Virus record (IMG/VR): IMGVR_UViG_3300023223_000669
Coordinates: 119,101 to 183,100 of that record
From: a virus
Reading direction: 5' to 3' (one strand)
DNA length: 64,000 nt
Shown here: positions 1 to 64,000 of the stretch, piece by piece
Numbering within the stretch: the stretch's first letter is position 1
Layout: each line of letters begins with the position of its first letter
Notes under the pieces: generated by a model
The model's database searches: none
What the model was told of the DNA's origin: nothing
Seen by the model: the letters and a program-made list of their open reading frames with translations, nothing else
Made by a program: the position numbers and the translations under genes

Positions 1-2
1 TT

Positions 3-1373
3 ATCCGTCCTGGTCCGATGGAGTCTAATATGCATACGGCATATCGTAGCGTGAAGAACAAGGGTGAAGCTCCGGAGTATATCCACCCCAAGCTTGAGCC
101 GATCATGGGGCCGACTTTCTCTGCCTTGTTGTATCAAGAACAGGTGATCTATATTTGTCAGCAATTAGCTGGCATGAACTCCGTGGACGCCGATATGGTT
201 CGCAAGGCGATGGGCAAGAAGAAGCCCGAGGACATGCAGAAATGGCAAGATGTATTTGTTGACGGCTGTACTGCTAATGATATTGATCCTGTCACCGCTG
301 AGGAAATTTGGGGTTACATCGAGAAGTTCGCTGGGTATGGTTTCAACAAGTCCCACGGTGTAGGCTACGCCCTTCTGGCGTACGAGACAGCTTATCTCAA
401 GGCCAACTATACCGTGGAGTTCCTGTGTGCTAAATTGCGTCACTCAGATAGTCACCCCGACAAGTTTGCTCAGATGTCTGCTCTGGTTTACGATGGCAAC
501 CTATTTAACATTGAGGTTGTGCCGCCTCGTGTGTCGCAACGCAATAAAGATTTTGCCGTGATTGACGACACGCATATTGCTTTTGGGCTTACAGCTCTTA
601 AGGGCGTGGGCGTGACAGCAGTCAACGATTTAATCAAGATTAGCCGCAAGCATGATACCTTTGAGGGTATACTATGGCATATCATGACCACTAAGACAAA
701 AGTCAATACGGGGGTTTTGATAGCACTCATTCGTGGTGGTGCCTTTGATGATCTTGTTGAACATCGTGTAGAAGCACAAGCACGATTTAAACTTTTGGAC
801 ACCCTTACTGCTAAAGAGCGTGAGACTGTGCAAGAGCTTATACCACATCAGGAAGGTGACGCTGATTGGGTACGTATCATAAGTGCGATTGCCAGTGAAA
901 AGAAAGCCCCGCTGGTTAAAGAGAAGTTTGGTGTCAAGATTCCGAATGCTCGTCGTCGTCCCAAGCTTCGTGAGGCTCTTGGTGAGTTTCATAGGCGAGA
1001 ATTGTTTGACAGCAAAGCACAGCGTATCGCGTGGGAACAACACTACCTAGGGATTTCCCTCAGTGGTAGCGAAGCCGACATTTACAAAGCAGAACACACC
1101 TGTATCGATTTGATCCGCAACAGCTTCCCCGATATGCGTTTTGAGATTGCTGTTTGTGTGGATGCCGTTCGTGAGATTGTGACTCGCAAGGGAGACCCAA
1201 TGGCCTTTGTGACAGCACGCGATAAAACCTATGTTATGGATAACATCGTTGTCTTCCCTAAGACATTCAGTTACTCCAAGAGACTACTGGAAGAAGGCAA
1301 CGTTTTGAAGATTAGGGGGCGGGTTGATGACCGTGGCTCCTTGATTGCTGACCGTGTAGAGAGAATACGATGA
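3..1373 (+). CDS. dnaE: DNA polymerase III alpha subunit (DnaE type), C-terminal part, cut by window edge
   Basis: Replicative DNA polymerase of the bacterial C family. The frame is open to the window's left edge, so the PHP domain and most of the palm lie outside. The visible part begins with RPGPMES, then LLYQEQV, RKAMGKKKPE and EKFAGYGFNKSH, all hallmark blocks of the DnaE palm/fingers region. A helix-hairpin-helix segment (FGLTALKGVGVTAVNDL) follows, and the last ~90 residues look like the OB fold. The stop overlaps the next start by four bases. DnaE polymerases occur in several large phages; a separate DnaQ-like exonuclease at 57254-57856 could supply proofreading (inference). Confidence 0.93.
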   Translation: MRPGPMESNMHTAYRSVKNKGEAPEYIHPKLEPIMGPTFSALLYQEQVIYICQQLAGMNSVDADMVRKAMGKKKPEDMQKWQDVFVDGCTANDIDPVTAEEIWGYIEKFAGYGFNKSHGVGYALLAYETAYLKANYTVEFLCAKLRHSDSHPDKFAQMSALVYDGNLFNIEVVPPRVSQRNKDFAVIDDTHIAFGLTALKGVGVTAVNDLIKISRKHDTFEGILWHIMTTKTKVNTGVLIALIRGGAFDDLVEHRVEAQARFKLLDTLTAKERETVQELIPHQEGDADWVRIISAIASEKKAPLVKEKFGVKIPNARRRPKLREALGEFHRRELFDSKAQRIAWEQHYLGISLSGSEADIYKAEHTCIDLIRNSFPDMRFEIAVCVDAVREIVTRKGDPMAFVTARDKTYVMDNIVVFPKTFSYSKRLLEEGNVLKIRGRVDDRGSLIADRVERIR

Positions 1374-1615
1374 AATACGAATATGATGTTGTAACGTTAG
1401 AGCTTACTGAAGAACAACAACAGGTTATTCAGATGGGGCTTGGCGATATCGAACAGATCAATGCAATGATCTGCGATATCATTAATAAACGTGCTGCGGA
1501 CGGCTGGGAGCCGCTTTACCCGTTTTCTGTGCCGCAAGTGTGGTTTCGTAAAGAGATCAAAGCACGTAGACGCAAAAAAATTACAAAAAAGACACGACAG
1601 TCTGCTAAAAAATGA
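1370..1615 (+). CDS. Small DUF4177-like protein
   Basis: 81 residues of unknown function. The order 'YEYDVVTLEL ... INKRAADGWEPLYPF ... VWFRKE' resembles DUF4177-type proteins, in which a short strand is followed by a 'GWE' turn and a final strand. The C-terminus is strongly basic. It is coupled to dnaE by an ATGA overlap, so it is probably co-transcribed with it. The DUF assignment is by eye. Confidence 0.7.
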   Translation: MKYEYDVVTLELTEEQQQVIQMGLGDIEQINAMICDIINKRAADGWEPLYPFSVPQVWFRKEIKARRRKKITKKTRQSAKK

Positions 1616-1621
1616 TATAAT
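1594..1621 (+). promoter_or_regulatory. Weak candidate sigma70-type promoter
   Basis: A perfect TATAAT (1616-1621) lies just upstream of the sigma-like gene, with ACGACA (4/6 to TTGACA) 16 bases upstream of it. The -10 box is only two bases from the first ATG (1624), so a transcript from here would more naturally serve the ATG at 1681. The poor -35 makes this uncertain. Confidence 0.3.
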
Positions 1622-1623
1622 GT

Positions 1624-2346
1624 ATGATTACGCAGAAGATGATGAAGCACAATATCGTATGGCTAGAAGAGTCCAGCATAATGGTTGATGAGATCTCTGA
1701 GGAAGAGGTTGAGTCTCTCCTGGATGAATATCGTCCTATCGTTACTCGCATTGCTCGATCGGCTTTCTATTCCTCAGCAGCTATTGATGTCAACGACCTT
1801 ATCCGCGTTGGTGAGTTTGCCGTCCTACAAGCTGTCAAAGCCTATGACCCCACCTGTGGTACAACCATTCGCTCTTTTGTGTCTAGAGTTGTACGAAACG
1901 AAATTTTCCATGAAGCCGCCCGCTTCTTGGGAGTGTTTACAGTAGACCACCGAGTCACCAGCCTAGCTGCCAAGGTTAATAAATTACACGCTAAGGGGCA
2001 GAGTGACACGGAGATTGCCGAGGTGCTCAATGCATCCGGCAGTCGCAATTTTGATGCGGACCATGTTCGCGATTTACGTATTGCCTATAGTCGCCGTCAG
2101 CATTCAGCTTTGACAGACGACGATGCTCTCGAAGAGTATTCTGCCGAGGAAAACACAATCCAAGAACTATTGCGGGGAGTTGTGCAAAACCCAATAGAGC
2201 AGACTATTTTAGACGAAAGGATCCTAGGCGATAAATCAGTAAAGGACGTGGCTTGTATCTTATGCCTATCGCAACGTCAAGTATACGATCTGGAAAACCA
2301 ACTCAAAGATCGTATCCGGAAAGCCATTGAAGATGTAACGGAATGA
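1624..2346 (+). CDS. Sigma-70-like RNA polymerase sigma factor
   Basis: A phage sigma factor that would redirect host RNA polymerase. Region 2 is seen at about residues 35-105 (IDVNDLIRVGEFAVLQAVKAYD, then RSFVSRVVRNEIF). A middle helical segment (about 120-155) resembles region 3. Region 4 is at the C-terminus (DKSVKDVACILCLSQRQVY), a helix-turn-helix that would read the -35 box. Start choice is open: 1624 and 1681 (MVDEISEEEV) are both in frame and neither has a good ribosome binding site. A second sigma-like gene is at 52867-53400. Confidence 0.78.
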   Translation: MITQKMMKHNIVWLEESSIMVDEISEEEVESLLDEYRPIVTRIARSAFYSSAAIDVNDLIRVGEFAVLQAVKAYDPTCGTTIRSFVSRVVRNEIFHEAARFLGVFTVDHRVTSLAAKVNKLHAKGQSDTEIAEVLNASGSRNFDADHVRDLRIAYSRRQHSALTDDDALEEYSAEENTIQELLRGVVQNPIEQTILDERILGDKSVKDVACILCLSQRQVYDLENQLKDRIRKAIEDVTE

Positions 2347-4148
2347 ATGAGAAAAAGCGTGTATTGTTTATAGGTGAAGCCAGCAATTTGAGTACTGGCT
2401 TCTCGACCATTTATCGAGAACTATTACCTCGACTGGCAGCTACGGGTAAGTATGAAATCGCAGAGTTCGGATCATATGTTCGCCAAGATGATCCCAAGGT
2501 CCAAGAGTTTATTCAAGGACGCTGGAAGTTCTACGGTGTCATGCCCCTCACCCAGCAAGAAGGACAGGTTTTCAATCAGCCCAGCCCACACCCTAGGGCA
2601 AAGGGACTGAATACCAACCAGTTTGGCGAGTACAAGTTCAATCATGTTGTTGCCGATTTCAAGCCTGATATTGTCATCGATATTCGTGATTGGTGGATGT
2701 TAGAGTATCAAGAGCGAAGCGTGTTTCGTCCATTCTATAAATGGATTGTTATGCCTACTGTTGATGCTGAACCCCAGGCAGAGGAATGGATTCAAACCTA
2801 CGAAAATGCAGAAATGGTTTTGGCCTATTCTGACTATGGTGTTCATGCTCTGCGTCGTCAGAGTCAGTTGACTACCGGGGGACGCCGTAAGATGCGTGTG
2901 TTCCCGAAGGCCATGCGTCCTGGAGTTGATTTGGCTACATTTAAACCAATGGACAAGGCAGAGATTCGTGAACATTGGAATCTCTCTAAAGACAATCCGG
3001 TTATTGGCACGGTTATGCGTAATCAAAGCCGTAAGTTGTACCCTGATTTGATCGATGGTTTCGCTCGCATGCGAGAGAAGTATAAGGGCAATGAAGCGGT
3101 AGACAAGGCTGTTCTTTTGATTCATTCTTCGTGGCCAGATAATCAACATTCATTTGATTATCCGAGACACATTATGCGTCTTGAGTCTTATCCATGGATG
3201 CAGCATGCACAAAAAGGTATTCGAGGCAGCATTCTCCAGACGATCCACTGTCATACATGCAATGAGCCCTCTGTTGCGTTTGCCATGAGCCTGTGGGGTA
3301 AGCCTATCGAAGAAGGTAGAGTCAAGTTGCCATGTCCTCACTGTGGTAAGGTTGATGCTTCACCGCCGAATACTGCCATGGGTTTTTCACGCGAAGATCT
3401 TGCTAAACTGTATAACCTGATGGATCTCTATGTGCAATGTTCCATCTGTGAGGGTGACGGCATGCCCATTCAAGAGGCGAAAGCCTGTGGAGTGCCGACG
3501 CTAGCTACAGACTACACGGCCATGCGTGAGAAAGGAAGATTCCCCGACTACTCGCACTTTGAGGAGCTTGGTTATACTTCTCAGACGTACACTTGTCATA
3601 AGGGCGGCGAAGTGATTGATGTTGGTCGTTATTACTATGAGCCAGAGACCAGTTGTATGCGTGCTCACCCTGATATTGAAGACTTAGCCGACAAGATGTT
3701 TGCCATGATTAGCAATCAGGAGAAGCTGGATAGTCTTGGTGTAGAGGCCCGTACATGTGCCGAAGACAACTATGATTGGAATGTGCTTTGGAAACAATGG
3801 GAGTATGTTCTAGATAACGTTAAAATAAAGGATCGTTTGCAGACGTGGGATAGTCCCATCGCTGAGCACGAAGATATTGCTGCTGTGCCCGTGCCTGCTG
3901 CACTCAGCGATGAGCAATATGTTGAATGGCTCTATCTCAATGTTCTCAAATATCCCTCAGTTGATCCCGAGGGGGCAAAGGTTTGGGTACAGCATCTTGG
4001 ACTTGGTGTAACTCGCGAACAGATCATGCAACAGTTTGTAGCAATTGGTAATCAACAGTCCGATGGTAGCAAGATGCGTGATCAGATTCGTCAACAGGTG
4101 GCTGGTCTTACTATAAATCTACCGAAGCCCAAGCAGGAGTTCGTATAA
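2343..4148 (+). CDS. GT4-type glycosyltransferase with zinc-ribbon insert and DUF4214-like C-terminus
   Basis: A 601-residue GT-B fold glycosyltransferase. The N-terminal Rossmann half starts VLFIGEASNLSTGFSTIYREL. The donor-binding half carries the retaining-GT E-x7-E block near residue 370 (ICEGDGMPIQEAKACGVPTL). Two features are uncommon: paired cysteines CHTC (about 302) and CPHC (about 331) just before the donor motif, suggesting a zinc-ribbon insert, and a C-terminal segment from about 523 (YVEWLYLNVLKYP...) that resembles DUF4214, a domain usually found in secreted or surface proteins. First gene of the glycan island; overlaps the sigma gene by four bases. Confidence 0.83.
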   Translation: MNEKKRVLFIGEASNLSTGFSTIYRELLPRLAATGKYEIAEFGSYVRQDDPKVQEFIQGRWKFYGVMPLTQQEGQVFNQPSPHPRAKGLNTNQFGEYKFNHVVADFKPDIVIDIRDWWMLEYQERSVFRPFYKWIVMPTVDAEPQAEEWIQTYENAEMVLAYSDYGVHALRRQSQLTTGGRRKMRVFPKAMRPGVDLATFKPMDKAEIREHWNLSKDNPVIGTVMRNQSRKLYPDLIDGFARMREKYKGNEAVDKAVLLIHSSWPDNQHSFDYPRHIMRLESYPWMQHAQKGIRGSILQTIHCHTCNEPSVAFAMSLWGKPIEEGRVKLPCPHCGKVDASPPNTAMGFSREDLAKLYNLMDLYVQCSICEGDGMPIQEAKACGVPTLATDYTAMREKGRFPDYSHFEELGYTSQTYTCHKGGEVIDVGRYYYEPETSCMRAHPDIEDLADKMFAMISNQEKLDSLGVEARTCAEDNYDWNVLWKQWEYVLDNVKIKDRLQTWDSPIAEHEDIAAVPVPAALSDEQYVEWLYLNVLKYPSVDPEGAKVWVQHLGLGVTREQIMQQFVAIGNQQSDGSKMRDQIRQQVAGLTINLPKPKQEFV

Positions 4149-5398
4149 TGAAATTACTTTTTGTTGGTCCTCTTTTGGATTTTTCCGGCTTTGCTACGGC
4201 TTCACGTCGCTTCTTACAAGCACTCAACGAGAGCGACCTTGACTTGACGGCCCGTCCTCTACGGTATGATAAGTTGGATGATGGACAAGAGTTCACTCCG
4301 CCGGAATGGCTCGCCTCCCTTTTGAAGAATGATCTTCAAGGGGTTGATATGGCCCTTCAAATGACGACATCGAATACCGAGGCCGTCCCCGTGCCTGGTA
4401 TTTTGAATGGTCTGTATACCTTCTTTGAGACTGATCGTCTGCAACCTTTGTGGGCACAGAAGGCGAACGAGTTTGACTTCATCATTGTACCCTCGCGAAG
4501 CAATGGTGAGACGTTGCTCCGTTCGGGAGTGAATAAGCCTATTTTGTGTGCTGGCCCCCCTTGTGACATAGATGATTTCCAACGTGAACGTCAGCCGTTC
4601 GTCATTGAGCAGGCTGGTGACAGAACGATCTTCTATAATATTTGTCAGTTGAGTGCCAAGAAAGGGATTGATGTTTTGCTACGTGCTTACTATGCCGCAT
4701 TTGTCGGGGCACCCGATGAAGTGTTGCTTGTTCTCAAGACATATGTCAATATGGAGAACCGTCAGCAAGATGAAGAGATTGTTAAGCAGTATATCCAGAA
4801 TATCAAGCAACGTTGTCGTATTCCGGTTCCCCAACATCCTCCCGTGTTGCCATTAGTATATACCATGACGGACGATGAGATCCACGGTTTACATGTTGCT
4901 GGCCATGCGTACGTTTGCTCTAGTCGAGCAGAAGGATGGGGACTTCCCGTGTTTGATGCTTTGGCTCACGGTAAGACGGTCATCACCCACAATGCTGGTG
5001 GCTTGGCAGACTTCGTAACCCCAGAGAATTCGCTGCTCTATCAAGGCATGCCAACGTTCTTCTTTGATATGCCGCATCCTGATCCTGGTCTTTTTACTGG
5101 TGTTGAACAGTGCTTCGAGCCTTCGCCAGCACACTTAGCCCTCAATATGCGTAGGTTCCATCTACTCAGACGTGGTGCTGATGCTGGCGAGCTTGACGAA
5201 ACAATGCAGGCCGAATGGGCATCTGTACTGACGCGTCGTGAAAATGCTAAGCTTGTTGGCCAGAAGTTTGATTACCGTGCTATTGGTAAGCGTATTGTTG
5301 GTCAGCTAGAATCACTATTCGCCTCATGGAAAGAAACTGGTACAGCTATCTACACTCCGACAAATGATGAGAAACCTTCTCTGGAGGATTCGCTATGA
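4148..5398 (+). CDS. GT4-type glycosyltransferase
   Basis: 416 residues, GT-B fold. The N-terminus (LLFVGPLLDFSGFATASRRFL) is the acceptor-side Rossmann start. The donor block near residue 258 reads CSSRAEGWGLPVFDALAHGK, with the two acidic residues of retaining family-4 enzymes. The start ATG overlaps the previous stop by one base and has AGGAG eight bases upstream. It resembles the first half of the preceding gene (same GF[S/A]T motif after the first strand), so the two are probably related. Donor and acceptor are unknown. Confidence 0.85.
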   Translation: MKLLFVGPLLDFSGFATASRRFLQALNESDLDLTARPLRYDKLDDGQEFTPPEWLASLLKNDLQGVDMALQMTTSNTEAVPVPGILNGLYTFFETDRLQPLWAQKANEFDFIIVPSRSNGETLLRSGVNKPILCAGPPCDIDDFQRERQPFVIEQAGDRTIFYNICQLSAKKGIDVLLRAYYAAFVGAPDEVLLVLKTYVNMENRQQDEEIVKQYIQNIKQRCRIPVPQHPPVLPLVYTMTDDEIHGLHVAGHAYVCSSRAEGWGLPVFDALAHGKTVITHNAGGLADFVTPENSLLYQGMPTFFFDMPHPDPGLFTGVEQCFEPSPAHLALNMRRFHLLRRGADAGELDETMQAEWASVLTRRENAKLVGQKFDYRAIGKRIVGQLESLFASWKETGTAIYTPTNDEKPSLEDSL

Positions 5399-6534
5399 AC
5401 CAACAGCAAATCTATTACGAGCCGCAGATGCAATCGATTGCGGAGCGTGTCAATCAGCCGCCGCGTATTGTACAATGTATCCAAATGCACAACGAGGAGC
5501 AATTTGCCCCGTTGGTGCTGGCATCTATCTATGATGAGGTAGATCGTATTATTGTGATCGAGGGTGCCGTTGAGAACCGTCCGAACGCAACACAAGATGG
5601 ACACTCCACCGACAATACGTTGTCGGTGATTAAGAAATTCAAAGAAGAAAATGATCCAGACAATAAGATCCTGCTGGTCTCTATCCCCAAGTTTTGGAAA
5701 AACCTGGAGGAAATGAAACAGGTATTCCTTGATATGAGTATTCCGGGCGACTGGATCTTGATCAATGATGCAGACGAATTTTATAAGCCGTCTGATATCA
5801 GACGACTTAGGAAAGCTATTGAGCTTGAGCCGCACGCCTGCGAGTTTGTTCCGAACTTCCTGCACTTCTATCGTGACTGCTGGCATGTGGCCGTTCCTGG
5901 TCCCGAGTGGCAACCACAACATCAGCGGGTATTCAAATATGTACGCGGCATGATATACAATAGTCATCCGGTCGTTACTGACCCTGCGGGACATTGCACA
6001 TATTTCTCACCACATTATCAACAGCGTAGGGTAATGCTTAATGATTTCTTTATTTACCACTATGGTTATGCCCGTTCCAATATGGACGAAATCATGAGGG
6101 CGAAACAAGAATATTACAAGGGTGAGCTTGCGAAGCACGATGGGGCCGACAAGAAGTTTGATCAGAAAGTCAAGGACTGGTTTGATGGTACGGAACCACT
6201 ACTGAGGTTCGATGGAGAACATCCTCAAATCATTCAGGATCATTATCATGTGGCAAATAAGGTTGTGCCCAGAAATGTTCCTACCCTATGGCGGGACGAT
6301 CCTTTTTATAGTAAGGTGCTCAGGAATGAGCCCTATGGAAATATTTATTTGTGTATGACGCAGCAAGCAACGCCGCACATGCAACTGTATCACAACGGTA
6401 TGACTATTGAAAATGGTCTTGAAACAGAAGGCGATGTTCCTGTGGTACAGATGTCGATGGAAGAATATAAACAGGCCCTACAGTCTGGTGGCCTAGAAGG
6501 TTTTGGCTGTGGTAACCCCGCAGTCTCATGTTAG
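5395..6534 (+). CDS. GT2-like (GT-A fold) glycosyltransferase
   Basis: 379 residues. The N-terminal part (IVQCIQMHNEEQFAPLVLASI) resembles GT2-like proteins that begin with a 'NEE' loop. A DxD-type metal motif is seen near residue 124 (INDADEFYKP). The last 80 residues are less familiar. A clear GGAGG site lies seven bases upstream of the ATG, and the gene overlaps the previous one by four bases. Substrate unknown. Confidence 0.78.
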   Translation: MNQQQIYYEPQMQSIAERVNQPPRIVQCIQMHNEEQFAPLVLASIYDEVDRIIVIEGAVENRPNATQDGHSTDNTLSVIKKFKEENDPDNKILLVSIPKFWKNLEEMKQVFLDMSIPGDWILINDADEFYKPSDIRRLRKAIELEPHACEFVPNFLHFYRDCWHVAVPGPEWQPQHQRVFKYVRGMIYNSHPVVTDPAGHCTYFSPHYQQRRVMLNDFFIYHYGYARSNMDEIMRAKQEYYKGELAKHDGADKKFDQKVKDWFDGTEPLLRFDGEHPQIIQDHYHVANKVVPRNVPTLWRDDPFYSKVLRNEPYGNIYLCMTQQATPHMQLYHNGMTIENGLETEGDVPVVQMSMEEYKQALQSGGLEGFGCGNPAVSC

Positions 6535-6544
6535 GAGAAAAATT

Positions 6545-6919
6545 ATGAGTTTTGCAACAGATTATATAACAGCGTATAGATTACTACGTCATGGCGACGT
6601 TCCCGACGATATTGGCAGAGCCTTAGGCTATGAAGACAAAGATATTCTGCTTCGTCTACGTGCCCGCTTTGGTCGTGTGAGTCTTCGTGAGGCGGTTGAT
6701 AAAAGTCGAGTTCGAATTTTTGGTCGCATTAAAGCTGCTATTTATGCTGTTAAGATGGTCAAAGAAATGAGACGACAAAAAGTTCTGATTACCAATATGC
6801 TTGGTCTTGAACAAGAGCCTGATGGCATTAGAGAGATTCATAAAAAATCCATCAATTTATTCCCTATTACGGTGCATCGCACAGTAGTTCAAATGCGTGA
6901 ACCCAAGGAAGATGCCTAG
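6545..6919 (+). CDS. Unknown protein, 124 residues
   Basis: The chosen ATG has AGGAG seven bases upstream; an earlier in-frame ATG at 6503 lies inside the previous gene and lacks a site. The protein is helical and basic in the middle (FGRIKAAIYAVKMVKEMRRQK). No domain recognised. It sits between two glycosyltransferase genes and overlaps the next. Confidence 0.7.
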   Translation: MSFATDYITAYRLLRHGDVPDDIGRALGYEDKDILLRLRARFGRVSLREAVDKSRVRIFGRIKAAIYAVKMVKEMRRQKVLITNMLGLEQEPDGIREIHKKSINLFPITVHRTVVQMREPKEDA

Positions 6920-7772
6920 ACTCAGTTACTTGGTTTCAACTTATGATTCTGGCCAATTTCTAGACGGTCACATTGCCGATCTCATTGACCATCAAACAGA
7001 TGGAGACTTTGAGATCGTAATAGTTAACCCGGCTTCGCCGGGCATTGATGGCCTCATTGCTGAGAAGTGGGCTCACGCGGATCCCCGCGTGAAGTATATC
7101 TACCATCACGAGAGAGAACCGTATGGAACCTCCTGGCTGCGAGCATGGCGAGCAGCCAGGGCTCCACTCGTGATGAACTCTAACACCGACGATTTCCATG
7201 AGCCCCGTACGACTGAATTAGTCCATAAGCACATGCGTCTGGCAACCAGCCCGATGCATACAGGTTCTAAGATCGGCTTTGGCTATGGTGGTATCACTGT
7301 GACAGACGCGAAGGTTCGTGCGACAGGAAGAGGCTTAAAACCTCCATTCAATTTTGAGGTCATGTCGTATGAGTGTCACGCTGGCCCGCAGGTTATCTGG
7401 CGAAACGACAAGCAATTCATTGATGATCTTGACTGGAATCTGATGCAAGAGCGTAGTGAGAGCTACAAGTCGGCATTTGACTACTGGCTTTGGCTGTACT
7501 TCATGAGTAAGGGGTATCGTGGCTATGTGATTCCTGAGTATCTTACGATTTACCGGCAACGTCCCGATTCTATTGAGAATCGAAATAAATGGGCTAATAA
7601 TTGGGAAACTTATGCTGCCATCAGTGAGTTTTTCGGTCATAATTTCGATGGCAAATTGACACATGCACAGGAGTTTAGGGATTTCGACGCTCTACCTCCG
7701 CGAGACGCATGGGTTGCTACAATGCAAGCAGGCGAACAATGGGAAAAATCAGAGATAGATGGTATAGGTTAG
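6912..7772 (+). CDS. GT2 family glycosyltransferase
   Basis: About 286 residues. Classic GT-A start (LSYLVSTYDSGQFLDGHIADL), then DFEIVIVNPASPG, and the DxD equivalent MNSNTDDFHEPR near residue 95. The tail has FDYWLWLYFMSKGYRGYVIPE, typical of GT2 acceptor regions. A GTG at 6897 would add five residues. Three perfect hairpins (7028-7042, 7073-7092, 7132-7160) fall in its first third. Confidence 0.83.
   Translation: MPRLSYLVSTYDSGQFLDGHIADLIDHQTDGDFEIVIVNPASPGIDGLIAEKWAHADPRVKYIYHHEREPYGTSWLRAWRAARAPLVMNSNTDDFHEPRTTELVHKHMRLATSPMHTGSKIGFGYGGITVTDAKVRATGRGLKPPFNFEVMSYECHAGPQVIWRNDKQFIDDLDWNLMQERSESYKSAFDYWLWLYFMSKGYRGYVIPEYLTIYRQRPDSIENRNKWANNWETYAAISEFFGHNFDGKLTHAQEFRDFDALPPRDAWVATMQAGEQWEKSEIDGIG
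7028..7160. repeat. Cluster of three perfect inverted repeats inside the GT2 gene
   Basis: Stem 6 bp/loop 3 (7028-7042), stem 8 bp/loop 4 (7073-7092) and stem 9 bp/loop 11 (7132-7160), all perfect and within 133 bases of coding sequence. No T-run follows any of them, so they do not look like intrinsic terminators. Confidence 0.6.
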
Positions 7773-8200
7773 TTGCTGGCGGTCTTTTGCAGGCCAAGAA
7801 GCGTTTAGCTACTAAATTAGCTAGACAGATTGAGATTACAGCAGAACATGCAGCCCAATGGAGGATTGTCCAGAGACAATTCATCGCCCTGAAAGATGAT
7901 ATGAAAAAGATCCTTGCAGACAGAGACGATCAAATCGTTATTCTGAAAGAACATGTTAAGGCTGCCAAAGAGGGTCGAACAGATGACGTTGAGACAGCCA
8001 AGGACATTATCCGTGAACGCATGGGTATGGATCCAGACGCTCCTGGTAAGATGGACATATTACGAAAGCAGCTTCGCCAAGAGTGTGCCTATGTGATGTA
8101 TCTAGAAGACAATCTTGAGGATGGATTGACAGAGTTTAATGACATACCGAAAGAAGAACGTAAAGTCTATTTTGAGCGTGTAGATGAGCGGGCACGATGA
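7739..8200 (+). CDS. Coiled-coil protein of unknown function
   Basis: 153 residues from the ATG at 7739 (MGKIRDRWYRLVAGG); this start overlaps the previous gene's 3' end by 34 bases. Long charged helices (ILADRDDQIVILKEHVKAAKEG) suggest a coiled coil. No enzyme motif. The stop overlaps the cupin start by four bases. Confidence 0.7.
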   Translation: MGKIRDRWYRLVAGGLLQAKKRLATKLARQIEITAEHAAQWRIVQRQFIALKDDMKKILADRDDQIVILKEHVKAAKEGRTDDVETAKDIIRERMGMDPDAPGKMDILRKQLRQECAYVMYLEDNLEDGLTEFNDIPKEERKVYFERVDERAR

Positions 8201-8565
8201 GCAAACAACGTATTGTGTCGCAGTCTTGGGGACGTGAGCGAGTCTTAGAAGAGAATGACAAGTATGTCCTTAAGATATTGGAAGTCGATCCTGGTCATCG
8301 ACTGAGCCTGCAATTCCATGACCGTCAAAGACTTACATTGTATTGTCTTTACGGTCATGGGACGCTCTTTTTGACCAACGACCAACACGATAGCGAAAGA
8401 TCCCTGCTGCCGGGGCGTTACGAAACAATCGAACCCGGCACCATCCACAGTCTTGAATCATCAGGAACGGCCCCCTGTATTGTGATGCAGATTTCGTGTG
8501 CAACAGCAAACGACACCACCATCTTAGACGTTGGCAGGTTCCTCGACCCCTTTAGCAATGATTAA
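8197..8565 (+). CDS. Cupin, mannose-6-phosphate isomerase type II-like
   Basis: 122-residue single-domain cupin. The order RPWG-like 'QSWGRERVLEENDKYVLKIL', 'PGHRLSLQFHDRQR', 'GHGTLFL', 'PGTIHSLES' matches the C-terminal isomerase cupin of bifunctional mannose-6-phosphate isomerase/GDP-mannose pyrophosphorylases, with a possible metal set in HRLSLQFH and the later His. If active it would provide mannose-6-phosphate from fructose-6-phosphate, feeding the GDP-mannose/GDP-fucose genes at 25616 and 27160. A simple sugar-binding cupin is the alternative. Confidence 0.75.
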   Translation: MSKQRIVSQSWGRERVLEENDKYVLKILEVDPGHRLSLQFHDRQRLTLYCLYGHGTLFLTNDQHDSERSLLPGRYETIEPGTIHSLESSGTAPCIVMQISCATANDTTILDVGRFLDPFSND

Positions 8566-9661
8566 AATATTACATTATCTCCGTAACCTCGGATTAGGTG
8601 GTACGGAAAAGACTTGCCAGTTGTTTTTTGAGCACGCGAGCAGTGATTTTGAAGTTACGGTTATACATGAAGAAAGTGGTGACTATACACGTATAGAGGA
8701 ATTTAATAAAGCCGCCAGGGTTAGTAAAGGATTGGTGCATGCTATTGATTCCTATGGGAGCAACCCACGACTGAAAGGTGACCCTGATCCAGCCCCTCTA
8801 CAAGAGGTTATCGACACTTTAAAGCCCGATATTTTACATGTCTATCGTAGCGGTTATAGCGAATTTCCGGCCAATTGCGTATATGTACCGCATACTGTTG
8901 AAACAAATGTATTTGGTTTTCTAGATCCATCTCTTAATGGTCGCACCCTTTTCATGAGTAAGTGGCTCATGGATTATGCACTTAAGAGTGGACGCTGGAA
9001 CGTAAAGGCTTTTGCGTGGGCAAAAGATAGGTTTGATTACGTGAACAATCCGGTTGAAATGCCCTACACAGACGCTACATTTTCTCACCTTTCAAGCGAT
9101 GCTATTTGGCTTGGTCGTTGTGGGCGTCCGGATAATGGCATCTACAATTCTGTAAGCGTAGACGCTGCTCGTCTGTTACGTCTACAGGGGTACGACATTC
9201 GCTTTTTAGTGGTGGCCGCACCACCCAATATGATCCTTGACTTGGAGCGTTACAAGATTCCTTTTGAAGCTATTGCACCCACGACAGATCCGTTAGTGCT
9301 GAGTCAATTTTACAACAGCGTGGACATTTATGCCCACGCTAGGGCGGACGGAGAAACCTTCGGTGTGAATATCGCTGAGGCAATGATCCATGGGAAACCC
9401 GTCGTGACGCATATCGCCACGCCGAGCTTCCCAGGTATGGGAGTATTCCAATCACAAACAGAGCTTGTCGAGGATGGCCTGACTGGTTTTATTGTACAAA
9501 ATAATGCAGCAGAATATGCCGAGGCACTCAAGCGTATTATCGAAGATGATCAATTGGCCGCGAAGATGCGAGTATTAGGACGTTTTAAAGCAACGCGTGA
9601 CTATCATGTTGATGCGTGCATGAAGAAGTTAGAGAGAATTTACCGAGAGGTTGTATCGTAA
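8558..9661 (+). CDS. GT4-type glycosyltransferase
   Basis: About 367 residues. Begins IKILHYLRNLGLGGTEKTCQL, the glycine loop of GT4 enzymes, and has 'ADGETFGVNIAEAMIHGKPV' near residue 262 with both donor-site acidic residues. Clearly paralogous to the gene at 10041 (shared 'HxRxGYxExP', 'VETNxFG', 'YNSVDIYAHAR' blocks). The ATG overlaps the cupin's stop. Probably GT-B, nucleotide-sugar dependent; sugar unknown. Confidence 0.85.
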   Translation: MIKILHYLRNLGLGGTEKTCQLFFEHASSDFEVTVIHEESGDYTRIEEFNKAARVSKGLVHAIDSYGSNPRLKGDPDPAPLQEVIDTLKPDILHVYRSGYSEFPANCVYVPHTVETNVFGFLDPSLNGRTLFMSKWLMDYALKSGRWNVKAFAWAKDRFDYVNNPVEMPYTDATFSHLSSDAIWLGRCGRPDNGIYNSVSVDAARLLRLQGYDIRFLVVAAPPNMILDLERYKIPFEAIAPTTDPLVLSQFYNSVDIYAHARADGETFGVNIAEAMIHGKPVVTHIATPSFPGMGVFQSQTELVEDGLTGFIVQNNAAEYAEALKRIIEDDQLAAKMRVLGRFKATRDYHVDACMKKLERIYREVVS

Positions 9662-10041
9662 TGCAAACACTAAAATTTGATAAGATGTTTCTCTTGCAGA
9701 GAATCAAGGAAAACCGCAAAAGACACGAAGAGATTTTCAATGAAGCCATTGGAAACTATCGTCAAACATTGATTGAAGCCATCGAGGCACGTCTTGAACT
9801 TGTGCGGACTGATGAAGCTTCGGAGTGGCATGGTCGCATTGACCTTGAGAAACCACAACACCATATTGCCGAGTATGATCGTGTCATCATGATGATTGAG
9901 CATTGTGTGGAGACAGAGATTGAGTTGGACGAACATGAGTATGCTCAGTATGTCATGGATAATTGGACATGGCAGCGTGGATTCCTGACTTCTAATTCAA
10001 TGTATTCTACCATGGCCGCTTCTGGTTGTGCCGCACTATAA
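9661..10041 (+). CDS. Unknown helical protein
   Basis: 126 residues. The ATG overlaps the previous stop by one base (TAATG). Charged, helix-rich N-terminal half (FLLQRIKENRKRHEEIFNEAI); the short C-terminal segment around DNWTWQRGF resembles small phage proteins of unknown role. Lies between two paralogous glycosyltransferase genes. Confidence 0.72.
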   Translation: MQTLKFDKMFLLQRIKENRKRHEEIFNEAIGNYRQTLIEAIEARLELVRTDEASEWHGRIDLEKPQHHIAEYDRVIMMIEHCVETEIELDEHEYAQYVMDNWTWQRGFLTSNSMYSTMAASGCAAL

Positions 10042-11192
10042 TGAGTAAGATCAAAGTAGTACATCACACTAAATATCTTGGCTATAGTGGTACGGATCGA
10101 ACAGCACAGTTATTTTGTAAGTACCTTGCTAAATCAGATCGTTTTGAGCCATTCATTGTGTATAGAAATCTACCGGATGCCTATCCACGACTTGAGATTG
10201 TGCAGGAATGGATTGGTGCTGATCATGTGATCCCATATGAATGGGAACCCGGAGAACAAGGCAAGAAAGCTCCATACGTACCTGAGCGATGTGATTTACA
10301 GCAAGTACTAGCGGACATCAATCCTGATATTGTACACCTACATCGTACAGGGTACGCTGAGCATCCTGGCTTCCGTTATATGGCTCCGTATGCCAAGTGG
10401 GTGGAAACTAATATCTTTGGCGAAGCTGATTTCACGCCCGAAAGCCAGATTGATATGCATATCTACATTTCGGATTATATTAGAGCAAGAGCTATGGGCA
10501 ACGGTAGTCCGGATGGTCCCGTGCTTTACAACCCTATTGACCAGCCCGTTCGTGATGTTACCCCTGGACTCAAGCTATTGTGTCGCGAAGAACTATTGGA
10601 CAAGTTCAAGATTCCTCGTGATGCTCTGCTGCTTGGACGCGTCGGACGAGCAGACAACTTTGACGCCATCTCTCTAAAAGCGTTTGCAGAGATTGAGCAG
10701 ATGCACCCGGAGGCGTTCTATATCGTTGTCAATCCCTGCCCTCGCTGGAAAGACGTAGCTGAGGAGTTAGGCATTCAGAACATCAGATTTAGTGAACCTA
10801 TCATTGACGACTATGATCTATCGAATTTCTATCATGGGCTGGATATTTATGCTCATGCTCGACATGACGGCGAATGCTGTCCCTGCAACATTCAGGAAGC
10901 GATGATGCACCGACTGCCCGTTGTTTCTCATGAGTCTGCTATCTACAATGGGCAGTCAGAGATTGTTGGTAACGCGGGATTCGTGGTGCCGCTTGGTGAT
11001 TACGTTGCGTATCGTGACGTATTGCATGAGTTGATTGTTAATCCAGAAATGGCCTCTGAGGATGAATCATGTTTGATTCGCCTCAGAGAGCACTTTGGCC
11101 TTGAAGCTCGTCGTCGTGCCATGCGATACTTCGAATCGGAGTGCATGACTAGTCAACTTGCACAGTTGTATGATTGGGTGTTAGCGAAATGA
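10041..11192 (+). CDS. GT4-type glycosyltransferase, paralogue of 8558-9661
   Basis: 383 residues. Starts IKVVHHTKYLGYSGTDRTAQL and carries 'HDGECCPCNIQEAMMHRLPV' at the donor site. Alignment by eye to 8558-9661 covers most of the length (HLHRTGYAEHPG, KWVETNIFG, FYHGLDIYAHAR), so the pair is a duplication with one small gene between. The unusual CCPC at the donor loop replaces the TFGV of its paralogue. Confidence 0.85.
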   Translation: MSKIKVVHHTKYLGYSGTDRTAQLFCKYLAKSDRFEPFIVYRNLPDAYPRLEIVQEWIGADHVIPYEWEPGEQGKKAPYVPERCDLQQVLADINPDIVHLHRTGYAEHPGFRYMAPYAKWVETNIFGEADFTPESQIDMHIYISDYIRARAMGNGSPDGPVLYNPIDQPVRDVTPGLKLLCREELLDKFKIPRDALLLGRVGRADNFDAISLKAFAEIEQMHPEAFYIVVNPCPRWKDVAEELGIQNIRFSEPIIDDYDLSNFYHGLDIYAHARHDGECCPCNIQEAMMHRLPVVSHESAIYNGQSEIVGNAGFVVPLGDYVAYRDVLHELIVNPEMASEDESCLIRLREHFGLEARRRAMRYFESECMTSQLAQLYDWVLAK

Positions 11193-11383
11193 CTATTGAG
11201 CTAGCAAAAGCCGTTTTAGAGTGGTGGGAAGACCAACCGCAAGAGCCAAAGCCTCGTTTTGTGCAACTAGCTGAGAATGAAGCCGAAAGAGTTCTCGATG
11301 AAGACGGTAAGTGTAAACGTTGTGGCGGCTGGGGTGCTCCTACTGGATGTCGCACTTGTGGCACAACTTGTATGGGTGGTTAA
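11189..11383 (+). CDS. Small protein with C-terminal zinc-binding-like cysteines
   Basis: 64 residues, starting at the ATG that overlaps the previous stop (ATGA). The end carries CKRCGGWGAPTGCRTCG, a compact CxxC-x7-CxxC that could hold one zinc. Function unknown; perhaps a nucleic-acid or protein adaptor. Confidence 0.65.
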   Translation: MTIELAKAVLEWWEDQPQEPKPRFVQLAENEAERVLDEDGKCKRCGGWGAPTGCRTCGTTCMGG

Positions 11384-11386
11384 TTC

Positions 11387-12115
11387 ATGACAAAAATCAT
11401 ATCTTTTTCTTTATGGGGAAACGAGCCCAAGTATTGTATTGGAGCTATCCGTAACGCGGAGCTTGCAGAGGAAATCTATCCTGGATGGGAAGTACACATA
11501 CAAATGGATTATCAAGTACCCATGTATGTCTGGCGAGCACTTGGAGAGATGGGCGACCACGTTCATGCTATTCGTCGTTTAGATCCAGAAACCCATGGTA
11601 TGGCCAAGGGCGACTGGCGTGGCATGTTTTGGCGTTTTGAGTATGCGTGTTGTCAGGGCTTGGACAATGAAGTGGAAGCATTCATTTCACGCGACTGCGA
11701 CAGCAGACTATTTCGCCGCGAAGCGGCAGCGGTTGAAGAGTGGCTAGAGAGTGGTAAAGGATTTCATATCATGAGGGATCATCCTTGGCATGGTTCACAA
11801 ATGTTGGGCGGTATGTGGGGTTGTCGCAATTATGCTCTACCTGAGTTTCTAGACCTCATGTATAATACGGATGGTACTAACAATCTACTCGGCCATCACG
11901 ATAATCGTTGGCAATGTGATCAAGACTTTCTGAACACCATGATTTATCCTCGTATCGTAAACGACGCGATGATTCATGCAAGCTTTTTGAAGATGGAACC
12001 ACACGCAAAAGACTTTCCTGTGCCCCGGCGGGGCACAGAATTTGTTGGACAGATTTTTGATGAGAACGACGCAGTTATACCTGAACACGTAGCCGCATTG
12101 GCACAAGCACTATGA
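11387..12115 (+). CDS. Putative GT-A-like glycosyltransferase
   Basis: 242 residues. The N-terminus (IISFSLWGNEPKYCIGAIRNA) and the motif FISRDCDSRLFRREA (about 102-116) look like a GT-A strand plus DxD metal site. The block HIMRDHPWHGSQMLGGMWG is characteristic of a small uncharacterised sugar-transferase-like family. A perfect 9-bp/3-loop hairpin (12018-12038) lies near the 3' end. Placed as glycosyltransferase by motif and context. Confidence 0.65.
   Translation: MTKIISFSLWGNEPKYCIGAIRNAELAEEIYPGWEVHIQMDYQVPMYVWRALGEMGDHVHAIRRLDPETHGMAKGDWRGMFWRFEYACCQGLDNEVEAFISRDCDSRLFRREAAAVEEWLESGKGFHIMRDHPWHGSQMLGGMWGCRNYALPEFLDLMYNTDGTNNLLGHHDNRWQCDQDFLNTMIYPRIVNDAMIHASFLKMEPHAKDFPVPRRGTEFVGQIFDENDAVIPEHVAALAQAL
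12018..12038. repeat. Perfect intragenic hairpin, 9-bp stem
   Basis: GC-rich stem CTGTGCCCC with a GGC loop, inside the gene ending at 12115. It encodes part of the conserved reading frame and has no T-run, so a terminator is unlikely. Confidence 0.6.
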
Positions 12116-12468
12116 AAACCTTAGATTTTGATGAAATCAAACAAGATGTCGTAAATTTCTTACTTGAAACATGTCTTGATACTCATGTAACAGGATGTGT
12201 GTTTGAAAATCGAGTCGTATTTAATGTCTATGTTAGAAATTCAACGCTCGATATAGACGAGGGTCGTCTGCAAGCAATCTTAGCAAAGTATAATTTGGTG
12301 GGAGATGATGACTTAGTACATACATTTCCAGTGAGTCCAGGAGGATTTTACAATCAGTATTTTAATATTGGTTGTACGGCTCAAGAGGCCATACGTGTAT
12401 CCATGACTTTAGATCCTAATTATCAAAAACCAAACGAAGATCCTATTGCTGTTGTACGTCCATTATGA
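12112..12468 (+). CDS. Unknown protein, 118 residues
   Basis: Acidic protein, no recognised domain. Four-base overlap with the genes on both sides (ATGA), so it is translated as part of the same operon. Its place just before the IMPDH/GMP reductase-like gene says nothing firm about function. Confidence 0.68.
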   Translation: MKTLDFDEIKQDVVNFLLETCLDTHVTGCVFENRVVFNVYVRNSTLDIDEGRLQAILAKYNLVGDDDLVHTFPVSPGGFYNQYFNIGCTAQEAIRVSMTLDPNYQKPNEDPIAVVRPL

Positions 12469-13547
12469 AAGCTCTAACGTTTGATGATATCTCTCTTGTC
12501 CCGCGATACAACAACATTGCTTCGCGGAACGACGTAGACACCAACGTACAGTTTGGGGGTCTCAAATTGAAAATTCCTGTGTTTTCAGCCAATATGGAGA
12601 CTGTAACTGGTGCTACAATGGCTGATAAAATGTCACAACTTGGTGGCCTTGGGTTTCTTCATAGATTTTGTTCTATTGAAGATAATGTTTCTATGTACCT
12701 TGATGCTACGCCCGGTAAAGGAATATCAAAACGAGACCACCTAGTACAAGGCACTGAAGCTGTAGTGTCACTCGGTATCAATGAGGGACTTGAGCGTTTC
12801 CATGCTCACTATGAGGTAGGTGCTCGCTACTTCTGTGTTGATATTGCACATGGTCACAGTCAGTTGGTTGGACGTATTATTCAACAGATCAAAGAATTCA
12901 GCGATGACACGTTTGTCATCGCTGGGAACGTCTGTCACGCTGCCGGGGCTGAATACCTTGCAGACAAGGGTGCTGATGCGGTAAAAGTTGGTGTCGGCCC
13001 CGGAAGCGTATGCACCACACGCATCAAAACCGGTTTCGGTGTGCCACAGTTTTCGGCAATCAAAGCTTGTCGAAGAATCAATGTCTTTGTCATTGCTGAT
13101 GGTGGTATACGGCATCCGGGGGATGCCGTAAAAGCATTTGTGGCGGGTGCAGATGCCATCATGTTAGGCGGCATGCTTGCCGGGTGCGACGAAACCCCTG
13201 GTGAAATTCAGCATGAAACTATTACGCTTGGTGGTACTTACCATGATCATAAGTTCAATGTCAAAAACTCGGGATACAAAGTATTCCGAGGCATGGCTTC
13301 CAAGGAAGCTCAGGATGATTTCATGGGCAAAATGAGCGGCTGGAAAACGTCCGAAGGCGTAGAGATTAAGATTGAGGCTAAAGGGCCTGTTGTGAACGTA
13401 GTGAACGATCTCATGGGCGGTATTCGTAGTGGTATGACTTATGTTGGAGCCAATAGACTGAAGGAACTACGAGAGCGAGCAGACTGGGTAGAAGTTACTG
13501 CTGCTGGCCGAACAGAAGGTAGCCCGCATGGCGAAGGGAGACTATGA
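12465..13547 (+). CDS. IMP dehydrogenase/GMP reductase family enzyme
   Basis: 360-residue TIM-barrel enzyme without CBS domains. The start (LTFDDISLVPRYN) and the catalytic loop GVGPGSVCTTR (Cys183) identify the family. GPGSVCTTR, YKVFRGMASKEAQ and GGIRSGMTYVGA favour GMP reductase; the C-terminal EVTAAGRTEGSPHGEG recalls IMP dehydrogenase. The reaction is therefore either IMP to XMP or GMP to IMP. Either would tune guanine nucleotides, relevant to the GDP-sugar genes downstream. Contains two strong hairpins (12899-12924, 13108-13130). Confidence 0.88.
   Translation: MKALTFDDISLVPRYNNIASRNDVDTNVQFGGLKLKIPVFSANMETVTGATMADKMSQLGGLGFLHRFCSIEDNVSMYLDATPGKGISKRDHLVQGTEAVVSLGINEGLERFHAHYEVGARYFCVDIAHGHSQLVGRIIQQIKEFSDDTFVIAGNVCHAAGAEYLADKGADAVKVGVGPGSVCTTRIKTGFGVPQFSAIKACRRINVFVIADGGIRHPGDAVKAFVAGADAIMLGGMLAGCDETPGEIQHETITLGGTYHDHKFNVKNSGYKVFRGMASKEAQDDFMGKMSGWKTSEGVEIKIEAKGPVVNVVNDLMGGIRSGMTYVGANRLKELRERADWVEVTAAGRTEGSPHGEGRL
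12899..12924. repeat. Perfect intragenic hairpin, 11-bp stem
   Basis: Stem CAGCGATGACA, loop CGTT, inside the IMPDH/GMPR-like gene. No following T-run. Confidence 0.65.
13108..13130. repeat. Perfect intragenic hairpin, 10-bp stem
   Basis: Stem TACGGCATCC, loop GGG, in the same gene as the hairpin at 12899, about 185 bases downstream. No T-run. Confidence 0.65.
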
Positions 13548-13975
13548 ATCAAATTCACAAACTACCGCAACGTATAATAGACAAGATTTCTATTAATGGC
13601 AAGACCGATTGTTGGGAGTGGATCGCGTGCATTGATCGTGGTGGATATGCCAGAATCCAATATCAAGGTAAATTTGCTTCTGCTCATAGAATTGTTTATC
13701 AGTTACTTTGTGGCGAAATTCATAATGAGACATTAGATCATTTATGTCGCGTGCGTCATTGTGTAAATCCAGATCATCTAGAAGCTGTTTCGAATAAGAA
13801 AAATTGTTTGAGAGGAAATGGTCCTACGGCTAAAAACGCTCGTAAAACTCATTGTAAACGCGGACATCCATTATCAGGTAGTAATTTAGCGTTATGGAAA
13901 TCTGGTGGTCGTAGATGTAAAACATGCATGAATGATCGCAAACAAGCGAGAAGGAGAGCGGGATGCGGATATTAG
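13544..13975 (+). CDS. HNH homing endonuclease with CKRGH zinc tail
   Basis: 143-residue free-standing HNH_3-type endonuclease. Order: CWEW..DRGGYARI, AHRIVYQL, LDHLCRVRHCVNPDHLEAVS (HNH catalytic and zinc residues, about 65-84), then a C-terminal zinc ribbon THCKRGHP...RRCKTCMNDRK. Such genes cut DNA at a site lacking the insertion and spread by repair. It overlaps both neighbours by only a few bases and looks more AT-rich than they do, consistent with recent insertion. Confidence 0.92.
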   Translation: MNQIHKLPQRIIDKISINGKTDCWEWIACIDRGGYARIQYQGKFASAHRIVYQLLCGEIHNETLDHLCRVRHCVNPDHLEAVSNKKNCLRGNGPTAKNARKTHCKRGHPLSGSNLALWKSGGRRCKTCMNDRKQARRRAGCGY

Positions 13976-14874
13976 TATCGTACCGCGGCATTCCGCAAAG
14001 TCCAGGCTGGAGTACAGGAGACATGGTTGTCAAGGCATTTCGTGCCCTAGGTCATAAAGTTTTTCCGTATGCTAAGTACTACCAAGAGAATCGTTGGGTA
14101 GACGAACGTCCGCCATTAGATAGATACGATTGGGATTTGATTTTAGTTCTTGAATGCAACGACGGCGAGCCTCAGTATCCAGAGTTGCGTATCACGCGAG
14201 CACGAAAGAAGGCGTGTTGGCTCTTTGATACGAGCTATCACGAAGATCGTTACACGTTGTTTGCCAAGTATTTTGGTTTCGATTACCATTTTCTAGCCAA
14301 CCCACTGACGGTCCAAGAATACAAAGTATGGGAGTTTTCTAATGTCCATTACCTACCTTATGCATGCGACCGTGACCTACATGGACGTTCGTTGGAGCGT
14401 CCCAAGACGCGTGACGTGGTGCTTGTTGGCTCTATCCGGGATGATAGGCTTAAGCTTGCTCGCGAACTTAGTATTTTGGGGGTAGACCTTGAATTGATCG
14501 GGGATGTATTCCGAGAAGACTACATTGACGCCCTGGCGTCCGCCAAGATTGTCGTCAACCAAAACCCTATGGAGGGTCGTGGGCTTTTGAACATGCGTTT
14601 TTGGGAAGCACAGGCTGCGGGAGCATATGTACTTACCGAACGAGAAGATTTGTCTCTCAACGCGGAATTCATCACGCCCTGTATCGCAGGATCATACAAG
14701 GGTCCGCGGGATTTAGCCTCTCAGTGTAATAGTCTATTGTGCGAGCAGGATCTTAATCAAATTATGACTAATGCCCTGATACATAGTTCACAAAAGTATG
14801 CTTTCGAGCACCACACCTATCAGAATCGTTGTGAGACTATTCTTGATACGATATTTCCCCATGAAAGAAACTGA
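13963..14874 (+). CDS. CgeB-like glycosyltransferase
   Basis: 303 residues. Starts MRILVSYRGIPQSPGWSTGD; the C-terminal half has VLVGSIRDDRLKLAREL, ALASAKIVVNQNP, and GLLNMRFWEAQAAGAYVLTE, the pattern of the CgeB/DUF3880-type GT-B family in which the nucleotide-sugar site ends in 'R.FEa.AaGa.llT'. AAGGAGAG precedes the ATG. Substrate unknown. Confidence 0.82.
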   Translation: MRILVSYRGIPQSPGWSTGDMVVKAFRALGHKVFPYAKYYQENRWVDERPPLDRYDWDLILVLECNDGEPQYPELRITRARKKACWLFDTSYHEDRYTLFAKYFGFDYHFLANPLTVQEYKVWEFSNVHYLPYACDRDLHGRSLERPKTRDVVLVGSIRDDRLKLARELSILGVDLELIGDVFREDYIDALASAKIVVNQNPMEGRGLLNMRFWEAQAAGAYVLTEREDLSLNAEFITPCIAGSYKGPRDLASQCNSLLCEQDLNQIMTNALIHSSQKYAFEHHTYQNRCETILDTIFPHERN

Positions 14875-15523
14875 TACTATCAGTGTACTGATCTGTGTTC
14901 ACAGTCAGGACCAAGAACACGACGCCCTCCTACAGCGGGCACTCGAATCCTTAGTGCGGCAGACGTACGAGGATTTTCAAACGGTTGTCGTGTTAGATGA
15001 GTGCTGGGAGAGCACTCTCAGCATCGTGGAAAGCTATGGTGAAGTACTAGATATTCGTTTTTTCAAGCGTCCCCAGAAACAAGGTTTGGCTGCGGCGAAG
15101 AACTTTGGCTTATCGAAGTGTGAAGGCGATTGGGTTGCCTACCTTGATGCCGATGATAGATATATGGATTGTAAGCTTGATGTCCAGCGTAAATGGATGT
15201 TAGAACATCCAGTTGATTTTTGTGGTACACATTCTTGGGATATTCTTGATGGTTATATGGTGCCTAATTGTTTTGGTGTTACGGCATACGTGACACATAA
15301 TGAGATCATAGAAGCATTACCGGAAGAAAATGTCATGTGTCACGGCAGTATGATGATCAGAAAGATCGCTATTGATAGTCTTCATGGTTACCAAACTGAT
15401 AAGGTTTATCTTGGCCGAGAAGATTGGGAGTTATGGGTGAGAGCCGTTCAGGCTGGTTTCCGTTTTGGCCAAGTGCCGGAACGCCTCTATGTATATTCTT
15501 TAGGAACTTCTGTACCTCGGTAA
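14861..15523 (+). CDS. GT2 family glycosyltransferase
   Basis: 220 residues from the ATG at 14861. ISVLICVHSQDQEHDALLQRA, QTYEDFQTVVVLDE and WVAYLDADDRYMDCKL (DxDD metal motif) define GT2. The C-terminal REDWELWVRAVQAGFRFG has the acceptor-side acidic residues. Compact for the family. The start overlaps the CgeB-like gene end by 14 bases. Confidence 0.88.
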   Translation: MKETDTISVLICVHSQDQEHDALLQRALESLVRQTYEDFQTVVVLDECWESTLSIVESYGEVLDIRFFKRPQKQGLAAAKNFGLSKCEGDWVAYLDADDRYMDCKLDVQRKWMLEHPVDFCGTHSWDILDGYMVPNCFGVTAYVTHNEIIEALPEENVMCHGSMMIRKIAIDSLHGYQTDKVYLGREDWELWVRAVQAGFRFGQVPERLYVYSLGTSVPR

Positions 15524-15527
15524 TGCT

Positions 15528-15959
15528 ATGCGACTTGTTGATGTATATTACGATCGATTTTTAACGAAGTATTCAATTGATTCTACGACTGAATGTTGGA
15601 TTTGGGATGGTTGTAGGGACCAAGATGGATATGGTCAGTTTCATTATCAGAAGACGGTACGAGCACATAGGTTCATCTATGAATATATCTATGGTCCTAT
15701 TCCCGATGGTATGACAGTACATCATAATTGTGGTATTAGAGAGTGTGTGAATCCAGACCATTTAGAGCTTCTGTCTTGTAGAGATAATGTTTTACAAAAT
15801 GGGGGTCCTACTGCTATCAATGCCGCCAAAACACACTGTAAGCGTGGCCATAGTTTTGACGAACCCAATACTTATGTAGATAAGTATGGTCATAGAACCT
15901 GTCGTGCATGTCGTAAGCTTCGTAAACAAAAAAGTCAGGCTAGGTATCAACAGTCATGA
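15528..15959 (+). CDS. HNH homing endonuclease with CKRGH zinc tail
   Basis: 143 residues, same architecture as the gene at 13544: CWIWDGCRDQDGYGQF, AHRFIYEYIYG, VHHNCGIRECVNPDHLELLS, then THCKRGHSF...RTCRACRKLRK. Inserted between two glycosyltransferase genes with a four-base gap upstream and an ATGA overlap downstream. Equal length and order show close relation to 13544, 50517 and 55868. Confidence 0.92.
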   Translation: MRLVDVYYDRFLTKYSIDSTTECWIWDGCRDQDGYGQFHYQKTVRAHRFIYEYIYGPIPDGMTVHHNCGIRECVNPDHLELLSCRDNVLQNGGPTAINAAKTHCKRGHSFDEPNTYVDKYGHRTCRACRKLRKQKSQARYQQS

Positions 15960-16930
15960 AAATTCTATATATAGGCTTGCTTTACAACTATGGCAAGAAA
16001 GCAGAAGGGTTTTCTTACGAACACTTTAACCTAGAAGCTGGTTTCAAGGACTGTGCTGACCGTGGCATGTTTCAAGTAGATAGTCTCTACCCCGATGAAT
16101 GTAGCAATATTCATAGTGCTGCGTTGGAACTAGTCATTGATGGTGGATATGATGCTATTTTCCATGTTGCTTTCAATGAGCATTTGGATTTCCCGGAGTC
16201 AGCAGCAAAGCTGGCCATCAAGAAAGAGATCCCCGTGATTCAATGGGACTGTGATTCGTCTTGGCGGTTTGGTCATTGGATTCAGCCACGCAAAGATCGT
16301 GTCAGTCACTTCGTTACGACACATTCGCGTACAGTAGAGTGGTATGAGCGTTTTGGCATGAAAATCATCAAGTCTCAATGGGGAGGTTCTCCGTACTACC
16401 ACCCAAAGGGTGGTGATATTCAGTATGACGTGACGTTTGTTGGTCAGAAACATGGTCGTATGCCTGATGGTCGTTTTCTACGCTCTGAGATCGTAGACTC
16501 TATTCTGGCATCAGATATTCAAATTGATCTCTTTGGTAATTATTGGGAAGGATATGAGAATTGGCATGGTTATCTCACCAGCTTCCATGATATGATCGAT
16601 GTTTTTGATACAAGCAAGATTTGTCTCAATCTGTCGAATCCGTGGCACCATGGTACTATGCCTCAAATCAAGGGTAGACACTTCGAGATCCCGCAGACCG
16701 GCAGATTGCAGGTTTGTACCCCGGCGGACGACTTGGAGTCTTATTTTGAAGATGGCAAAGAGATTGTTATTGCCAAGACGCCCGCCGAGTTGATTGAGAA
16801 GCTACAGTATTACTTGGATAACGAAGAAGAACGCGAGACTATCGCCAAAGCTGGCCGTGATCGCATGCTTGCGGACCATCAGTGGTATCACCGCTTCGAG
16901 CGTATTTTCAAAGAGGTTGGTATCCTATGA
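15956..16930 (+). CDS. CgeB-like glycosyltransferase
   Basis: 324 residues. N-terminal KILYIGLLYNYGKKAEGFSYE and VIQWDCDSSWRFGHWI; C-terminal YDVTFVGQKHGRM, FDTSKICLNLSN, QIKGRHFEIPQTGRLQVCTP and EIVIAKTPAELIEKLQYYL. This is the CgeB/Glyco_trans_1_2 pattern where R.FE...tG..qlt binds the donor phosphate. Related in type, though not closely, to 13963-14874. Confidence 0.85.
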   Translation: MKILYIGLLYNYGKKAEGFSYEHFNLEAGFKDCADRGMFQVDSLYPDECSNIHSAALELVIDGGYDAIFHVAFNEHLDFPESAAKLAIKKEIPVIQWDCDSSWRFGHWIQPRKDRVSHFVTTHSRTVEWYERFGMKIIKSQWGGSPYYHPKGGDIQYDVTFVGQKHGRMPDGRFLRSEIVDSILASDIQIDLFGNYWEGYENWHGYLTSFHDMIDVFDTSKICLNLSNPWHHGTMPQIKGRHFEIPQTGRLQVCTPADDLESYFEDGKEIVIAKTPAELIEKLQYYLDNEEERETIAKAGRDRMLADHQWYHRFERIFKEVGIL

Positions 16931-17577
16931 CTCAAGGCTATAACAAATTCAAAGATTCGCCTGACAATCATGACTTCATGACCAGCGATCATATCGCTGG
17001 GTTTCTGCGTAATCACAGGACTGGACTTGATAATCGAGGCCGTCATACTCTTGCTAGGCTTGTTGCATCATATGATGACCCTAAAGTCTTAGATGTTGCT
17101 TGTGGTACATGTGTGAATTGGGAAGTTTTCAAGACGGCTGGTGTTACATGTCGGTATGTAGGCTTGGATCGTACGGAAGGAATGTTGCGTGAGGCTGATA
17201 AACGTTACGGCGGCGAGATCAGTTTACATCATGGTTATGTACAAGAAACATATTTGCCTGATGATTTCGCTGACATAGTGATCATGCGACATATCCTTGA
17301 GCATCTTCAAGAGGGCTACGAAGATGCTATCCGCGAGGGACTTCGGGTTGCCTCTAAGGAACTCGTAGTGGTGTTTTTCCTGGAACCTTCTAGTGCGGCC
17401 GAGGATGATATCAGTGAATCTGAACCTGATGAGAATGGCTGCACGTACTTCTGGAACATTTATAGCTGGGACAAATTTACAGAGTTTGTTGTTGGCCTTG
17501 GCGTGCAGATGAAAGTAGGGCATGTGGCTACTCCTGGAGCGGCCCATGCGGATACTATTGTACGATTGATCAAATGA
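16927..17577 (+). CDS. SAM-dependent class I methyltransferase
   Basis: 216 residues from the ATGA-overlapping start. Motif I VLDVACGTCVNWEVF (about 52-66), acidic loop end CRYVGLDRTEGML, and motif IV FADIVIMRHILEHL. Fits the Methyltransf_11 type. Position among sugar transferases suggests sugar O- or N-methylation, but the sequence alone does not show the substrate. Confidence 0.85.
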   Translation: MTQGYNKFKDSPDNHDFMTSDHIAGFLRNHRTGLDNRGRHTLARLVASYDDPKVLDVACGTCVNWEVFKTAGVTCRYVGLDRTEGMLREADKRYGGEISLHHGYVQETYLPDDFADIVIMRHILEHLQEGYEDAIREGLRVASKELVVVFFLEPSSAAEDDISESEPDENGCTYFWNIYSWDKFTEFVVGLGVQMKVGHVATPGAAHADTIVRLIK

Positions 17578-18392
17578 TTCCCGATATCACATACTTCATT
17601 CTCGACTACAATCCCCGCTGTCAAGAGCAGGCAACTACATATCTTGATTTATGTATGCGGTCATTGTACTCGAACCGCAATTCAAGCCTGACGAGCGAAG
17701 TCTATGTGATCGATCAGGGCAATATTTATATAGACTACAAGAATGAATTAGCTAATAAGTGTTCTGATTACTGTTTTAATTTTATCAGCCTGGATGAAAA
17801 CAAAGGCATTTCGGGTGGCATCAATCTTGCTGCCCGTCTGAGCCGCAGTCCATATCTATGTCTAGTGACCTCGGACACAATATTCACTCCTGCCCTTGAT
17901 ACGGTTCTTTTAGGAGAATTGGAAGCCCACCAAGATATCTACCAGATCACTCCTGCTGTGGATAAAGGCGATGTACCGTATCAAGTGCAGGGGTATACGA
18001 ATGATACTGACCCTATCCGTTGTATCTCTCAGGAGCTTACGATTCAATGCTGGAAACGTGAAGTGTTTAGCATGATAGGCTATTGGGATGAGCGATGGCT
18101 CGCTTGCTATGAATCGCTTGACTATCCTTTGCGTCTGTTTTTAAGAGGCCAGATGTCGGCTGCTATCACACACAAGATCGCATGCCACCACGAACACAAT
18201 ACCACGCTTCACAATGGTTCTTTGGCGGACGCCTACGGTGGTGAGTTCGAGCATGCCCCTTTGCGGCGTATGTGGGATGAGAAGTGGCCCAATCTTGATT
18301 GGGATATGATGTATGATTTGAACCAATACACAGAGAGGGTTCGTCAAAATCTTGTCTTGAAATACCTACGTAACATTAGTTTGTATTATTAA
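17574..18392 (+). CDS. GT2-like glycosyltransferase
   Basis: 272 residues. DITYFILDYNPRCQEQ, EVYVIDQGN, LDENKGISGGINLAARLSRS and YLCLVTSDTIFTPA follow the GT2 order, with SDT at the DxD position, as in several GT2 members with relaxed metal motifs. A late ERWLACYESLDYPLRLFLRG gives the acceptor-side acidic residues. ATGA overlap with the methyltransferase. Confidence 0.78.
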   Translation: MIPDITYFILDYNPRCQEQATTYLDLCMRSLYSNRNSSLTSEVYVIDQGNIYIDYKNELANKCSDYCFNFISLDENKGISGGINLAARLSRSPYLCLVTSDTIFTPALDTVLLGELEAHQDIYQITPAVDKGDVPYQVQGYTNDTDPIRCISQELTIQCWKREVFSMIGYWDERWLACYESLDYPLRLFLRGQMSAAITHKIACHHEHNTTLHNGSLADAYGGEFEHAPLRRMWDEKWPNLDWDMMYDLNQYTERVRQNLVLKYLRNISLYY

Positions 18393-18397
18393 TTGCC

Positions 18398-19006
18398 ATG
18401 CTAACGATGACTGAAATTTTTGATAGCGAGGGCGGCGACAAAGGATCTTTCTTTTGTCATGTTGGCACAACCGAGAACCTTGCACATGGGTATACTGCCG
18501 TGTATGAGAAGTACATGGAGTCATGCCGCAATGAGCCAATCAAGATGCTAGAAATTGGCATCTGCTCTCCGTTTTATCCAGGTGCTTCTCTTCGGTCTTG
18601 GTATCGGTACCTGGAACAAGCAGAGATTTTTGGCATTGACATCGTTGAGTGCTCTCGATTTGAAAACGACCGGGTGCAAACCTTTGTAGTCGATCAAACC
18701 TCTAAAATTCAATTGCAGACGTTTGCGGCTGACATGCCGTCATTTCGCTTTATCATTGATGATGGCTGTCATGACCATAGGGCCATTTTGATTTCTCTTG
18801 GTGCCTTGTTTCCCAAGCTTGAGAGTGGTGGCGTGTACTTTCTTGAAGACCTACACGTTGTAGATCGTACTGAGCTTCTTGGGCTGAAAGACCGTATGCT
18901 AGTGACATCACATATCACACGAGAAGAATGTGAGTACATCAACGAGAACATAGCAGACGTAATGTTTACTGACGACAACAAGATGTGCGTCATCACAAAG
19001 AAGTAA
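18398..19006 (+). CDS. Putative sugar O-methyltransferase (MycE/macrocin-type)
   Basis: 202 residues. The start TEIFDSEGGDKGSFFCHVGT and 'HGYTAVYEKYME' match the opening of class I methyltransferases acting on glycosylated macrolides or sugars. MLEIGICSPFYPGASLRSW is motif I and FRFIIDDGCHDH holds the metal-binding DDG. Likely methylates a sugar hydroxyl in the island's product (inference from family and context). Confidence 0.8.
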   Translation: MLTMTEIFDSEGGDKGSFFCHVGTTENLAHGYTAVYEKYMESCRNEPIKMLEIGICSPFYPGASLRSWYRYLEQAEIFGIDIVECSRFENDRVQTFVVDQTSKIQLQTFAADMPSFRFIIDDGCHDHRAILISLGALFPKLESGGVYFLEDLHVVDRTELLGLKDRMLVTSHITREECEYINENIADVMFTDDNKMCVITKK

Positions 19007-19020
19007 TGAGGAGTTTGAAT

Positions 19021-19842
19021 ATGTCTAATAAAGTATGTTTCATCATAGCCCACAAGTATTTCAGAGGGTACGAGTCGTATCTCAGCTACTACATTGACAA
19101 CATTCAAAGGCTCTACCCAGAGGCATTGACCATTGTAGTTGACAACAACTCACAGTTTACAGAGGACACCTTTGGTCCCCTGAGGGAGTATGACAACGTG
19201 ATTCTATTAGAGAATGACATTGAATGCAAGTTTGAGCTTGGTGCTTATCAAGTTGGCATGAGATATCTTATCGACAATGATCTACTCGGTGAGTTTAGCT
19301 ATTGCATCTGTACCCAAGACAACTTTGTTCTTAAGAACAAGTATGACTTCAATGTCTTAGTAGAAGAAGGCACCTATGCATTACCTATCAATTCGATGTA
19401 TGCAGATGGAGCACGTCAGGACGTTTGTGATCATGTTCTGAACATATTGGGCATGAATGATAATTGGGACAAGATTAACTTTTGTTGGTGTAGTAGTTTT
19501 GTTGTTGCTACTCATAAGGTAGAACAATTGTACGGCTGGCTCAGCCAAATTGTTCAGGCTACTAGGACCGACAGTGAAGGTGCAGAAAGATATCTAGCTA
19601 GACTTTTGTGGGAACTCAACGAAAGACGAGACTGTGGCGATATCGACGGTACTGCTGCCGACCTACACATTAGGCATTATGACACATGGCAGGTAGATAT
19701 TCGCGGCGATGCCACGTCTTATTTCGTGAAGAAGGTTCAGCAGAAAACCGAGCATACTGTAGATAAAGATACTCCTCAGATTGTAGTGCCTCCTCAAGTT
19801 ATGGTTCGTACGCCCCCTATCATTAAACGAGAAAGTAAATGA
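19021..19842 (+). CDS. Glycosyltransferase-like protein, function uncertain
   Basis: 273 residues. GAGGAG lies seven bases upstream of the chosen ATG. VCFIIAHKYFRGYESYLSYYI and TIVVDNNSQFTED resemble the first two strands of a GT-A fold, but no clear DxD is visible. The C-terminal ~40 residues are proline- and charge-rich and probably disordered. Placed in the glycosyltransferase group mostly by context. Confidence 0.6.
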   Translation: MSNKVCFIIAHKYFRGYESYLSYYIDNIQRLYPEALTIVVDNNSQFTEDTFGPLREYDNVILLENDIECKFELGAYQVGMRYLIDNDLLGEFSYCICTQDNFVLKNKYDFNVLVEEGTYALPINSMYADGARQDVCDHVLNILGMNDNWDKINFCWCSSFVVATHKVEQLYGWLSQIVQATRTDSEGAERYLARLLWELNERRDCGDIDGTAADLHIRHYDTWQVDIRGDATSYFVKKVQQKTEHTVDKDTPQIVVPPQVMVRTPPIIKRESK

Positions 19843-20615
19843 CACGTTTTGCGGTTTGCGGGGATTCTGGAGCTGGAAAGACAACGATGGCGACGACTTT
19901 GGCTCGTCATTTGTCGGGTGTAGTGATTTTAGAATGCGACAGATATCATCGATGGGAACGCAATGACCCCCATTGGAAATACTATACTCATTTGAATCCA
20001 GGAGCTATTGAACTTGGTCTCATGAATAGAGACGTACAAACGTTGGAAGAACATAAGAGTATCTTTCGGAGAGGTTACGATCACGCGACAGGTAGATTTA
20101 CACCAGACCAAGAGATCAAGCCCGCAGACAATATCATTGCCTGCGGATTGCATACATTCATATGTCCAGAAGGATTGTATGATGTTAGTATTTTCATGGA
20201 TCCAGATCCCGTGCTGAAAACCCAATGGAAGATTTCCAGAGATATTGGCAAGAGAGGCTACACCCTTCAAGAAGTAAAGAAGCAAATTGCAAAGCGACAA
20301 AAAGACTATGTGTCGTTCTTGCAACCCCTTATGTTGCGTGCAGATGTCATTGTGAATTTTTGTACCGAAACTGGTATCTACACTGATTCGATTAAAGGGA
20401 TTGGAAGGTTTCTGAGGGTCTTCATTAGGGAGACCTATCAAACAAGCGACATACTGAGTAAATTTGACGAACTGGACCTTGATTATAGCTTCTCAGAAGC
20501 AAGTGATCGACCGGAGTTTTGGCAAATAGATATCAAGCAGATCAGTAGTGGTTACTATTATGATTACGTTGTACTATGCGTACTAGACATTGCGAGACAA
20601 AATGAAGCATCCTGA
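19839..20615 (+). CDS. P-loop kinase, uridine kinase/phosphoribulokinase-like
   Basis: 258 residues. Walker A at the N-terminus (VCGDSGAGKTTMATTLARHL), then VILECDRYHRWERND, where uridine-kinase-like enzymes carry a catalytic Asp, and ADNIIACGLHTF. FMDPDPVLKTQWKISRDIGKRGYT resembles the lid region. Substrate unknown; it opens a run of aldolase, HAD, methyltransferase, GDPD-like and nucleotidyltransferase genes, suggesting it phosphorylates a small building block (inference). Confidence 0.78.
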   Translation: MTRFAVCGDSGAGKTTMATTLARHLSGVVILECDRYHRWERNDPHWKYYTHLNPGAIELGLMNRDVQTLEEHKSIFRRGYDHATGRFTPDQEIKPADNIIACGLHTFICPEGLYDVSIFMDPDPVLKTQWKISRDIGKRGYTLQEVKKQIAKRQKDYVSFLQPLMLRADVIVNFCTETGIYTDSIKGIGRFLRVFIRETYQTSDILSKFDELDLDYSFSEASDRPEFWQIDIKQISSGYYYDYVVLCVLDIARQNEAS

Positions 20616-21273
20616 ATTGATCGATCTAGGAATCCAGTTGTCGGATTTTGTCGTGGGTACTGAGGGTAACGTATCACAAAGAACAGAACGTGGGTTCGTC
20701 ATCAAGGCTAGTGGTAAATCCTTGAAGCACATGAATGATGACGCACTTGTACACTGTGACACTGACGGTAGACCCTTGCCTGATCAGCATGGGATGGAAT
20801 CAGTTAGGCCAAGCATGGAGGTCAGTTTTCATGTCTGGATTTACAAGAACTCAGATTACAGCTTTGTGGCTCATACACACCCCACAAACGTCTTGAAGAT
20901 TCTATGCTCCCCCTGGGCTGCCATAGGACAATTTGCAAGCAAGAGACTTTTTCCAGATCAGGTAGTATTCAATGGTGCCAGGGCTTATGTCGTTCCATAT
21001 GCTACCCCAGGTGAGGATCTGACAAATGCAATTATGAATGCGGTTCTGCCGGGCGTGTCGGTGCCTAGTCTGTTTCTACTCAAGAATCATGGCATTATTT
21101 GCTGTGCCAATTCAGTACAACAAGCCGTGACCATGACCGAAGTCTGCGAAAAAGCAGCGGAGATTTTCATTGGAGCCCACGCTCTTGGCGAACCCACTTT
21201 CTTGAGCGATCGACAGGTGCTTGCCATTCAGGGGCATCCGGATGAGGTATATCGACATGATCATTCGAGTTGA
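20602..21273 (+). CDS. Class II aldolase/adducin family protein
   Basis: 223 residues from the ATG at 20602. GTEGNVSQRTERGFVIKASGKSL is the GN.S...G....I..SG phosphate-binding block; SFVAHTHPTNVLKIL gives the zinc His pair; FLLKNHGIICCANS supplies the third His. Family members are fuculose- or ribulose-phosphate aldolases and epimerases. All zinc ligands appear present, so activity is plausible. A kinase lies upstream and a HAD phosphatase downstream. Confidence 0.88.
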   Translation: MKHPELIDLGIQLSDFVVGTEGNVSQRTERGFVIKASGKSLKHMNDDALVHCDTDGRPLPDQHGMESVRPSMEVSFHVWIYKNSDYSFVAHTHPTNVLKILCSPWAAIGQFASKRLFPDQVVFNGARAYVVPYATPGEDLTNAIMNAVLPGVSVPSLFLLKNHGIICCANSVQQAVTMTEVCEKAAEIFIGAHALGEPTFLSDRQVLAIQGHPDEVYRHDHSS

Positions 21274-21565
21274 CATCGATGAGACCATTTGTTTTTATAA
21301 AGAGGAGATCGCTCTTGATGGTAAAAAGAACTATGGTGCGGCAATACCACACCATAAGAATATTGCCAAGATCAATGCTCTATATGATGCTGGCAACATC
21401 ATAATCTACTGGACCTCTAGAGGCAGCAGAAGCGGTATCGATTGGACTGAGTTTACAGAGCGACAACTGAACGAGTGGGGAGCAAAGCACCACGAACTAC
21501 ACTGTGACAAGCCCTACTACGACGTGTTCGTAGAAGATCGCAGCGTCAGGATTGAAGAACTATGA
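21257..21565 (+). CDS. HAD-like phosphatase
   Basis: 102 residues from ATG 21257. IIRVDIDETICFYKEE carries the HAD nucleophile and acid/base Asp pair (DxDET). NIIIYWTSRGSRSGIDW is motif II, and DVFVEDRSVRIEEL is a short motif IV-like end. It matches small HAD proteins found in capsule gene clusters. Upstream in-frame ATGs (21221, 21242) are possible. ATGA overlap with the next gene. Confidence 0.83.
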   Translation: MIIRVDIDETICFYKEEIALDGKKNYGAAIPHHKNIAKINALYDAGNIIIYWTSRGSRSGIDWTEFTERQLNEWGAKHHELHCDKPYYDVFVEDRSVRIEEL

Positions 21566-22203
21566 ATCACATGGACGACATTCACTTGGAGAATAGAGGG
21601 AAGCTCATTGGAGAGAACAAAGACCTCTTAGAGCAGACGGCCTTTCTTGAGTTTGGGGTGTATCATGGAACCTCCATGTTGATGTGGCATGGCCTGTATG
21701 AGCGTTACGACGTGTCTAAAAACTTCATTGGTTTTGATTCCTTTCAAGGCATCCCAGAAGAGACAGAGGATGAGAACAGTATTGATGATTGGAAAGAGGG
21801 AAGCTTTAGCACTAATGGTGTAATCAATCCAGACTTGTGTAAGCCAGACATCCGACTGGTCAAAGGCTTCTTTAGTGATTCTTTGACTGATGATGTCGTC
21901 AAGATGTTGGGAGGCACTAAGGTTGGCCTCGTTCACATGGACTGTGATACATACTCTTCTACGAAAACAATTTGGGAATGGCTGCTCAAGCATGATCTTC
22001 TAGCGTTCGGAGCCTTGGTGGTCTATGATGACTGGGGAGGTTATCTCAAGGGTGGGTGTGGTGAATATGATCTTGGTGAGGCCAAGGCCCACCGAGAGAT
22101 TGAAGCGGAGCATAACATCCATTTCACAGACCTAGGCAGGTACATTGTTGACCCTACGTTCTACGTAGTAAAGATGTTTAGATATGAAGATTATTTCTCA
22201 TAG
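21562..22203 (+). CDS. TylF-like (macrocin O-methyltransferase family) methyltransferase
   Basis: 213 residues. TAFLEFGVYHGTSMLMWHGL is motif I, NFIGFDSFQGIPEETEDE is the family hallmark after strand 2, and VGLVHMDCDTYSSTKTIWEWL plus VVYDDWGGYLKGG give the metal-binding Asp residues. TylF-type enzymes methylate sugar hydroxyls. It overlaps the GDPD-like gene by 20 bases. Confidence 0.88.
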   Translation: MNHMDDIHLENRGKLIGENKDLLEQTAFLEFGVYHGTSMLMWHGLYERYDVSKNFIGFDSFQGIPEETEDENSIDDWKEGSFSTNGVINPDLCKPDIRLVKGFFSDSLTDDVVKMLGGTKVGLVHMDCDTYSSTKTIWEWLLKHDLLAFGALVVYDDWGGYLKGGCGEYDLGEAKAHREIEAEHNIHFTDLGRYIVDPTFYVVKMFRYEDYFS

Positions 22204-22627
22204 AGGCAACATCCGTGGGCCTAACCCCAAAAAAGAAAACATGCCGCTGTACGTAGACGAGGCCATAGGGCTGGGTTTTGATGTAGAAGTTGATGTCAGA
22301 GTGATAGATGGTAAGGTTTACCTTGGTCATGATGGTCCTGACTATGAAGTAGATTTAGATTGGCTTCTTGAAAGAAGGCATAATCTTTGGGTCCATTGTA
22401 AGAATTTGGAAGCAGCACACTGGCTCGCTACTGACTTAAGATGTTTTTGTAGCATAAGCGATCCTTTTTGTTTCATTACTCAAGGTTATTTATGGTTAAA
22501 TGATTTAGAAGTTGAACCAACGGATAATTGTATTGTACCATTACTGCATACTGATGACCTCAAACGCTACAGGTTTATGGGTGAACCCTGGGGCGTGTGT
22601 ACCGACTATCCAATGGAGATCAAATAA
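22184..22627 (+). CDS. Glycerophosphodiester phosphodiesterase-like protein (short)
   Basis: 147 residues. IISHRGNIRGPNPKKENMPLY contains the HRG metal site and a family N; FDVEVDVRVIDGKVYLGHDG holds the E-x-D and the general-acid His. Full GDPDs are about 250 residues, so this is a shortened TIM-barrel type also seen near capsule genes. It may hydrolyse a phosphodiester or work on a phosphorylated sugar; direct evidence is lacking. Confidence 0.8.
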   Translation: MKIISHRGNIRGPNPKKENMPLYVDEAIGLGFDVEVDVRVIDGKVYLGHDGPDYEVDLDWLLERRHNLWVHCKNLEAAHWLATDLRCFCSISDPFCFITQGYLWLNDLEVEPTDNCIVPLLHTDDLKRYRFMGEPWGVCTDYPMEIK

Positions 22628-24168
22628 TGCCGCGTGATATTCAATTAATTATACCGATGGCTGGTAGTAGTGAAATGTTTACGAACGTTGGCCCCAAATG
22701 GCTAATTGACATAGATGGCAAACCCATGATTCAACATGTAGTTGATCAATTTCCTGGAGTTACGGACATACTATTTATTTGTAACAAAGAGGAATTACAA
22801 AATCTAGATGTGGCGAACGCACTAAAGTCATTAGGAGGTAGAGTAGTTGGAGTAAATCCAAACAGCAACGGTCCAGTGGACACTATACTTCAAGCTATAG
22901 AATACATCTCAGATGAAAAAGAGATTGTAGTGAGTTATTGTGATCATGGAATGGTTTGGAATTTTCACTCCTTTCTAGAAGAGGTTAGGCGTGGAAATTT
23001 TGATGGTGCCATGACTTGTTACAATGACTTTCATCCACATACATTGGGAACGACTGGTCTATACACCTTTTGTAGACAAAAAGACAACAAGCTCTTAGAG
23101 GTACAGGACAAGAAGCCTTTTATAGAAGAGAGGAGTTCTGAGTTTGTTTCAAGCGATGTATTTTACTTTAGGAATGGTGGTATACTGAAAAAGTATTTTG
23201 AGACGGCTATCGACAAACCGGGCATGAGTTATGATGGGAATTACTTTGTTGCTCTGGTATACAACTTGCTGATAGCAGACAACTTGAATGTTCATGTCCA
23301 TAAAATTGACACAATGTTATTGTGGGCCACACCAGAGGATCTGGAGGTTTACAAACAATGGTCAAGATACTTTGCCCAGAAGAAGCAAAAGACAGATAGG
23401 GCACCAGAGCAAGACTTCACGTTGATCCTGCCTATGTCGGGCAAGGGTACGAGATTTGCTAGGGCAGGGTACAAGTTGCCGAAACCACTACTGCCTGTTG
23501 ATGGTAAGCCGATGGTTGTTCAGGTTGCGGAGTGTTTACCAAGACATACAAATGATGTTTTTATCTGTTTGGAGGAGCACTCTATTGGTCGTACGCTTCG
23601 AGATCATTTTCCTAACTCGATAGTGCGGATTATTGATTATGTTACGGAGGGCTATGCTGCTTCGTGCGAGTTGGGAATTGACCTTATTGATGAAGATAAC
23701 CCTATCATGATTTCTCCCTGTGACAATGGAGTTTCGTATGACGAGCAAGCATTTTTGGACATGGTTGCTGACGAAGATAACGACGTGATAGTTTGGTCTT
23801 TTAGAAACAGTCAGGCGAGCAAGACAAATCCAGCCATGTATACTTGGATGGATGTTGATGAGAACAATTTTTTGTGTGACATGCTTTATAAGCAAGTGCC
23901 CAAGGGAGATCCTCTAAAGACTCATGTCAGTGTTGGCATTATGTATTTCAGAAAAGCCAAGTACCTCTTGGAAGGTCTCAGAAAGAATCGTGAACAAAAC
24001 AAAAGACCAATTGGCGAGCTTTGTATAGATAGTGTTGCACATCAACTTGCAGACAACAACTACAAGGTTAAAGTATTTGAAGTAGATCATTATGCTTGTT
24101 GGGGAACGCCCGGCGACTATAAAGCCTATCAATTTTGGGAAAATCATTTCGCATGTTCGCCGTCTTAG
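22627..24168 (+). CDS. Tandem sugar nucleotidyltransferase (two domains, first degenerate)
   Basis: 513 residues made of two nucleotidyltransferase domains. The first (about 1-250) starts LIIPMAGSSEMFTNVGPKWL, where the usual G-x-G-T-R-F has become GSSEMF. The second (about 260-513) starts LILPMSGKGTRFARAGYKLPKPLL with the intact signature. Each half repeats the 'IDG/VDGKPM..V' and late 'WGTP/WATPED' blocks. The intact half should attach NMP to a sugar-1-phosphate or similar; the first half may bind or regulate. The start overlaps the GDPD-like stop by one base (TAATG). Confidence 0.86.
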   Translation: MPRDIQLIIPMAGSSEMFTNVGPKWLIDIDGKPMIQHVVDQFPGVTDILFICNKEELQNLDVANALKSLGGRVVGVNPNSNGPVDTILQAIEYISDEKEIVVSYCDHGMVWNFHSFLEEVRRGNFDGAMTCYNDFHPHTLGTTGLYTFCRQKDNKLLEVQDKKPFIEERSSEFVSSDVFYFRNGGILKKYFETAIDKPGMSYDGNYFVALVYNLLIADNLNVHVHKIDTMLLWATPEDLEVYKQWSRYFAQKKQKTDRAPEQDFTLILPMSGKGTRFARAGYKLPKPLLPVDGKPMVVQVAECLPRHTNDVFICLEEHSIGRTLRDHFPNSIVRIIDYVTEGYAASCELGIDLIDEDNPIMISPCDNGVSYDEQAFLDMVADEDNDVIVWSFRNSQASKTNPAMYTWMDVDENNFLCDMLYKQVPKGDPLKTHVSVGIMYFRKAKYLLEGLRKNREQNKRPIGELCIDSVAHQLADNNYKVKVFEVDHYACWGTPGDYKAYQFWENHFACSPS

Positions 24169-25055
24169 ATATCAATAGGTCCAAAATCTGTTATCACACT
24201 CATCCATGCGTGTGGACTAGTGAGTATTACAAGTATTGCTTACACCTACTCATTTTGTCTTTACAACTGATTGACCAACCGATCAATATCATCTTGGGGA
24301 CTATCGATTACAATTTTCGAAACACAAACAGAACTCTTCGGTTGGACATTCAGTCAGAGCATACCTTAGTGAAGCGTGGCGGAAGAGATGTTGGCGAGAT
24401 TGTGTGGGGAGACGTGGATCTTTTGGACGAGGAGGGTAAGTACCTCATCAGGATACCAAACTATGAGTATTTCTCCAAGCTCGATGCTACCATTGAATAC
24501 AGTCTTCCAAACATGGTAAACATGAGCACTAATGATAAGTACTCAGGCTACCTTGAAACCGCGACTTACGTAGCTCCAGTCATCTATTTTTCACCAGACT
24601 TTCAAAACAGACAAGGGACAGCGACGATCACCATGTTCTCAAACAATCCATGTGAGAGGAGACTTGAGTTCTCCACGAGGGCTAGAGACATTGTGAATAT
24701 TCAAGGCGTCTTTTCCAAGGAAGACTTGAGGCAGGTTTACCATACCAGCAGGGTGATGGTCAATGTCCACCAGACTGATCATCACCACACCTTTGAGGAA
24801 CTAAGGGTATTGCCCGCATTGTGCAATGGCGTGGTGATTGTGTCCGAAGACGTTCCTCTAAAAGATAAGATTCCTTACGCAGACTCTATCGTATGGTGTT
24901 CCTACGAAGATCTCGTTGAAACGGTTGAAGATGTACAACATAACTATAAACTTTATTTCGAGAAGATCTTTACGAGTAACCTAGAGGAGCACATCAGACA
25001 GCTCCATAAAGATAACATCGAAGGTTTGACTGATTTAATCCGTCAAATAGCTTGA
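24153..25055 (+). CDS. GT-B-like protein of the glycan island
   Basis: 301 residues from ATG 24153. The C-terminal half (VYHTSRVMVNVHQTDHHHTFEE then RVLPALCNGVVIVSEDVPLK) resembles the donor side of CgeB/GT-B enzymes where a Glu and a 'CG.VvvSe' turn bind the sugar nucleotide. The N-terminal half is not recognised. Last gene before a strong promoter; its stop is 30 bases before the next ATG. Confidence 0.6.
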   Translation: MFAVLDINRSKICYHTHPCVWTSEYYKYCLHLLILSLQLIDQPINIILGTIDYNFRNTNRTLRLDIQSEHTLVKRGGRDVGEIVWGDVDLLDEEGKYLIRIPNYEYFSKLDATIEYSLPNMVNMSTNDKYSGYLETATYVAPVIYFSPDFQNRQGTATITMFSNNPCERRLEFSTRARDIVNIQGVFSKEDLRQVYHTSRVMVNVHQTDHHHTFEELRVLPALCNGVVIVSEDVPLKDKIPYADSIVWCSYEDLVETVEDVQHNYKLYFEKIFTSNLEEHIRQLHKDNIEGLTDLIRQIA

Positions 25056-25080
25056 CACACCTAGGGTAAATTGATATAAT
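25052..25080 (+). promoter_or_regulatory. Consensus sigma70 promoter, leaderless arrangement
   Basis: TTGACA (25052-25057), a 17-base spacer and TATAAT (25075-25080) match consensus at every position. The -10 ends five bases before the ATG at 25086, so transcription should start at or within a base or two of the start codon. No ribosome binding site fits between. It drives the HNH gene and probably fcl, the next HNH gene and gmd. Confidence 0.88.
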
Positions 25081-25085
25081 AAGAT

Positions 25086-25628
25086 ATGGGTCGTACACTT
25101 GATTTAGAAGGTCAGAGATTTGGTATGTTGGTGACTACCAATACATTAAAACTTGTTAAATATCCTTCGAGAAGCAGTACTGTGCGTTTATGTCATTGTG
25201 ATTGTGGCCAGTCAGTATGGTTACCAACTAATTATTTGACTTGTGGCAGAGTCAAGGCGTGTGGCTGTAGACGGCAAACGGCACCTGGCCGTGCGGCTAG
25301 AAATCAGATATTGGATGGATATAAACGTGGAGCAATAGAGCGTGGTCTAGAATGGAATTTAACGGAAGAAGAGTTCGATCATATTACTGCTATGAATTGT
25401 TTTTATTGTGGTCAGTTACCTAGTAGAGAAAAAATAACAAGAGGTAATAATGGTAGTTTTGTTTATAACGGAATTGATCGCAAAGATAATAGTAGAGGGT
25501 ATTTGACTGACAACATAGTACCCTGCTGCTCTATTTGCAACAGAGCCAAGCGTGCAATGTCGTTTAATGATTTTATTCAATGGTTAGAATGTTTGGTTGA
25601 GTATAGGGGTGTACAATGCGGGTCTTGA
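25086..25628 (+). CDS. HNH-type endonuclease, CDCG-ribbon subfamily
   Basis: 180 residues. N-terminal zinc ribbon (LCHCDCGQSVWLPTNYL ... KACGCRR), then YKRGAIERGLEWNLTEEEF, CFYCGQLPS, YNGIDRKDNSRGYLTDNIVP (the HNH-like catalytic segment), CCSICNRAKRAMSFNDF. Same order as 26613 and 47283. Likely a homing-type nuclease. It carries its own consensus promoter, unlike most other endonuclease genes here. Confidence 0.87.
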   Translation: MGRTLDLEGQRFGMLVTTNTLKLVKYPSRSSTVRLCHCDCGQSVWLPTNYLTCGRVKACGCRRQTAPGRAARNQILDGYKRGAIERGLEWNLTEEEFDHITAMNCFYCGQLPSREKITRGNNGSFVYNGIDRKDNSRGYLTDNIVPCCSICNRAKRAMSFNDFIQWLECLVEYRGVQCGS

Positions 25629-26620
25629 TTACCGGAAGCTCGGGCTTCGTCGGCAAGCATGTCGTCAAGGCATTAGAAAATGATCACGATATTCTGGCGT
25701 TGTCACGCAAAGGACTCGATCTTTTGAGTCCTCCCACCGGAGAGACGACAAGGGGTTTAGTGGGGGCCAATTCTGCCGAAGCATTGTCGCTGTGGTTTAA
25801 GAACTATGAACACTACAACGGTCGCATCGACGCTATCGTGCATCTTGCGGCAACATGTGGCGGCATCGGCATCAATGCGGACAACCCAGGTAGATTCATC
25901 TACGAGAATCTCCAGATGGGCATCAATGTACTGGAGGCGGCCCGACTCGCGGGAGTCAAGAAGATCGTTAACCTCGGCACGGTTTGTGCCTATCCTAAGT
26001 ATGCTACTATTCCTTTTAAAGAAAGCGAGATTTGGGATGGATATCCAGAAGAGACCAACGCCCCCTACGGCATTGCCAAGAAGACCATCATGGAAATGGG
26101 CATTGCCTACTCACGTCAGTATGGGATGGACATTACCAATCTTGTGCCGGTGAACATGGCAGGAGAGCACGATAACTTTGATGAGTATTCGTCACATGTG
26201 ATTCCTGCACTGATTCAGAAATTTGAGCATCCAGTAGAATATGAGAGCGGTCTTGAAATTGTTGATGAAGATCATTCAAGAACATTAGTACAGCTATGGG
26301 GTACGGGGTCAGCTTCACGAGAATTCTTGTACGCGGGTGATTGTGCTAGGGCCATTGCCGTTGCCTTAGAAAAGCATACTGGTCCTGACCCTATCAATTT
26401 GGGCACCGGTAAAGAAATTACTATTCGTCAGCTTGCTGAGTTAGTCAAGAAGGTTGGTGGCTATGATTCTTATATTGTGTGGGATAAAAGCAAGCCGGAT
26501 GGTCAGCCTAGACGATGTTTAGATGTCACTAGAGCAAAGCACGTTTTGCGATGGGAAGCTACAACAACGCTGGAAGAAATTATCCGTCGTACTATTTCTT
26601 GGTATAGAGAAAATGGGTAG
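25616..26620 (+). CDS. fcl: GDP-L-fucose synthase (NAD-dependent epimerase/reductase)
   Basis: 334-residue short-chain dehydrogenase. Cofactor loop LITGSSGFVGKHV, Tyr151-x3-Lys155 (PYGIAKK), and NLGTVCAYP with Thr at the usual catalytic Ser. PVNMAGEHDNFD, SHVIPALIQKF, WGTGSASREFLYAGDCA and WDKSKPDGQPRRCLDVTRA are diagnostic of GDP-fucose synthase (GDP-4-keto-6-deoxymannose to GDP-L-fucose). An insertion around residues 195-215 is longer than usual. It pairs with gmd at 27160, separated by one HNH gene. Confidence 0.9.
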   Translation: MRVLITGSSGFVGKHVVKALENDHDILALSRKGLDLLSPPTGETTRGLVGANSAEALSLWFKNYEHYNGRIDAIVHLAATCGGIGINADNPGRFIYENLQMGINVLEAARLAGVKKIVNLGTVCAYPKYATIPFKESEIWDGYPEETNAPYGIAKKTIMEMGIAYSRQYGMDITNLVPVNMAGEHDNFDEYSSHVIPALIQKFEHPVEYESGLEIVDEDHSRTLVQLWGTGSASREFLYAGDCARAIAVALEKHTGPDPINLGTGKEITIRQLAELVKKVGGYDSYIVWDKSKPDGQPRRCLDVTRAKHVLRWEATTTLEEIIRRTISWYRENG

Positions 26621-27176
26621 ACCAGCATTAAATTTGGGTGGTAGGCGTTTTGGTAAACTTGTGGCTACGAATACGCTCCGTATTGCGGCGGGGAATAATC
26701 GCCAACGTTTGTGTTATTGTGATTGTGGTAATGAAACATGGCTTGGGACTACTAATCTAACCACCGGGCACACTCAAAGTTGTGGATGTTGGTTAATGGA
26801 ATTTAAATCACTACCAAGCGGTCAAGCCGCTCGGAACGAAGTTTTTAGTGGTTACAAATCAGACGCAAAAAGACGCGGGCTGGAGTGGAATTTAACTGAT
26901 GAGCAATTTGATGCTGTAGTTTCTCAATGTTGTTTTTACTGTGGCCTAGAGCCATCTAATCGTAACAGTGTGAATCGAAATGGTGGCCGTAAGAATAGAT
27001 TAAGCTCTGGAGATTTTGTTTATAGCGGCATTGATAGAGTCAATAACAATCTTGGTTATCATGCTGATAATATTGTTGCTTGTTGTAAAATTTGCAACAA
27101 GGCCAAAAGTAACATGTCACTTTCCGATTTCTTAGAATGGATTAACAGGATCAAACAACATGACATCGTTTGTTAA
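26613..27176 (+). CDS. HNH-type endonuclease, CDCG-ribbon subfamily
   Basis: 187 residues from ATG 26613, which overlaps the fcl stop. Same layout as 25086: LCYCDCGNETWLGTTNL, SCGCW, SDAKRRGLEWNLTDEQF, CFYCGLEPS, YSGIDRVNNNLGYHADNIVACC, CNKAKSNMSLSDF. It sits between fcl and gmd and overlaps gmd by 17 bases. Close sequence match to 25086 suggests one gave rise to the other. Confidence 0.88.
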   Translation: MGRPALNLGGRRFGKLVATNTLRIAAGNNRQRLCYCDCGNETWLGTTNLTTGHTQSCGCWLMEFKSLPSGQAARNEVFSGYKSDAKRRGLEWNLTDEQFDAVVSQCCFYCGLEPSNRNSVNRNGGRKNRLSSGDFVYSGIDRVNNNLGYHADNIVACCKICNKAKSNMSLSDFLEWINRIKQHDIVC

Positions 27177-28236
27177 ACATCCAACGGCTCTTGTCACTGG
27201 AATTACGGGCCAGGACGGATATTACTTAGCACATTTTCTATTAGAACAGGGCTATCGAGTCGTAGGACTCGTACGTCGCACCTCCCTACCCACCGATTCG
27301 CGTCTGCGAACCTTACGCGGTAGCCCTAACTTACACCTGGTACATGGCGATGTGGACGACATCACGAGTATTCAGTCAGCTATCAGAGAATTTCAACCTC
27401 ATGAATTCTATCACCTGGCGGCACAGAGTCACGTAGCTGTTTCGTGGGAAGTCCCTATTGCTACCGCTAACACTACTGGCCTTGGCGTGTTGAATTGTCT
27501 GGAAGCTTTGAGGCAGGAAAAACCGGACTGTCGATTCTATTTTGCTGGCAGTAGCGAGCAGTTTGGTAATGCGTTGCCTGATCCGGGCGGTATTATCAAA
27601 ATACAAGATTCACAAACGGGTGAAATGACCAGGCAAAAATTGCACGAACGTTCCCCCATGCGTCCGGAATCTCCATATGCGGCTGCTAAGGTGTTTGGAT
27701 ATCACATTACTAGGGTATACCGTAGATCCTTTGATGTGTTTGCAAGCTGTGGCATATTGTTTAATCATGAATCGCCCGTTAGGGGCGAAGAGTTTGTGAC
27801 TCGCAAAATCACGCGTGGTTTAGCACGCGTGAAGTGGGACCTACAAGAATATATAGAACTCGGTAATATGAACGCTTGTCGTGATTGGGGGTTTGCGGGT
27901 GATTATGTGCGTGCCATGCATGCAATGTTACAACATGATGAGCCCGATGATTTCGTGATTGCTACTGGCCAGACAAACTCGGTCAAGCATTTTTTCAACG
28001 AGTGTTGCGAGTGGTTTGACCTTGACCCCGCTGTGGTATATAAGGTCAACGATAAATTTATGCGTCCAAAAGACATTGAAGTACTTTTGGGCGATAGTTC
28101 TAAGGCACAAAGAGTATTAGGCTGGAAGCCAGAGTGTGATTTCGAGACTTTAGTCTCGAAGATGTGTCGATATGACTACCACCTACAATCCCCCGACCCC
28201 TCCATGTCGCGAAAGGCAGATGAGTTTCTTTTCTAA
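27160..28236 (+). CDS. gmd: GDP-mannose 4,6-dehydratase
   Basis: 358 residues. ALVTGITGQDGYYLAHFLLE is the cofactor loop; LVHGDVDDITSI, FYHLAAQSHVAVSWE and YFAGSSEQFG follow; the Tyr-x3-Lys pair is in SPYAAAKVFGYH (about 172). FNHESPVRGEEFVTRKI is diagnostic of GMD. Converts GDP-mannose to GDP-4-keto-6-deoxymannose, the substrate of Fcl. Contains two perfect hairpins (27809-27832, 28141-28160). Confidence 0.93.
   Translation: MTSFVKHPTALVTGITGQDGYYLAHFLLEQGYRVVGLVRRTSLPTDSRLRTLRGSPNLHLVHGDVDDITSIQSAIREFQPHEFYHLAAQSHVAVSWEVPIATANTTGLGVLNCLEALRQEKPDCRFYFAGSSEQFGNALPDPGGIIKIQDSQTGEMTRQKLHERSPMRPESPYAAAKVFGYHITRVYRRSFDVFASCGILFNHESPVRGEEFVTRKITRGLARVKWDLQEYIELGNMNACRDWGFAGDYVRAMHAMLQHDEPDDFVIATGQTNSVKHFFNECCEWFDLDPAVVYKVNDKFMRPKDIEVLLGDSSKAQRVLGWKPECDFETLVSKMCRYDYHLQSPDPSMSRKADEFLF
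27809..27832. repeat. Perfect intragenic hairpin, 9-bp stem
   Basis: Stem TCACGCGTG, loop GTTTAG, inside gmd. A second perfect hairpin in gmd (28141-28160) has a TTCGAGACT stem and a two-base loop. Neither is followed by a T-run. Confidence 0.6.
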
Positions 28237-28250
28237 GAAGAGAGGACAGG

Positions 28251-28934
28251 ATGAATAAAAAGAAAGAGATAGAAGAGGAGCACGTAATCACCGAGCGTGA
28301 GAAGCGTGCATGGGCTAAGAGCAAGGAACGTAAGAGTAGTCGCGAACGACCTAAGTTGGATCGTTTGCAACGTATTGAATTCCTCAAGCTTGTTTCGCAG
28401 ATGGCTAGTGCTTCTACAATGGAGCGTAAGCTCAAATTGGAGCCAAGGGATGTTGCATTCTATAAGCGGGAACTCGACATTGAGAGTCCTGATGAGGCTC
28501 GCCGTATGGCCAGGAATCTCCAGGCTGAGAGCAATGAGGTTTATGAGGCTCGCGTGCTTGCACAAACCAAGAAGGCTCGGGAAGCAGAACAGATAGCCAA
28601 CCAACGGCTTGATGAACTAGATGCCAAGAGGGCTGCCGACAAGGGTGGTTCAAGCCGTAGGGTGGACGTGACCAAGATCCGCCAAGAAGATGCTGAGCGT
28701 CAGCGTCGTTTTGCAGCACAGCAGGCTGAGCTAGATGAGCCCAAAACTAAATGGGAACTTCCCATGGAAGAGGGTGCTGGTTCTGAGGCTGAGCAGATCG
28801 ATCGTTTCCGTCGTCTCATTATCTATCATGGTTTGGATGCCGTACGTCGTCAGCACGGTGCGAGTGCTGTTCAAGTCAAGTGGGAGGCCGCTCGATTGGG
28901 ATTACGTATTAATTGGGATATCGTGCGTGGCTAA
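28251..28934 (+). CDS. Coiled-coil protein of unknown function
   Basis: 227 residues, very rich in Lys, Arg and Glu. The middle (about 80-155) is a long predicted coiled coil (TKKAREAEQIANQRLDELDA). The last 45 residues (IDRFRRLIIYHGLDAVRRQHG) look like a compact helical, perhaps HTH-like, domain. GAGAGGACAGG precedes the ATG. Overlaps the HTH/NUMOD3 gene by one base, and the two may work together. Confidence 0.75.
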   Translation: MNKKKEIEEEHVITEREKRAWAKSKERKSSRERPKLDRLQRIEFLKLVSQMASASTMERKLKLEPRDVAFYKRELDIESPDEARRMARNLQAESNEVYEARVLAQTKKAREAEQIANQRLDELDAKRAADKGGSSRRVDVTKIRQEDAERQRRFAAQQAELDEPKTKWELPMEEGAGSEAEQIDRFRRLIIYHGLDAVRRQHGASAVQVKWEAARLGLRINWDIVRG

Positions 28935-29656
28935 TGAAACATACCAAAGAAAATCTTGAGCGGCTTTATGCCACTATGTCCTTGGACCAGATGGCCGAGC
29001 ATCTGGACATGGCCAAGTCTACGCTGTACTATCACATGCGTAAGCTTAAGGTTGAAAGGCGTTCCAAGAGCGAGGCTCAACAACAACATCTAAGGAAATC
29101 TCCTCACCAACGTAAGGGTAAGACACATTCAAAAGAGACCCGGGAAAAGATTTCCCAGGGCACTCGTGAGTTTTGGGACTCTGACGAAGGGGAGAGTCAG
29201 AAGACACGATTGGGAGCCTTGCGTCGAAGAGAGTGGAAGAACCGTTCTGCCAAAGACCGTTCTTCTGTCGTCAAGAGACTCCAGGAAGGGATTCGCCCAG
29301 CCCCAGGCGAGCTTTCACGATTTGGTGAAAAGCTGGCCGTGTTTCTAGGCGAACATGAGAAACTTCGGACGGGAATTCAGTTGACACCTAGCCATGTTTC
29401 TGATATCATTCTAGATGACCGCAAGGTAGTGGTGGAGCTGATTCTACCTGTCGCCGTGTATGGTGACGAGCAGCAGGCAAAGATCGAGGTGAGGTATGAC
29501 CGCTTGGCGGACCAACTCAATGACATGGGTTATCGCGTAATGGTCATCGAGGACCGTTCAAATTCTATCTCGACGGCACGATGCCAACGAGTATATGACG
29601 CCCTGGTGGCGTTTTTCCAGGACAGTAGTTTACAACGCACGACTATCGTGTCATAA
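28934..29656 (+). CDS. HTH/NUMOD3 protein with restriction-like C-terminal domain
   Basis: 240 residues from ATG 28934. N-terminal HTH SLDQMAEHLDMAKSTLYYHM; then a NUMOD3-like DNA-binding motif GKTHSKETREKISQGTREFW, typical of homing endonucleases. The C-terminal part (DIILDDRKVVVELILPVAVY ... YDRLADQLNDMGYRVMVIED) follows the DUF559/VSR-like nuclease layout of a strand pair with an acidic residue and a 'GYRV' strand, but the usual E-x-D/H set is not clear. Probably a DNA-targeting protein; nuclease activity is uncertain. Confidence 0.6.
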   Translation: MKHTKENLERLYATMSLDQMAEHLDMAKSTLYYHMRKLKVERRSKSEAQQQHLRKSPHQRKGKTHSKETREKISQGTREFWDSDEGESQKTRLGALRRREWKNRSAKDRSSVVKRLQEGIRPAPGELSRFGEKLAVFLGEHEKLRTGIQLTPSHVSDIILDDRKVVVELILPVAVYGDEQQAKIEVRYDRLADQLNDMGYRVMVIEDRSNSISTARCQRVYDALVAFFQDSSLQRTTIVS

Positions 29657-29657
29657 T
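29629..29657 (+). promoter_or_regulatory. Sigma70-type promoter, leaderless arrangement
   Basis: TTTACA (29629-29634), 17-base spacer, CATAAT (29652-29657): 5/6 matches in each box. Six bases separate the -10 from the ATG at 29664, which puts +1 on the A of the start codon. It lies inside the 3' end of the preceding gene. Confidence 0.72.
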
Positions 29658-29663
29658 GATATC

Positions 29664-30344
29664 ATGAGTAAAGACCTATTCGAGACAGATTGGGAGAAAG
29701 AACTCCAGGATGGAGACACTGTAACACGTAAGGAGGATGGCGACCGAATGGAAGTCGTCTTACTTGCAGGCTTGCAACGACTTGCTCGTATGGCTGGCAT
29801 TACAGGTCAGGACTGTACCATACAAACCCCCGCCCCGACGATGGTACAGGCTATTTTTAAATCCGAATTTCAAACCGAACGTGGCAGGGTAGTATTTACT
29901 GGTACAGCCGACGCCATCGTTGGAGGAACTCATGCCAACGTCAAAGGTATTTTCGCGAGCTATCCTACTGCCATCGCAGAGTCTCGTGCAGAAGCACGTT
30001 CGCTCCGCAAGGCACTAGGTATCAAGATGCTGTCTTCGGAAGAGCTTGGTTTCCGTGAAGGTGTTGGTGCTCTTGAAGCATCACCTACCGGCAAGGCCGA
30101 TACTCAATTGGTCGCAGCTATCGAGAAACTTTGTGAGACACGCGGCGTTGAACCCGTTGCTGTCCTTGAAGCCGTGCTTGATGAAGCTCGTTCCTCAACA
30201 ATCTTTGAGTTGACAGAGCTAACAGTAGATGAAGCCCAACGTGCGATGGGATGGTTGAACGACCATAAGCTCAAGAAGGCAAAACAAAGCACTCAGGCAA
30301 AGCGTGACGCACGCAAGAAGGAATTGGAAAGGAAGAAAGCATGA
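29664..30344 (+). CDS. Putative single-strand annealing recombination protein
   Basis: 226 residues from ATG 29664, the position set by the promoter spacing. The central block FASYPTAIAESRAEARSLRKALGI resembles the 'E..A..RA.ALR.ALGI' helix of phage annealing proteins (Rad52/ERF/Sak-like). The last ~60 residues are basic and probably disordered (KRDARKKELERKK). Family assignment rests on one motif. If right, it would pair phage DNA ends during recombination with the SbcC-like ATPase and nucleases on the other strand. Confidence 0.5.
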   Translation: MSKDLFETDWEKELQDGDTVTRKEDGDRMEVVLLAGLQRLARMAGITGQDCTIQTPAPTMVQAIFKSEFQTERGRVVFTGTADAIVGGTHANVKGIFASYPTAIAESRAEARSLRKALGIKMLSSEELGFREGVGALEASPTGKADTQLVAAIEKLCETRGVEPVAVLEAVLDEARSSTIFELTELTVDEAQRAMGWLNDHKLKKAKQSTQAKRDARKKELERKKA

Positions 30345-30595
30345 GCGAAACATATTTTGAATTAGATGATATGGCTTCAAAACTCTTTAGCGAGTTTCAT
30401 AAAGCTATCGATGGTTTGCGTGCCGATGACACAGAAGCAAAAAAATATTTGTATGGTGCCTTTATTACGCTTCAAGAAGATATGTATTGTCTGGAAGCAA
30501 GACTAGCACCCGCGTCTCATTCGAGAGAACATCAGCGGTGTATTGCGGCAGAAGCACGCAATGGCATGTTAGCTCATTCTGATAAGAAGGACTAA
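30341..30595 (+). CDS. Unknown protein, 84 residues
   Basis: Acidic helical protein overlapping the previous stop by ATGA. No domain recognised. Confidence 0.65.
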   Translation: MSETYFELDDMASKLFSEFHKAIDGLRADDTEAKKYLYGAFITLQEDMYCLEARLAPASHSREHQRCIAAEARNGMLAHSDKKD

Positions 30596-30596
30596 A

Positions 30597-30959
30597 ATGA
30601 AAGTATTAGTACTATGTGGTAGCGGATCCGTTCAAGCAGAAGGTGAGAGCCATGCTGAGCTTTGGGAGCAACTTGCTCAACTAGAGGAAGCATTTGGCGA
30701 GCATCAGTGTGGTAAATGTGAAGGCACTCATGTTCGTCATGTTGTCAGAGAAAATGACGGTGGTGACAAATTCTATGAGCTACATTGTTTAAAGAAAGGC
30801 TGCCGTGCTCGTCTACGCATGAGTGTCCGTAAGAAGGGTGGTGTGTTCTATCCGAAGCGTAAGGCTGGCGAAAATGATTCGTCTGGCTTGGAGCAGGGAG
30901 CATGGTTGCCGAATGGCGGGTGGATGAAGTATAACGCACAGATCGGTAAGGAAGAGTAA
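30597..30959 (+). CDS. Small protein with possible zinc ribbon
   Basis: 120 residues. Cysteines in HQCGKCEGTHV and LHCLKKGCRARL form a CxxC...CxxxxC pattern near a 'YELHC' strand, like a zinc ribbon. The C-terminus ends WLPNGGWMKYN. Ends one base into the MazG gene (TAATGG). Function unknown. Confidence 0.68.
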   Translation: MKVLVLCGSGSVQAEGESHAELWEQLAQLEEAFGEHQCGKCEGTHVRHVVRENDGGDKFYELHCLKKGCRARLRMSVRKKGGVFYPKRKAGENDSSGLEQGAWLPNGGWMKYNAQIGKEE

Positions 30960-31525
30960 TGGATCCTGTTTGCATTTGTAAGGGTCTTGATCCCCGCGAC
31001 GGAAAGACCACGCACAGTCATCATTCATCTTGTCCTAGAGCAAAGCCATTTGAAGAAATGACTCCTGGTATTCGTGAGGCTAACGCTATGGCCAACCAAC
31101 GACTCAAAGAAATACTAAGACAAAGAGAAAAGACTATGTTGACTTTTGATGAATACCAGGAAAGTACTACGCATACTCGTATTTACCGCGACTCGATTCG
31201 TACAATCCTGATGGGCCTTGGCATTGAAGGTGATGCACTCCAGGCGGTAACCAAACTACTAAGTACATCTTATGCTGGTCTCGGCTTGGGTGAAACTGGT
31301 GAAGTCCAAGGTAAGCTCAAAAAGATCATTCGTGACAGTGGTGGCGTGATTGACGATGATGTGCGTCAGAAGATTGCTGGTGAACTCGGTGATTGTCTGT
31401 GGTATGTCGCTGCGACAGCGGAAGAGTTTGATCTTAGTTTAGGTGATATTGCTCAGGCTAACTTAGATAAGCTGGCCGATCGCAGAGAACGCGGCGTGAT
31501 TCAGGGTTCCGGCGACAACAGATGA
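30959..31525 (+). CDS. MazG-like nucleotide pyrophosphohydrolase with Cys/His N-terminal extension
   Basis: 188 residues. The C-terminal ~110 residues carry the MazG layout: LGETGEVQGKLKKIIRD (EExxE equivalent) and GELGDCLWYVAATAEEFDLS (ExxD), ending ANLDKLADRRERGVI. MazG proteins cleave NTPs/dNTPs to NMPs. The first ~40 residues add CICKG...THSHHSSCP, a possible metal site not usual for MazG. ATGA overlap with the next gene. Confidence 0.85.
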   Translation: MDPVCICKGLDPRDGKTTHSHHSSCPRAKPFEEMTPGIREANAMANQRLKEILRQREKTMLTFDEYQESTTHTRIYRDSIRTILMGLGIEGDALQAVTKLLSTSYAGLGLGETGEVQGKLKKIIRDSGGVIDDDVRQKIAGELGDCLWYVAATAEEFDLSLGDIAQANLDKLADRRERGVIQGSGDNR

Positions 31526-31812
31526 GACGCCTGAATCGCAAATCAGAAGACAAACGCGTATTCACCTGTCCTCAATGCGAGAAGCATCGCATGACTCGAC
31601 CCATCGCTCATGTAGTGAGCGATGAGAAACATCCCTATAAGACGAAGACTGGTGAGGAGCGTGAGTTCTTTATCGATATCTGTGATCCTTGCAAACGCCG
31701 CAACTTCCGCAGGCATTTCGAGCCATCGCGGGAGGACATTCGTAAGGTACTCAAAACTCTAAGTGAAGATGCCACACTAGCGGACGATCAATCTCTCGAA
31801 GATTTGCTGTGA
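31522..31812 (+). CDS. Small zinc-ribbon protein
   Basis: 96 residues. FTCPQCEKHRM and IDICDPCKRRN give two CxxC knuckles about 50 residues apart. Basic around the second knuckle, acidic C-terminus. No specific family recognised. Confidence 0.68.
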   Translation: MRRLNRKSEDKRVFTCPQCEKHRMTRPIAHVVSDEKHPYKTKTGEEREFFIDICDPCKRRNFRRHFEPSREDIRKVLKTLSEDATLADDQSLEDLL

Positions 31813-32402
31813 AACTGAGATTTGGAAAATATACCGAAGCCCAACTTAGAGAAGTGATTAAAGAATCTAGGTCTATCAGACAGTCTCTTTTGAAGCTTGG
31901 TGTAAGCGTTAAAGATAATACCTATAGGGCTATCCGGCGACGTATTGATTATCTTGATATAGATACATCACATTTTACTACTAGTGGACCAGCCTGGAAG
32001 CGTGGCCGACGTACATCTATAGAAGATTATTTTAGTAATAAAGTCAAGATTACAAGCCACTTATTGCGTTGTCGTCTACTAGAAGACCGTATCTTTGAAC
32101 ACAAATGTTTCAATTGTTCTCGTTCTGAATGGTGTGATCAACCTATTCCACTAGAACTTAATCATATTAATGGCGATCACAACGACAATAGCTTTGATAA
32201 CTTGGAATTATTGTGCCCTAATTGTCATGCTTTGACGCCACACTACAGAGGTAGAAAAAACAAAAACCAAAAATATAAAACGCATTGCAAACGCGGCCAC
32301 GAACGCACCGAAGATAACTTACACTCAAATCGTGGGTGTAAAATATGCAAGAAAAATTACGACAAATTACGCAGGAATAGAAAAATTGGCCAATCATCGT
32401 AA
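31809..32402 (+). CDS. HNH homing endonuclease, NHINGDHNDN type with CKRGH tail
   Basis: 197 residues, GTG start overlapping the previous stop. LELNHINGDHNDNSFDNLEL then LCPNCHALTPHYRGRKNKN is the HNH found in many phage and intron endonucleases; CFNC precedes it. The C-terminus adds THCKRGHERTED...GCKICKKNY, the same zinc tail seen on the different HNH class at 13544, 15528 and 55868. The N-terminus (YTEAQLREVIKESRSIRQSL) is a probable DNA-binding helix pair. Confidence 0.9.
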   Translation: MKLRFGKYTEAQLREVIKESRSIRQSLLKLGVSVKDNTYRAIRRRIDYLDIDTSHFTTSGPAWKRGRRTSIEDYFSNKVKITSHLLRCRLLEDRIFEHKCFNCSRSEWCDQPIPLELNHINGDHNDNSFDNLELLCPNCHALTPHYRGRKNKNQKYKTHCKRGHERTEDNLHSNRGCKICKKNYDKLRRNRKIGQSS

Positions 32403-33621
32403 TTACTGGTTCTCAACAGCTCCAACCAGACACAGTGTCTCGTCGGGCTTAGTTCGTAATGCGGACGTGCTTATCATCGGCGGCGGTATCGCGGGTGTCA
32501 GCCTCCTGTATACCTTATTGAACGCGGGGTTCACTAACACTTATCTGGTGGAGGAATCCACCATCGCCGCCCATGCGAGCGGGCGGAGTAGTGGCCAGCT
32601 TATGCTTCGTGGTTTCAAGCTATTCAGTGAAATGCCAGAAGCCGATGGTATCGAATACCTTGAGTATGTGGGTGAAAACAATCGTCGTTTTCTCAGTGGT
32701 TTACGACGTGTAGCCTTTGACACTGACCTACGCGACTCAGGTGGATTACGCCTAGCAGTTACGAAAGAGGAACTAAAATCTCTTGAGAAGGAGTCTGAGT
32801 TTATACTTAGGCATCGTGACCTCAAGTGTCCCATGTTGACGGCTAAGGAATTACTAGGTCTTATCCCACAGACTAATTTTTTAGGCGGCATGTTCGTTCC
32901 CAATGAGGCTATTTTTAATCCATACAAAGTTGTGAATGGATTACGGGAATTCATTGAGAAGAAAGGATCTAGGGTTATTACGGATGCACAGGCGACTGCG
33001 GTAACTAAGAATACAGATGGCACTTTGGGTGTTTCAATTCGACATCGAGGAACCATTCGAGCAAAGAAAGTAATTTATGCGACCAATGCATACACACCAG
33101 AACTACTGCCTGAGTTGGCCGAGGCCATAACTCCCTATCGCGGGCAAATGATAGGTACCGATTATCTAGACGGCGAGATCGTCAGTAGCATTTTGCCTGC
33201 CATGAGCATGAGTTGTAATAACAGTAATGAATATTTCCGTGTGCATAATGGTCGTTTTTTAGTAGGTGGCATGCGACACGCGGTTCGCGGCAAGCAAATT
33301 GGTATCACGAACGATGGAGAGGTTAGTACTGCGGTGTATGAGAAGCTTCGTAACTTTGTTATTGATGCTTTTCCTTTCTTGAAAAATACTAAATTTACTC
33401 ATACGTGGTCTGGAATTATGGCTGCCACATCAGATGGATTGCCGTTGATTGGTGTCGTACCTGATAAACCTAATCAATTTATTTTGGCCGGTTTTAATGG
33501 CTATGGATTTTCTCATGCTTTACAAGGGAGCATGATTATCAAAGATCTTATCGCGACAGGGAAATCTTCTCATGCTGGCGTGAGATTATTTGATCCTGCT
33601 AGATTCCTGGAGACTGTTTGA
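32386..33621 (+). CDS. FAD-dependent oxidoreductase (DAO family)
   Basis: About 411 residues if started at the TTG at 32386 (AGGA about nine bases upstream); a GTG at 32332 would add 18 residues but overlaps the HNH gene further. ADVLIIGGGIAGVSLLYTLL is the dinucleotide-binding fold, and THTWSGIMAATSDGLPLIG with FILAGFNGYGFSHA is the C-terminal FAD block of D-amino-acid oxidase/glycine oxidase-like proteins. Substrate unknown; rare cargo for a phage. Flanked on both sides by endonuclease genes. Confidence 0.85.
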   Translation: MANHRNYWFSTAPTRHSVSSGLVRNADVLIIGGGIAGVSLLYTLLNAGFTNTYLVEESTIAAHASGRSSGQLMLRGFKLFSEMPEADGIEYLEYVGENNRRFLSGLRRVAFDTDLRDSGGLRLAVTKEELKSLEKESEFILRHRDLKCPMLTAKELLGLIPQTNFLGGMFVPNEAIFNPYKVVNGLREFIEKKGSRVITDAQATAVTKNTDGTLGVSIRHRGTIRAKKVIYATNAYTPELLPELAEAITPYRGQMIGTDYLDGEIVSSILPAMSMSCNNSNEYFRVHNGRFLVGGMRHAVRGKQIGITNDGEVSTAVYEKLRNFVIDAFPFLKNTKFTHTWSGIMAATSDGLPLIGVVPDKPNQFILAGFNGYGFSHALQGSMIIKDLIATGKSSHAGVRLFDPARFLETV

Positions 33622-34106
33622 TGCGACCGACTTTTTGTTCATATTGTAAGATGGAAACCATTTTACATGGTGATCCTCATTATTATTGGCAAAAATCTAA
33701 TCATATGTTAGTTGGTGGTTATTGGAAATGTAAACAGCGAAACCGTGACAATGTTAGACAATGGCGTCGTAAAAATCCCGAACGGATGCGTTTACGTTCT
33801 CATCGTGATTATGATCAAAAACATTCGCTGGAACATGATTTGGATCTTGCATTTTATTGTACTATTATCAAGGATGCATGCTTTTATTGTGGACTCACAC
33901 CAGCTAATGGTGTGGATAGGAAGGACTCATGTATCGGACATGTGCGAATGAATTGTGTTCCGTGCTGTCCCAAATGTAATATAATTTTGGGCGACATTCC
34001 TTTTGAAGCTAAGAAAGCTTTAAAACCTAATTTGCGTGATGTTCGTATACGTGGATTGTTAAAAAATTGGGATATTCCATCCAAGAGACGACAGATCGAT
34101 GAATAA
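33621..34106 (+). CDS. Short HNH-like zinc endonuclease
   Basis: 161 residues; ATG overlaps the FAD oxidoreductase stop (TGATG). FCSYC at the N-terminus, then CFYCGLTPA, NGVDRKDSCIGHV, NCVPCCPKCN: the catalytic half of the CDCG-ribbon subfamily (compare 25086) with a different N-terminus. Ends eight bases into the RNR gene. Confidence 0.8.
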   Translation: MRPTFCSYCKMETILHGDPHYYWQKSNHMLVGGYWKCKQRNRDNVRQWRRKNPERMRLRSHRDYDQKHSLEHDLDLAFYCTIIKDACFYCGLTPANGVDRKDSCIGHVRMNCVPCCPKCNIILGDIPFEAKKALKPNLRDVRIRGLLKNWDIPSKRRQIDE

Positions 34107-35991
34107 TGCTATGCGATTAGAAGGATTGGCACGAGATATTTTCTTACAGCGTTACGCTATGCCCGGTGAGACCGACTGGTTAGATTGTTCTAAGCGTGTT
34201 TCTGCTCATGTCGCACAACATGAGATCAATGGTCTAATTGGTGAATGGATGGATAAGTTCGATGCGGCTATTGGGATTGGAGATTTTATGCCTGGTGGTC
34301 GTATTTTATTTGGTGCTGGTCGCAGACAATTCAATATGTTGAACTGTTTTAGGCTACATCCAGAGGATACAGTCGAAAGCATCGGCAAGATGATTCGTGA
34401 CACGTATTTGATATCGTGTGGCGGCGGGGGCATTGGATATAACTTCTCTTCTATTCGTCCCAAAGGGGATGATATTCAGAACATCAGAAATTCTGCTCCG
34501 GGCTCTGTGTCGGTCATGAAGATGGTTAACGAGGTTGGCAATCATGTACGTAGCGGTAAAAATCGTCGCACGGCATTGATCGCCATTTTGAATGTAGACC
34601 ATCCTGATTTGTTTGAATTTCTACACGTTAAGCTGGATCTCGCTGAGCTGAATAACTTTAACATCTCAGTTGGTATTACGAATGAATTTATCAATGCCGT
34701 GCGACGGAATAAGTCATGGGTTTTTAAGTTCAATGGGCGTTCCTACGAACAATATCAGATGAGGCGTTCAAGTCCTGATGGATCAGACACTATTACCGTT
34801 CTTGCCCTCAACAAAGAGGATGCGGTCAATCGTGCCCAGGTGCATTATCGTAAGACTCAAGACGACAAGTTCACGCACGTCAAGTCGATAGATGTGATGG
34901 CCCGTGATATTTGGGATACTATTATTATTAACTCATGGCGAAGTGGTGATCCTGGTATCTATAATCTTGATTTGGCTAATGAGTTTACCAACGTTTCTTA
35001 TTTTGAAGACCTTGATTCGCCTAATCCGTGTGGTGAGATTCCTCTACCTCCCTATGGTAATTGTTGCTTGGGACATGTAAATTTATCAAACATGTATTCC
35101 GAGAAAATGGATGATGTTAATTGGAAACGTTTAGCCAAAGCTATTCGAATTGGTGTGCGGTTTTTAGATGACGTTCTGACAGCTAACTTCTATCCTATCC
35201 CTGAATGTAAAACGGTGGGTGAGCGTACTCGTCGCATTGGTTTAGGGGTGACTGGTCTCCATTATTTGTTGTTGAAATTGGGATACACATACGGTGACGA
35301 GAAGTGTTTGGAATTTCTTGATCGACTGTTTGCTACCTTTAGGAACGAAGCGTATAAAGCATCTATCGAACTTGCAAAAGAAAAAGGTGCGTTTCCTGAG
35401 TTTGATGCAGAGAAGTATTCTCAAGAGGGATTCTTTCAGCAGCTACCTTCACGCATTCAGAATGCCATTAGGAAATATGGAATTCGTAACGCTGTGATGT
35501 TGACAATTGCTCCATGTGGTACCAATAGCATGGTGCTTGGTGTGTCGTCGGGTGTAGAACCCATCTTTGCTCCCCTATATGAAAGACGATTCCGTGAAGG
35601 CAATGTGACACGCAAAGAGATAGTTGCTGATGCGTTGTTTGCTGAATATTTTACAGACGGCAAGTCTATGACTCATTTTCGCGGGGCACATGATGTACCT
35701 GTGGAATCTCACTTAGCAGTACAAGCAACTATTCAAAAACATATCGATTCAGCCATTTCCAAAACTACCAATCTTCCCAAGAAATATCCGGTGGAAGCAC
35801 TCAGCGACGTGATTTTAGAGCATGCTACATATGTCAAAGGATTCACCATTTATCGTGAAGGTTCCAAAGGGGACGAACCCTTGAAGCCTATCGATATTTC
35901 TGATCCTGTTAAACTTAGTGCCGCTATGAAAAAAGCAGGCGTTGGAGTGAAGTCTCTCGAAGCATGCCGTAGCGAAAGTTGCGAAATCTAG
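34099..35991 (+). CDS. nrdJ: Ribonucleotide reductase, class II (adenosylcobalamin-dependent) type
   Basis: 630 residues; makes deoxyribonucleotides. GDFMPGGRILFGAGR, LISCGGGGIGYNFSSIRP and the radical-site motif NPCGEIPLPPYGNCC (about 308-322), then LTIAPCGTNSMVLGVSSGVEP. No ATP-cone at the N-terminus and no nrdB partner nearby, and a C-terminal cysteine pair (CRSESC) for reduction. These fit a B12-dependent enzyme. Contains an insertion at about 220-260 compared with the core. Confidence 0.88.
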   Translation: MNNAMRLEGLARDIFLQRYAMPGETDWLDCSKRVSAHVAQHEINGLIGEWMDKFDAAIGIGDFMPGGRILFGAGRRQFNMLNCFRLHPEDTVESIGKMIRDTYLISCGGGGIGYNFSSIRPKGDDIQNIRNSAPGSVSVMKMVNEVGNHVRSGKNRRTALIAILNVDHPDLFEFLHVKLDLAELNNFNISVGITNEFINAVRRNKSWVFKFNGRSYEQYQMRRSSPDGSDTITVLALNKEDAVNRAQVHYRKTQDDKFTHVKSIDVMARDIWDTIIINSWRSGDPGIYNLDLANEFTNVSYFEDLDSPNPCGEIPLPPYGNCCLGHVNLSNMYSEKMDDVNWKRLAKAIRIGVRFLDDVLTANFYPIPECKTVGERTRRIGLGVTGLHYLLLKLGYTYGDEKCLEFLDRLFATFRNEAYKASIELAKEKGAFPEFDAEKYSQEGFFQQLPSRIQNAIRKYGIRNAVMLTIAPCGTNSMVLGVSSGVEPIFAPLYERRFREGNVTRKEIVADALFAEYFTDGKSMTHFRGAHDVPVESHLAVQATIQKHIDSAISKTTNLPKKYPVEALSDVILEHATYVKGFTIYREGSKGDEPLKPIDISDPVKLSAAMKKAGVGVKSLEACRSESCEI

Positions 35992-36019
35992 TAGACAGTT
36001 ACGCCATTAGGCGTATAAT
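35992..36019 (+). promoter_or_regulatory. Sigma70-type promoter, leaderless arrangement
   Basis: TAGACA (35992-35997; 5/6), 16-base spacer, TATAAT (36014-36019). Exactly six bases (GTTACC) separate the -10 from the ATG at 36026, placing +1 at the A of ATG. Lies in the short gap after the RNR stop. Confidence 0.8.
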
Positions 36020-36025
36020 GTTACC

Positions 36026-36355
36026 ATGACCCAACCTACCCCTCTTAAAAAGTATGTCTTGACTTTCCCCAAGGATGGCGAAGGTCAAGAGATGAAATAC
36101 CGTTTCATGCTCACGGTGGATCGCTGTCTTACTAATAAGACTGGATCTGGCGATGAAGATTACGGCACACGCCTACTGAAATCTCTTAGTACTATCAATG
36201 GCATCGAAGCTATTGTTCCTCAGGGTGGTAGATATACTCTTGAGGTTGGGATAGCTCGTACGTTTGATCCTAATGAGGTTATCAAAGAAATCGAGCGTCG
36301 TCTCAATGAGGAAGTGCTGACGGATATCATTCGTCCTACGCTTGTGACACCGTGA
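36026..36355 (+). CDS. Unknown protein upstream of thyX
   Basis: 109 residues. Alternating strands and helices (KKYVLTFPKDGEGQEMKYRF, then YTLEVGIARTFDPNEVIKEI) suggest a small alpha/beta fold. No family recognised. Its stop overlaps the ThyX GTG, so the two are co-translated from the promoter just upstream. Confidence 0.72.
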   Translation: MTQPTPLKKYVLTFPKDGEGQEMKYRFMLTVDRCLTNKTGSGDEDYGTRLLKSLSTINGIEAIVPQGGRYTLEVGIARTFDPNEVIKEIERRLNEEVLTDIIRPTLVTP

Positions 36356-36984
36356 ATGTATATAACAACACTGTTGAATTGTTAGGCATTTATGGTGGGG
36401 ATGAGTCGCATGCATTAAGTGCATGGACAAGCACGAGTCGTGATCTTACGGATGAGAAACGTAAACGCATGGGTAAGCTTCTTGCAATGTTGGCCGAAAA
36501 TGGACATCACACGCCGTTTGAAAAAAGCACCTTGCATTTTCTGGTCACCTGCGATACAGCCAGTCATATTCATATCATTAAACACCGTATTGGTGTGAGT
36601 GTTAATACTGAATCGGCTCGCTATAAAGAACTTAAAGAAGACAAGTTTTATGTTCCGCAAGATTGGCCAGATGTTGAGAAAGTTTATTTTGAAGATGCTG
36701 TACACAAAGTGTACGAGAGTTATCATGAATTACTTGAAGTATTGATACATTATGGTTTTTCACGCAAGCGAGCTAAAGAATCAGCTAGATTCATTTTACC
36801 GTATGCAAATCAGTTAACTATGGATGTTAGTTTTAATTTTCGATCTTTCATGCATTTTCAAGGTTTACGTAATAGTGAACATGCTCAAACGGAGATTCGA
36901 GAAATTGCCCAGCAAATGTTACAACTAGTTCGTGAGACCGGACAGTTTAATATGTCTTTAGATGCTTTTGGATATGCTGAGTAA
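36352..36984 (+). CDS. thyX: FAD-dependent thymidylate synthase
   Basis: 210 residues, GTG start. Makes dTMP from dUMP with methylene-THF and FAD. The signature is KHRIGVSVNTESARY (about 77-91), compared with the usual RHR-x7-S: first Arg is Lys and the loop looks one residue longer. Other blocks fit: HHTPFEKSTLHF, ARFILPYANQLTMDVSFNFRSFMHF, AQTEIREIAQQML. Grouped with RNR for deoxynucleotide supply. Confidence 0.92.
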   Translation: MNVYNNTVELLGIYGGDESHALSAWTSTSRDLTDEKRKRMGKLLAMLAENGHHTPFEKSTLHFLVTCDTASHIHIIKHRIGVSVNTESARYKELKEDKFYVPQDWPDVEKVYFEDAVHKVYESYHELLEVLIHYGFSRKRAKESARFILPYANQLTMDVSFNFRSFMHFQGLRNSEHAQTEIREIAQQMLQLVRETGQFNMSLDAFGYAE

Positions 36985-37537
36985 AAAAGACGCTATTGGT
37001 TTTGAATCACAGAACGGTAGAATATATAAATTTGTCTGTTCTAATCCAGCGTGTGACAGAGTATTACGTGTTCGATCTTCTTACTTAAAACAACACTCTG
37101 GCCTTTGTGTGTCTTGCGTGAAGCACAAACCTCCATATTGGAGTACGTACAATAATTTACGCGGTAGTGTGAAGCGGCGTAATAAACGCCGTGGTTCAGA
37201 TCTTGAATTTGCTCTTACTTTTGAAGAATTTTTATTTTTGACGCAGATTAGGGTTTGTTATTATTGTGAGGAACCCAATATTGAATGGCTTGAGCGTGTA
37301 GGCAATGGTAAATTTCGATATAATCTAGATCGTAAAGATAACAATCGTGGTTATACATTTGACAATGTGGCTGTTTGTTGTAAAGAATGTAATCAGATGA
37401 AACGCGAATGGTTCACTTCTGATGAATTTCGAGCAATGAGGTTATTGCTTAAAAGGTGGCGAGAAGGCACACAAGAAGAACGCGATGAATTGATGTTGAT
37501 GCTGGTGTCCTGGAACAATACTGTAATACCAATATAA
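36962..37537 (+). CDS. HNH-type endonuclease, CDCG-like subfamily variant
   Basis: 191 residues (a second ATG at 36974 would shorten it by four). FVCSNPACDRVLRV...GLCVSC zinc pairs, then YYCEEPN, YNLDRKDNNRGYTFDNVAVCC, CNQMKREWF. Same catalytic segment as 25086 and 26613, but the first zinc ribbon is different. Last gene before the palindromic terminator. Confidence 0.82.
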   Translation: MLLDMLSKKDAIGFESQNGRIYKFVCSNPACDRVLRVRSSYLKQHSGLCVSCVKHKPPYWSTYNNLRGSVKRRNKRRGSDLEFALTFEEFLFLTQIRVCYYCEEPNIEWLERVGNGKFRYNLDRKDNNRGYTFDNVAVCCKECNQMKREWFTSDEFRAMRLLLKRWREGTQEERDELMLMLVSWNNTVIPI

Positions 37538-37559
37538 ATCATAACTAGACCCTCATTCT

Positions 37560-37595
37560 CTAAGGGCGGTTCCTGATATCAGGAACCGCCCTTAG
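37560..37595. terminator. 36-bp perfect palindrome, probable terminator
   Basis: An uninterrupted inverted repeat of 18 + 18 bases centred on GATATC (37575-37580), in the only sizeable gap on the + strand. It separates the nucleotide-metabolism genes from the virion genes. No T-run follows directly (TGTATTCTATT), so it may terminate poorly, act in both directions, or be an RNA processing or protein binding site. Confidence 0.6.
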
Positions 37596-37680
37596 TGTAT
37601 TCTATTGATGGTCGCGTTTAGTTTGCCCACGAGGGCAAGTCCACTTCGCCTTATTGGCGGAGATAATAAGAGGTAAAGTT
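37596..37680 (+). promoter_or_regulatory. Leader region of the virion gene block
   Basis: 85 bases between the palindrome and the first virion gene. Two small hairpins are visible: TTGCCC/GGGCAA with an ACGA loop (37622-37637) and CGCC/GGCG (about 37647-37660). AGAGG lies about eight bases before the ATG at 37681. No convincing -35/-10 pair; a phage-specific late promoter could be here. Confidence 0.4.
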
Positions 37681-38139
37681 ATGACCAATATAGTCGCAAC
37701 CACTGTTGGGTCGGGAACCCTGCCGCAAACGCGGGCGATTCTTCCTGCCTCCCAACGAGGCAACCAGCCCCTTGGTGCAGGGATCCGTACTGGCATTCAA
37801 GTTGTAGTTGCCAATCCAGAAGATTTGAATTCTGTTGATATTGTGGCAACTTCTGGTGCTGTTGTGAGTACCATTGCAACCCAGCTTTTAGGGCCTCACC
37901 TGAATCCCCTACCTAGAACCCGTCAGGTGACTATCCAGAACTTAGGAGACAGTACGGTCTACATCGGCTTCTCTAGTTCTATTGTTGCTGCTTCTGGTGT
38001 GGGACCTACTGCTGGTTTTGCTCTAGAGCCTGATGCTGCTAGTTCACAAGTTGTGTTGCCTATTCTACATAACGTTGAGATTTGGGGCATTGCGGCCGCA
38101 GGCAGCGTGCCACAAGATGTACGTTTGTTGATTCTGTAA
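37681..38139 (+). CDS. Putative virion decoration-like protein
   Basis: 152 residues, beta-rich, no Cys. Start chosen at the ATG with AGAGG upstream. VVANPEDLNSVDIVATSGAV and QVTIQNLGDSTVYIGFSSSI align with the gene at 38605, so the two are paralogues. This type of small Ig/jelly-roll-like protein often decorates heads or tails. Structural role is inferred from the fold type and from adjacent fibre genes. Confidence 0.7.
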   Translation: MTNIVATTVGSGTLPQTRAILPASQRGNQPLGAGIRTGIQVVVANPEDLNSVDIVATSGAVVSTIATQLLGPHLNPLPRTRQVTIQNLGDSTVYIGFSSSIVAASGVGPTAGFALEPDAASSQVVLPILHNVEIWGIAAAGSVPQDVRLLIL

Positions 38140-38168
38140 GGGGATCTTCCGTGTAAAGGAGGTCCTTT

Positions 38169-38612
38169 ATGGTCCAGTGTAACAAATGTTTACAGAATAA
38201 GTCGCGTTCAGACTTTTATACTGATAGCCGCAATAGAAGTGGTATTGAGACTCAGTGTAAAGCCTGTAGATGTGCTCGTCAGAGACAGAGGCTTTCAACG
38301 GCTGAAGGTCTTGCTAAGCATCGTAAGTGTAGCCGTGACGGCATACAGCGTCTAAAAGACGCTGCTTATGAGGCATACGGTGGCTACCGATGCGTTTGTT
38401 GTGGCGAAACTGAGCCTAATTTTTTAAGCTTAGACCATATTCACAATGATGGTGCAATACATCGCAAAGAAGTCAGTGGCTCGAATTTCTATCGTTGGTT
38501 AAGAGATAGAGATTATCCACCCATTTTGCAGATTCTTTGCATGAACTGCAACGTGGGTAGACATCGTAACGGCGGCATATGCCCTCATAGAGTGGAGGTA
38601 TATCATGGGTAA
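38169..38612 (+). CDS. HNH-type endonuclease with N-terminal zinc knuckles
   Basis: 147 residues with a strong AAAGGAGG site seven bases before the ATG. VQCNKCLQNKSRSDFYTDS and TQCKACRCARQRQR, then YRCVCCGETEPNFLSLDHIH (HNH core start), YRWLRDRDYPPILQILCMNC and NGGICPH. A fourth HNH subtype in this window. It separates two paralogous virion genes. Confidence 0.85.
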   Translation: MVQCNKCLQNKSRSDFYTDSRNRSGIETQCKACRCARQRQRLSTAEGLAKHRKCSRDGIQRLKDAAYEAYGGYRCVCCGETEPNFLSLDHIHNDGAIHRKEVSGSNFYRWLRDRDYPPILQILCMNCNVGRHRNGGICPHRVEVYHG

Positions 38613-39045
38613 CTATGAGTATGCCACCACAATCGGTTCTGGTGCAATTCCTCATATTTCTGATGGGCCGCATCACGGTATAACGCCGGGCACGTTTCCT
38701 GTACCGGACCAAAGACACGCCCTACGTACGCGTAGGGGTGATGGTATGGTGGTCCTCAACCCTGAGGACTTCAGTGTATCTATCGGTCTACGCTCATCCG
38801 TTGTGTCAGTGACAACCTCGGCAACAGCGTTGCCGACAATCCCCCTAGAATTCCGCAGAGCACTTGTTATCCATAACAATGGAGCGTCAACTGTTTTCTT
38901 GGGAGCATCTGATGTCACTATTAGTACTGGTTTTCCTCTACTCGCAGGGGCGGATATTGCTTTTGACATTCAGAACAACCAAAATGTTGTAGTGTATGCT
39001 ATTGCAACGGGTACGGTTGAGGTGCGTGTTCTGGAGTTAAGTTAG
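38605..39045 (+). CDS. Putative virion decoration-like protein, paralogue of 37681-38139
   Basis: 146 residues with GGAGG before the ATG. Shares the opening ATTIGSG, MVVLNPEDFSVSIGLRSSVV and ALVIHNNGASTVFLGASDV with the first copy. C-terminal VVYAIATGTVEVRVLEL matches EIWGIAAAGSVPQDVRLLIL. A tandem duplication now separated by an HNH gene. Confidence 0.7.
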   Translation: MGNYEYATTIGSGAIPHISDGPHHGITPGTFPVPDQRHALRTRRGDGMVVLNPEDFSVSIGLRSSVVSVTTSATALPTIPLEFRRALVIHNNGASTVFLGASDVTISTGFPLLAGADIAFDIQNNQNVVVYAIATGTVEVRVLELS

Positions 39046-39681
39046 ATGAAACATCAGCATCAAGACATTTTTGCGGACGTTAATAATAAATCTTGTTACT
39101 GGGCAGGGTTTATTGCAGCAGATGGATGTTTGAAACCCCGAAATGGAGTTCTATCTATTGGTCTTTCTAGCAAAGATAAACAGCATTTGATAAAATTCCG
39201 TCAAGCTTTAGCTTGTACTAATCCCATAACATACAGATTAAATAATGGTTATGGCCGTAACGATTTACAGGTGACTGCTGCAAATGATCTTATTAAATCA
39301 CTCGGTCTGAATTTCAACATTACGCCACGTAAAAGCTTGATATTACAACCACCTAGATTGATTCTCGAAAATTATGTACGTGCCTTCGTTCGTGGTTATA
39401 TGGATGGTGATGGATATATTTCTCAATACGGTGGCAAAAATCGACCCAATACATATATTGGCTTTGCTGGTACACGAGAAGTATTACAATGGATTAAAGA
39501 AAAAATCCAACAGTGTGTTGATGTAGGTAATCCATCTGTTTACAAACATAAAAATTGTAATGTACATCAGTTGATTTTCGGTGGTAGGCAGGCGGAACGA
39601 ATTTTAGATTGGCTCTATATCGACTCCACTCAATCTACTCGTCTTGATCGTAAGTATGTCAAATACGAGGAGATCACCTAA
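39046..39681 (+). CDS. LAGLIDADG homing endonuclease
   Basis: 211 residues with two motif copies: SCYWAGFIAADGCLKP (about 16-31) and FVRGYMDGDGYISQ (about 110-123), so it should act as a monomer. Start immediately follows the previous stop. It lies between two virion genes and looks AT-rich. Free-standing rather than inside an intron, as far as the flanking frames show. Confidence 0.92.
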   Translation: MKHQHQDIFADVNNKSCYWAGFIAADGCLKPRNGVLSIGLSSKDKQHLIKFRQALACTNPITYRLNNGYGRNDLQVTAANDLIKSLGLNFNITPRKSLILQPPRLILENYVRAFVRGYMDGDGYISQYGGKNRPNTYIGFAGTREVLQWIKEKIQQCVDVGNPSVYKHKNCNVHQLIFGGRQAERILDWLYIDSTQSTRLDRKYVKYEEIT

Positions 39682-40154
39682 TGAATCTTGGTGTTGGTAG
39701 TATCATATCTGTTGGCGGCGGCACTGGTGGCGGTGGAGCTTCTAGCGGTATTCAAACTATCAATCCTGGGACTAATATTGGTCCGACTATCGAATTTCAA
39801 GGAGCCAATGGAGTTGTCGTTACTTCACCGAGCACAAACGTAATATTAATTGATGGTGCGGGTGCTTCTGGTGTTAGTGGTGGTACTACTGCTAGTGGAC
39901 TTTGTTTTGCCGCTGACTTTACTGGTATTACGGCCAGCACCATCACTCATAATCTAGGAACAACCAATGTAGTAATTGATGTATTTGATGCTTCTGACAA
40001 TCAAATGCATCCTGATGCCGTATCTATTATAGACATTAATAATATATCACTGGCATTTAATACTCCACAGACGGGAAAAGTTGTCATTGTTGCTTGCGGT
40101 GGCAATAATACCAACCTTGAAGAAGCTAAACGCTACGCATTATTGGTGAGTTAG
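39681..40154 (+). CDS. Glycine-rich tail fibre-like protein with HNL module
   Basis: 157 residues. A glycine-rich N-terminus (VGGGTGGGGASSG) is followed by repeated beta segments and a C-terminal module STITHNLGTTNVVIDVFDAS ... FNTPQTGKVVIVACG. That module is also the end of 41671-42477 (WTIAHNLNTENVQVQLW ... VAQSGQAVVIAC). Such 'HNL' modules end many phage fibre or receptor proteins. GAGGAG precedes the ATG. Confidence 0.72.
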   Translation: MNLGVGSIISVGGGTGGGGASSGIQTINPGTNIGPTIEFQGANGVVVTSPSTNVILIDGAGASGVSGGTTASGLCFAADFTGITASTITHNLGTTNVVIDVFDASDNQMHPDAVSIIDINNISLAFNTPQTGKVVIVACGGNNTNLEEAKRYALLVS

Positions 40155-40156
40155 AC

Positions 40157-40492
40157 ATGACATTACAAGAGAAACAACTAGGACAACTGAGACCGGCGAA
40201 TACAACGGCTGCATCATTGTATTCGCCTAGTGCTGGCGTGACTGCCATCATAAAATCTGTCTATATTACTAACACAACGCCTGGGTCGGTGACATTCAGA
40301 ATCTTTGCTGACGATGATGGAACCACCTACGATGAAACGACGGCTCTCTTTTGGGATGCTACAATTGCTGGCAACACAACGATTGAGCTTGATACGTTTC
40401 TTGCATTCAACAATGCGGCTGGCAATCTTGCCGTTCGTACATCTAGTGCAAATGCACTCACATTCACGGCCTTTGGAGCGGAGGTAAGCTAA
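40157..40492 (+). CDS. Small virion-associated protein
   Basis: 111 residues, beta-rich. AGVTAIIKSVYITNTTPGSV, RIFADDDGTTYDETTALFWD and an ending ALTFTAFGAEVS resemble small phage proteins located next to tail fibre genes. No enzyme motif. One-base overlap with the next gene. Confidence 0.68.
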   Translation: MTLQEKQLGQLRPANTTAASLYSPSAGVTAIIKSVYITNTTPGSVTFRIFADDDGTTYDETTALFWDATIAGNTTIELDTFLAFNNAAGNLAVRTSSANALTFTAFGAEVS

Positions 40493-41643
40493 TGTCTATC
40501 AATGTTTTCCCCGGTGGAGACGTCTTTGAAATCAACAGAACTGCGTTTGGAGAACTTCGTGTTGCTGAACTCACCCCGAAGGTTCAATTGAACTTCCCTT
40601 ACAATATCAATCTGCGATTGGTCAAAGACCTCAGTGGTGGTGGCGGTACACTTACCCAGGTCAGTGGTCTAGCGGTTTGTTCTAGTTCTGCTTCTACAAA
40701 TGCCAGTGGCGTACTCCAGAGTCGACGCTTTTTGAAGTATGATCCAGGCGAAGGTGCTTTGGTTCGTTTTACTGCACTCTTTACCCCTGGCGTAGTTGGT
40801 TCTAGTCAAGAAATTGGTATTGGCGATGGACTTGATGGCTACTTTTTTGGTTATGATGGTACATCTTTTGGTATTATGCGTAGGCGTGATGGTGTAGACA
40901 ACTGGACACCACAGTCAAGCTGGAACATCGATACGATGCCAGATATTGATGTTACCCTTGGCAATGTGTACCAGATCAATTATCAATGGTTGGGTTTTGG
41001 ACAGATTCTTTTCGCTATCGAAGATCCTGTGAACGGGTCTTTCAGGCCGGTCCATGCTATCAAATACACCAACACTGAACTTGTGCCATCGATTTTGAAC
41101 CCAAGTCTTCCTATGTATATTTTTGCTGGTAATACAACGAACAATACAGACGTTGTTGTCAAGACTTCATCTATGGGGGCGTTTGTTGAAGGGAATGAAG
41201 TTGGTCTTGGATTCTTGAACGCGAGCGGTGTTGCCAAGTCTCAAGGAACCACTGTATTGCCTGTTATTTCATTCCGCAACAACCTTACTTTTCAAGGTCA
41301 ACGCAATCGAACTGTTGTTCAGATTTTGCGTGCCTTTGTGAGTAATGAAGGTAACCAGGGTGTTGAGTTTGAGGTCTTTTTAAATCCAACTCTAACGGAT
41401 GCTTCTTTCAATGATGTGGATTCGAGTACATCCGTTATTTCTATCGATATTTCAGCTACCACATTTACTGGTGGATTTGAGATAATCAATAGCTTGGTGG
41501 GTAGCAATAGTAGCGATACATTCTCCATTGAAGACCTTAATGTTGAACTAGATCCTGGCGATATTATATTGATTGCTGCTCATCGTTTGAGTGGGTCTTC
41601 CGCAGACATTGATGCTGGACTTGTTTGGCGAGAACGACCTTAG
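40492..41643 (+). CDS. Large beta-rich virion protein
   Basis: 383 residues. GGAGG site before the ATG. FPGGDVFEINRTAFGELRVA opening; a middle region with GIGDGLDGYFFGYDGTSFGI and RRRDGVDNWT; a C-terminal jelly-roll-like part. This resembles uncharacterised structural proteins of large phages and viruses. No catalytic motif seen. Role, for example baseplate or fibre, is inferred from context. Confidence 0.7.
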   Translation: MSINVFPGGDVFEINRTAFGELRVAELTPKVQLNFPYNINLRLVKDLSGGGGTLTQVSGLAVCSSSASTNASGVLQSRRFLKYDPGEGALVRFTALFTPGVVGSSQEIGIGDGLDGYFFGYDGTSFGIMRRRDGVDNWTPQSSWNIDTMPDIDVTLGNVYQINYQWLGFGQILFAIEDPVNGSFRPVHAIKYTNTELVPSILNPSLPMYIFAGNTTNNTDVVVKTSSMGAFVEGNEVGLGFLNASGVAKSQGTTVLPVISFRNNLTFQGQRNRTVVQILRAFVSNEGNQGVEFEVFLNPTLTDASFNDVDSSTSVISIDISATTFTGGFEIINSLVGSNSSDTFSIEDLNVELDPGDIILIAAHRLSGSSADIDAGLVWRERP

Positions 41644-41670
41644 TGTATTTGTTAAGAGGAGGATAATATC

Positions 41671-42477
41671 ATGGGTTTACCTTTTAATGGCGATCTGGTT
41701 CCGGTCAGTAGTGGCTTTGCGAACCTAGGCGTAGACGTAGGGACGAACAGTCAAAACGCATTCGACGCTACACAAGGGGCTATTCGCCCCTTTAATCATA
41801 TCCATCAGGTTAGCGGTATCTATCATGATCCGCTGCATGGTCAATCTGGTGTGCTTCGTTACAATCAAGACCTTGCGTGTTTTGAAGTTTCGGTTGATGG
41901 TGGTCTAGTATTTGCTTGTCTAGCTAGTACAGCTAACGTTGTTACGTCTGTTGGCCAGATTGGTGGTGCCAATCTCACTGGTGATGTTGATTTTGCAACA
42001 CCGCCTAGTGGTTTCCTCATCATTGACGACACGGGCGGCGTCAGCCCACTTATTTGGGCGGTTGATCAACTTGGTCTGTCTGGCCTGTGGGATTTCCCAA
42101 CACAGGGATTTAATGGTCGTGTCGTCAATGAGATTATTGACTTCCATGGCACAACCGCACAGGGCTCCGTCACCTTCCTGGGTATTTCTGGTATTATTGT
42201 TGACCTAGTTGGTCAAACTGTTACCATTGGTCCTGCTGAGGGTGCTGGCTTTGCCGGTTGTTTCGTGCAGGATTTCACAAGTGCCCTTGAAGTTTGGACG
42301 ATTGCTCATAATCTTAACACTGAAAACGTTCAGGTACAATTGTGGAATGGTGCTCAAGCACCTAAGGACTGGATCATTCCTGACCTTATCATAGGTGTTA
42401 ATCAAAACACTGTAGAAGCACGTTTTAATGTTGCACAGTCTGGTCAGGCTGTAGTGATTGCTTGCCCGAATACATAA
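41671..42477 (+). CDS. Tail fibre protein, shared N-terminal module plus HNL C-terminus
   Basis: 268 residues, preceded by GAGGAGG. The first ~80 residues (GDLVPVSSGFANLGV ... RPFNHIHQVSGIYH ... FEVSVDGGLVF) match the N-terminus of the next gene, so this is probably a virion-docking module. The C-terminal ~55 residues carry the HNL module also seen at 39681. The middle is variable beta-strand sequence. Confidence 0.75.
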   Translation: MGLPFNGDLVPVSSGFANLGVDVGTNSQNAFDATQGAIRPFNHIHQVSGIYHDPLHGQSGVLRYNQDLACFEVSVDGGLVFACLASTANVVTSVGQIGGANLTGDVDFATPPSGFLIIDDTGGVSPLIWAVDQLGLSGLWDFPTQGFNGRVVNEIIDFHGTTAQGSVTFLGISGIIVDLVGQTVTIGPAEGAGFAGCFVQDFTSALEVWTIAHNLNTENVQVQLWNGAQAPKDWIIPDLIIGVNQNTVEARFNVAQSGQAVVIACPNT

Positions 42478-42481
42478 TATA

Positions 42482-44257
42482 ATGGCTGTTGATACTGGTG
42501 ATCTTGTTCCGCGTGCAAGTGGTTCAGCCAGCCTTGGCGTCGAAATGGTCAATGGCATGGGTGGGCTTACTAGGGACATTCGTCCGTACGCTCAGGTTCA
42601 TCAACTCAGTGGTGTTCTACATTACGCTGGTGGATCGGGTGTATTGCGATTCGGATATGACGATAGTGGGGACCGTGCTATCCAATGCTCTACTGATGGT
42701 GGTTTAACCTTCGGAGAGCTGCCACACTCTGGACAAATCCAAGAGTCTATTGACGCTGCTCTTATTGAAGCTGGAGTTACACCACACACGTTGCAAGCAG
42801 CGTATGACGGTGGCAATGAAATGCTCATTGACAACGATCCTGCTGGTTATCATGGGCCACTTGTTTTACAGAATGAAACTGGTCGTTTGTTACCTGGTCT
42901 TTCTGCTGTAGAAATAGATCAAATTCATCTGGACTATGCCATTGGTATCAGTGGTTCTGCTGTTGATATCAATAATCCAGATAGTTTTGCGTTTACTGCT
43001 ATAAGGGCTGGTGCGATTCTTCTCAAGTCTTCTGGCCTTCTATCTCCTGCTAATAGTTTACATATGGGATTTGACGAGGAAGGCATTTCCAATGCGGCAT
43101 TTATAACCACTAGTGGCAGCCTGAATGTTCAGGCCGATAGTCTCTTGATCATGGAGTCTTTCTTTGGCAGTGTTACTCTCCAATCGCGAGCCAGTTCTAT
43201 GACTCTTTCCACTACGGATCAGAACGGTCCCGGTGGTGATATCAGCCTTGCTTCTGTACAAGATATAGTAACATCCGCTGGAGATGATGAAACGGGCCTT
43301 GGTGGACAGATTGAATTAAATGCATTCCGAGGTAGTGGTCAATTAGATTATCGATTTGGTCCTCATCAATCCTGGTATACGAAACAAACCCACTCGTCCA
43401 CAAGTGGGCCTTTTGGTGATGGTTTTAATCCGCTCGTGCCGTCTGGTCAAATCATCCAGATGATTTTGGAGAACGCCCCTGCTGGTAGTGCAACTACTCT
43501 ACAAGAAGCTTATGACGCTGGTCGCACTATCTTTATCGATGGTAATAACGATCTGGAAATTACTGGTGGAGACAGTAAATTCAAATTAGGCACCAATGGT
43601 GTCAATGCACCAGTACAATTGTCTGGTGTGCTTGATTTGCATACGACTCAACAACGCGGTGATCTTACTCATATGATTACGAGTAATTTCCAGGATGGAT
43701 TCACAGCACCTACTAGCGTTGAGGAAGCCGCAGCTCGTTCATTAGGATTGGGCGATATTGCTTTTGTTACTGCATCAGGTGTGACTAATTTGCGTGTTGG
43801 TTCTGGAATTGCAGAGTTCGTTAATCCAATCGCACAAACAGATTTAACCGTTGCTGCTGGCGAAACTCCAATTAACTGGGACTTCAGTCAATCAGATACA
43901 CATTATCTCATTGATAGTAACAGTGATATTATGATCTTGGTTCCTGGGAATTATCGTATTTCATATTACATAAATACTAGTCAGGGGGTTGGAAGCACCC
44001 GTACTATTGTAAGAGGTCGGGCCGTGATAGGTGGAACGCCACTCCTTCGCAGTACAGCTTATGGATATTCACGAATTACAACTGCACCCGAAGCTACCAC
44101 TGGCAAAACTTTCCTTGTTAATTTTTTTGCTGGTCAAATATTGCAAATTACTGTTACAAATTTAGATACAAGCACGTTGGGTACTATAGTGGGAGAATGT
44201 TCTGTCATTATTGAAAGATTAGGTCCGATTAAAGACGCCCCAGATACCGGTGATTAA
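42482..44257 (+). CDS. Large tail fibre protein with C1q-like tip
   Basis: 591 residues from ATG 42482, five bases after the previous stop. N-terminal GDLVPRASGSASLGV ... RPYAQVHQLSGVLHY docking module as in 41671. Two fibre repeats are visible: TLQAAYDGGNEMLIDNDPAG (about 110) and TLQEAYDAGRTIFIDGNNDL (about 340). The last ~130 residues form a C1q/TNF-like beta sandwich (VPGNYRISYYINTSQGVGST), a common receptor-binding tip. Likely a host recognition protein. Confidence 0.78.
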   Translation: MAVDTGDLVPRASGSASLGVEMVNGMGGLTRDIRPYAQVHQLSGVLHYAGGSGVLRFGYDDSGDRAIQCSTDGGLTFGELPHSGQIQESIDAALIEAGVTPHTLQAAYDGGNEMLIDNDPAGYHGPLVLQNETGRLLPGLSAVEIDQIHLDYAIGISGSAVDINNPDSFAFTAIRAGAILLKSSGLLSPANSLHMGFDEEGISNAAFITTSGSLNVQADSLLIMESFFGSVTLQSRASSMTLSTTDQNGPGGDISLASVQDIVTSAGDDETGLGGQIELNAFRGSGQLDYRFGPHQSWYTKQTHSSTSGPFGDGFNPLVPSGQIIQMILENAPAGSATTLQEAYDAGRTIFIDGNNDLEITGGDSKFKLGTNGVNAPVQLSGVLDLHTTQQRGDLTHMITSNFQDGFTAPTSVEEAAARSLGLGDIAFVTASGVTNLRVGSGIAEFVNPIAQTDLTVAAGETPINWDFSQSDTHYLIDSNSDIMILVPGNYRISYYINTSQGVGSTRTIVRGRAVIGGTPLLRSTAYGYSRITTAPEATTGKTFLVNFFAGQILQITVTNLDTSTLGTIVGECSVIIERLGPIKDAPDTGD

Positions 44258-44261
44258 CATT

Positions 44262-44990
44262 ATGAATATATTTAATCCTAACTTAGATAGACATGATGCA
44301 TTACAAGCTCCAATTATAGTAGGAACTGGTATTGATGGTAAGACATTACAAAATATTTATATTGGCGTTCAAGTTGATGCTAGCGGCGTCATAGATCCCA
44401 ATACTGCAACTCCAATTCGCGGTTTACATACCTGTGAAACAGTATTATATGACCTAACAACTGGTGTGTCTGGTCGTCTTACTCTTAATGGCTTGAAACG
44501 CAAGCTATCTATTTTCATTGAAAATCAGATTGAAGAATTCATCCCCACGGTTAAGGCATCTGGTCAAGCTATTTTTGAAGCTTATGATTCGACAGGCGGA
44601 CAAGTTATCAGCAACGTAATATCAGCAATTCGATTCAATAACGTAAGAGTGAATACTGATCCCTCAGAATATACTCGTACACAAACCTCTATTACAGTAT
44701 TAAATGGAGGCTTGTTTGAAGTTGATGCACGGGTTACGCTTAATAATCCAACTGCTACTCGTACCACTTCGATCATGGCTATTTTTAGAAATGGTGTTGA
44801 GGAACCTGGTAGCCGTGCATTTGGTTATCATCGTAATACTGCCAATGGTGAGGCATCATTAAATACCAGGATTGTGTTGGCGGCTGTACAGCCTGGTGAC
44901 ACATTTGATATTCGTGCCGTCATAATGACCGGAAGTAACCTGACTACTGTCGCAGACGCCTCTTCCGTCTCTGTTAGAAAGCTATTTTAA
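44262..44990 (+). CDS. Tail fibre-associated protein with C1q-like domain
   Basis: 242 residues from ATG 44262 (a GTG at 44250 is possible). The C-terminal ~130 residues (AIRFNNVRVNTDPSEYTRTQ ... LNGGLFEVDARVTLN ... GSRAFGYHRNT) are C1q-like and align in order with the tip of 42482-44257. The N-terminus is unlike the other fibre proteins. May be an alternative tip or a partner chain. Confidence 0.7.
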   Translation: MNIFNPNLDRHDALQAPIIVGTGIDGKTLQNIYIGVQVDASGVIDPNTATPIRGLHTCETVLYDLTTGVSGRLTLNGLKRKLSIFIENQIEEFIPTVKASGQAIFEAYDSTGGQVISNVISAIRFNNVRVNTDPSEYTRTQTSITVLNGGLFEVDARVTLNNPTATRTTSIMAIFRNGVEEPGSRAFGYHRNTANGEASLNTRIVLAAVQPGDTFDIRAVIMTGSNLTTVADASSVSVRKLF

Positions 44991-44991
44991 C

Positions 44992-45321
44992 ATGCTATAC
45001 ATGCTCATATTACAGGCGGCTGCCGAGCCCGGTATAGGGTCCATTATCGGAGCCCTCATGGAAAAGTATGGTATCACTGGCTTGGCCTTTGGTATCTTAC
45101 TCATCCTGATGTTACGTGTCAACAAAGCCGGTGTACTTCGTATTGCGGCCTTGGAGCAACAGCAACAGGCACAGCATACTGCACACCTTGCCGATCAAAA
45201 AGAAATGATTAGCGAATATGTGGACTTGGTTAAGAATAAGACCCGCGTGTTGGCTGACCTCACGGGATGCTTGAGAGCAATCAAGGATACTCTAAATCGA
45301 ATGGAACGAAGAGGCGACTAA
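44992..45321 (+). CDS. Membrane protein, possible holin
   Basis: 109 residues. One hydrophobic segment of about 20-25 residues (GLAFGILLILML), with a weaker one before it, followed by a charged coiled-coil tail (ALEQQQQAQHTAHLADQKEM). Size and position at the end of the fibre operon, next to a lipoprotein gene on the other strand, suit a lysis role, but the sequence alone does not prove it. Confidence 0.55.
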   Translation: MLYMLILQAAAEPGIGSIIGALMEKYGITGLAFGILLILMLRVNKAGVLRIAALEQQQQAQHTAHLADQKEMISEYVDLVKNKTRVLADLTGCLRAIKDTLNRMERRGD

Positions 45322-45328
45322 CAAAAAA

Positions 45329-45349
45329 GGGGCGGCCAGTGGCCGCCCC
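45329..45349. terminator. Bidirectional intrinsic terminator
   Basis: Perfect 9-bp GC stem (GGGGCGGCC with an AGT loop) between the convergent gene blocks. Preceded by six A on the + strand, which is a U-run for - strand transcripts, and followed by TTGTTGCTT for + strand transcripts. Confidence 0.9.
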
Positions 45350-45373
45350 TTGTTGCTTATAGACCTAGCGGTC

Positions 45374-45625
45374 TCAGATAATCTTGGGTACACCTGTACC
45401 CGGTTGCTGAGTCCGCTTTTCTTTTCGAGCTTGATCAGCCGCGATGCTTGCCTCAGCAGTCATGACCGCTGCCCCAAAGGGCTTGACCTCCGGACGCTGG
45501 AAAAAAGCAAGGATTGCTCCACGAATCTCTGCACGAACCTCAGCAGGGATCTCGAATTGTTCCAGACGTTCACGGAGAATACGATCAAGGGTAGTAGTAA
45601 CGTCTGTACTCTTATCACTTGTCAT
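45374..45625 (-). CDS. Unknown protein, 83 residues
   Basis: Starts at the ATG with GGAG nine bases upstream; longer in-frame extensions overlap the upstream gene heavily. Acidic/basic helical protein (LDRILRERLEQFEIPAEVRAE), last gene of the - strand block. No domain recognised. Confidence 0.65.
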   Translation of the reverse strand: MTSDKSTDVTTTLDRILRERLEQFEIPAEVRAEIRGAILAFFQRPEVKPFGAAVMTAEASIAADQARKEKRTQQPGTGVPKII

Positions 45626-46133
45626 CTGTCTTTTCTCCAAACCAAGATAGTTTAAGTCTATCGACCAGCCTCTTGCGGCCAGTCTTCCTGTTCGCCTCCT
45701 GAGTCTTGGCTTCCCTCTCAGCGATTTCTTTCCGCGTTCTGCGATCAATTTGATCGAGCATGTCACCATGCGAGGCGACGATAGACGCCTTGACATAGGT
45801 GGTCGATTGTTTGCGGAAGAACACTACCGACCGGATTGTGGGAATGACATCCCTTTTCAATGTTTTAAGCCATTCGTTACACGTTGTATCGAGTGGTCCA
45901 ATGTTGCCATTGAGTTCGTCTATGATGCGACTGTCATTATACACCATGATATCTTGTTGCACTTGGGCCGCACGTAGCTCGCAGAGTGCGAGATAGAGTA
46001 CCTTATATGCATGATGTTGTGGTGGAAAGATCTTGTCGCCATGTTCTGTCATAGCCGGGGTGCAGCGTCGAGAAATCTCGACACCTTCCCCGGCTATATA
46101 GTAACCGTCTTCGTTGAAGAAAACAGTAATCAA
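45615..46133 (-). CDS. RNase H-fold-like protein, catalytic residues mostly lost
   Basis: 172 residues. ITVFFNEDGYYIAGEGVEIS, HHAYKVLYLALCELRAAQ, IMVYNDSRIIDELNG and SVVFFRKQSTTYVKAS follow the order of the RVT_3/RNase HI fold. The Asp in YNDS is kept, but the first strand Asp and the helix Glu are not clear, so activity is doubtful. The C-terminal 45 residues are basic and helical. A nested hairpin (46051-46097) lies in its first 30 codons. Confidence 0.55.
   Translation of the reverse strand: MITVFFNEDGYYIAGEGVEISRRCTPAMTEHGDKIFPPQHHAYKVLYLALCELRAAQVQQDIMVYNDSRIIDELNGNIGPLDTTCNEWLKTLKRDVIPTIRSVVFFRKQSTTYVKASIVASHGDMLDQIDRRTRKEIAEREAKTQEANRKTGRKRLVDRLKLSWFGEKTDDK
46051..46097. repeat. Nested perfect hairpin (10-bp outer, 7-bp inner stem)
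   Basis: Outer stem ATAGCCGGGG (46051-46060 with 46088-46097) encloses an inner stem GTCGAGA/TCTCGAC (46067-46082). In the mRNA of the RNase H-like gene it falls about 40-80 bases after the start codon. Confidence 0.65.
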
Positions 46134-46142
46134 GGCTTCGCC

Positions 46143-46703
46143 TTAGACACCCTGGCGATAGCCAATGATTTGGCCACCGAACTCTACCTCAAGGGCTTCC
46201 CCTTCGATAACTTCCTCTGCACTAACGACGGTAGCCGAGCGTAGAGCGTCTGCTACACGAGTAAGCATTTCTTTTGTCCGTGGAGACAGAGCTACGATTC
46301 CGGTTTCCGGATCGAGCCACTCAAGGGCACCACGAGACAGAAGTTCTTGCTCAACGATAAGCAGCAGTAGTTGCACTTCTTCGCTGGTAAGACCAGCACT
46401 TTCAAGTGCGGGTAGAATGAGGGATGTAGCTCCAGATACGACAGTCTGGTCCCGTAGGATTTCCAGTGCCGTAGCAGCAGTATTGAGTTCACTTGCGGAT
46501 ACAAGATCCTCAGTGAGAGCACGGTTGGCGGCAATCTTCACGCCGAGCGTGATGTAAAGCTGCCACCTGGCATATTCAAGATCACTCATTTCTTCTAGGG
46601 CCTTGATGCCCTGTCCATCACCGGTTGTGACACAGCCGGTTACGGCACCGACGCCCAGGGCTAGACCTAGTACGCCGATTGCAATCCATTTTTTCTTTTC
46701 CAT
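46143..46703 (-). CDS. Lipoprotein of unknown function
   Basis: 186 residues. Signal KKKWIAIGVLGLALGVGAVT followed by GC, a lipobox-like cleavage site (VTGC), so the mature protein should be membrane anchored. Mature part is helical and acidic (LLLLIVEQELLSRGALEWLD). AGGAAA lies before the ATG. Phage lipoproteins can act in lysis or superinfection exclusion; no specific family recognised. Confidence 0.75.
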   Translation of the reverse strand: MEKKKWIAIGVLGLALGVGAVTGCVTTGDGQGIKALEEMSDLEYARWQLYITLGVKIAANRALTEDLVSASELNTAATALEILRDQTVVSGATSLILPALESAGLTSEEVQLLLLIVEQELLSRGALEWLDPETGIVALSPRTKEMLTRVADALRSATVVSAEEVIEGEALEVEFGGQIIGYRQGV

Positions 46704-46717
46704 TACAAATTTCCTAA

Positions 46718-47290
46718 CTAGTTAGATAGATCGCGGACGTTGACGCCTTTCGGAATCTTCTGATTTCGATATGCCAGCTTGTCGTCTGCTGTCTTTTCTG
46801 GGATCCTCGTTTGACAGTCAGGACAGACACGATAAGCATAACGTCTGCCGTCACGCATGGTGGTTTGGATGCGGCCCTTGTTCATGTGTCTAGTTGGACA
46901 CTTACTCTTGGGGACACCCAATACTTTACCCACAGGACCATCCGTGGGCACTTCTCTAGGGGACTCGTCCTCTAGTACGCCAGCCTCGCGAAGCTCACGT
47001 TTCTTCTCTGCTACAACACGAGCGTCACCTTCTGGTTCTTCTTCCTCCAAATCTTCAAGCGTTCTACGGCCTGTCGCTTTCTTAGTATGAGAGGAGAATG
47101 ACCAGTAAGATTCTAGTGCGGCATCATTGCCAGCCACCAGTTGTTGCTCTAGTCTTGCAGCAGCATCAGGACTGAGATCATAGCTCCGTCCTTTAGCTTT
47201 ACCTTTCTTTTTGATTGTGATGATAACCGTTTCCTCAGGATCATACTCCTGCTTGGTCAGGTCACATTCTTGAATTACTCGTTTAGCCAT
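46718..47290 (-). CDS. Lsr2-like N-terminal domain protein with zinc-binding C-terminus
   Basis: 190 residues. The first ~55 residues (MAKRVIQECDLTKQEYDPEE ... TIKKKGKAKGRSYDLSPDAAARLEQQLV) follow the Lsr2 dimerisation domain: 'KRVI...DDLDG.EA.ETV.F..DG..YEIDLS..NA..L...L'. Lsr2 is the actinobacterial nucleoid protein. Instead of the Lsr2 DNA-binding domain there is an acidic linker and a CPTRH ... CPDC segment, a probable zinc site. May dimerise with or interfere with host Lsr2 (inference). Confidence 0.6.
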   Translation of the reverse strand: MAKRVIQECDLTKQEYDPEETVIITIKKKGKAKGRSYDLSPDAAARLEQQLVAGNDAALESYWSFSSHTKKATGRRTLEDLEEEEPEGDARVVAEKKRELREAGVLEDESPREVPTDGPVGKVLGVPKSKCPTRHMNKGRIQTTMRDGRRYAYRVCPDCQTRIPEKTADDKLAYRNQKIPKGVNVRDLSN

Positions 47291-47888
47291 TACGAATTCT
47301 ATTTAGCCATTTATGGAACAACGTTGGTACAAGATCTCGTTTAGCATAGTTGCAAATTTTACAACATGGCACAACATTATTGATAGAATAATTACCGCAT
47401 GAGTCTATACGATCTATTCCGTTAACGCGAATTGTTGCCGATAATTGCCATGGTTGTTCGTTAGAAGAGTCTCTTTCGCGTCTTTGTTTTGTTAAGTATG
47501 GATTTTTTTCTGTCAATGGTTCTATACCACAATAATGACAGTCCATTATAAAAATTGCTATTGCCTGTGTTCTGCTTAATAACCACTTTAGGTTATCTCT
47601 TTTACATCTTTGTTTATAGCTGTTAATGACGGCATTAAAGCTTGCGTCTTGTGGGTTTTTATGTTTTCTGTTTTTTGGTTGACCATATTGATATCTTTTA
47701 CATCCACAAGATAATCTTTTGCCACGTTCGCGGATCGCCCAACTAGTTGTTATTTTTTCTTGGCCACAATCACATATAGCCTTCCAATACACAACCCCTT
47801 GGCGATGGTTTTTTGGGACTTCTATGCGTTCAATAATAGTTAAATAACCAACTTTTTGTCCACTAAAATCTTGGTATTTTCTTGCCAT
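47283..47888 (-). CDS. HNH-type endonuclease, CDCG-ribbon subfamily
   Basis: 201 residues. AICDCGQEKITTSWAIRERG ... SCGCKRY zinc ribbon, YKQRCKRDNLKWLLSRTQAI, CHYCGIEPL, VNGIDRIDSCGNYSINNVVP, CCKICNYAKRDL. Same order as 25086 and 26613, on the opposite strand. AT-rich compared with its neighbours. Overlaps the Lsr2-like gene by eight bases. Confidence 0.87.
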   Translation of the reverse strand: MARKYQDFSGQKVGYLTIIERIEVPKNHRQGVVYWKAICDCGQEKITTSWAIRERGKRLSCGCKRYQYGQPKNRKHKNPQDASFNAVINSYKQRCKRDNLKWLLSRTQAIAIFIMDCHYCGIEPLTEKNPYLTKQRRERDSSNEQPWQLSATIRVNGIDRIDSCGNYSINNVVPCCKICNYAKRDLVPTLFHKWLNRIRNG

Positions 47889-47902
47889 ACTTATTTAATA
47901 CA

Positions 47903-48592
47903 CTACATATAGTCTGATAAACCACTATTTTCATGTTTTTGATATGCTTGCAAGATTTGTTTAACGATTTGTGATCTCTGAACACAGCATATATTGTCCA
48001 TTGAAACTATACCAACTCCAGGCACGCCGTCTAAAACGTTAATGGCTTCCGGCAAGGCACTGTTACGAGAATCAATATCCATTTGATCAATATCTCCTTG
48101 TATAACCATCTTACAATTCTTACCAATACGCGTCAAGATCATCTTCATCGCCGCCCCATTGAGCGGTACATTTTGTGCCTCTTCAACGATAACAAAACAG
48201 TTGTTAAAAGAACGACCACGGCACATACTCAACACCGTAAACTCAAATTTTTGTGCCATCAACTGGTGAACATCTTGTTCGTTATTTATACAAACACGTA
48301 GGTTGTCTTTGATAGATTCGACATAGGGGAGTACCTTTTCTTCTAATGTGCCGGGGAGAGCCCCGATCCGTTCACCTGTGTTCGATGGGATATAAGGTCT
48401 GATGATTATAATTCTTTGGATGCCTCCGCGTTTTGGGGATTTTCGGATCATACTTACCGCTTCAGCGAGAGCGAGAAATGTTTTGCCCGTACCAGCCAGG
48501 CCAGTGCAAATCGTTACATCGTTTTCTCTGATGGATTTTATATAATCTTCTTGTCCTGGTTGTGGCTTAGGTGGAATGAAATTCTTGAGCAT
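47903..48592 (-). CDS. phoH: PhoH-like ATPase
   Basis: 229 residues. Walker A TGLAGTGKTFLALAEAV (about 30-46), IIIIRPYIPSNTGERIGALP (PhoH motif), EFTVLSMCRGRSFNNCFVIV, Walker B FVIVEEAQNV and MVIQGDIDQMDIDSRNSAL. PhoH proteins are RNA-linked P-loop ATPases found in many phages and bacteria; their phage role is not settled. Confidence 0.93.
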   Translation of the reverse strand: MLKNFIPPKPQPGQEDYIKSIRENDVTICTGLAGTGKTFLALAEAVSMIRKSPKRGGIQRIIIIRPYIPSNTGERIGALPGTLEEKVLPYVESIKDNLRVCINNEQDVHQLMAQKFEFTVLSMCRGRSFNNCFVIVEEAQNVPLNGAAMKMILTRIGKNCKMVIQGDIDQMDIDSRNSALPEAINVLDGVPGVGIVSMDNICCVQRSQIVKQILQAYQKHENSGLSDYM

Positions 48593-48594
48593 GT

Positions 48595-49362
48595 TTACCC
48601 CTTGTTGGCCCTCGTGCTTGCTTGGGACCTTTTCTTTTTTGCTCGCCTTTTAGCGATGGCTTTTTTGCGTTGGGGGGTAAGTTTCATGCCGGGTTGACCA
48701 CGCCAACTTGACCGGCGAGACTGATTCATAGCCTCTTTTTCAAGATGATGAGTAATGAGACGACCATTCAAATGGTCTACCTCATGCAAAACGCATCTTG
48801 CCCAGAAGCCAGTGAAGGTTTCTGTATGAACCTCGCCAGCAAGGTCCATATATTCAAGAGTCACACTCTTGGCACGAGGAAACGCTGCCCCCATGCCAGG
48901 GAGTGACAGACAGCCCTCGCCGCCCTTCTTGGTCTCGCGACTCTTGGACATGATAGTGGGATTGATGTAGACATTATTCTCTGCTTCGCCGTCACCGTTG
49001 GTGCCGTTGCGAAGCAGGAAGATACGACGGGGAACTCCAATCTGTACCGCCGCTATACCAGCCGCCTCTTCATCAAGAGCATTCAGCAGATCATCCATTT
49101 CGCCAACCGCCTGTTCCTCGGCGGGACTGAGCGGGACGCCACAGGGCTGTGAGTTCATTTCCAGCAAAGGGAATCGCTGAGGATCAGCGGTAGTGATGAT
49201 AAGATTTCGCATTGCCTGTTCGGGAATGCGAGCTTGTTCTTCCGCGATGAGTTCTTCGGGGGTACTTTCCTTGCCTTCCATTTGATCTATCCTTTGTGAT
49301 ACGGCGTCGTGGATGTCTTTATGGCTGCTATGTTCGCAACCTTTGCCTTCGCATTCGCTCAT
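48595..49362 (-). CDS. def: Peptide deformylase with N-terminal and C-terminal extensions
   Basis: 255 residues. All three metal motifs are intact: AAGIAAVQIG (101-110), EGCLS (149-153) and HEVDH (193-197), so it should remove formyl groups from nascent proteins using Fe2+ or Zn2+. The canonical domain begins near Met51, leaving a charged 50-residue extension with two cysteines (CEGKGC), and the last ~50 residues are a basic tail. The true start could be Met51. Confidence 0.93.
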   Translation of the reverse strand: MSECEGKGCEHSSHKDIHDAVSQRIDQMEGKESTPEELIAEEQARIPEQAMRNLIITTADPQRFPLLEMNSQPCGVPLSPAEEQAVGEMDDLLNALDEEAAGIAAVQIGVPRRIFLLRNGTNGDGEAENNVYINPTIMSKSRETKKGGEGCLSLPGMGAAFPRAKSVTLEYMDLAGEVHTETFTGFWARCVLHEVDHLNGRLITHHLEKEAMNQSRRSSWRGQPGMKLTPQRKKAIAKRRAKKKRSQASTRANKG

Positions 49363-49366
49363 GACA

Positions 49367-49558
49367 TTAGTCTTCCCCTACGGACATTTCGATAATGTGG
49401 ACAATACGTTCTTCATCACTAAACATATCATCACCAAGGCGATCAAGCCCGGGATCATAGCGTTCTATGAAGGTGTCTACGCCAGTTCTTGTGCTGAACA
49501 CGCCGATAACGCCTACGCCGCCCTTGCGGTATTCTTCAAGTAAAATGTGAACATTCAT
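49367..49558 (-). CDS. Unknown protein, 63 residues
   Basis: Overlaps the methionine aminopeptidase stop by ATGA and ends four bases before def. Probable alpha/beta fold (KGGVGVIGVFSTRTGVDTFI). No family recognised. Lies between the two N-terminal processing enzymes. Confidence 0.68.
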   Translation of the reverse strand: MNVHILLEEYRKGGVGVIGVFSTRTGVDTFIERYDPGLDRLGDDMFSDEERIVHIIEMSVGED

Positions 49559-50346
49559 GATAATAATTCATAACCCTCCTCGGTCACGAGGAGACATCTC
49601 TCGGTATGTGCAGTCAGTCTCCGTTCGGCCTGCCGAACGGTCCAGCCATCCTCATCTATCATTATACCACTTGTACCCATTGTTGTAACGGGTTCAATGC
49701 AATAAGTTTCACCTATAACGAACTTTTCTCTGCCATATTTCTTAACCTCAAGGTCTTGCTTGATACGGCTTTTAGATTTATCGATAGCGTTAGGGACAAA
49801 CGGTGGTAGGTGAATCTTCTCGCCGATGCCGTGGCCGCCCCACTGTGGCATGATAGTTACGCCATAAGCTTTGGCCACCGCATCGGCGGCCTCAATCATC
49901 CTTAGAAAAGTACACTCATTTCGGACGACGGCAAGCTCAGCATCCATGATGGCATCCACGGCTTCGACTAGATGCACAGCCTCTTTTGATACTCTTCCTG
50001 GGACCAGGCGTGTCCTAGCAGCATCTACGAACCAACCCTCGTGCTCTGTGCCTACGTCGATGGTCAAGAGGTCGCCTTGTCGTAAAACATAATTACCAGG
50101 AATACCGTGAACCACTACATCGTTAGGGCTAATGCAGGCCGTATTTGGGTACGGCCTAGAGTAGCCCTCTGGTTGATAACCTTTAAAGGCGGGAGTGCAG
50201 CCAGCCTGACGTATATACCACTCAATCCCGGCGTCTAGCTCTATGAGTTTGACGCCGGGCTTGGCTAAGCCGAAGGCATAGTTGATTGCTCCCAAGTTTA
50301 CCCTGCCAGCATAACGCATACTATCTAACTTGTCGTGCATATGCAT
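49555..50346 (-). CDS. map: Methionine aminopeptidase, type I
   Basis: 263 residues. Metal and catalytic residues all visible: His80 (VVHGIPG), Asp97 and Asp108 (TIDVGTEHEGWFVDAAR), His172 (GGHGIG), Glu218 (IEPV) and Glu249 (TERCLL). It removes the initiator Met after deformylation, and def lies 190 bases downstream. Two hairpins lie inside (49621-49640, 50136-50157). Confidence 0.95.
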   Translation of the reverse strand: MHMHDKLDSMRYAGRVNLGAINYAFGLAKPGVKLIELDAGIEWYIRQAGCTPAFKGYQPEGYSRPYPNTACISPNDVVVHGIPGNYVLRQGDLLTIDVGTEHEGWFVDAARTRLVPGRVSKEAVHLVEAVDAIMDAELAVVRNECTFLRMIEAADAVAKAYGVTIMPQWGGHGIGEKIHLPPFVPNAIDKSKSRIKQDLEVKKYGREKFVIGETYCIEPVTTMGTSGIMIDEDGWTVRQAERRLTAHTERCLLVTEEGYELLS

Positions 50347-50533
50347 AAATCATTCTGTCAAGTTCTTCAGATTGGGCCCATTCCATTATTGATTCTTCTA
50401 GTGTGCTCATGTCATTCCATGAACCCGAATAGCCCTGTGCAAAGCGGTAGATGGCATGATCGTTTAATGGTTTATTTAAAGCACGTAGAGCAATTCTACA
50501 CATGGCAGCGACAGTGTTATGACAAATTTGCAT
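50321..50533 (-). CDS. Unknown protein, 70 residues
   Basis: Start at 50533 with AGAGGA about nine bases upstream, which keeps only a 17-base overlap with the HNH gene; a longer form from 50596 would overlap by 80 bases. Helical, acidic (TLEESIMEWAQSEELDRMIY). Not recognised. Confidence 0.6.
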   Translation of the reverse strand: MQICHNTVAAMCRIALRALNKPLNDHAIYRFAQGYSGSWNDMSTLEESIMEWAQSEELDRMIYAYARQVR

Positions 50534-50972
50534 ATCTTCTATTCCTCTGACGTATACGATTACATCGCCTACATTGTCGCCAACCTCGTCCATCATGGTA
50601 AGTATTATCTACTGTAAAAGCATGTCCTCGTACACAGAATGCTTTACGAGCATTGACGCCCGATGGACCATCACTACGTAGATTGTTGACACGAGTAGTA
50701 ACATGTTCTAAATGATCTGGATTAACGCAAGTTTTGTTTTGACAAAGATGATCTAATGGACCTTCTTGTAATTCTTTATATAGACTGTAAACCCACCTGT
50801 GGGCACGCCAATGTTTTGATTTACCATCACGCCTAATTGATAGTTTGCCATAACCATCCTTATCTAAGGCACCAATCCATTTCCAGCATTCTGTGTTATT
50901 CCAGAATTGTCCCGATGACTTATTAATATCTAGCTCGAAACGCTGTTCTATTGTTTTTTCTGGTCTACCCAT
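50517..50972 (-). CDS. HNH homing endonuclease with zinc tail
   Basis: 151 residues. CWKWIGALDKDGYGKLSI, RAHRWVYSLYK, LDHLCQNKTCVNPDHLEHVT, then a CVRGHAF...WRQCRRCNRIRQ tail. Same class as 13544, 15528 and 55868. Inserted between the uracil-DNA glycosylase gene and a small unknown gene with short overlaps at both ends. Confidence 0.92.
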   Translation of the reverse strand: MGRPEKTIEQRFELDINKSSGQFWNNTECWKWIGALDKDGYGKLSIRRDGKSKHWRAHRWVYSLYKELQEGPLDHLCQNKTCVNPDHLEHVTTRVNNLRSDGPSGVNARKAFCVRGHAFTVDNTYHDGRGWRQCRRCNRIRQRNRRYANLS

Positions 50973-51565
50973 TTCTTAACCATTCGCCAATGTGGCAAGA
51001 CTATCTTGTATCCTCGTTCTGGAGAACGCAATAAATATGATGGATGATATGTACATAGTACCTTTGTACTGTGTTGTCCCACCTGATAAGTACGCCAATC
51101 ACCACCATGTTTGGTTGGATTTTTGGGAAAAAACTGACTCAATGCCCCCTTGACACGAGAGCCCTGTAATTGTTCCACGGCAATACGACCTAACGCAATC
51201 AAAATTTGTGGCTTTAGTAATTGAATTTGTAGATCAAGTCTCCATTTGCATGCCTGTAATTCTTCATGTCGTGGGTTCCTATTCGATGGTGGACGACATA
51301 ACACAGCATTAGTGATATAGATATCATCTCGGCCTAGGCCGACAAAACTCAGGATGTCATCAAGCTTGTTACCAGCTTCCCCAATGAAGGGTACACCCTG
51401 AATATCCTCTTCTTTGCCGGGTGCTTCACCAATAATCATGATGAGAGGCTCCGTTGAACCTTCCCCGAATACTACCTGAGTACGTTCGCGGCAGAGGTCG
51501 CAAGACCCACAGTCTTGCATTTGAAGCCTTAATTCAGTTAGACCTTGCATTGTGTTACCTGCCAT
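50948..51565 (-). CDS. Uracil-DNA glycosylase, Fe-S (family 4-like)
   Basis: 205 residues. GEAPGKEEDIQGVPFIGEAG (46-65) and late HPSYLLRSPE are the catalytic blocks; cysteines at 22, 25, about 89 and about 105 fit the [4Fe-4S] ligands of family 4/5 enzymes. Removes uracil from DNA as the first step of base-excision repair, and would limit dUTP misincorporation or deamination damage in phage DNA. Confidence 0.9.
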   Translation of the reverse strand: MAGNTMQGLTELRLQMQDCGSCDLCRERTQVVFGEGSTEPLIMIIGEAPGKEEDIQGVPFIGEAGNKLDDILSFVGLGRDDIYITNAVLCRPPSNRNPRHEELQACKWRLDLQIQLLKPQILIALGRIAVEQLQGSRVKGALSQFFPKNPTKHGGDWRTYQVGQHSTKVLCTYHPSYLLRSPERGYKIVLPHWRMVKKWVDQKKQ

Positions 51566-51761
51566 TTCTTAGTTTTGTGACATGAGCCCATAATCCTCGT
51601 GTGCCTAGTTTACCATGTGCGTCAGCACCAAGTACATTTTTAGCATAATCATATGCTAGTGCTTGACTCCATACGTTATCATTATCACCACGTACAACAA
51701 TCTCACTATCAAATCCTTTAATGGGATGATATAATGTAATACGAAAACGAGGCACGTTCAT
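51555..51761 (-). CDS. Unknown protein, 68 residues
   Basis: Overlaps neighbours at both ends (11 and 4 bases). VPRFRITLYHPIKGFDSEIV opening looks like a beta hairpin, then a helix (SQALAYDYAKNVL). No family recognised. Confidence 0.65.
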   Translation of the reverse strand: MNVPRFRITLYHPIKGFDSEIVVRGDNDNVWSQALAYDYAKNVLGADAHGKLGTRGLWAHVTKLRNGR

Positions 51762-52696
51762 GATAGATGCCCTGTAAATAGTTCATCATTCCAATTGCCT
51801 TTCTGTTTTTTCTGTAGCGTAGCTACAGAAAAGTCTAATACGTCGGCCATGTTGTCAGCACACGACACAATCTTACCTTCAAGCGTGAAAATATTCTCAC
51901 GCTTGAAGCACATATTTTCCAGAGCTTGTCGCTTTGATTCCGGGATCTCGATTTGTAGATCAGATTCCGTGGTCAACATTAGATGGTCAATATACCTTGC
52001 ACTTGCTCGATGGATACCTGTCATATGGAATGCATCACGCGAGCGTAGGTGGTCGCCTTGAAAGCGTGTAGTTGTATGCCACCCGACGTTACGTAGGGCA
52101 CACCCCGCGATGACTAGCGACGGGCTGAACGGAAGCTCAAGTTCCTTAGCTTGTTGGATAGCGACGAGTGACAGCCGCATCGAATGTGCAATGTGAACCA
52201 GTAAGCCGCCGCGATAAGCCATTGGGCCAGTAATGCCATAGGGAGATTGCCGTAAAGCATTCAAGAGATCTAAACGATGTAGTGCATTGCCCATAATGTC
52301 ACGGTAAGTGGCATCCTCTATACTCATGATCTGATCTTCGATCTCGCCCGAGTATGCGGACAACGTGTGGGCGTTCACGCCCTTGATGTAATCAAACTGA
52401 TTCAGCGGAGTCTCCGCTCGTCTAGCATCCGAAGCCTGGGCTTGGAACTCGATGCCGCCTCGGTAGAGTTTGGTGGTGATTGCGAGCATGAAGTAGGCAC
52501 CCTCAATGAGTTCGCCATGATAATCCCACACAACACCCTCGATCTCGCCTGTGATATCTTTAAAGGTGACACGGGCGAATAGCCCAGTTGGTGTCTTCAT
52601 GCTGGCGTTCGCCTCGATCTTGGCCACCAGGAAGACTTGCTCATAAGTCTTGCCGTGTTCTATTGAGCTAATAGGGCTGTAGATTTCAACGCTCAT
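51758..52696 (-). CDS. OB-fold plus HD-like protein (YhaM type) with degenerate HD motif
   Basis: 312 residues from ATG 52696. N-terminal OB fold (FLVAKIEANASMKTPTGLFA ... GEIEGVVW) and C-terminal HD-superfamily helices (YRGGLLVHIAHSMRLSLVAI ... FHMTGIHRASARYIDHL) give the YhaM exoribonuclease layout. Where the HD pair normally sits (ALLHDIGK), this protein has CALRNVGW, so both metal ligands are lost. Probably a nucleic-acid-binding or regulatory relative. Contains two strong hairpins near the 3' end (51808-51832, 51877-51908). Confidence 0.72.
   Translation of the reverse strand: MSVEIYSPISSIEHGKTYEQVFLVAKIEANASMKTPTGLFARVTFKDITGEIEGVVWDYHGELIEGAYFMLAITTKLYRGGIEFQAQASDARRAETPLNQFDYIKGVNAHTLSAYSGEIEDQIMSIEDATYRDIMGNALHRLDLLNALRQSPYGITGPMAYRGGLLVHIAHSMRLSLVAIQQAKELELPFSPSLVIAGCALRNVGWHTTTRFQGDHLRSRDAFHMTGIHRASARYIDHLMLTTESDLQIEIPESKRQALENMCFKRENIFTLEGKIVSCADNMADVLDFSVATLQKKQKGNWNDELFTGHLS
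51808..51832. repeat. Perfect intragenic hairpin, 11-bp stem
   Basis: Stem TTTTCTGTAGC, loop GTA, near the 3' end of the OB/HD gene, 45 bases upstream of the perfect 12-bp hairpin. Confidence 0.65.
51877..51908. repeat. Perfect intragenic hairpin, 12-bp stem
   Basis: Stem CTTCAAGCGTGA with an eight-base AT-rich loop, inside the OB/HD gene. Confidence 0.68.
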
Positions 52697-52889
52697 ACTT
52701 TTTCTTCCGTCCGCCACGAGTGCGGTCTTCTTTTTCCTTACAACCAGCACAGCGGCCGATTTTAAGTACGATAATTGAAAGCTCGTCGGGTAGACGGTTT
52801 TCATTGCCGGGGATTAGTGTTAGCCGAGAATCCCCGGCAAAGTATGATCCGCCGCAGCAGCGACACTCAATGATCGATAGAGTTTTCAT
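52686..52889 (-). CDS. Small zinc-ribbon protein
   Basis: 67 residues. CRCCGGSYF and GRCAGCKEKED provide two CxxC knuckles 37 residues apart, with a basic tail RGGRKKKYER. Overlaps both the sigma gene (23 bases) and the OB/HD gene (11 bases). Contains a 12-bp hairpin (52804-52840). Confidence 0.72.
   Translation of the reverse strand: MKTLSIIECRCCGGSYFAGDSRLTLIPGNENRLPDELSIIVLKIGRCAGCKEKEDRTRGGRKKKYER
52804..52840. repeat. Perfect inverted repeat, 12-bp stem
   Basis: Stem TTGCCGGGGATT with a 13-base loop, inside the zinc-ribbon gene. Confidence 0.62.
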
Positions 52890-53400
52890 GCTTAAGTCTG
52901 ACCTCTAGTAGATCCAAGAGACCATTGATTCTGTTAGCAATAGTGCCGTGAGATACACCATGTTCCCTGGCTAAAGCCCTAAAGGATTTGTTGTGTACAA
53001 AGTGTTCGACCAATAGATTAACGTAGCTTTGATCTGACACCTTGGCGATGATCGTTGCCATCATGTCGCGTCTTTCGACGGACGTATCGTTGTGCTCCCG
53101 ATCATCAAGTTCGGTTGCGTCTACATCAATCTGATTAGGTTTGTTACGAGTCCTTTTCAGAATGTATCGCATCACATGACCACGAATATAATGATACGCA
53201 AACGTGGTGAACTTAGCCTTCTTGGCATCGTATCTATCAACCGCAGCAAGCAAACCAATCCAAGCTTCTTGCTGTAGGTCTTCAACCGTGATCAACACGT
53301 CACGGGAACACAGTGGCAAAAGAGGAGTCAAGATGCTCAGAATAATAGCATCCCATTCGTTTTGCGGTACTGAGTCTAGCGGGCTATCGTTCGTATCCAT
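52867..53400 (-). CDS. Second sigma-70-like factor
   Basis: 177 residues from ATG 53400 (a TTG at 53412 is possible). Region 2: LQQEAWIGLLAAVDRYDAKK then KFTTFAYHYIRGHVMRYI. Region 4 near the end: KSFRALAREHGVSHGTIANR, an HTH. No regions 1 or 3, like compact ECF/phage sigma factors. With the gene at 1624 this gives two sigma-like factors in one window, which could time different gene sets. Confidence 0.82.
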   Translation of the reverse strand: MDTNDSPLDSVPQNEWDAIILSILTPLLPLCSRDVLITVEDLQQEAWIGLLAAVDRYDAKKAKFTTFAYHYIRGHVMRYILKRTRNKPNQIDVDATELDDREHNDTSVERRDMMATIIAKVSDQSYVNLLVEHFVHNKSFRALAREHGVSHGTIANRINGLLDLLEVRLKHENSIDH

Positions 53401-53770
53401 CGAATTGGGCAATAAGCAATCGTATGTACGTATCTTTTTCTTCGGGTGTTAGTGTTGCCCACTGACGAAATACGCCAGCGTTTCCACCGACAGGGATTTC
53501 TTCGTTCCCTGGTGTTACTTGCTTGTGCCGATAGAGGATACGGCCTTCTTTATCTTGGACCACGAGAGTCACAATGCTATACTGAGAGTTTTCTGAAAGT
53601 GCCCAAAAGAAGTTTAGGAAATCCTTAAACTTTACAATCGATTTCTTTGGGCTCCCGTCATTCATAATCATCACAAAGATGATTTCTGTTTCGGGCGTGA
53701 GGGTAGCATTTTCACTTAAATGTTTTTCAATAGCTTTCAACTTGTCCCAATCTACATTAATATTCATCAT
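53384..53770 (-). CDS. Unknown protein, 128 residues
   Basis: Start chosen at the ATG with GGAGG six bases upstream. Alpha/beta sequence with a late TLTPEEKDTYIRLLIAQFD helix. No domain recognised. Lies between the ATPase and sigma genes. Confidence 0.68.
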   Translation of the reverse strand: MMNINVDWDKLKAIEKHLSENATLTPETEIIFVMIMNDGSPKKSIVKFKDFLNFFWALSENSQYSIVTLVVQDKEGRILYRHKQVTPGNEEIPVGGNAGVFRQWATLTPEEKDTYIRLLIAQFDGYER

Positions 53771-53798
53771 GGGTAGCCTCCTCTGCCCTAATACTACA

Positions 53799-55055
53799 CT
53801 AAGTAGCACTTTGGACCTCGGCAACGGTGCCATCTTGGATGTATACCCCCATACGGTCGTCGTTATTGCGGGAAGCGTATTCGATCCACACTTGAAAGTC
53901 TTCGTCGCTTGCCATGTCCTTCACGATTTCCATGCTCTCGTCATCCAGCAGGGAGCCGTCTGCAATGCGGATCACGCGTAGCGTAGGGTTGGCGGCCATC
54001 GCAATTCCTAGGGAAATTCGCAGCCGTTGTGCGGCAGACGCCTGACAGAAAGGCACTAACTCGTCGCCTTCACTGACTACCATGACTCCATCTGGTGTGA
54101 TCCGTAGTCCGGTAACGGGCAACGAAGACGCCTCTAAAGCCTCCGCCTTGTTGATTTCGATGAGTTCCATCTGATCATTGAGACCCTTGATGTCGTCGTC
54201 TACAACTGTCAGGGCCTCTTTGGTCTTGCGGTAGGTTTGAACCTCACGAGCACGAGCGTTGTTCTTTTCGATATTTGCAAGCTCACCCTTGAGGAAGTCT
54301 ATATCAGGCGGCTCTGGCATGTCAGATAATTGCTGGACAATCGTTGCATGCTCTGTGTTCGCTAGCGAGAGTTCTGCTTCCAGTCGTGTGATTCTATTAC
54401 GTAGCCTTTGCTCGTCGCTCGTGAGTTGTCCCATGCGAGCGATGACTTGGGCAGCGTCCGTAACAGACTGCGTAAGGTCCACGACCGATACTTCTGTGTC
54501 TGGATCTGTTGCAGTAGGTGGTGCCATCTGAGTCAGGAGCACGGTCAGCCGTCTCTTCTCTTTGTTAGCGTCCGTTCGTTTATCGTACGCCTCTTTGTGT
54601 CGTACGTCGAAGTCGGCTAGGTCCAATTCACCTTCGGTGATTTGGAATAGAACATCGGCCAGCATTTCTCGCTGTTCTGTGTCTGTCTTACGGGAGAACT
54701 CCCAGGGATCAAAGCTAAGGTCTCCGATCAAGCCATCGAGTAGCTTCTGTGGTGACGGTACCTTGTCTCCCCCTGGCTTACGAATTTCCAGGGTAGAACC
54801 AGCCGCCGTGAACTTACGAGTTACGATATAGTCGCCCAAATCAATAGTGACCAGACCTTTGTCTGTGCCTGTACGTAACGGCTGGGGCGTCTCCCTTTTG
54901 GCTGCCCTGTATTCAAGAGCCAACCAGATGGAATCTAGCACCGAGGTCTTACCCTCGCCGTTCATCCCGCTCAGGACGATAACGTCCTGAGCGGGAGTGA
55001 TATCAATAGCTTTGACACGCTTGACGTTCTCGGATTGTAGTTGGATGATTCTCAT
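53799..55055 (-). CDS. SbcC/RecF-like ATPase with coiled coil
   Basis: 418 residues from ATG 55055. Walker A SGMNGEGKTSVLDSIWLAL (28-46), long coiled-coil centre (about 190-305), and a C-terminal ATPase half with CQASAAQRLRISLGIAMA as the signature. The Walker B-like segment reads IRIADGSLLDDESM, where the usual D-E becomes D-G, so hydrolysis may be impaired. No SbcD-type nuclease was seen in the window. A perfect 13-bp hairpin (54966-54995) precedes the Walker A codons. Confidence 0.82.
   Translation of the reverse strand: MRIIQLQSENVKRVKAIDITPAQDVIVLSGMNGEGKTSVLDSIWLALEYRAAKRETPQPLRTGTDKGLVTIDLGDYIVTRKFTAAGSTLEIRKPGGDKVPSPQKLLDGLIGDLSFDPWEFSRKTDTEQREMLADVLFQITEGELDLADFDVRHKEAYDKRTDANKEKRRLTVLLTQMAPPTATDPDTEVSVVDLTQSVTDAAQVIARMGQLTSDEQRLRNRITRLEAELSLANTEHATIVQQLSDMPEPPDIDFLKGELANIEKNNARAREVQTYRKTKEALTVVDDDIKGLNDQMELIEINKAEALEASSLPVTGLRITPDGVMVVSEGDELVPFCQASAAQRLRISLGIAMAANPTLRVIRIADGSLLDDESMEIVKDMASDEDFQVWIEYASRNNDDRMGVYIQDGTVAEVQSAT
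54966..54995. repeat. Longest perfect intragenic hairpin, 13-bp stem
   Basis: Stem CCCGCTCAGGACG with loop ATAA, inside the SbcC-like gene at codons about 20-29, just before Walker A. No T-run. Confidence 0.72.
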
Positions 55056-55092
55056 TTGAAAAATTGGAACAGGTGATATGCGAGGATTGGAC

Positions 55093-55446
55093 CTACCCAA
55101 CACCTTCGGTGTCTCTATTGAAACGCCGCTCGTTGAGTGTGTCTTGGCTATAGAATTTTAACACATAATCTCGATCGGCCTTCTGGCGACTGATGGTTGG
55201 AATTTCTTCTCGGGTCTTTAGTTTCCAGTAGCCACAATTCCAACCTTCTTCGGCATAGCCACAAAGTTTACAAACCCTAAAGGGTGGCGTAGCATAACCG
55301 AAGGAACCAGCGGGTGTATAAGCAGCCTCAAGGATTTGATCCTCGGGATGATCACACTCAGTTTGCATCGCAAGAAGCTCAGTCTCTCTCCGTTCCTTGA
55401 GAGCGTGAATCTCAGCGTCGAGTGCTTCTATTCTTTGTCGTGTCAT
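55093..55446 (-). CDS. Unknown protein with N-terminal coiled coil and CxxC
   Basis: 117 residues. Helical N-terminus (IEALDAEIHALKERRETELL), then VCKLCGYAEEGWNCGYW, a possible zinc site. ATGA overlap with the upstream gene. Not recognised. Confidence 0.65.
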   Translation of the reverse strand: MTRQRIEALDAEIHALKERRETELLAMQTECDHPEDQILEAAYTPAGSFGYATPPFRVCKLCGYAEEGWNCGYWKLKTREEIPTISRQKADRDYVLKFYSQDTLNERRFNRDTEGVG

Positions 55447-55871
55447 GGCATGTAGTTGTAGACATACGTGAGTCTACCTTCTTTTTGTTTTTGTCTGGCA
55501 CAATCGTCACAAATAGCGATCATATATACATTGCAATCCAGTGTAGAACCGAATCCGGCAGAAATGTTTGTAGCCATACCATCACCAAAACCTTGGTGAT
55601 CTACAGTTTGCACTGTAATTTCGTCTTGATCGCCCCACCCAGCCCCCGCCTGGAGTTCTTTGCCACAGCAGACACAGGGCAGACTTTGTTTTATTATTTG
55701 AGTATTGTTATCCCGTTCTGCACACCGATTACAACATCCGAACAATCTGTCTGTGATAGTTTCGATGAGTCTTTCACCATAGCAGTATATACATCGTCTG
55801 TTTTTGCGTTGCCAAGCAGTAATGCGATCTTCATCAGACATGATCTCTTCGCGTTGTTCTTTGTGTGTCAT
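55443..55871 (-). CDS. Cysteine-rich zinc-binding protein
   Basis: 142 residues with repeated cysteine pairs CIYC, CCNRC, CVCC and CDDC, enough for two zinc ions. No catalytic HNH motif recognised, although the spacing recalls nuclease zinc ribbons. ATGA overlaps on both sides. Confidence 0.68.
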   Translation of the reverse strand: MTHKEQREEIMSDEDRITAWQRKNRRCIYCYGERLIETITDRLFGCCNRCAERDNNTQIIKQSLPCVCCGKELQAGAGWGDQDEITVQTVDHQGFGDGMATNISAGFGSTLDCNVYMIAICDDCARQKQKEGRLTYVYNYMP

Positions 55872-56272
55872 TGTAGTTGTTTTCTTAGTCGGTCACAAGC
55901 ACGACATTTACGAGTGCCATTCTTGGCAATGTATGTGTTCTTGCGATTGAACATGTGGCCACGTTTACACTGTGTTTTACTTGCTGCATGAGCAGCATAT
56001 GTTTGGCCACGCATAAGGTTTTCTCTACATGTTACTTCTTCAAGATGATCTGGGTTGACGCAACTAGTATTACGACATGTGTGATCAATTTGTTTGGTGT
56101 TATCTATTGTGCGGTGCTTGAAAAGGAATGATAGTCTATGTGCTCTCCAACGTTTACCATGATATCGGAAATCTCCATAGCCATCTTTGTCTAAATAACC
56201 AAGCCAATTCCAACAGCCAGACTGAATGTCAATTTCATATCGTGTGTGAAAATGTTGTTCTGTATTCCTCAT
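55868..56272 (-). CDS. HNH homing endonuclease with CKRGH zinc tail
   Basis: 134 residues from ATG 56272 (ATGA overlap upstream; five more residues possible). CWNWLGYLDKDGYGDFRY, RAHRLSFLFK, IDHTCRNTSCVNPDHLEEVT, TQCKRGHMF...RKCRACDRLRK. Same class as 13544, 15528 and 50517. Confidence 0.92.
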   Translation of the reverse strand: MRNTEQHFHTRYEIDIQSGCWNWLGYLDKDGYGDFRYHGKRWRAHRLSFLFKHRTIDNTKQIDHTCRNTSCVNPDHLEEVTCRENLMRGQTYAAHAASKTQCKRGHMFNRKNTYIAKNGTRKCRACDRLRKQLQ

Positions 56273-56757
56273 CGTAACGGACGCCAAACAAATCTCTTCA
56301 CAGCAATACGATAACTCATCTTATAGCCAAATCCCTTCCATGGAACCTGTTTACAGTCCTTCATAATGGCCGCAAGAGCCTTGGGCTTAAGCATGGTGAA
56401 AGTTGGTACCTCTTCGTCGGCACCGTTGACCATCAGGATTGTCGCACCCTTTTTATGGTACGATCGCACCTGATTGATCTTTAGGTGGAAGCTTCTCGTG
56501 AGCAAAGGCTTGGCAAACTTGACTTCAATCTCGCCGTAGCCTTCAACTTTGAAATCTGGATCCGTTGAGACTTCTTTATCTTCTAGAAAGTCTCCGCTCT
56601 TACCACAACCAGTATCTTTATACTTAGGTCGAGTCCCTGTTTCTTTTTCAACAAGGTCTAGCCACAGAAGGAACAACGCACGTTCCTCCATCGTGTGATT
56701 TTTGATGTCCTTTTCAAATTGCTCTTTACTTCTATCGTCAAATCGATAGTTGCTCAT
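56269..56757 (-). CDS. PD-(D/E)xK-like nuclease
   Basis: 162 residues. TDPDFKVEGYGEIEVKFAKP (about 65-84) has the D...ExK layout of restriction/resolvase-fold nucleases, followed by a QVRSYHKKGATILMVN strand-helix, as in this fold. Overlaps the next gene by four bases. May act in recombination or DNA degradation; the family is not certain. Confidence 0.65.
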   Translation of the reverse strand: MSNYRFDDRSKEQFEKDIKNHTMEERALFLLWLDLVEKETGTRPKYKDTGCGKSGDFLEDKEVSTDPDFKVEGYGEIEVKFAKPLLTRSFHLKINQVRSYHKKGATILMVNGADEEVPTFTMLKPKALAAIMKDCKQVPWKGFGYKMSYRIAVKRFVWRPLR

Positions 56758-56954
56758 TACCTAGTACGTTGAAGGTCGCGTTGGGCCATCGCGAAAGCAC
56801 GCTGACGTGAGTATGCTTTCTTGCGGGTATGATGGATCCATTTCCATTGGAAGGTGTCGTTGTCTTTGAGAGCATCGACCGCCACCCATCCGGCACGCTT
56901 GAGAATACGACGTTCATAGTCGCGTTGTCTTTTATTGGGATCGAAATTAACCAT
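56757..56954 (-). CDS. Unknown basic protein, 65 residues
   Basis: Start ATG 56954 overlaps the upstream stop by eight bases. Strongly basic (NKRQRDYERRILKRAGWVAV ... TRKKAYSRQRAFAMAQRDLQ), so it may bind nucleic acid. No domain recognised. Confidence 0.65.
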   Translation of the reverse strand: MVNFDPNKRQRDYERRILKRAGWVAVDALKDNDTFQWKWIHHTRKKAYSRQRAFAMAQRDLQRTR

Positions 56955-57252
56955 TGTTATGTTCCAGTTCAAATTGTCTGATTTCTCGTGGTACATGACG
57001 AGGAAGAGAGCGTGTAAAGTCTGTGAGTTTACCATCTAGAAAATACATGATCTCGACATCATCCTCACGACTGGCTCCTAAGATAACATATGCATTCCCC
57101 TTGAGTACTTCTTCAAATGGACGATCGAAAGCAATAATGATGGAGTCGTCTCGAAGTGCTGTCGGATGCTTAGGCAACCAAAGCTCGTCGCCGGAGCAAT
57201 GGTGTTCAATGACAAACTCTTTAGTTCCTCTAGTAATTGCAAAAATAGACAT
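56947..57252 (-). CDS. Unknown protein, 101 residues
   Basis: GGAGG lies seven bases before the ATG. Beta-rich (SIFAITRGTKEFVIEHH, AYVILGASREDDVEIMYF). No family recognised. Starts just after the exonuclease stop. Confidence 0.68.
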   Translation of the reverse strand: MSIFAITRGTKEFVIEHHCSGDELWLPKHPTALRDDSIIIAFDRPFEEVLKGNAYVILGASREDDVEIMYFLDGKLTDFTRSLPRHVPREIRQFELEHNNG

Positions 57253-57253
57253 A

Positions 57254-57856
57254 TCATCCTCCAATCAAGGCGGCACCAAATTCGGGGTTGCTGAATACAG
57301 TACGGAAGCGGTGCAAAATTCGGAACGTACAGATCGCATCGAATAGAGCGGCGTGATACTTGTTCTTGCCGAAGTCTGTCATGTCGATCTTGAGTGCCTT
57401 GACCGCTTGATTCAATGAAGCACCAGAAGCTACCTTATCGTGGCCAGTGTATAGACGTAATACAGATAGGCTACAGATGCCACGATAAGTGAAGTTAGCT
57501 TCAAATTCTTGTTGCGAGATACCAAACAACTGACGGGCTACAAAACGACGATCGTACTGCTCGTTATGCCCGCCGATGATTGCGGCACCGTTGTTATACC
57601 ACAGATCAGAAAAGAGAGTTTGTAGTTCCTCTGTCGGTACGCCTTGTGCAAAGGCTTCCTGTGGAGTGATCCCATGAATCTCAATAGCCTTGTCGGTGTA
57701 AACATAGTCTTCCACCGACTTGAGTCGGTGGTAAGCTTCAAACTTGTCGATGATCTCTCCGCTGTCGAGGTCTCCAACGAGAGCCCCCACCGAAAAGATA
57801 GAGTGTTTCTCGGCGTCCAGGCCGCCGGTCTCCGTGTCATACACTAGCACTCGCAT
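57254..57856 (-). CDS. DnaQ-like 3'-5' exonuclease (DEDD family)
   Basis: 200 residues. Exo I VLVYDTETGGLD (Asp7, Glu9), Exo II GGHNEQYDRRFV, and Exo III with NKYHAALFDA (His and Asp), giving the DEDDh set. IEIHGITPQEAFAQG fits the DnaQ sub-type. Would proofread for the DnaE-type polymerase at the left edge (inference). It overlaps the upstream gene by 20 bases. Confidence 0.9.
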   Translation of the reverse strand: MRVLVYDTETGGLDAEKHSIFSVGALVGDLDSGEIIDKFEAYHRLKSVEDYVYTDKAIEIHGITPQEAFAQGVPTEELQTLFSDLWYNNGAAIIGGHNEQYDRRFVARQLFGISQQEFEANFTYRGICSLSVLRLYTGHDKVASGASLNQAVKALKIDMTDFGKNKYHAALFDAICTFRILHRFRTVFSNPEFGAALIGG

Positions 57857-58349
57857 TTGCGATTACCTCACTAGCTAAGGCCAAAAGACGACCTTCCATG
57901 TCATCAATCGAAGGACGACTACGAACTTCCATGTCTCCATAAGCCTCACCAAAATTGATAACGTTTGACATGAAGTCGTCGCCTTCATCCGGGGTAGGCT
58001 TGAAGGTCTCGCGGAACCCAGCCATGAATTCATGGGCAGACATATTCGTGTCAAGTACGACGCCAAAACGAGTCGGCGTCGGCTGTTCTCGTAGTACGGC
58101 CCTACCAGTCGGACTTTCGCCAAACTTAGTAAATTGTCCCGAAGGGGTACGCATCTTATTAATACGACCCTCGATGATTTTACGGGCTCGACTACGCGAG
58201 AAGATATCACGATGATCCTCATGCATGAGACCATTACGACTGATGCCGTCATTTGTGAACGCGAAAGCTACAAATAGTCTACCGTTTTCGGCAAAAGCAC
58301 CAACACTAACACCAGCAACGGGGCGGTGTGAAAAGATTACGTTATTCAT
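57837..58349 (-). CDS. Unknown protein, 170 residues
   Basis: VIFSHRPVAGVSVGAFAENG opening, a basic central stretch (FSRSRARKIIEGRINKMRTP) and an acidic end. No family recognised. The ATG overlaps the stop of the small gene at 58342. Confidence 0.7.
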   Translation of the reverse strand: MNNVIFSHRPVAGVSVGAFAENGRLFVAFAFTNDGISRNGLMHEDHRDIFSRSRARKIIEGRINKMRTPSGQFTKFGESPTGRAVLREQPTPTRFGVVLDTNMSAHEFMAGFRETFKPTPDEGDDFMSNVINFGEAYGDMEVRSRPSIDDMEGRLLALASEVIANASASV

Positions 58350-58512
58350 GAGGTTGTTCAGCAGGAGGTTGAACGTGACTGATTTGGTTGAGACGGACCC
58401 ACATACTAATCACCATTTTAGCGGGCATACCCACTTCACATTGCGATAGGGCTATCATCAAGCAACGAGCCTCGTCGCCACTTAGTTCGACATTGGGTTG
58501 TTCTGTAGGCAT
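58342..58512 (-). CDS. Small protein, 56 residues
   Basis: Translated from ATG 58512 to TAA at 58342: starts MPTEQPNVELSGDEARCLMI and ends with VQPPAEQPHE. It bridges an otherwise gene-free 130-base stretch, overlaps the next ATG by eight bases and has AAGGA about nine bases upstream. It overlaps the kinase 3' end by 31 bases. Function unknown. Confidence 0.55.
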   Translation of the reverse strand: MPTEQPNVELSGDEARCLMIALSQCEVGMPAKMVISMWVRLNQISHVQPPAEQPHE

Positions 58513-59204
58513 TCTAGCAATCCTTGTTGCCGTAGTAGGTTACGCATGAAATCGCGAAGTTCATCAATTGTACCTTCGTTAGAGTAGAAAACATCAAACG
58601 TTACATCATCCAGGATGGTTTCGCTCGTATGGTTGTCCATGAGTCCGGTGTCGCGTGTAATGCGAACCACGAGGCCATTCTGTTCCTCGGTGATTCTCTT
58701 TTCATTGGGGAAGCGACAGTCAGTGATCAACACTACATCATACTCGCTCCAATCACGACGGAAGGGCGAGTTAGCCCATATGTCTTGTTCAAACATTTCG
58801 CGGAAAATATCTGTCCCCATGACTTGCAGGACTTCTCGAATTGTCATGGGACCAGAACGAAGCATGGGTACCATGTGTTGTCCCATAAGAGGATCTAATG
58901 ACACACTTTCTTCCCGTTTTTCTATCGAATATTTAAAGCGAATCTCTTCTGGAAAGTTATCCCATATAATATGGGTCAGTGTCTCTTTGTCCTCGTTAGA
59001 TCCATACACGAGGTCTCTATCGAGACCGAGTACGTCGATTGCTATGTTTTTGAGGACTTCTGCAAATGCAGTTACACCAACTCTCTTGCCGGCTGTTTGC
59101 AGCATGTCTATAGCCATACCCGCAGCGGTGTCTTTCCCGGTTTGCTTCTTACCAGATAGTGAGATGAAAACAGGATGGGGGTGTTGATTTGGCTGGTCAA
59201 CCAT
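58482..59204 (-). CDS. Deoxynucleoside monophosphate kinase-like protein
   Basis: 240 residues from ATG 59204, the position set by the promoter. Walker A SLSGKKQTGKDTAAGMAI (16-33), then LKNIAIDVLGLDRD, and TIREVLQVMGTDIFREMF, a hallmark of T4 gp1-like dNMP kinases; late VLITDCRFPNEKRI. Converts dNMPs to dNDPs, supplying DNA synthesis with ThyX and RNR products. A longer in-frame start at 59267 would contain the promoter and is unlikely. Confidence 0.87.
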   Translation of the reverse strand: MVDQPNQHPHPVFISLSGKKQTGKDTAAGMAIDMLQTAGKRVGVTAFAEVLKNIAIDVLGLDRDLVYGSNEDKETLTHIIWDNFPEEIRFKYSIEKREESVSLDPLMGQHMVPMLRSGPMTIREVLQVMGTDIFREMFEQDIWANSPFRRDWSEYDVVLITDCRFPNEKRITEEQNGLVVRITRDTGLMDNHTSETILDDVTFDVFYSNEGTIDELRDFMRNLLRQQGLLECLQNNPMSN

Positions 59205-59210
59205 ACCTAC

Positions 59211-59239
59211 ATTATACGTTCCCGTTGCCGATTTGTCAA
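59211..59239 (-). promoter_or_regulatory. Consensus sigma70 promoter, leaderless arrangement
   Basis: On the - strand: TTGACA (59239-59234), exactly 17 bases, TATAAT (59216-59211), then six bases (GTAGGT) to the ATG at 59204. Both boxes are perfect, and +1 should be the A of ATG. Lies in the 113-base gap between the deoxyribosyltransferase and kinase genes; nothing else is seen in that gap. Confidence 0.9.
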
Positions 59240-59317
59240 CGGAAACGTAGGAAAAGTTATCCTTCATGGGGAACTCTCAGAAAATGCTACGAGCGTGGGG
59301 ATGCCCTATAGGAAGAT

Positions 59318-60307
59318 TTAGTAGTCGGCTAAAATAGCCTTAACAATTTCAATTCCCTCACAAATGGTAGGAACTACGAATCCACTACATTCGCGAATCA
59401 TAGCATGATTATGCTGATTACCAATAGGCGGAGGAGGTTCTTGATAAACTACAATAGCACCAGGATTATACGTTGCACGGAATCGCTCATAGATTTCTGC
59501 TTGTTGCTGGCTCTCTTTTTTTGTTTTTAGAGCAAAGCCGCGTTTACCTTTTTGATGATTTCTGCCACGTCCTTTGGTTGCTCGTGCCATTTCAATGACA
59601 GTCGCGGCCCTTGATTGTTTTTCGATCAATCGCGGCCAAATGTCTCGTAGAATAGATGCAGCTTCTTGACCAGCCGCTTGCCAAATGTGTCGCGTTTTGT
59701 TTACACGTTTATCAAACGTTGACATCACGGCACCTAAGTTACTTACTTCTGCAAGACGATCGATTACTGCTTTGCAGTTCATTTCAACTCGAACCTGAGG
59801 TTTGTATGTATAGTTTCCAGATTTGAGTTTATTTTTTTTAATATCTATATGACCTTCGCCATCGACAATTCCAGCGAACCATCCCCTTTCTTCAAAAGGG
59901 ATGACCGGCCAAGATTCTTCTTCCATCACCAACACAATTGGGCGTCGTTTGCTATCAGCCCAGGCAATTTCCATAATGGTTCCTATGGAGAGTTTCTTTG
60001 CTCCCAATAGGTTTACGAAAAGGACGGTACAATTCATGCAATCAAATCGATCTCGTGTTGTGATGCCACGTTGGTTACTCATGGCTTTGACATAAGATGC
60101 GATATCCTCTTGCGTCTCTGTCGCTGGGGATGCCTGATCGATCCTATCGCCTTGCATTTCTCGAATATATACCTTGTTCCTAATAGGCGATAAAGCCCTG
60201 ATGCCGACCTCGCGAAGCTCTATCGTAACTTTATCACGCCACGATGTAGCCTCACTATATGTGAGCCCGCTGATCGTTCCTGCTAGGTAGACTGTCTTAT
60301 GTACCAT
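59318..60307 (-). CDS. Nucleoside 2-deoxyribosyltransferase-like protein interrupted by an in-frame LAGLIDADG domain
   Basis: 329 residues in one uninterrupted frame. Residues 1-130 (VYLAGTISGLTYSEATSWRD ... GTIMEIAWADSKRRPIVLV) are the deoxyribosyltransferase N-part with the catalytic Glu in GTIMEIAWA; residues 297-329 (NQHNHAMIRECSGFVVPT ...) are its C-terminal end. Between them about 165 residues form a LAGLIDADG endonuclease (RGWFAGIVDGEGHIDIKK, then CKAVIDRLAEVSNLG and WPRLIEKQSRAATVIEM). No intein splicing blocks are visible. Function of the mature product depends on whether the insert is removed. Confidence 0.85.
   Translation of the reverse strand: MVHKTVYLAGTISGLTYSEATSWRDKVTIELREVGIRALSPIRNKVYIREMQGDRIDQASPATETQEDIASYVKAMSNQRGITTRDRFDCMNCTVLFVNLLGAKKLSIGTIMEIAWADSKRRPIVLVMEEESWPVIPFEERGWFAGIVDGEGHIDIKKNKLKSGNYTYKPQVRVEMNCKAVIDRLAEVSNLGAVMSTFDKRVNKTRHIWQAAGQEAASILRDIWPRLIEKQSRAATVIEMARATKGRGRNHQKGKRGFALKTKKESQQQAEIYERFRATYNPGAIVVYQEPPPPIGNQHNHAMIRECSGFVVPTICEGIEIVKAILADY
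59420..59917 (-). mobile_element. In-frame LAGLIDADG insertion
   Basis: Approximate extent of the inserted endonuclease segment, residues about 131-296 of the host protein. A near-perfect inverted repeat (ATCCCCTTT ... AAAAGGGAT, 59881-59902) sits close to its 5' side. Boundaries are estimated from where deoxyribosyltransferase similarity stops and resumes. Confidence 0.6.
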
Positions 60308-61513
60308 TCAGGCGACCTCCACGGTAGCCTCGTCCTTCACTTGCTGTAAAACAAGTTTCCAAATCTTATCTTCAATGTCTTTGTTATCGAGTAGTGCGAA
60401 CACGAAACCGCATTCAGTATTCTCAACGTATTCTTGTACCCAAAGTGCATATGCTTTTCGCGGTTGGTTTTCACCAACCACATGCTTCATTGTATTGAGA
60501 CTGCCGTATGCTCTTGCGTAGAGATTATCGTACATGCCCTGTACGTGAGCACGTACATCATCAAAATCGCAGGCTATTGCCTTCGGAAGTTGCTTCACCG
60601 TGGCCCCGTATTCTGAGCCACGAATCAACTCTACCACGCCCTTCGGGCTTAGATAATTGAGGAGCCTGTGAATCCTAAGGTACGTTGGGCTCTTAATCTT
60701 CACTCGTAGGCCGCTTTCGAAACGAGCTACATATCCCTCGCTGTTCTCATCGAACGGAATCTCGCCGCGTAGATCAATATCATATCTACGAGGACGGCGG
60801 AACCCACAAAGCTCTGCAATTTGATCTACGCGGCGAGGGTGCCACTCAACTCCGTTGTGATCGAAAATCGCCAGCAATACCAAGAATGTCTCACCTTTGT
60901 AGTCAACTACAATGCGATTTTCGGGGTAGATGATTTCGAAGACCGGAGTGCAGTCCAGCGGCAGAGCCGCTAGATTGTAACGCTTATCGACCCAGAACAA
61001 TGGATCGAGTTCCTCGGATCCGGCCGTATAGATGGTTTCGTTTAGGATACGAGTGCCCTCAAGAGCCTGATCTGATTCCATACTACCCGGCGTAGCTAGA
61101 CGCCATTCATATCGACATGGATCGATTGGCCCAGCGTTGAAGACCGCTTCAACTACTGAATCATCATGTTCGATTCTACCTTGTGGCTCTAGACATACGA
61201 GTTTTCTGTAACCGATACCACACGAGCCATCCATCTTTTCAAAGACCTCGACGCCCTCCGACCACGGTAGGGCGTCGGGCATAGTCTCCGCACGTTCGTT
61301 CAAGTTGAAGAACTTGGGGAACGGGCGAGCTACGACAGTACCGTCCGCAGCAAAAATAATCCCGCGAGCCAGTCGGTTCACGTCATTCCACTCATCTTTG
61401 ATGTGAGTGTCCTGAGTATATTTGAAGATAGTAAGCGACCCCGACTGGCTCGCAAGCACGCGGCCAGCTTCTACCTCTTTCCAAAGTTTGTTAAGTAGAA
61501 TTGGGTCCTTCAT
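60308..61513 (-). CDS. RNA ligase (T4 Rnl1-like)
   Basis: 401 residues. Motif I EKMDGSCGIGYR with nucleotidyl Lys93; FEIIYPENRIVVDY (motif III/IIIa region), SEGYVARFESGLRVKIKSP (motifs IV and V). Joins RNA 5'-phosphate and 3'-OH ends with ATP, typically to repair tRNAs cut by host nucleases. No polynucleotide kinase was seen in the window. Ends one base before the next gene's start. Confidence 0.9.
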   Translation of the reverse strand: MKDPILLNKLWKEVEAGRVLASQSGSLTIFKYTQDTHIKDEWNDVNRLARGIIFAADGTVVARPFPKFFNLNERAETMPDALPWSEGVEVFEKMDGSCGIGYRKLVCLEPQGRIEHDDSVVEAVFNAGPIDPCRYEWRLATPGSMESDQALEGTRILNETIYTAGSEELDPLFWVDKRYNLAALPLDCTPVFEIIYPENRIVVDYKGETFLVLLAIFDHNGVEWHPRRVDQIAELCGFRRPRRYDIDLRGEIPFDENSEGYVARFESGLRVKIKSPTYLRIHRLLNYLSPKGVVELIRGSEYGATVKQLPKAIACDFDDVRAHVQGMYDNLYARAYGSLNTMKHVVGENQPRKAYALWVQEYVENTECGFVFALLDNKDIEDKIWKLVLQQVKDEATVEVA

Positions 61514-61527
61514 GCTCGCTACTCTCG
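61511..61527. repeat. Short repeat at the RNA ligase start
   Basis: CATGCTCGCTACTCTCG overlaps the ligase start codon and matches 16 of 17 bases at 62347-62363, where it overlaps another gene's start codon. Confidence 0.55.
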
Positions 61528-61887
61528 CGACATTTGTTCTTCAAAATCGGTAAGCCAATCAAAGGGTTCAATTTCAATACCAGGATACCAAGCTAATTCT
61601 AGACGTGCATTGGTCCTGTATTCTTTTTTTACGTTTATTCCGGCGTGTTCTAGTTTGTCTATCTCATCTTGGAAAAGAGGAATTTCTGGCAAGTCCTTGT
61701 GTATCATATAAACTACATCATCCTCCCATTGTGGATTTGTCTTATACCATACGGACATATCTATTGTCTGTACAAAGAATTGTTTATAGATTTTACCCAT
61801 GATAACACCACCAACAATACCCGTACTTACAGGACTAGTCAATCCTTTCGACCTAACTTTGCTACCAATTTGAATAGGATCCTTCAT
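61519..61887 (-). CDS. Unknown protein, 122 residues
   Basis: Opens MKDPIQIGSKVRSKGLTSPV, resembling a KOW/SH3-like barrel; the RNA ligase also begins MKDPI. ATGA overlap with the upstream gene. No further match. Confidence 0.68.
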   Translation of the reverse strand: MKDPIQIGSKVRSKGLTSPVSTGIVGGVIMGKIYKQFFVQTIDMSVWYKTNPQWEDDVVYMIHKDLPEIPLFQDEIDKLEHAGINVKKEYRTNARLELAWYPGIEIEPFDWLTDFEEQMSRE

Positions 61888-62105
61888 TCGAGTCCCATAG
61901 CTTCTAGGTCTAGCTCACGCCACGTTCCGCCGCACAGGATACGTCCTGCCGTGCTTGACATGCATGTTTCCACGCCTATTTCAAAGTCCCCATGGTCACC
62001 CGGTTCTGATTTGACACGAAATATGTCGTCGGGAAACTCCTGGCTCAATTTAGTGACGATGGTGTCATACTTGCTGCGGCGAGGTGCTTTGTATATAAGT
62101 TTCAT
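61884..62105 (-). CDS. Unknown protein, 73 residues
   Basis: ATG at 62105 follows the upstream stop directly. Alpha/beta sequence (LIYKAPRRSKYDTIVTKLSQ ... GDFEIGVE). Not recognised. Confidence 0.65.
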   Translation of the reverse strand: MKLIYKAPRRSKYDTIVTKLSQEFPDDIFRVKSEPGDHGDFEIGVETCMSSTAGRILCGGTWRELDLEAMGLE

Positions 62106-62106
62106 T

Positions 62107-62349
62107 TTACGTCGGTCCAAATTCCGGATCATGTTGTCCCGTTACACGGTCCCGTCCACACTTTACGCAAGAACCTCCGTAAAAGTGAGTATGGCCACAC
62201 CATTTACAGCCCTCTTCATCATGTTCATCTTCAAGTTCCTCTCTTTCCGCGAGGAGTTCACCAATAATAGCGAGCTGATCCTGGTATTCGAGAGCTAAAA
62301 TTTCTCGGGCACGCTGGACGTGTTCTGGTTTTCGTTTTACGTCATTCAT
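62107..62349 (-). CDS. Unknown protein with zinc-binding C-terminus
   Basis: 80 residues from ATG 62349. Charged helix (LLAEREELEDEHDEEG) then CKWCGHTHFYGGSCVKCGRD, a CxxC-x10-CxxC ribbon. The repeat described at 61511 also covers this start codon. Confidence 0.65.
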   Translation of the reverse strand: MNDVKRKPEHVQRAREILALEYQDQLAIIGELLAEREELEDEHDEEGCKWCGHTHFYGGSCVKCGRDRVTGQHDPEFGPT

Positions 62350-62363
62350 GCTCGCTACGCTCG
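62347..62363. repeat. Short repeat at a gene start
   Basis: CATGCTCGCTACGCTCG overlaps the start codon of the gene at 62107-62349; matches 61511-61527 at 16 of 17 bases. Confidence 0.55.
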
Positions 62364-62615
62364 TGAATGTGGGTCGCCTCGTTGTAAAATGTTTTCTACA
62401 CCCTCTTGGAGTATGTCCCATGAGTAGAGGTATGTGAAAATACGTCTGTAGTTTTCAGCGAATAGTTGACGTTCCTTTTGAAGCTCGTCCGACGCTCCAG
62501 TGAGTACTCCCCTGGCAATACAATGTTCCAATATTGATTCCACTACTTTGTGATGACGTAAGATTTCTTCACGCCATAGATTATCTTCATAACTAGTATC
62601 TACATGACAAGGCAT
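62355..62615 (-). CDS. Unknown helical protein, 86 residues
   Basis: Helical throughout (LRHHKVVESILEHCIARGVL, ENYRRIFTYLYSWDI). No family recognised. Two-base gap to the upstream gene. Confidence 0.65.
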   Translation of the reverse strand: MPCHVDTSYEDNLWREEILRHHKVVESILEHCIARGVLTGASDELQKERQLFAENYRRIFTYLYSWDILQEGVENILQRGDPHSRA

Positions 62616-62617
62616 AA

Positions 62618-62869
62618 TTATATCTCGAACTCAATAGGTTGTACTGGTCTGCATCCTATAACATCACGGACAAGTTCCGCAGCATTTTTAGGTAGTCGTT
62701 TGTAACCCGTAACTCCTGAGCTATATTGATCTACACCTACACTGATGTACCCCAACTTTCTCCACCATGGAAGTTGACGCGTTAAAGCTCTTGCTATAAC
62801 GCATTTTGTAGAATCAAATTTATCGGGCGTGCCTAGGTCGATATCTTCTTGTGTTACTCGAATTTTCAT
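62618..62869 (-). CDS. Unknown protein, 83 residues
   Basis: IRVTQEDIDLGTPDKFDSTK then CVIARALTRQL, a pattern I recall from small phage proteins of unknown role. ATGA overlap upstream. Confidence 0.68.
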   Translation of the reverse strand: MKIRVTQEDIDLGTPDKFDSTKCVIARALTRQLPWWRKLGYISVGVDQYSSGVTGYKRLPKNAAELVRDVIGCRPVQPIEFEI

Positions 62870-63129
62870 TTTTCAGGATACCTGTATGCAGATTCACGGG
62901 CTTGTTGATAGCCCTCTTCGTATGTCTTGTCCCAAACAATCCTTCCGGCCCCTTCGTGGAGGTGTATGGTTTGAAACTGGTCTATGTTTGCGTAGACGGC
63001 GGTGCTAGCGTAAGTTGACAGCCAGCGGACAACCACCGTGCCATCTGTGAATTCTACACCCTCCAGCACCTTGCCGGTGCCGCTGATGCCAGAGACATCA
63101 CGGTCGCGGACCATGTGAAATGTTCTCAT
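62866..63129 (-). CDS. Unknown phage protein of RDxDVSGxSGTG type
   Basis: 87 residues. FHMVRDRDVSGISGTGKVLE then GVEFTDGTVVVRWLS matches a small conserved protein I associate with many actinobacteriophages and related phages; its role is unknown. Probably a beta-rich barrel. The link to actinobacterial phages is from memory. Confidence 0.72.
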   Translation of the reverse strand: MRTFHMVRDRDVSGISGTGKVLEGVEFTDGTVVVRWLSTYASTAVYANIDQFQTIHLHEGAGRIVWDKTYEEGYQQARESAYRYPEK

Positions 63130-63635
63130 ATTACTGATCTAGTATCTATGTGCCTCCATGTCTCGCCGGCTAATATGTAATAAATATTACCGTGAGAGCA
63201 TTTGAATTGTGTAGCTAATTTTCTATGGCTATACCTTCCTGTGGCATATAGTTCTCTGATTTTTCTAACAGTACTTTCAGTTAATCTAGACATCTGTTCG
63301 CCACGGGCCTGACGATTCTTGATGTTTCTGTCTTTGATGTTTGTTTGTGCGTTACCTAAAAACAAATGAGACAGTCTAACGCATCTTGGATTATCACAAT
63401 GATGGCAAATGAATTCTCTAGGTGAAATTAGTTGCCCTGTATGTAACATCCATGAAAATCTATGAACTCTATATGTCTTCTTACGAATGCCTATGTGTCC
63501 ATAGCCCTTATGCATCAAAGCACCAGTCCATTCCCAGCATTCAGACGGATATTTTCCGTCTGAGCCGAAAACCCCTGGACGTTTGTTTACACGCCGCCAA
63601 AAGTTTGCAATCACCTTTTTGCTAAAATCCAGCAT
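63126..63635 (-). CDS. HNH endonuclease with C-terminal HTH
   Basis: 169 residues from ATG 63635. CWEWTGALMHKGYGHIGI, YRVHRFSWMLHTG, ICHHCDNPRCVRLSHLFLGN (HNH), then instead of a CKRGH tail an HTH-like segment SESTVRKIRELYATGRYSHR-type (actual TESTVRKIRELYATGRYS) followed by LATQFKCSHGNIYYIL. This tail should give DNA specificity. Overlaps the upstream gene by 14 bases. Confidence 0.9.
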   Translation of the reverse strand: MLDFSKKVIANFWRRVNKRPGVFGSDGKYPSECWEWTGALMHKGYGHIGIRKKTYRVHRFSWMLHTGQLISPREFICHHCDNPRCVRLSHLFLGNAQTNIKDRNIKNRQARGEQMSRLTESTVRKIRELYATGRYSHRKLATQFKCSHGNIYYILAGETWRHIDTRSVI

Positions 63636-64000
63636 CTCGCAAAGCCTTAGTTCTGGCAACTTCGATACGTTGAGCAATCTTCGGACCATCCTGTAGGTGA
63701 GCAAATTCGTGGCCTCGTACCGTCCGCATAATCGTAGCCGCACGCAAGAGATCGTCCCCTTGCGGGTATGCCGCGTCTTTGAACGTTGGGCCTCGGCCAC
63801 GGGCGTCAGCCTTGGCTGCAAGGACGACTCGACGGGCAAGCAAGTTATTCTGAATTACACCGAGGCGTACGAGCAGCCTAACCTTTTTCACCGCCCTCAA
63901 GTCGTCAAAACGGTGAATATTCAGGTGTTCCTTGGCTGTCGCAGTAGCCGTCTTGCGATGCGTGTTCGGAACATGCAGACGATTGCATACTTGATGTACC
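63622..64000 (-). CDS. Unknown protein, cut by right window edge
   Basis: The frame stays open from 63622 to the window end, giving at least 125 residues (visible start VHQVCNRLHVPNTH); the N-terminus lies outside. Basic and helical (DDLRAVKKVRLLVRLGVIQN ... KIAQRIEVARTKALRDAGF). No family recognised. Confidence 0.65.
   Translation of the reverse strand, partial: VHQVCNRLHVPNTHRKTATATAKEHLNIHRFDDLRAVKKVRLLVRLGVIQNNLLARRVVLAAKADARGRGPTFKDAAYPQGDDLLRAATIMRTVRGHEFAHLQDGPKIAQRIEVARTKALRDAGF

Follow-up and report, generated by a model that had tools for sequence, protein, structure and literature searches.

A probable unspliced, in-frame LAGLIDADG homing-endonuclease insertion in a nucleoside deoxyribosyltransferase-superfamily gene of a likely bacterial virus

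Homing endonucleases are usually described as freestanding between genes or as residents of a self-splicing intron or intein. The locus studied here raises the question of how a LAGLIDADG endonuclease comes to be read in frame inside an enzyme gene. The window, that is, the whole 64,000-nucleotide stretch analysed, is the last 64 kb of a 183,100-bp virus record, and because homologues occur in phages of bacteria, the virus is likely a phage of bacteria. A minus-strand frame of 329 aa, open at exactly 59318-60307, begins with the N-part of an enzyme of the nucleoside deoxyribosyltransferase (NDT) superfamily, continues as a whole single-motif LAGLIDADG endonuclease and finishes with an NDT C-end, and this fused protein is the single match of its kind in the whole record. 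A preliminary description made from the sequence had recognised the same three-part frame, which Pfam, PHROG and homologue alignment now bear out, and offered three explanations, namely an intron with an in-frame ORF, a splicing-defective mini-insert or a tolerated domain insertion. In this study, we provide evidence that the last of these is probably correct, and that the gene carries an unspliced, tolerated homing-endonuclease domain; the other two are disfavoured. The features of the locus are as follows.

59318..60307, minus strand: whole fused ORF, NDT N-part, LAGLIDADG endonuclease and NDT C-end, 329 aa
59912..60307, minus strand: NDT-superfamily N-part, codons 1-132 (Pfam PF05014/PF15891; 63% identity to the uninterrupted homologue L105; conserved columns)
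59423..59911, minus strand: insert of 489 nt read in the host frame, codons 133-295, each limit good to +/- 3 codons (homologue comparison)
59474..59896, minus strand: folded single-motif LAGLIDADG endonuclease, codons 138-278 (phrog_5046, alignment, AlphaFold, Foldseek)
59852..59881, minus strand: LAGLIDADG motif WFAGIVDGEG, codons 143-152, acidic residues intact (sequence, alignment)
59417..59458, minus strand: flexible linker leading back to the NDT, rich in proline around YQEPPPPIGN, codons 284-297 (AlphaFold pLDDT below 50)
59321..59422, minus strand: NDT C-end, codons 296-329, GNQHNHAMIRECSGF...AILADY (76% identity to the L105 C-end; element order)
59880..59903, no strand assigned: hairpin with a 10-bp stem, noted in the preliminary description and judged incidental
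58482..59267, minus strand: downstream deoxynucleotide monophosphate kinase, synteny marker (Pfam DNMK, E 2e-15)
60308..61513, minus strand: upstream T4-Rnl1-type RNA ligase, synteny marker (Pfam RNA_lig_T4_1, E 7e-15)

The host gene belongs to the NDT superfamily (NDT / MilB / DNPH1) by fold, catalytic Glu and motifs. Pfam places NDT at residues 4-131 of the fused protein (E about 2e-5), an uninterrupted relative matches PF05014 above the cutoff, and the AlphaFold model of the uninterrupted L105 (pLDDT 89) matched solved NDT, MilB and DNPH1 structures in Foldseek, while NCBIfam gave no match to the fused protein. The N-part holds Y7, R85 D86 and the catalytic-type Glu E113 in SIGTIMEIAWAD, and the enzyme may be either a transferase or an N-glycosidase. 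Of the 30 alignment columns with a family conservation of 90% or more, the window protein keeps 29, including E113 and the H-x-H-x-M of the C-end; the sole departure is P11T, at the family-invariant proline of YLAGPI (codon 11, window 60275-60277). As P11T is the only such departure, the NDT parts show no general decay, although this substitution could mean relaxed constraint on the enzyme.

The limits of the insert were fixed by alignment to uninterrupted deoxyribosyltransferases, a check that the preliminary description had proposed. About 70 homologues, drawn from viral contigs, bacterial and archaeal genome contigs and phage records, were read, and the insert is absent in all of them, five of which (L105, L103, L064, L071 and L080) have RNA ligase, dNMP kinase and exonuclease neighbours in the order of the window. 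In these proteins GNxHxHxM, or something very near it, comes after the strand PIVxxME, usually with a few residues between the two. L105 is the nearest homologue (63% identity over the N-part and 76% over the C-end). The protein of L071 reads ...MEE-S-GN-LHDHAM, which leaves E130-S132 of the window on the host side, and DNA comparison, chiefly with L071 (ATG GAA GAA TCT GGC AAT), puts the insert between S132 and G296. The insert thus measures 489 nt, or 163 codons, and keeps the reading frame at either junction, the limits being known to within about 3 codons; its existence had been seen before, but the earlier limits of about 131-296 are refined to about codons 133-295. It lies in the loop before the conserved N-x-H-x-H-x-M segment, in agreement with the earlier remark that it adjoins a conserved active-site segment, and both the H-x-H-x-M after it and 29 of the 30 conserved columns have been kept. 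In the L105 model this point falls in the loop that connects strand 126-129 to helix 140-145, and the model of the fused protein keeps the L105 element order around the insert, with a strand at 124-127 followed by helix 302-307, strand 310-312 and helix 315-327. Homologues L049 and L002 carry natural extensions of about 12 aa at the same site and L081 one of about 20 aa; since loop length varies naturally among homologues, sequence comparison indicates that the loop is length-tolerant. A target-site duplication was sought at the insert junctions and none was found. Just downstream of the insert, at 59396-59410, a perfect 6-3-6 palindrome, AATCAT-AGC-ATGATT, occupies the conserved H-A-M-I codons and is a possible candidate target for a homodimeric endonuclease. 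In another NDT homologue, at L019:2001-2627, a variable loop of the N-part holds a different insert, in frame and about 55 aa long, perhaps SH3-like, MEHPYPVGTRVQVAGPDGGEG...

The insert encodes a complete endonuclease of the single-motif, I-CreI-like class (phrog_5046). PHROG phrog_5046 covers residues 140-260 (E 1e-17), and Pfam LAGLIDADG_1 matches residues 145-192 at E 0.005, below the Pfam cutoff. The class is defined by one LAGLIDADG helix with an acidic residue followed by an alpha-beta-beta-alpha-beta-beta-alpha core, and AlphaFold, run on the fused protein with a 23-row alignment, predicted this canonical fold (helix 138-151, then E E H E E H H) with pLDDT 87-97 over most of the domain, below 50 in the linker 284-297, and with modest overall confidence (pTM 0.52). 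The best solved matches in Foldseek were the homodimeric I-CvuI, I-MsoI and I-CreI (E 2e-7 to 3e-7; against I-CreI, TMt 0.74 and rmsd 2.1 over 150 columns), which share the fold and the single-motif homodimeric class but are encoded in group I introns and are only about 15% identical to the window endonuclease. The domain is complete through its C-terminal helix, ERFRATYNPG, equivalent to the LNxRG of freestanding relatives. These freestanding phage LAGLIDADG proteins (phrog_5046-like; L118-L197, from Arthrobacter, Microbacterium and Streptomyces phages) share the domain and motif, are mostly 110-250 aa long and end in many cases in the LNxRG helix, but they have their own start and stop codons and lie between genes. 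The relatives were gathered with an alignment query, whereas a single-sequence search of viral contigs gave none; endonuclease and NDT rows were aligned together after trimming and with fewer NDT rows, so as to avoid a false 'LAG' match onto the NDT part. Of the 80 relative loci, about 76 were read, and in none of these does a host gene clearly continue in frame on either side of the endonuclease. An NDT adjoins a LAGLIDADG gene in Arthrobacter and Microbacterium phages, and this was considered as a target link, but it was set aside, those NDTs being shorter, differently built relatives. By analogy with its class, the insert-encoded enzyme would cleave DNA at a specific site and home.

Is the insert removed by splicing? 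An in-frame, LAGLIDADG-bearing insertion at a conserved site is compatible with an intein, but the absence of intein blocks reported in the preliminary description holds up: the sequence contains no HINT blocks A, B, F or G, no N-terminal Cys or Ser and no C-terminal HN-Cys/Ser/Thr, and no intein splicing family matched in Pfam or NCBIfam. About ten residues precede the LAGLIDADG helix and just the linker follows the endonuclease; the first residue of the insert is W or E, and its end reads PI/GN with no HN-C/S/T junction. The complete endonuclease has no HINT segment on either side, which also argues against the splicing-defective mini-insert suggested earlier, and we regard an intein or a decayed mini-intein as extremely unlikely. 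An intron of group I, or of another self-splicing type, with its ORF in frame with both exons might seem plausible, as group I introns often encode LAGLIDADG endonucleases, the site of insertion is conserved, and phage group I introns such as T4 td can fall below the Rfam gathering threshold. A search of the whole window at that threshold found no intron, but it also misses the T4 td and nrdB introns and is therefore not informative. In E-value mode, the T4 td intron (a positive control for group I only) was found at E 2e-8, so that the lack of any group I or group II match at E<=10 over 59000-60600, the covariance-model search that had been proposed for group I cores, is informative. The insert shows neither the conserved P3-P9 ribozyme core of a group I intron nor the Domain V together with a reverse transcriptase or DI-DVI of a group II intron, and it is without a reverse transcriptase. 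The endonuclease fold occupies 423 of the 489 nt, leaving about 66 nt, and hence no room for a ribozyme; the folding energy of the insert RNA is ordinary against shuffles (z -1.4), there are no stop codons, and on the insert's coding strand every frame other than the host's is closed. An in-frame intron is thus very unlikely, and we infer that the insert is not spliced. The inverted repeat noticed previously does exist, at 59880-59903, where a 10-bp stem closes a loop of 4 nt (-12.7 kcal/mol, z -2.5), but it is unremarkable: the minus strand of the window has about 20 hairpins of comparable quality, and we judge it incidental. It was rejected as an archaeal-type splice motif, a bypass signal or a terminator, as it lies wholly inside the coding insert, similar hairpins are common, and the virus, given its homologues in phages of bacteria, is itself likely a phage of bacteria.

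Composition bears on the origin of the insert. Its GC3 is 0.295 against 0.466 in the NDT N-part; for the freestanding endonuclease genes of the window the value is 0.24-0.38 in 12 of 13 cases and 0.46 in one, and for the other window genes 0.33-0.56. This fits an insert that came in recently and from the pool that also supplied the window's other endonuclease genes, composition being an indication rather than proof. No second phage with this insert was found among the homologues gathered, so the case for mobility rests on composition and on presence or absence in fairly distant relatives (50-67% identity). The NDT C-end (59321-59422, 33 codons) has a GC3 of 0.303, near the insert and unlike the N-part at 0.466, and was possibly co-converted together with the insert, the sample being small. 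Between 13544 and 63839, the window contains at least 13 freestanding endonuclease-like ORFs lying between genes, nearly all of low GC3 (0.24-0.38), with HNH_3 confirmed at 13544 and 63126 and LAGLIDADG_3 at 39046, the rest being assigned by eye.

Taken as a tolerated domain insertion, the locus probably arose when a phrog_5046-type, I-CreI-like endonuclease gene entered the length-tolerant NDT loop in frame, losing its own start and stop codons and bringing no splicing apparatus alongside. Transcript and protein would then most likely remain whole, giving one fused 329-aa polypeptide in which the endonuclease would fold as a separate domain hung on the NDT loop through the flexible proline-rich linker, and the NDT part could still reach its native fold and presumably keep its activity. 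When a second phage infects the same cell, a LAGLIDADG dimer would recognise and cut its NDT allele that lacks the insert, and the insert would be copied in by repair.

Two other accounts were weighed. The endonuclease may have killed the NDT, the gene surviving solely as a carrier while its NDT parts decay. An insertion near the presumed active site could disable the enzyme; it adjoins the conserved C-end segment, P11T sits at a family-invariant position, and the 183-kb record, which may be a fragment, holds no second NDT to protect the phage. However, every other conserved NDT column is intact, the linker is long and flexible, and the frame runs through the insert to a normal C-terminus, whereas a carrier-only gene would be expected to stop at the endonuclease's own stop codon, and this account therefore seems unlikely. 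Separate release of the endonuclease, through internal initiation or proteolysis of the linker, draws on an in-frame GTG TTG GTG ATG at codons 125-128, a few codons before the endonuclease, and on the disordered linker 284-297, which could be cleaved. No ribosome-binding site is apparent in the sequence before codons 125-128, and a product begun there would still carry the NDT C-end; we consider such release quite improbable.

The tolerated insertion has a published precedent. In the reports from the Gogarten group, DNA methylases of F-cluster mycobacteriophages carry a solitary LAGLIDADG domain, and neither an intein nor an intron was detected with it; the endonuclease of Taj_79 forms a separate domain in the AlphaFold model, from which an unspliced protein and an active host enzyme were inferred, and the insert is common to nine methylases and apparently vertically inherited (PMC9957025, PMC11855218). 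Within the methylase sequence of Taj_79, LAGLIDADG_1 covers residues 63-160 and phrog_5046 residues 62-189; the similarity to the window endonuclease is weak but real (24%, E 2e-4), and Foldseek independently returned the Mantra methylase. A tblastn search with the Taj endonuclease gave 17 records, all annotated as methylase or methyltransferase save one Mantra record labelled hypothetical. Three of them are the Rhodobacter phages RcMrWorf, RcAqua and RcAquaphina, and in the one read the LAGLIDADG_1 domain is in frame inside the methylase, as in the window, but in another host gene and with an endonuclease 36% identical to that of Taj. In both Taj_79 and the window, a phage enzyme gene holds a single-motif phrog_5046 LAGLIDADG in its own frame and next to a conserved motif, and no intein or intron was detected. 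They differ in the host, an N6/N4 DNA methylase of mycobacterial phages against a much smaller NDT, and in that the Taj_79 type is known from nine published methylases and the window insert is so far single. The ShiLan domain (PMC11855218) is likewise an insertion in a phage enzyme with no stops and no detectable intein or intron that carries a homing endonuclease, but that endonuclease is an HNH enzyme out of frame, whereas ours is read in the host frame; a hidden out-of-frame ORF of the ShiLan kind was looked for and is absent from the insert's coding strand. By its in-frame LAGLIDADG in a phage enzyme, its uninterrupted homologues and the lack of any splicing element found, the window insert is of the same kind as Taj_79's. 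There is a very slim chance that both are removed from RNA or protein by a splicing mechanism too small or too different for models of introns and inteins to recognise, in which case they would represent a new kind of self-removing element.

Members of the same endonuclease family occur in other arrangements. In Gordonia phages SchottB and Nordenberg (L199, L200), an insert of 275 aa that resembles an intein, CLTDPDTPIE...VHN-C, interrupts the MuF minor capsid protein, and a LAGLIDADG ORF (phrog_5046, E 2e-15) runs antisense, wholly nested inside it (in L199, 1836-2660 on the minus strand and 1929-2549 on the plus strand); matches to this arrangement also appear in Barsten, Lennon, Sitar and Thing3. 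The family is thus found freestanding, in frame in enzymes and antisense inside an intein.

The window shows the same arrangement as Taj_79 in a new, unrelated host enzyme, an example of a rare kind with published precedent. An unspliced in-frame insertion would be a third route for homing endonucleases, documented in the literature found for phage DNA methylases only, where the explanations offered are inferential. The second host enzyme is small, at about 165 aa; its empty allele is clear, its loop is tolerant and it has syntenic relatives, so that one can test whether an enzyme interrupted by a homing endonuclease can keep it as a tolerated domain.
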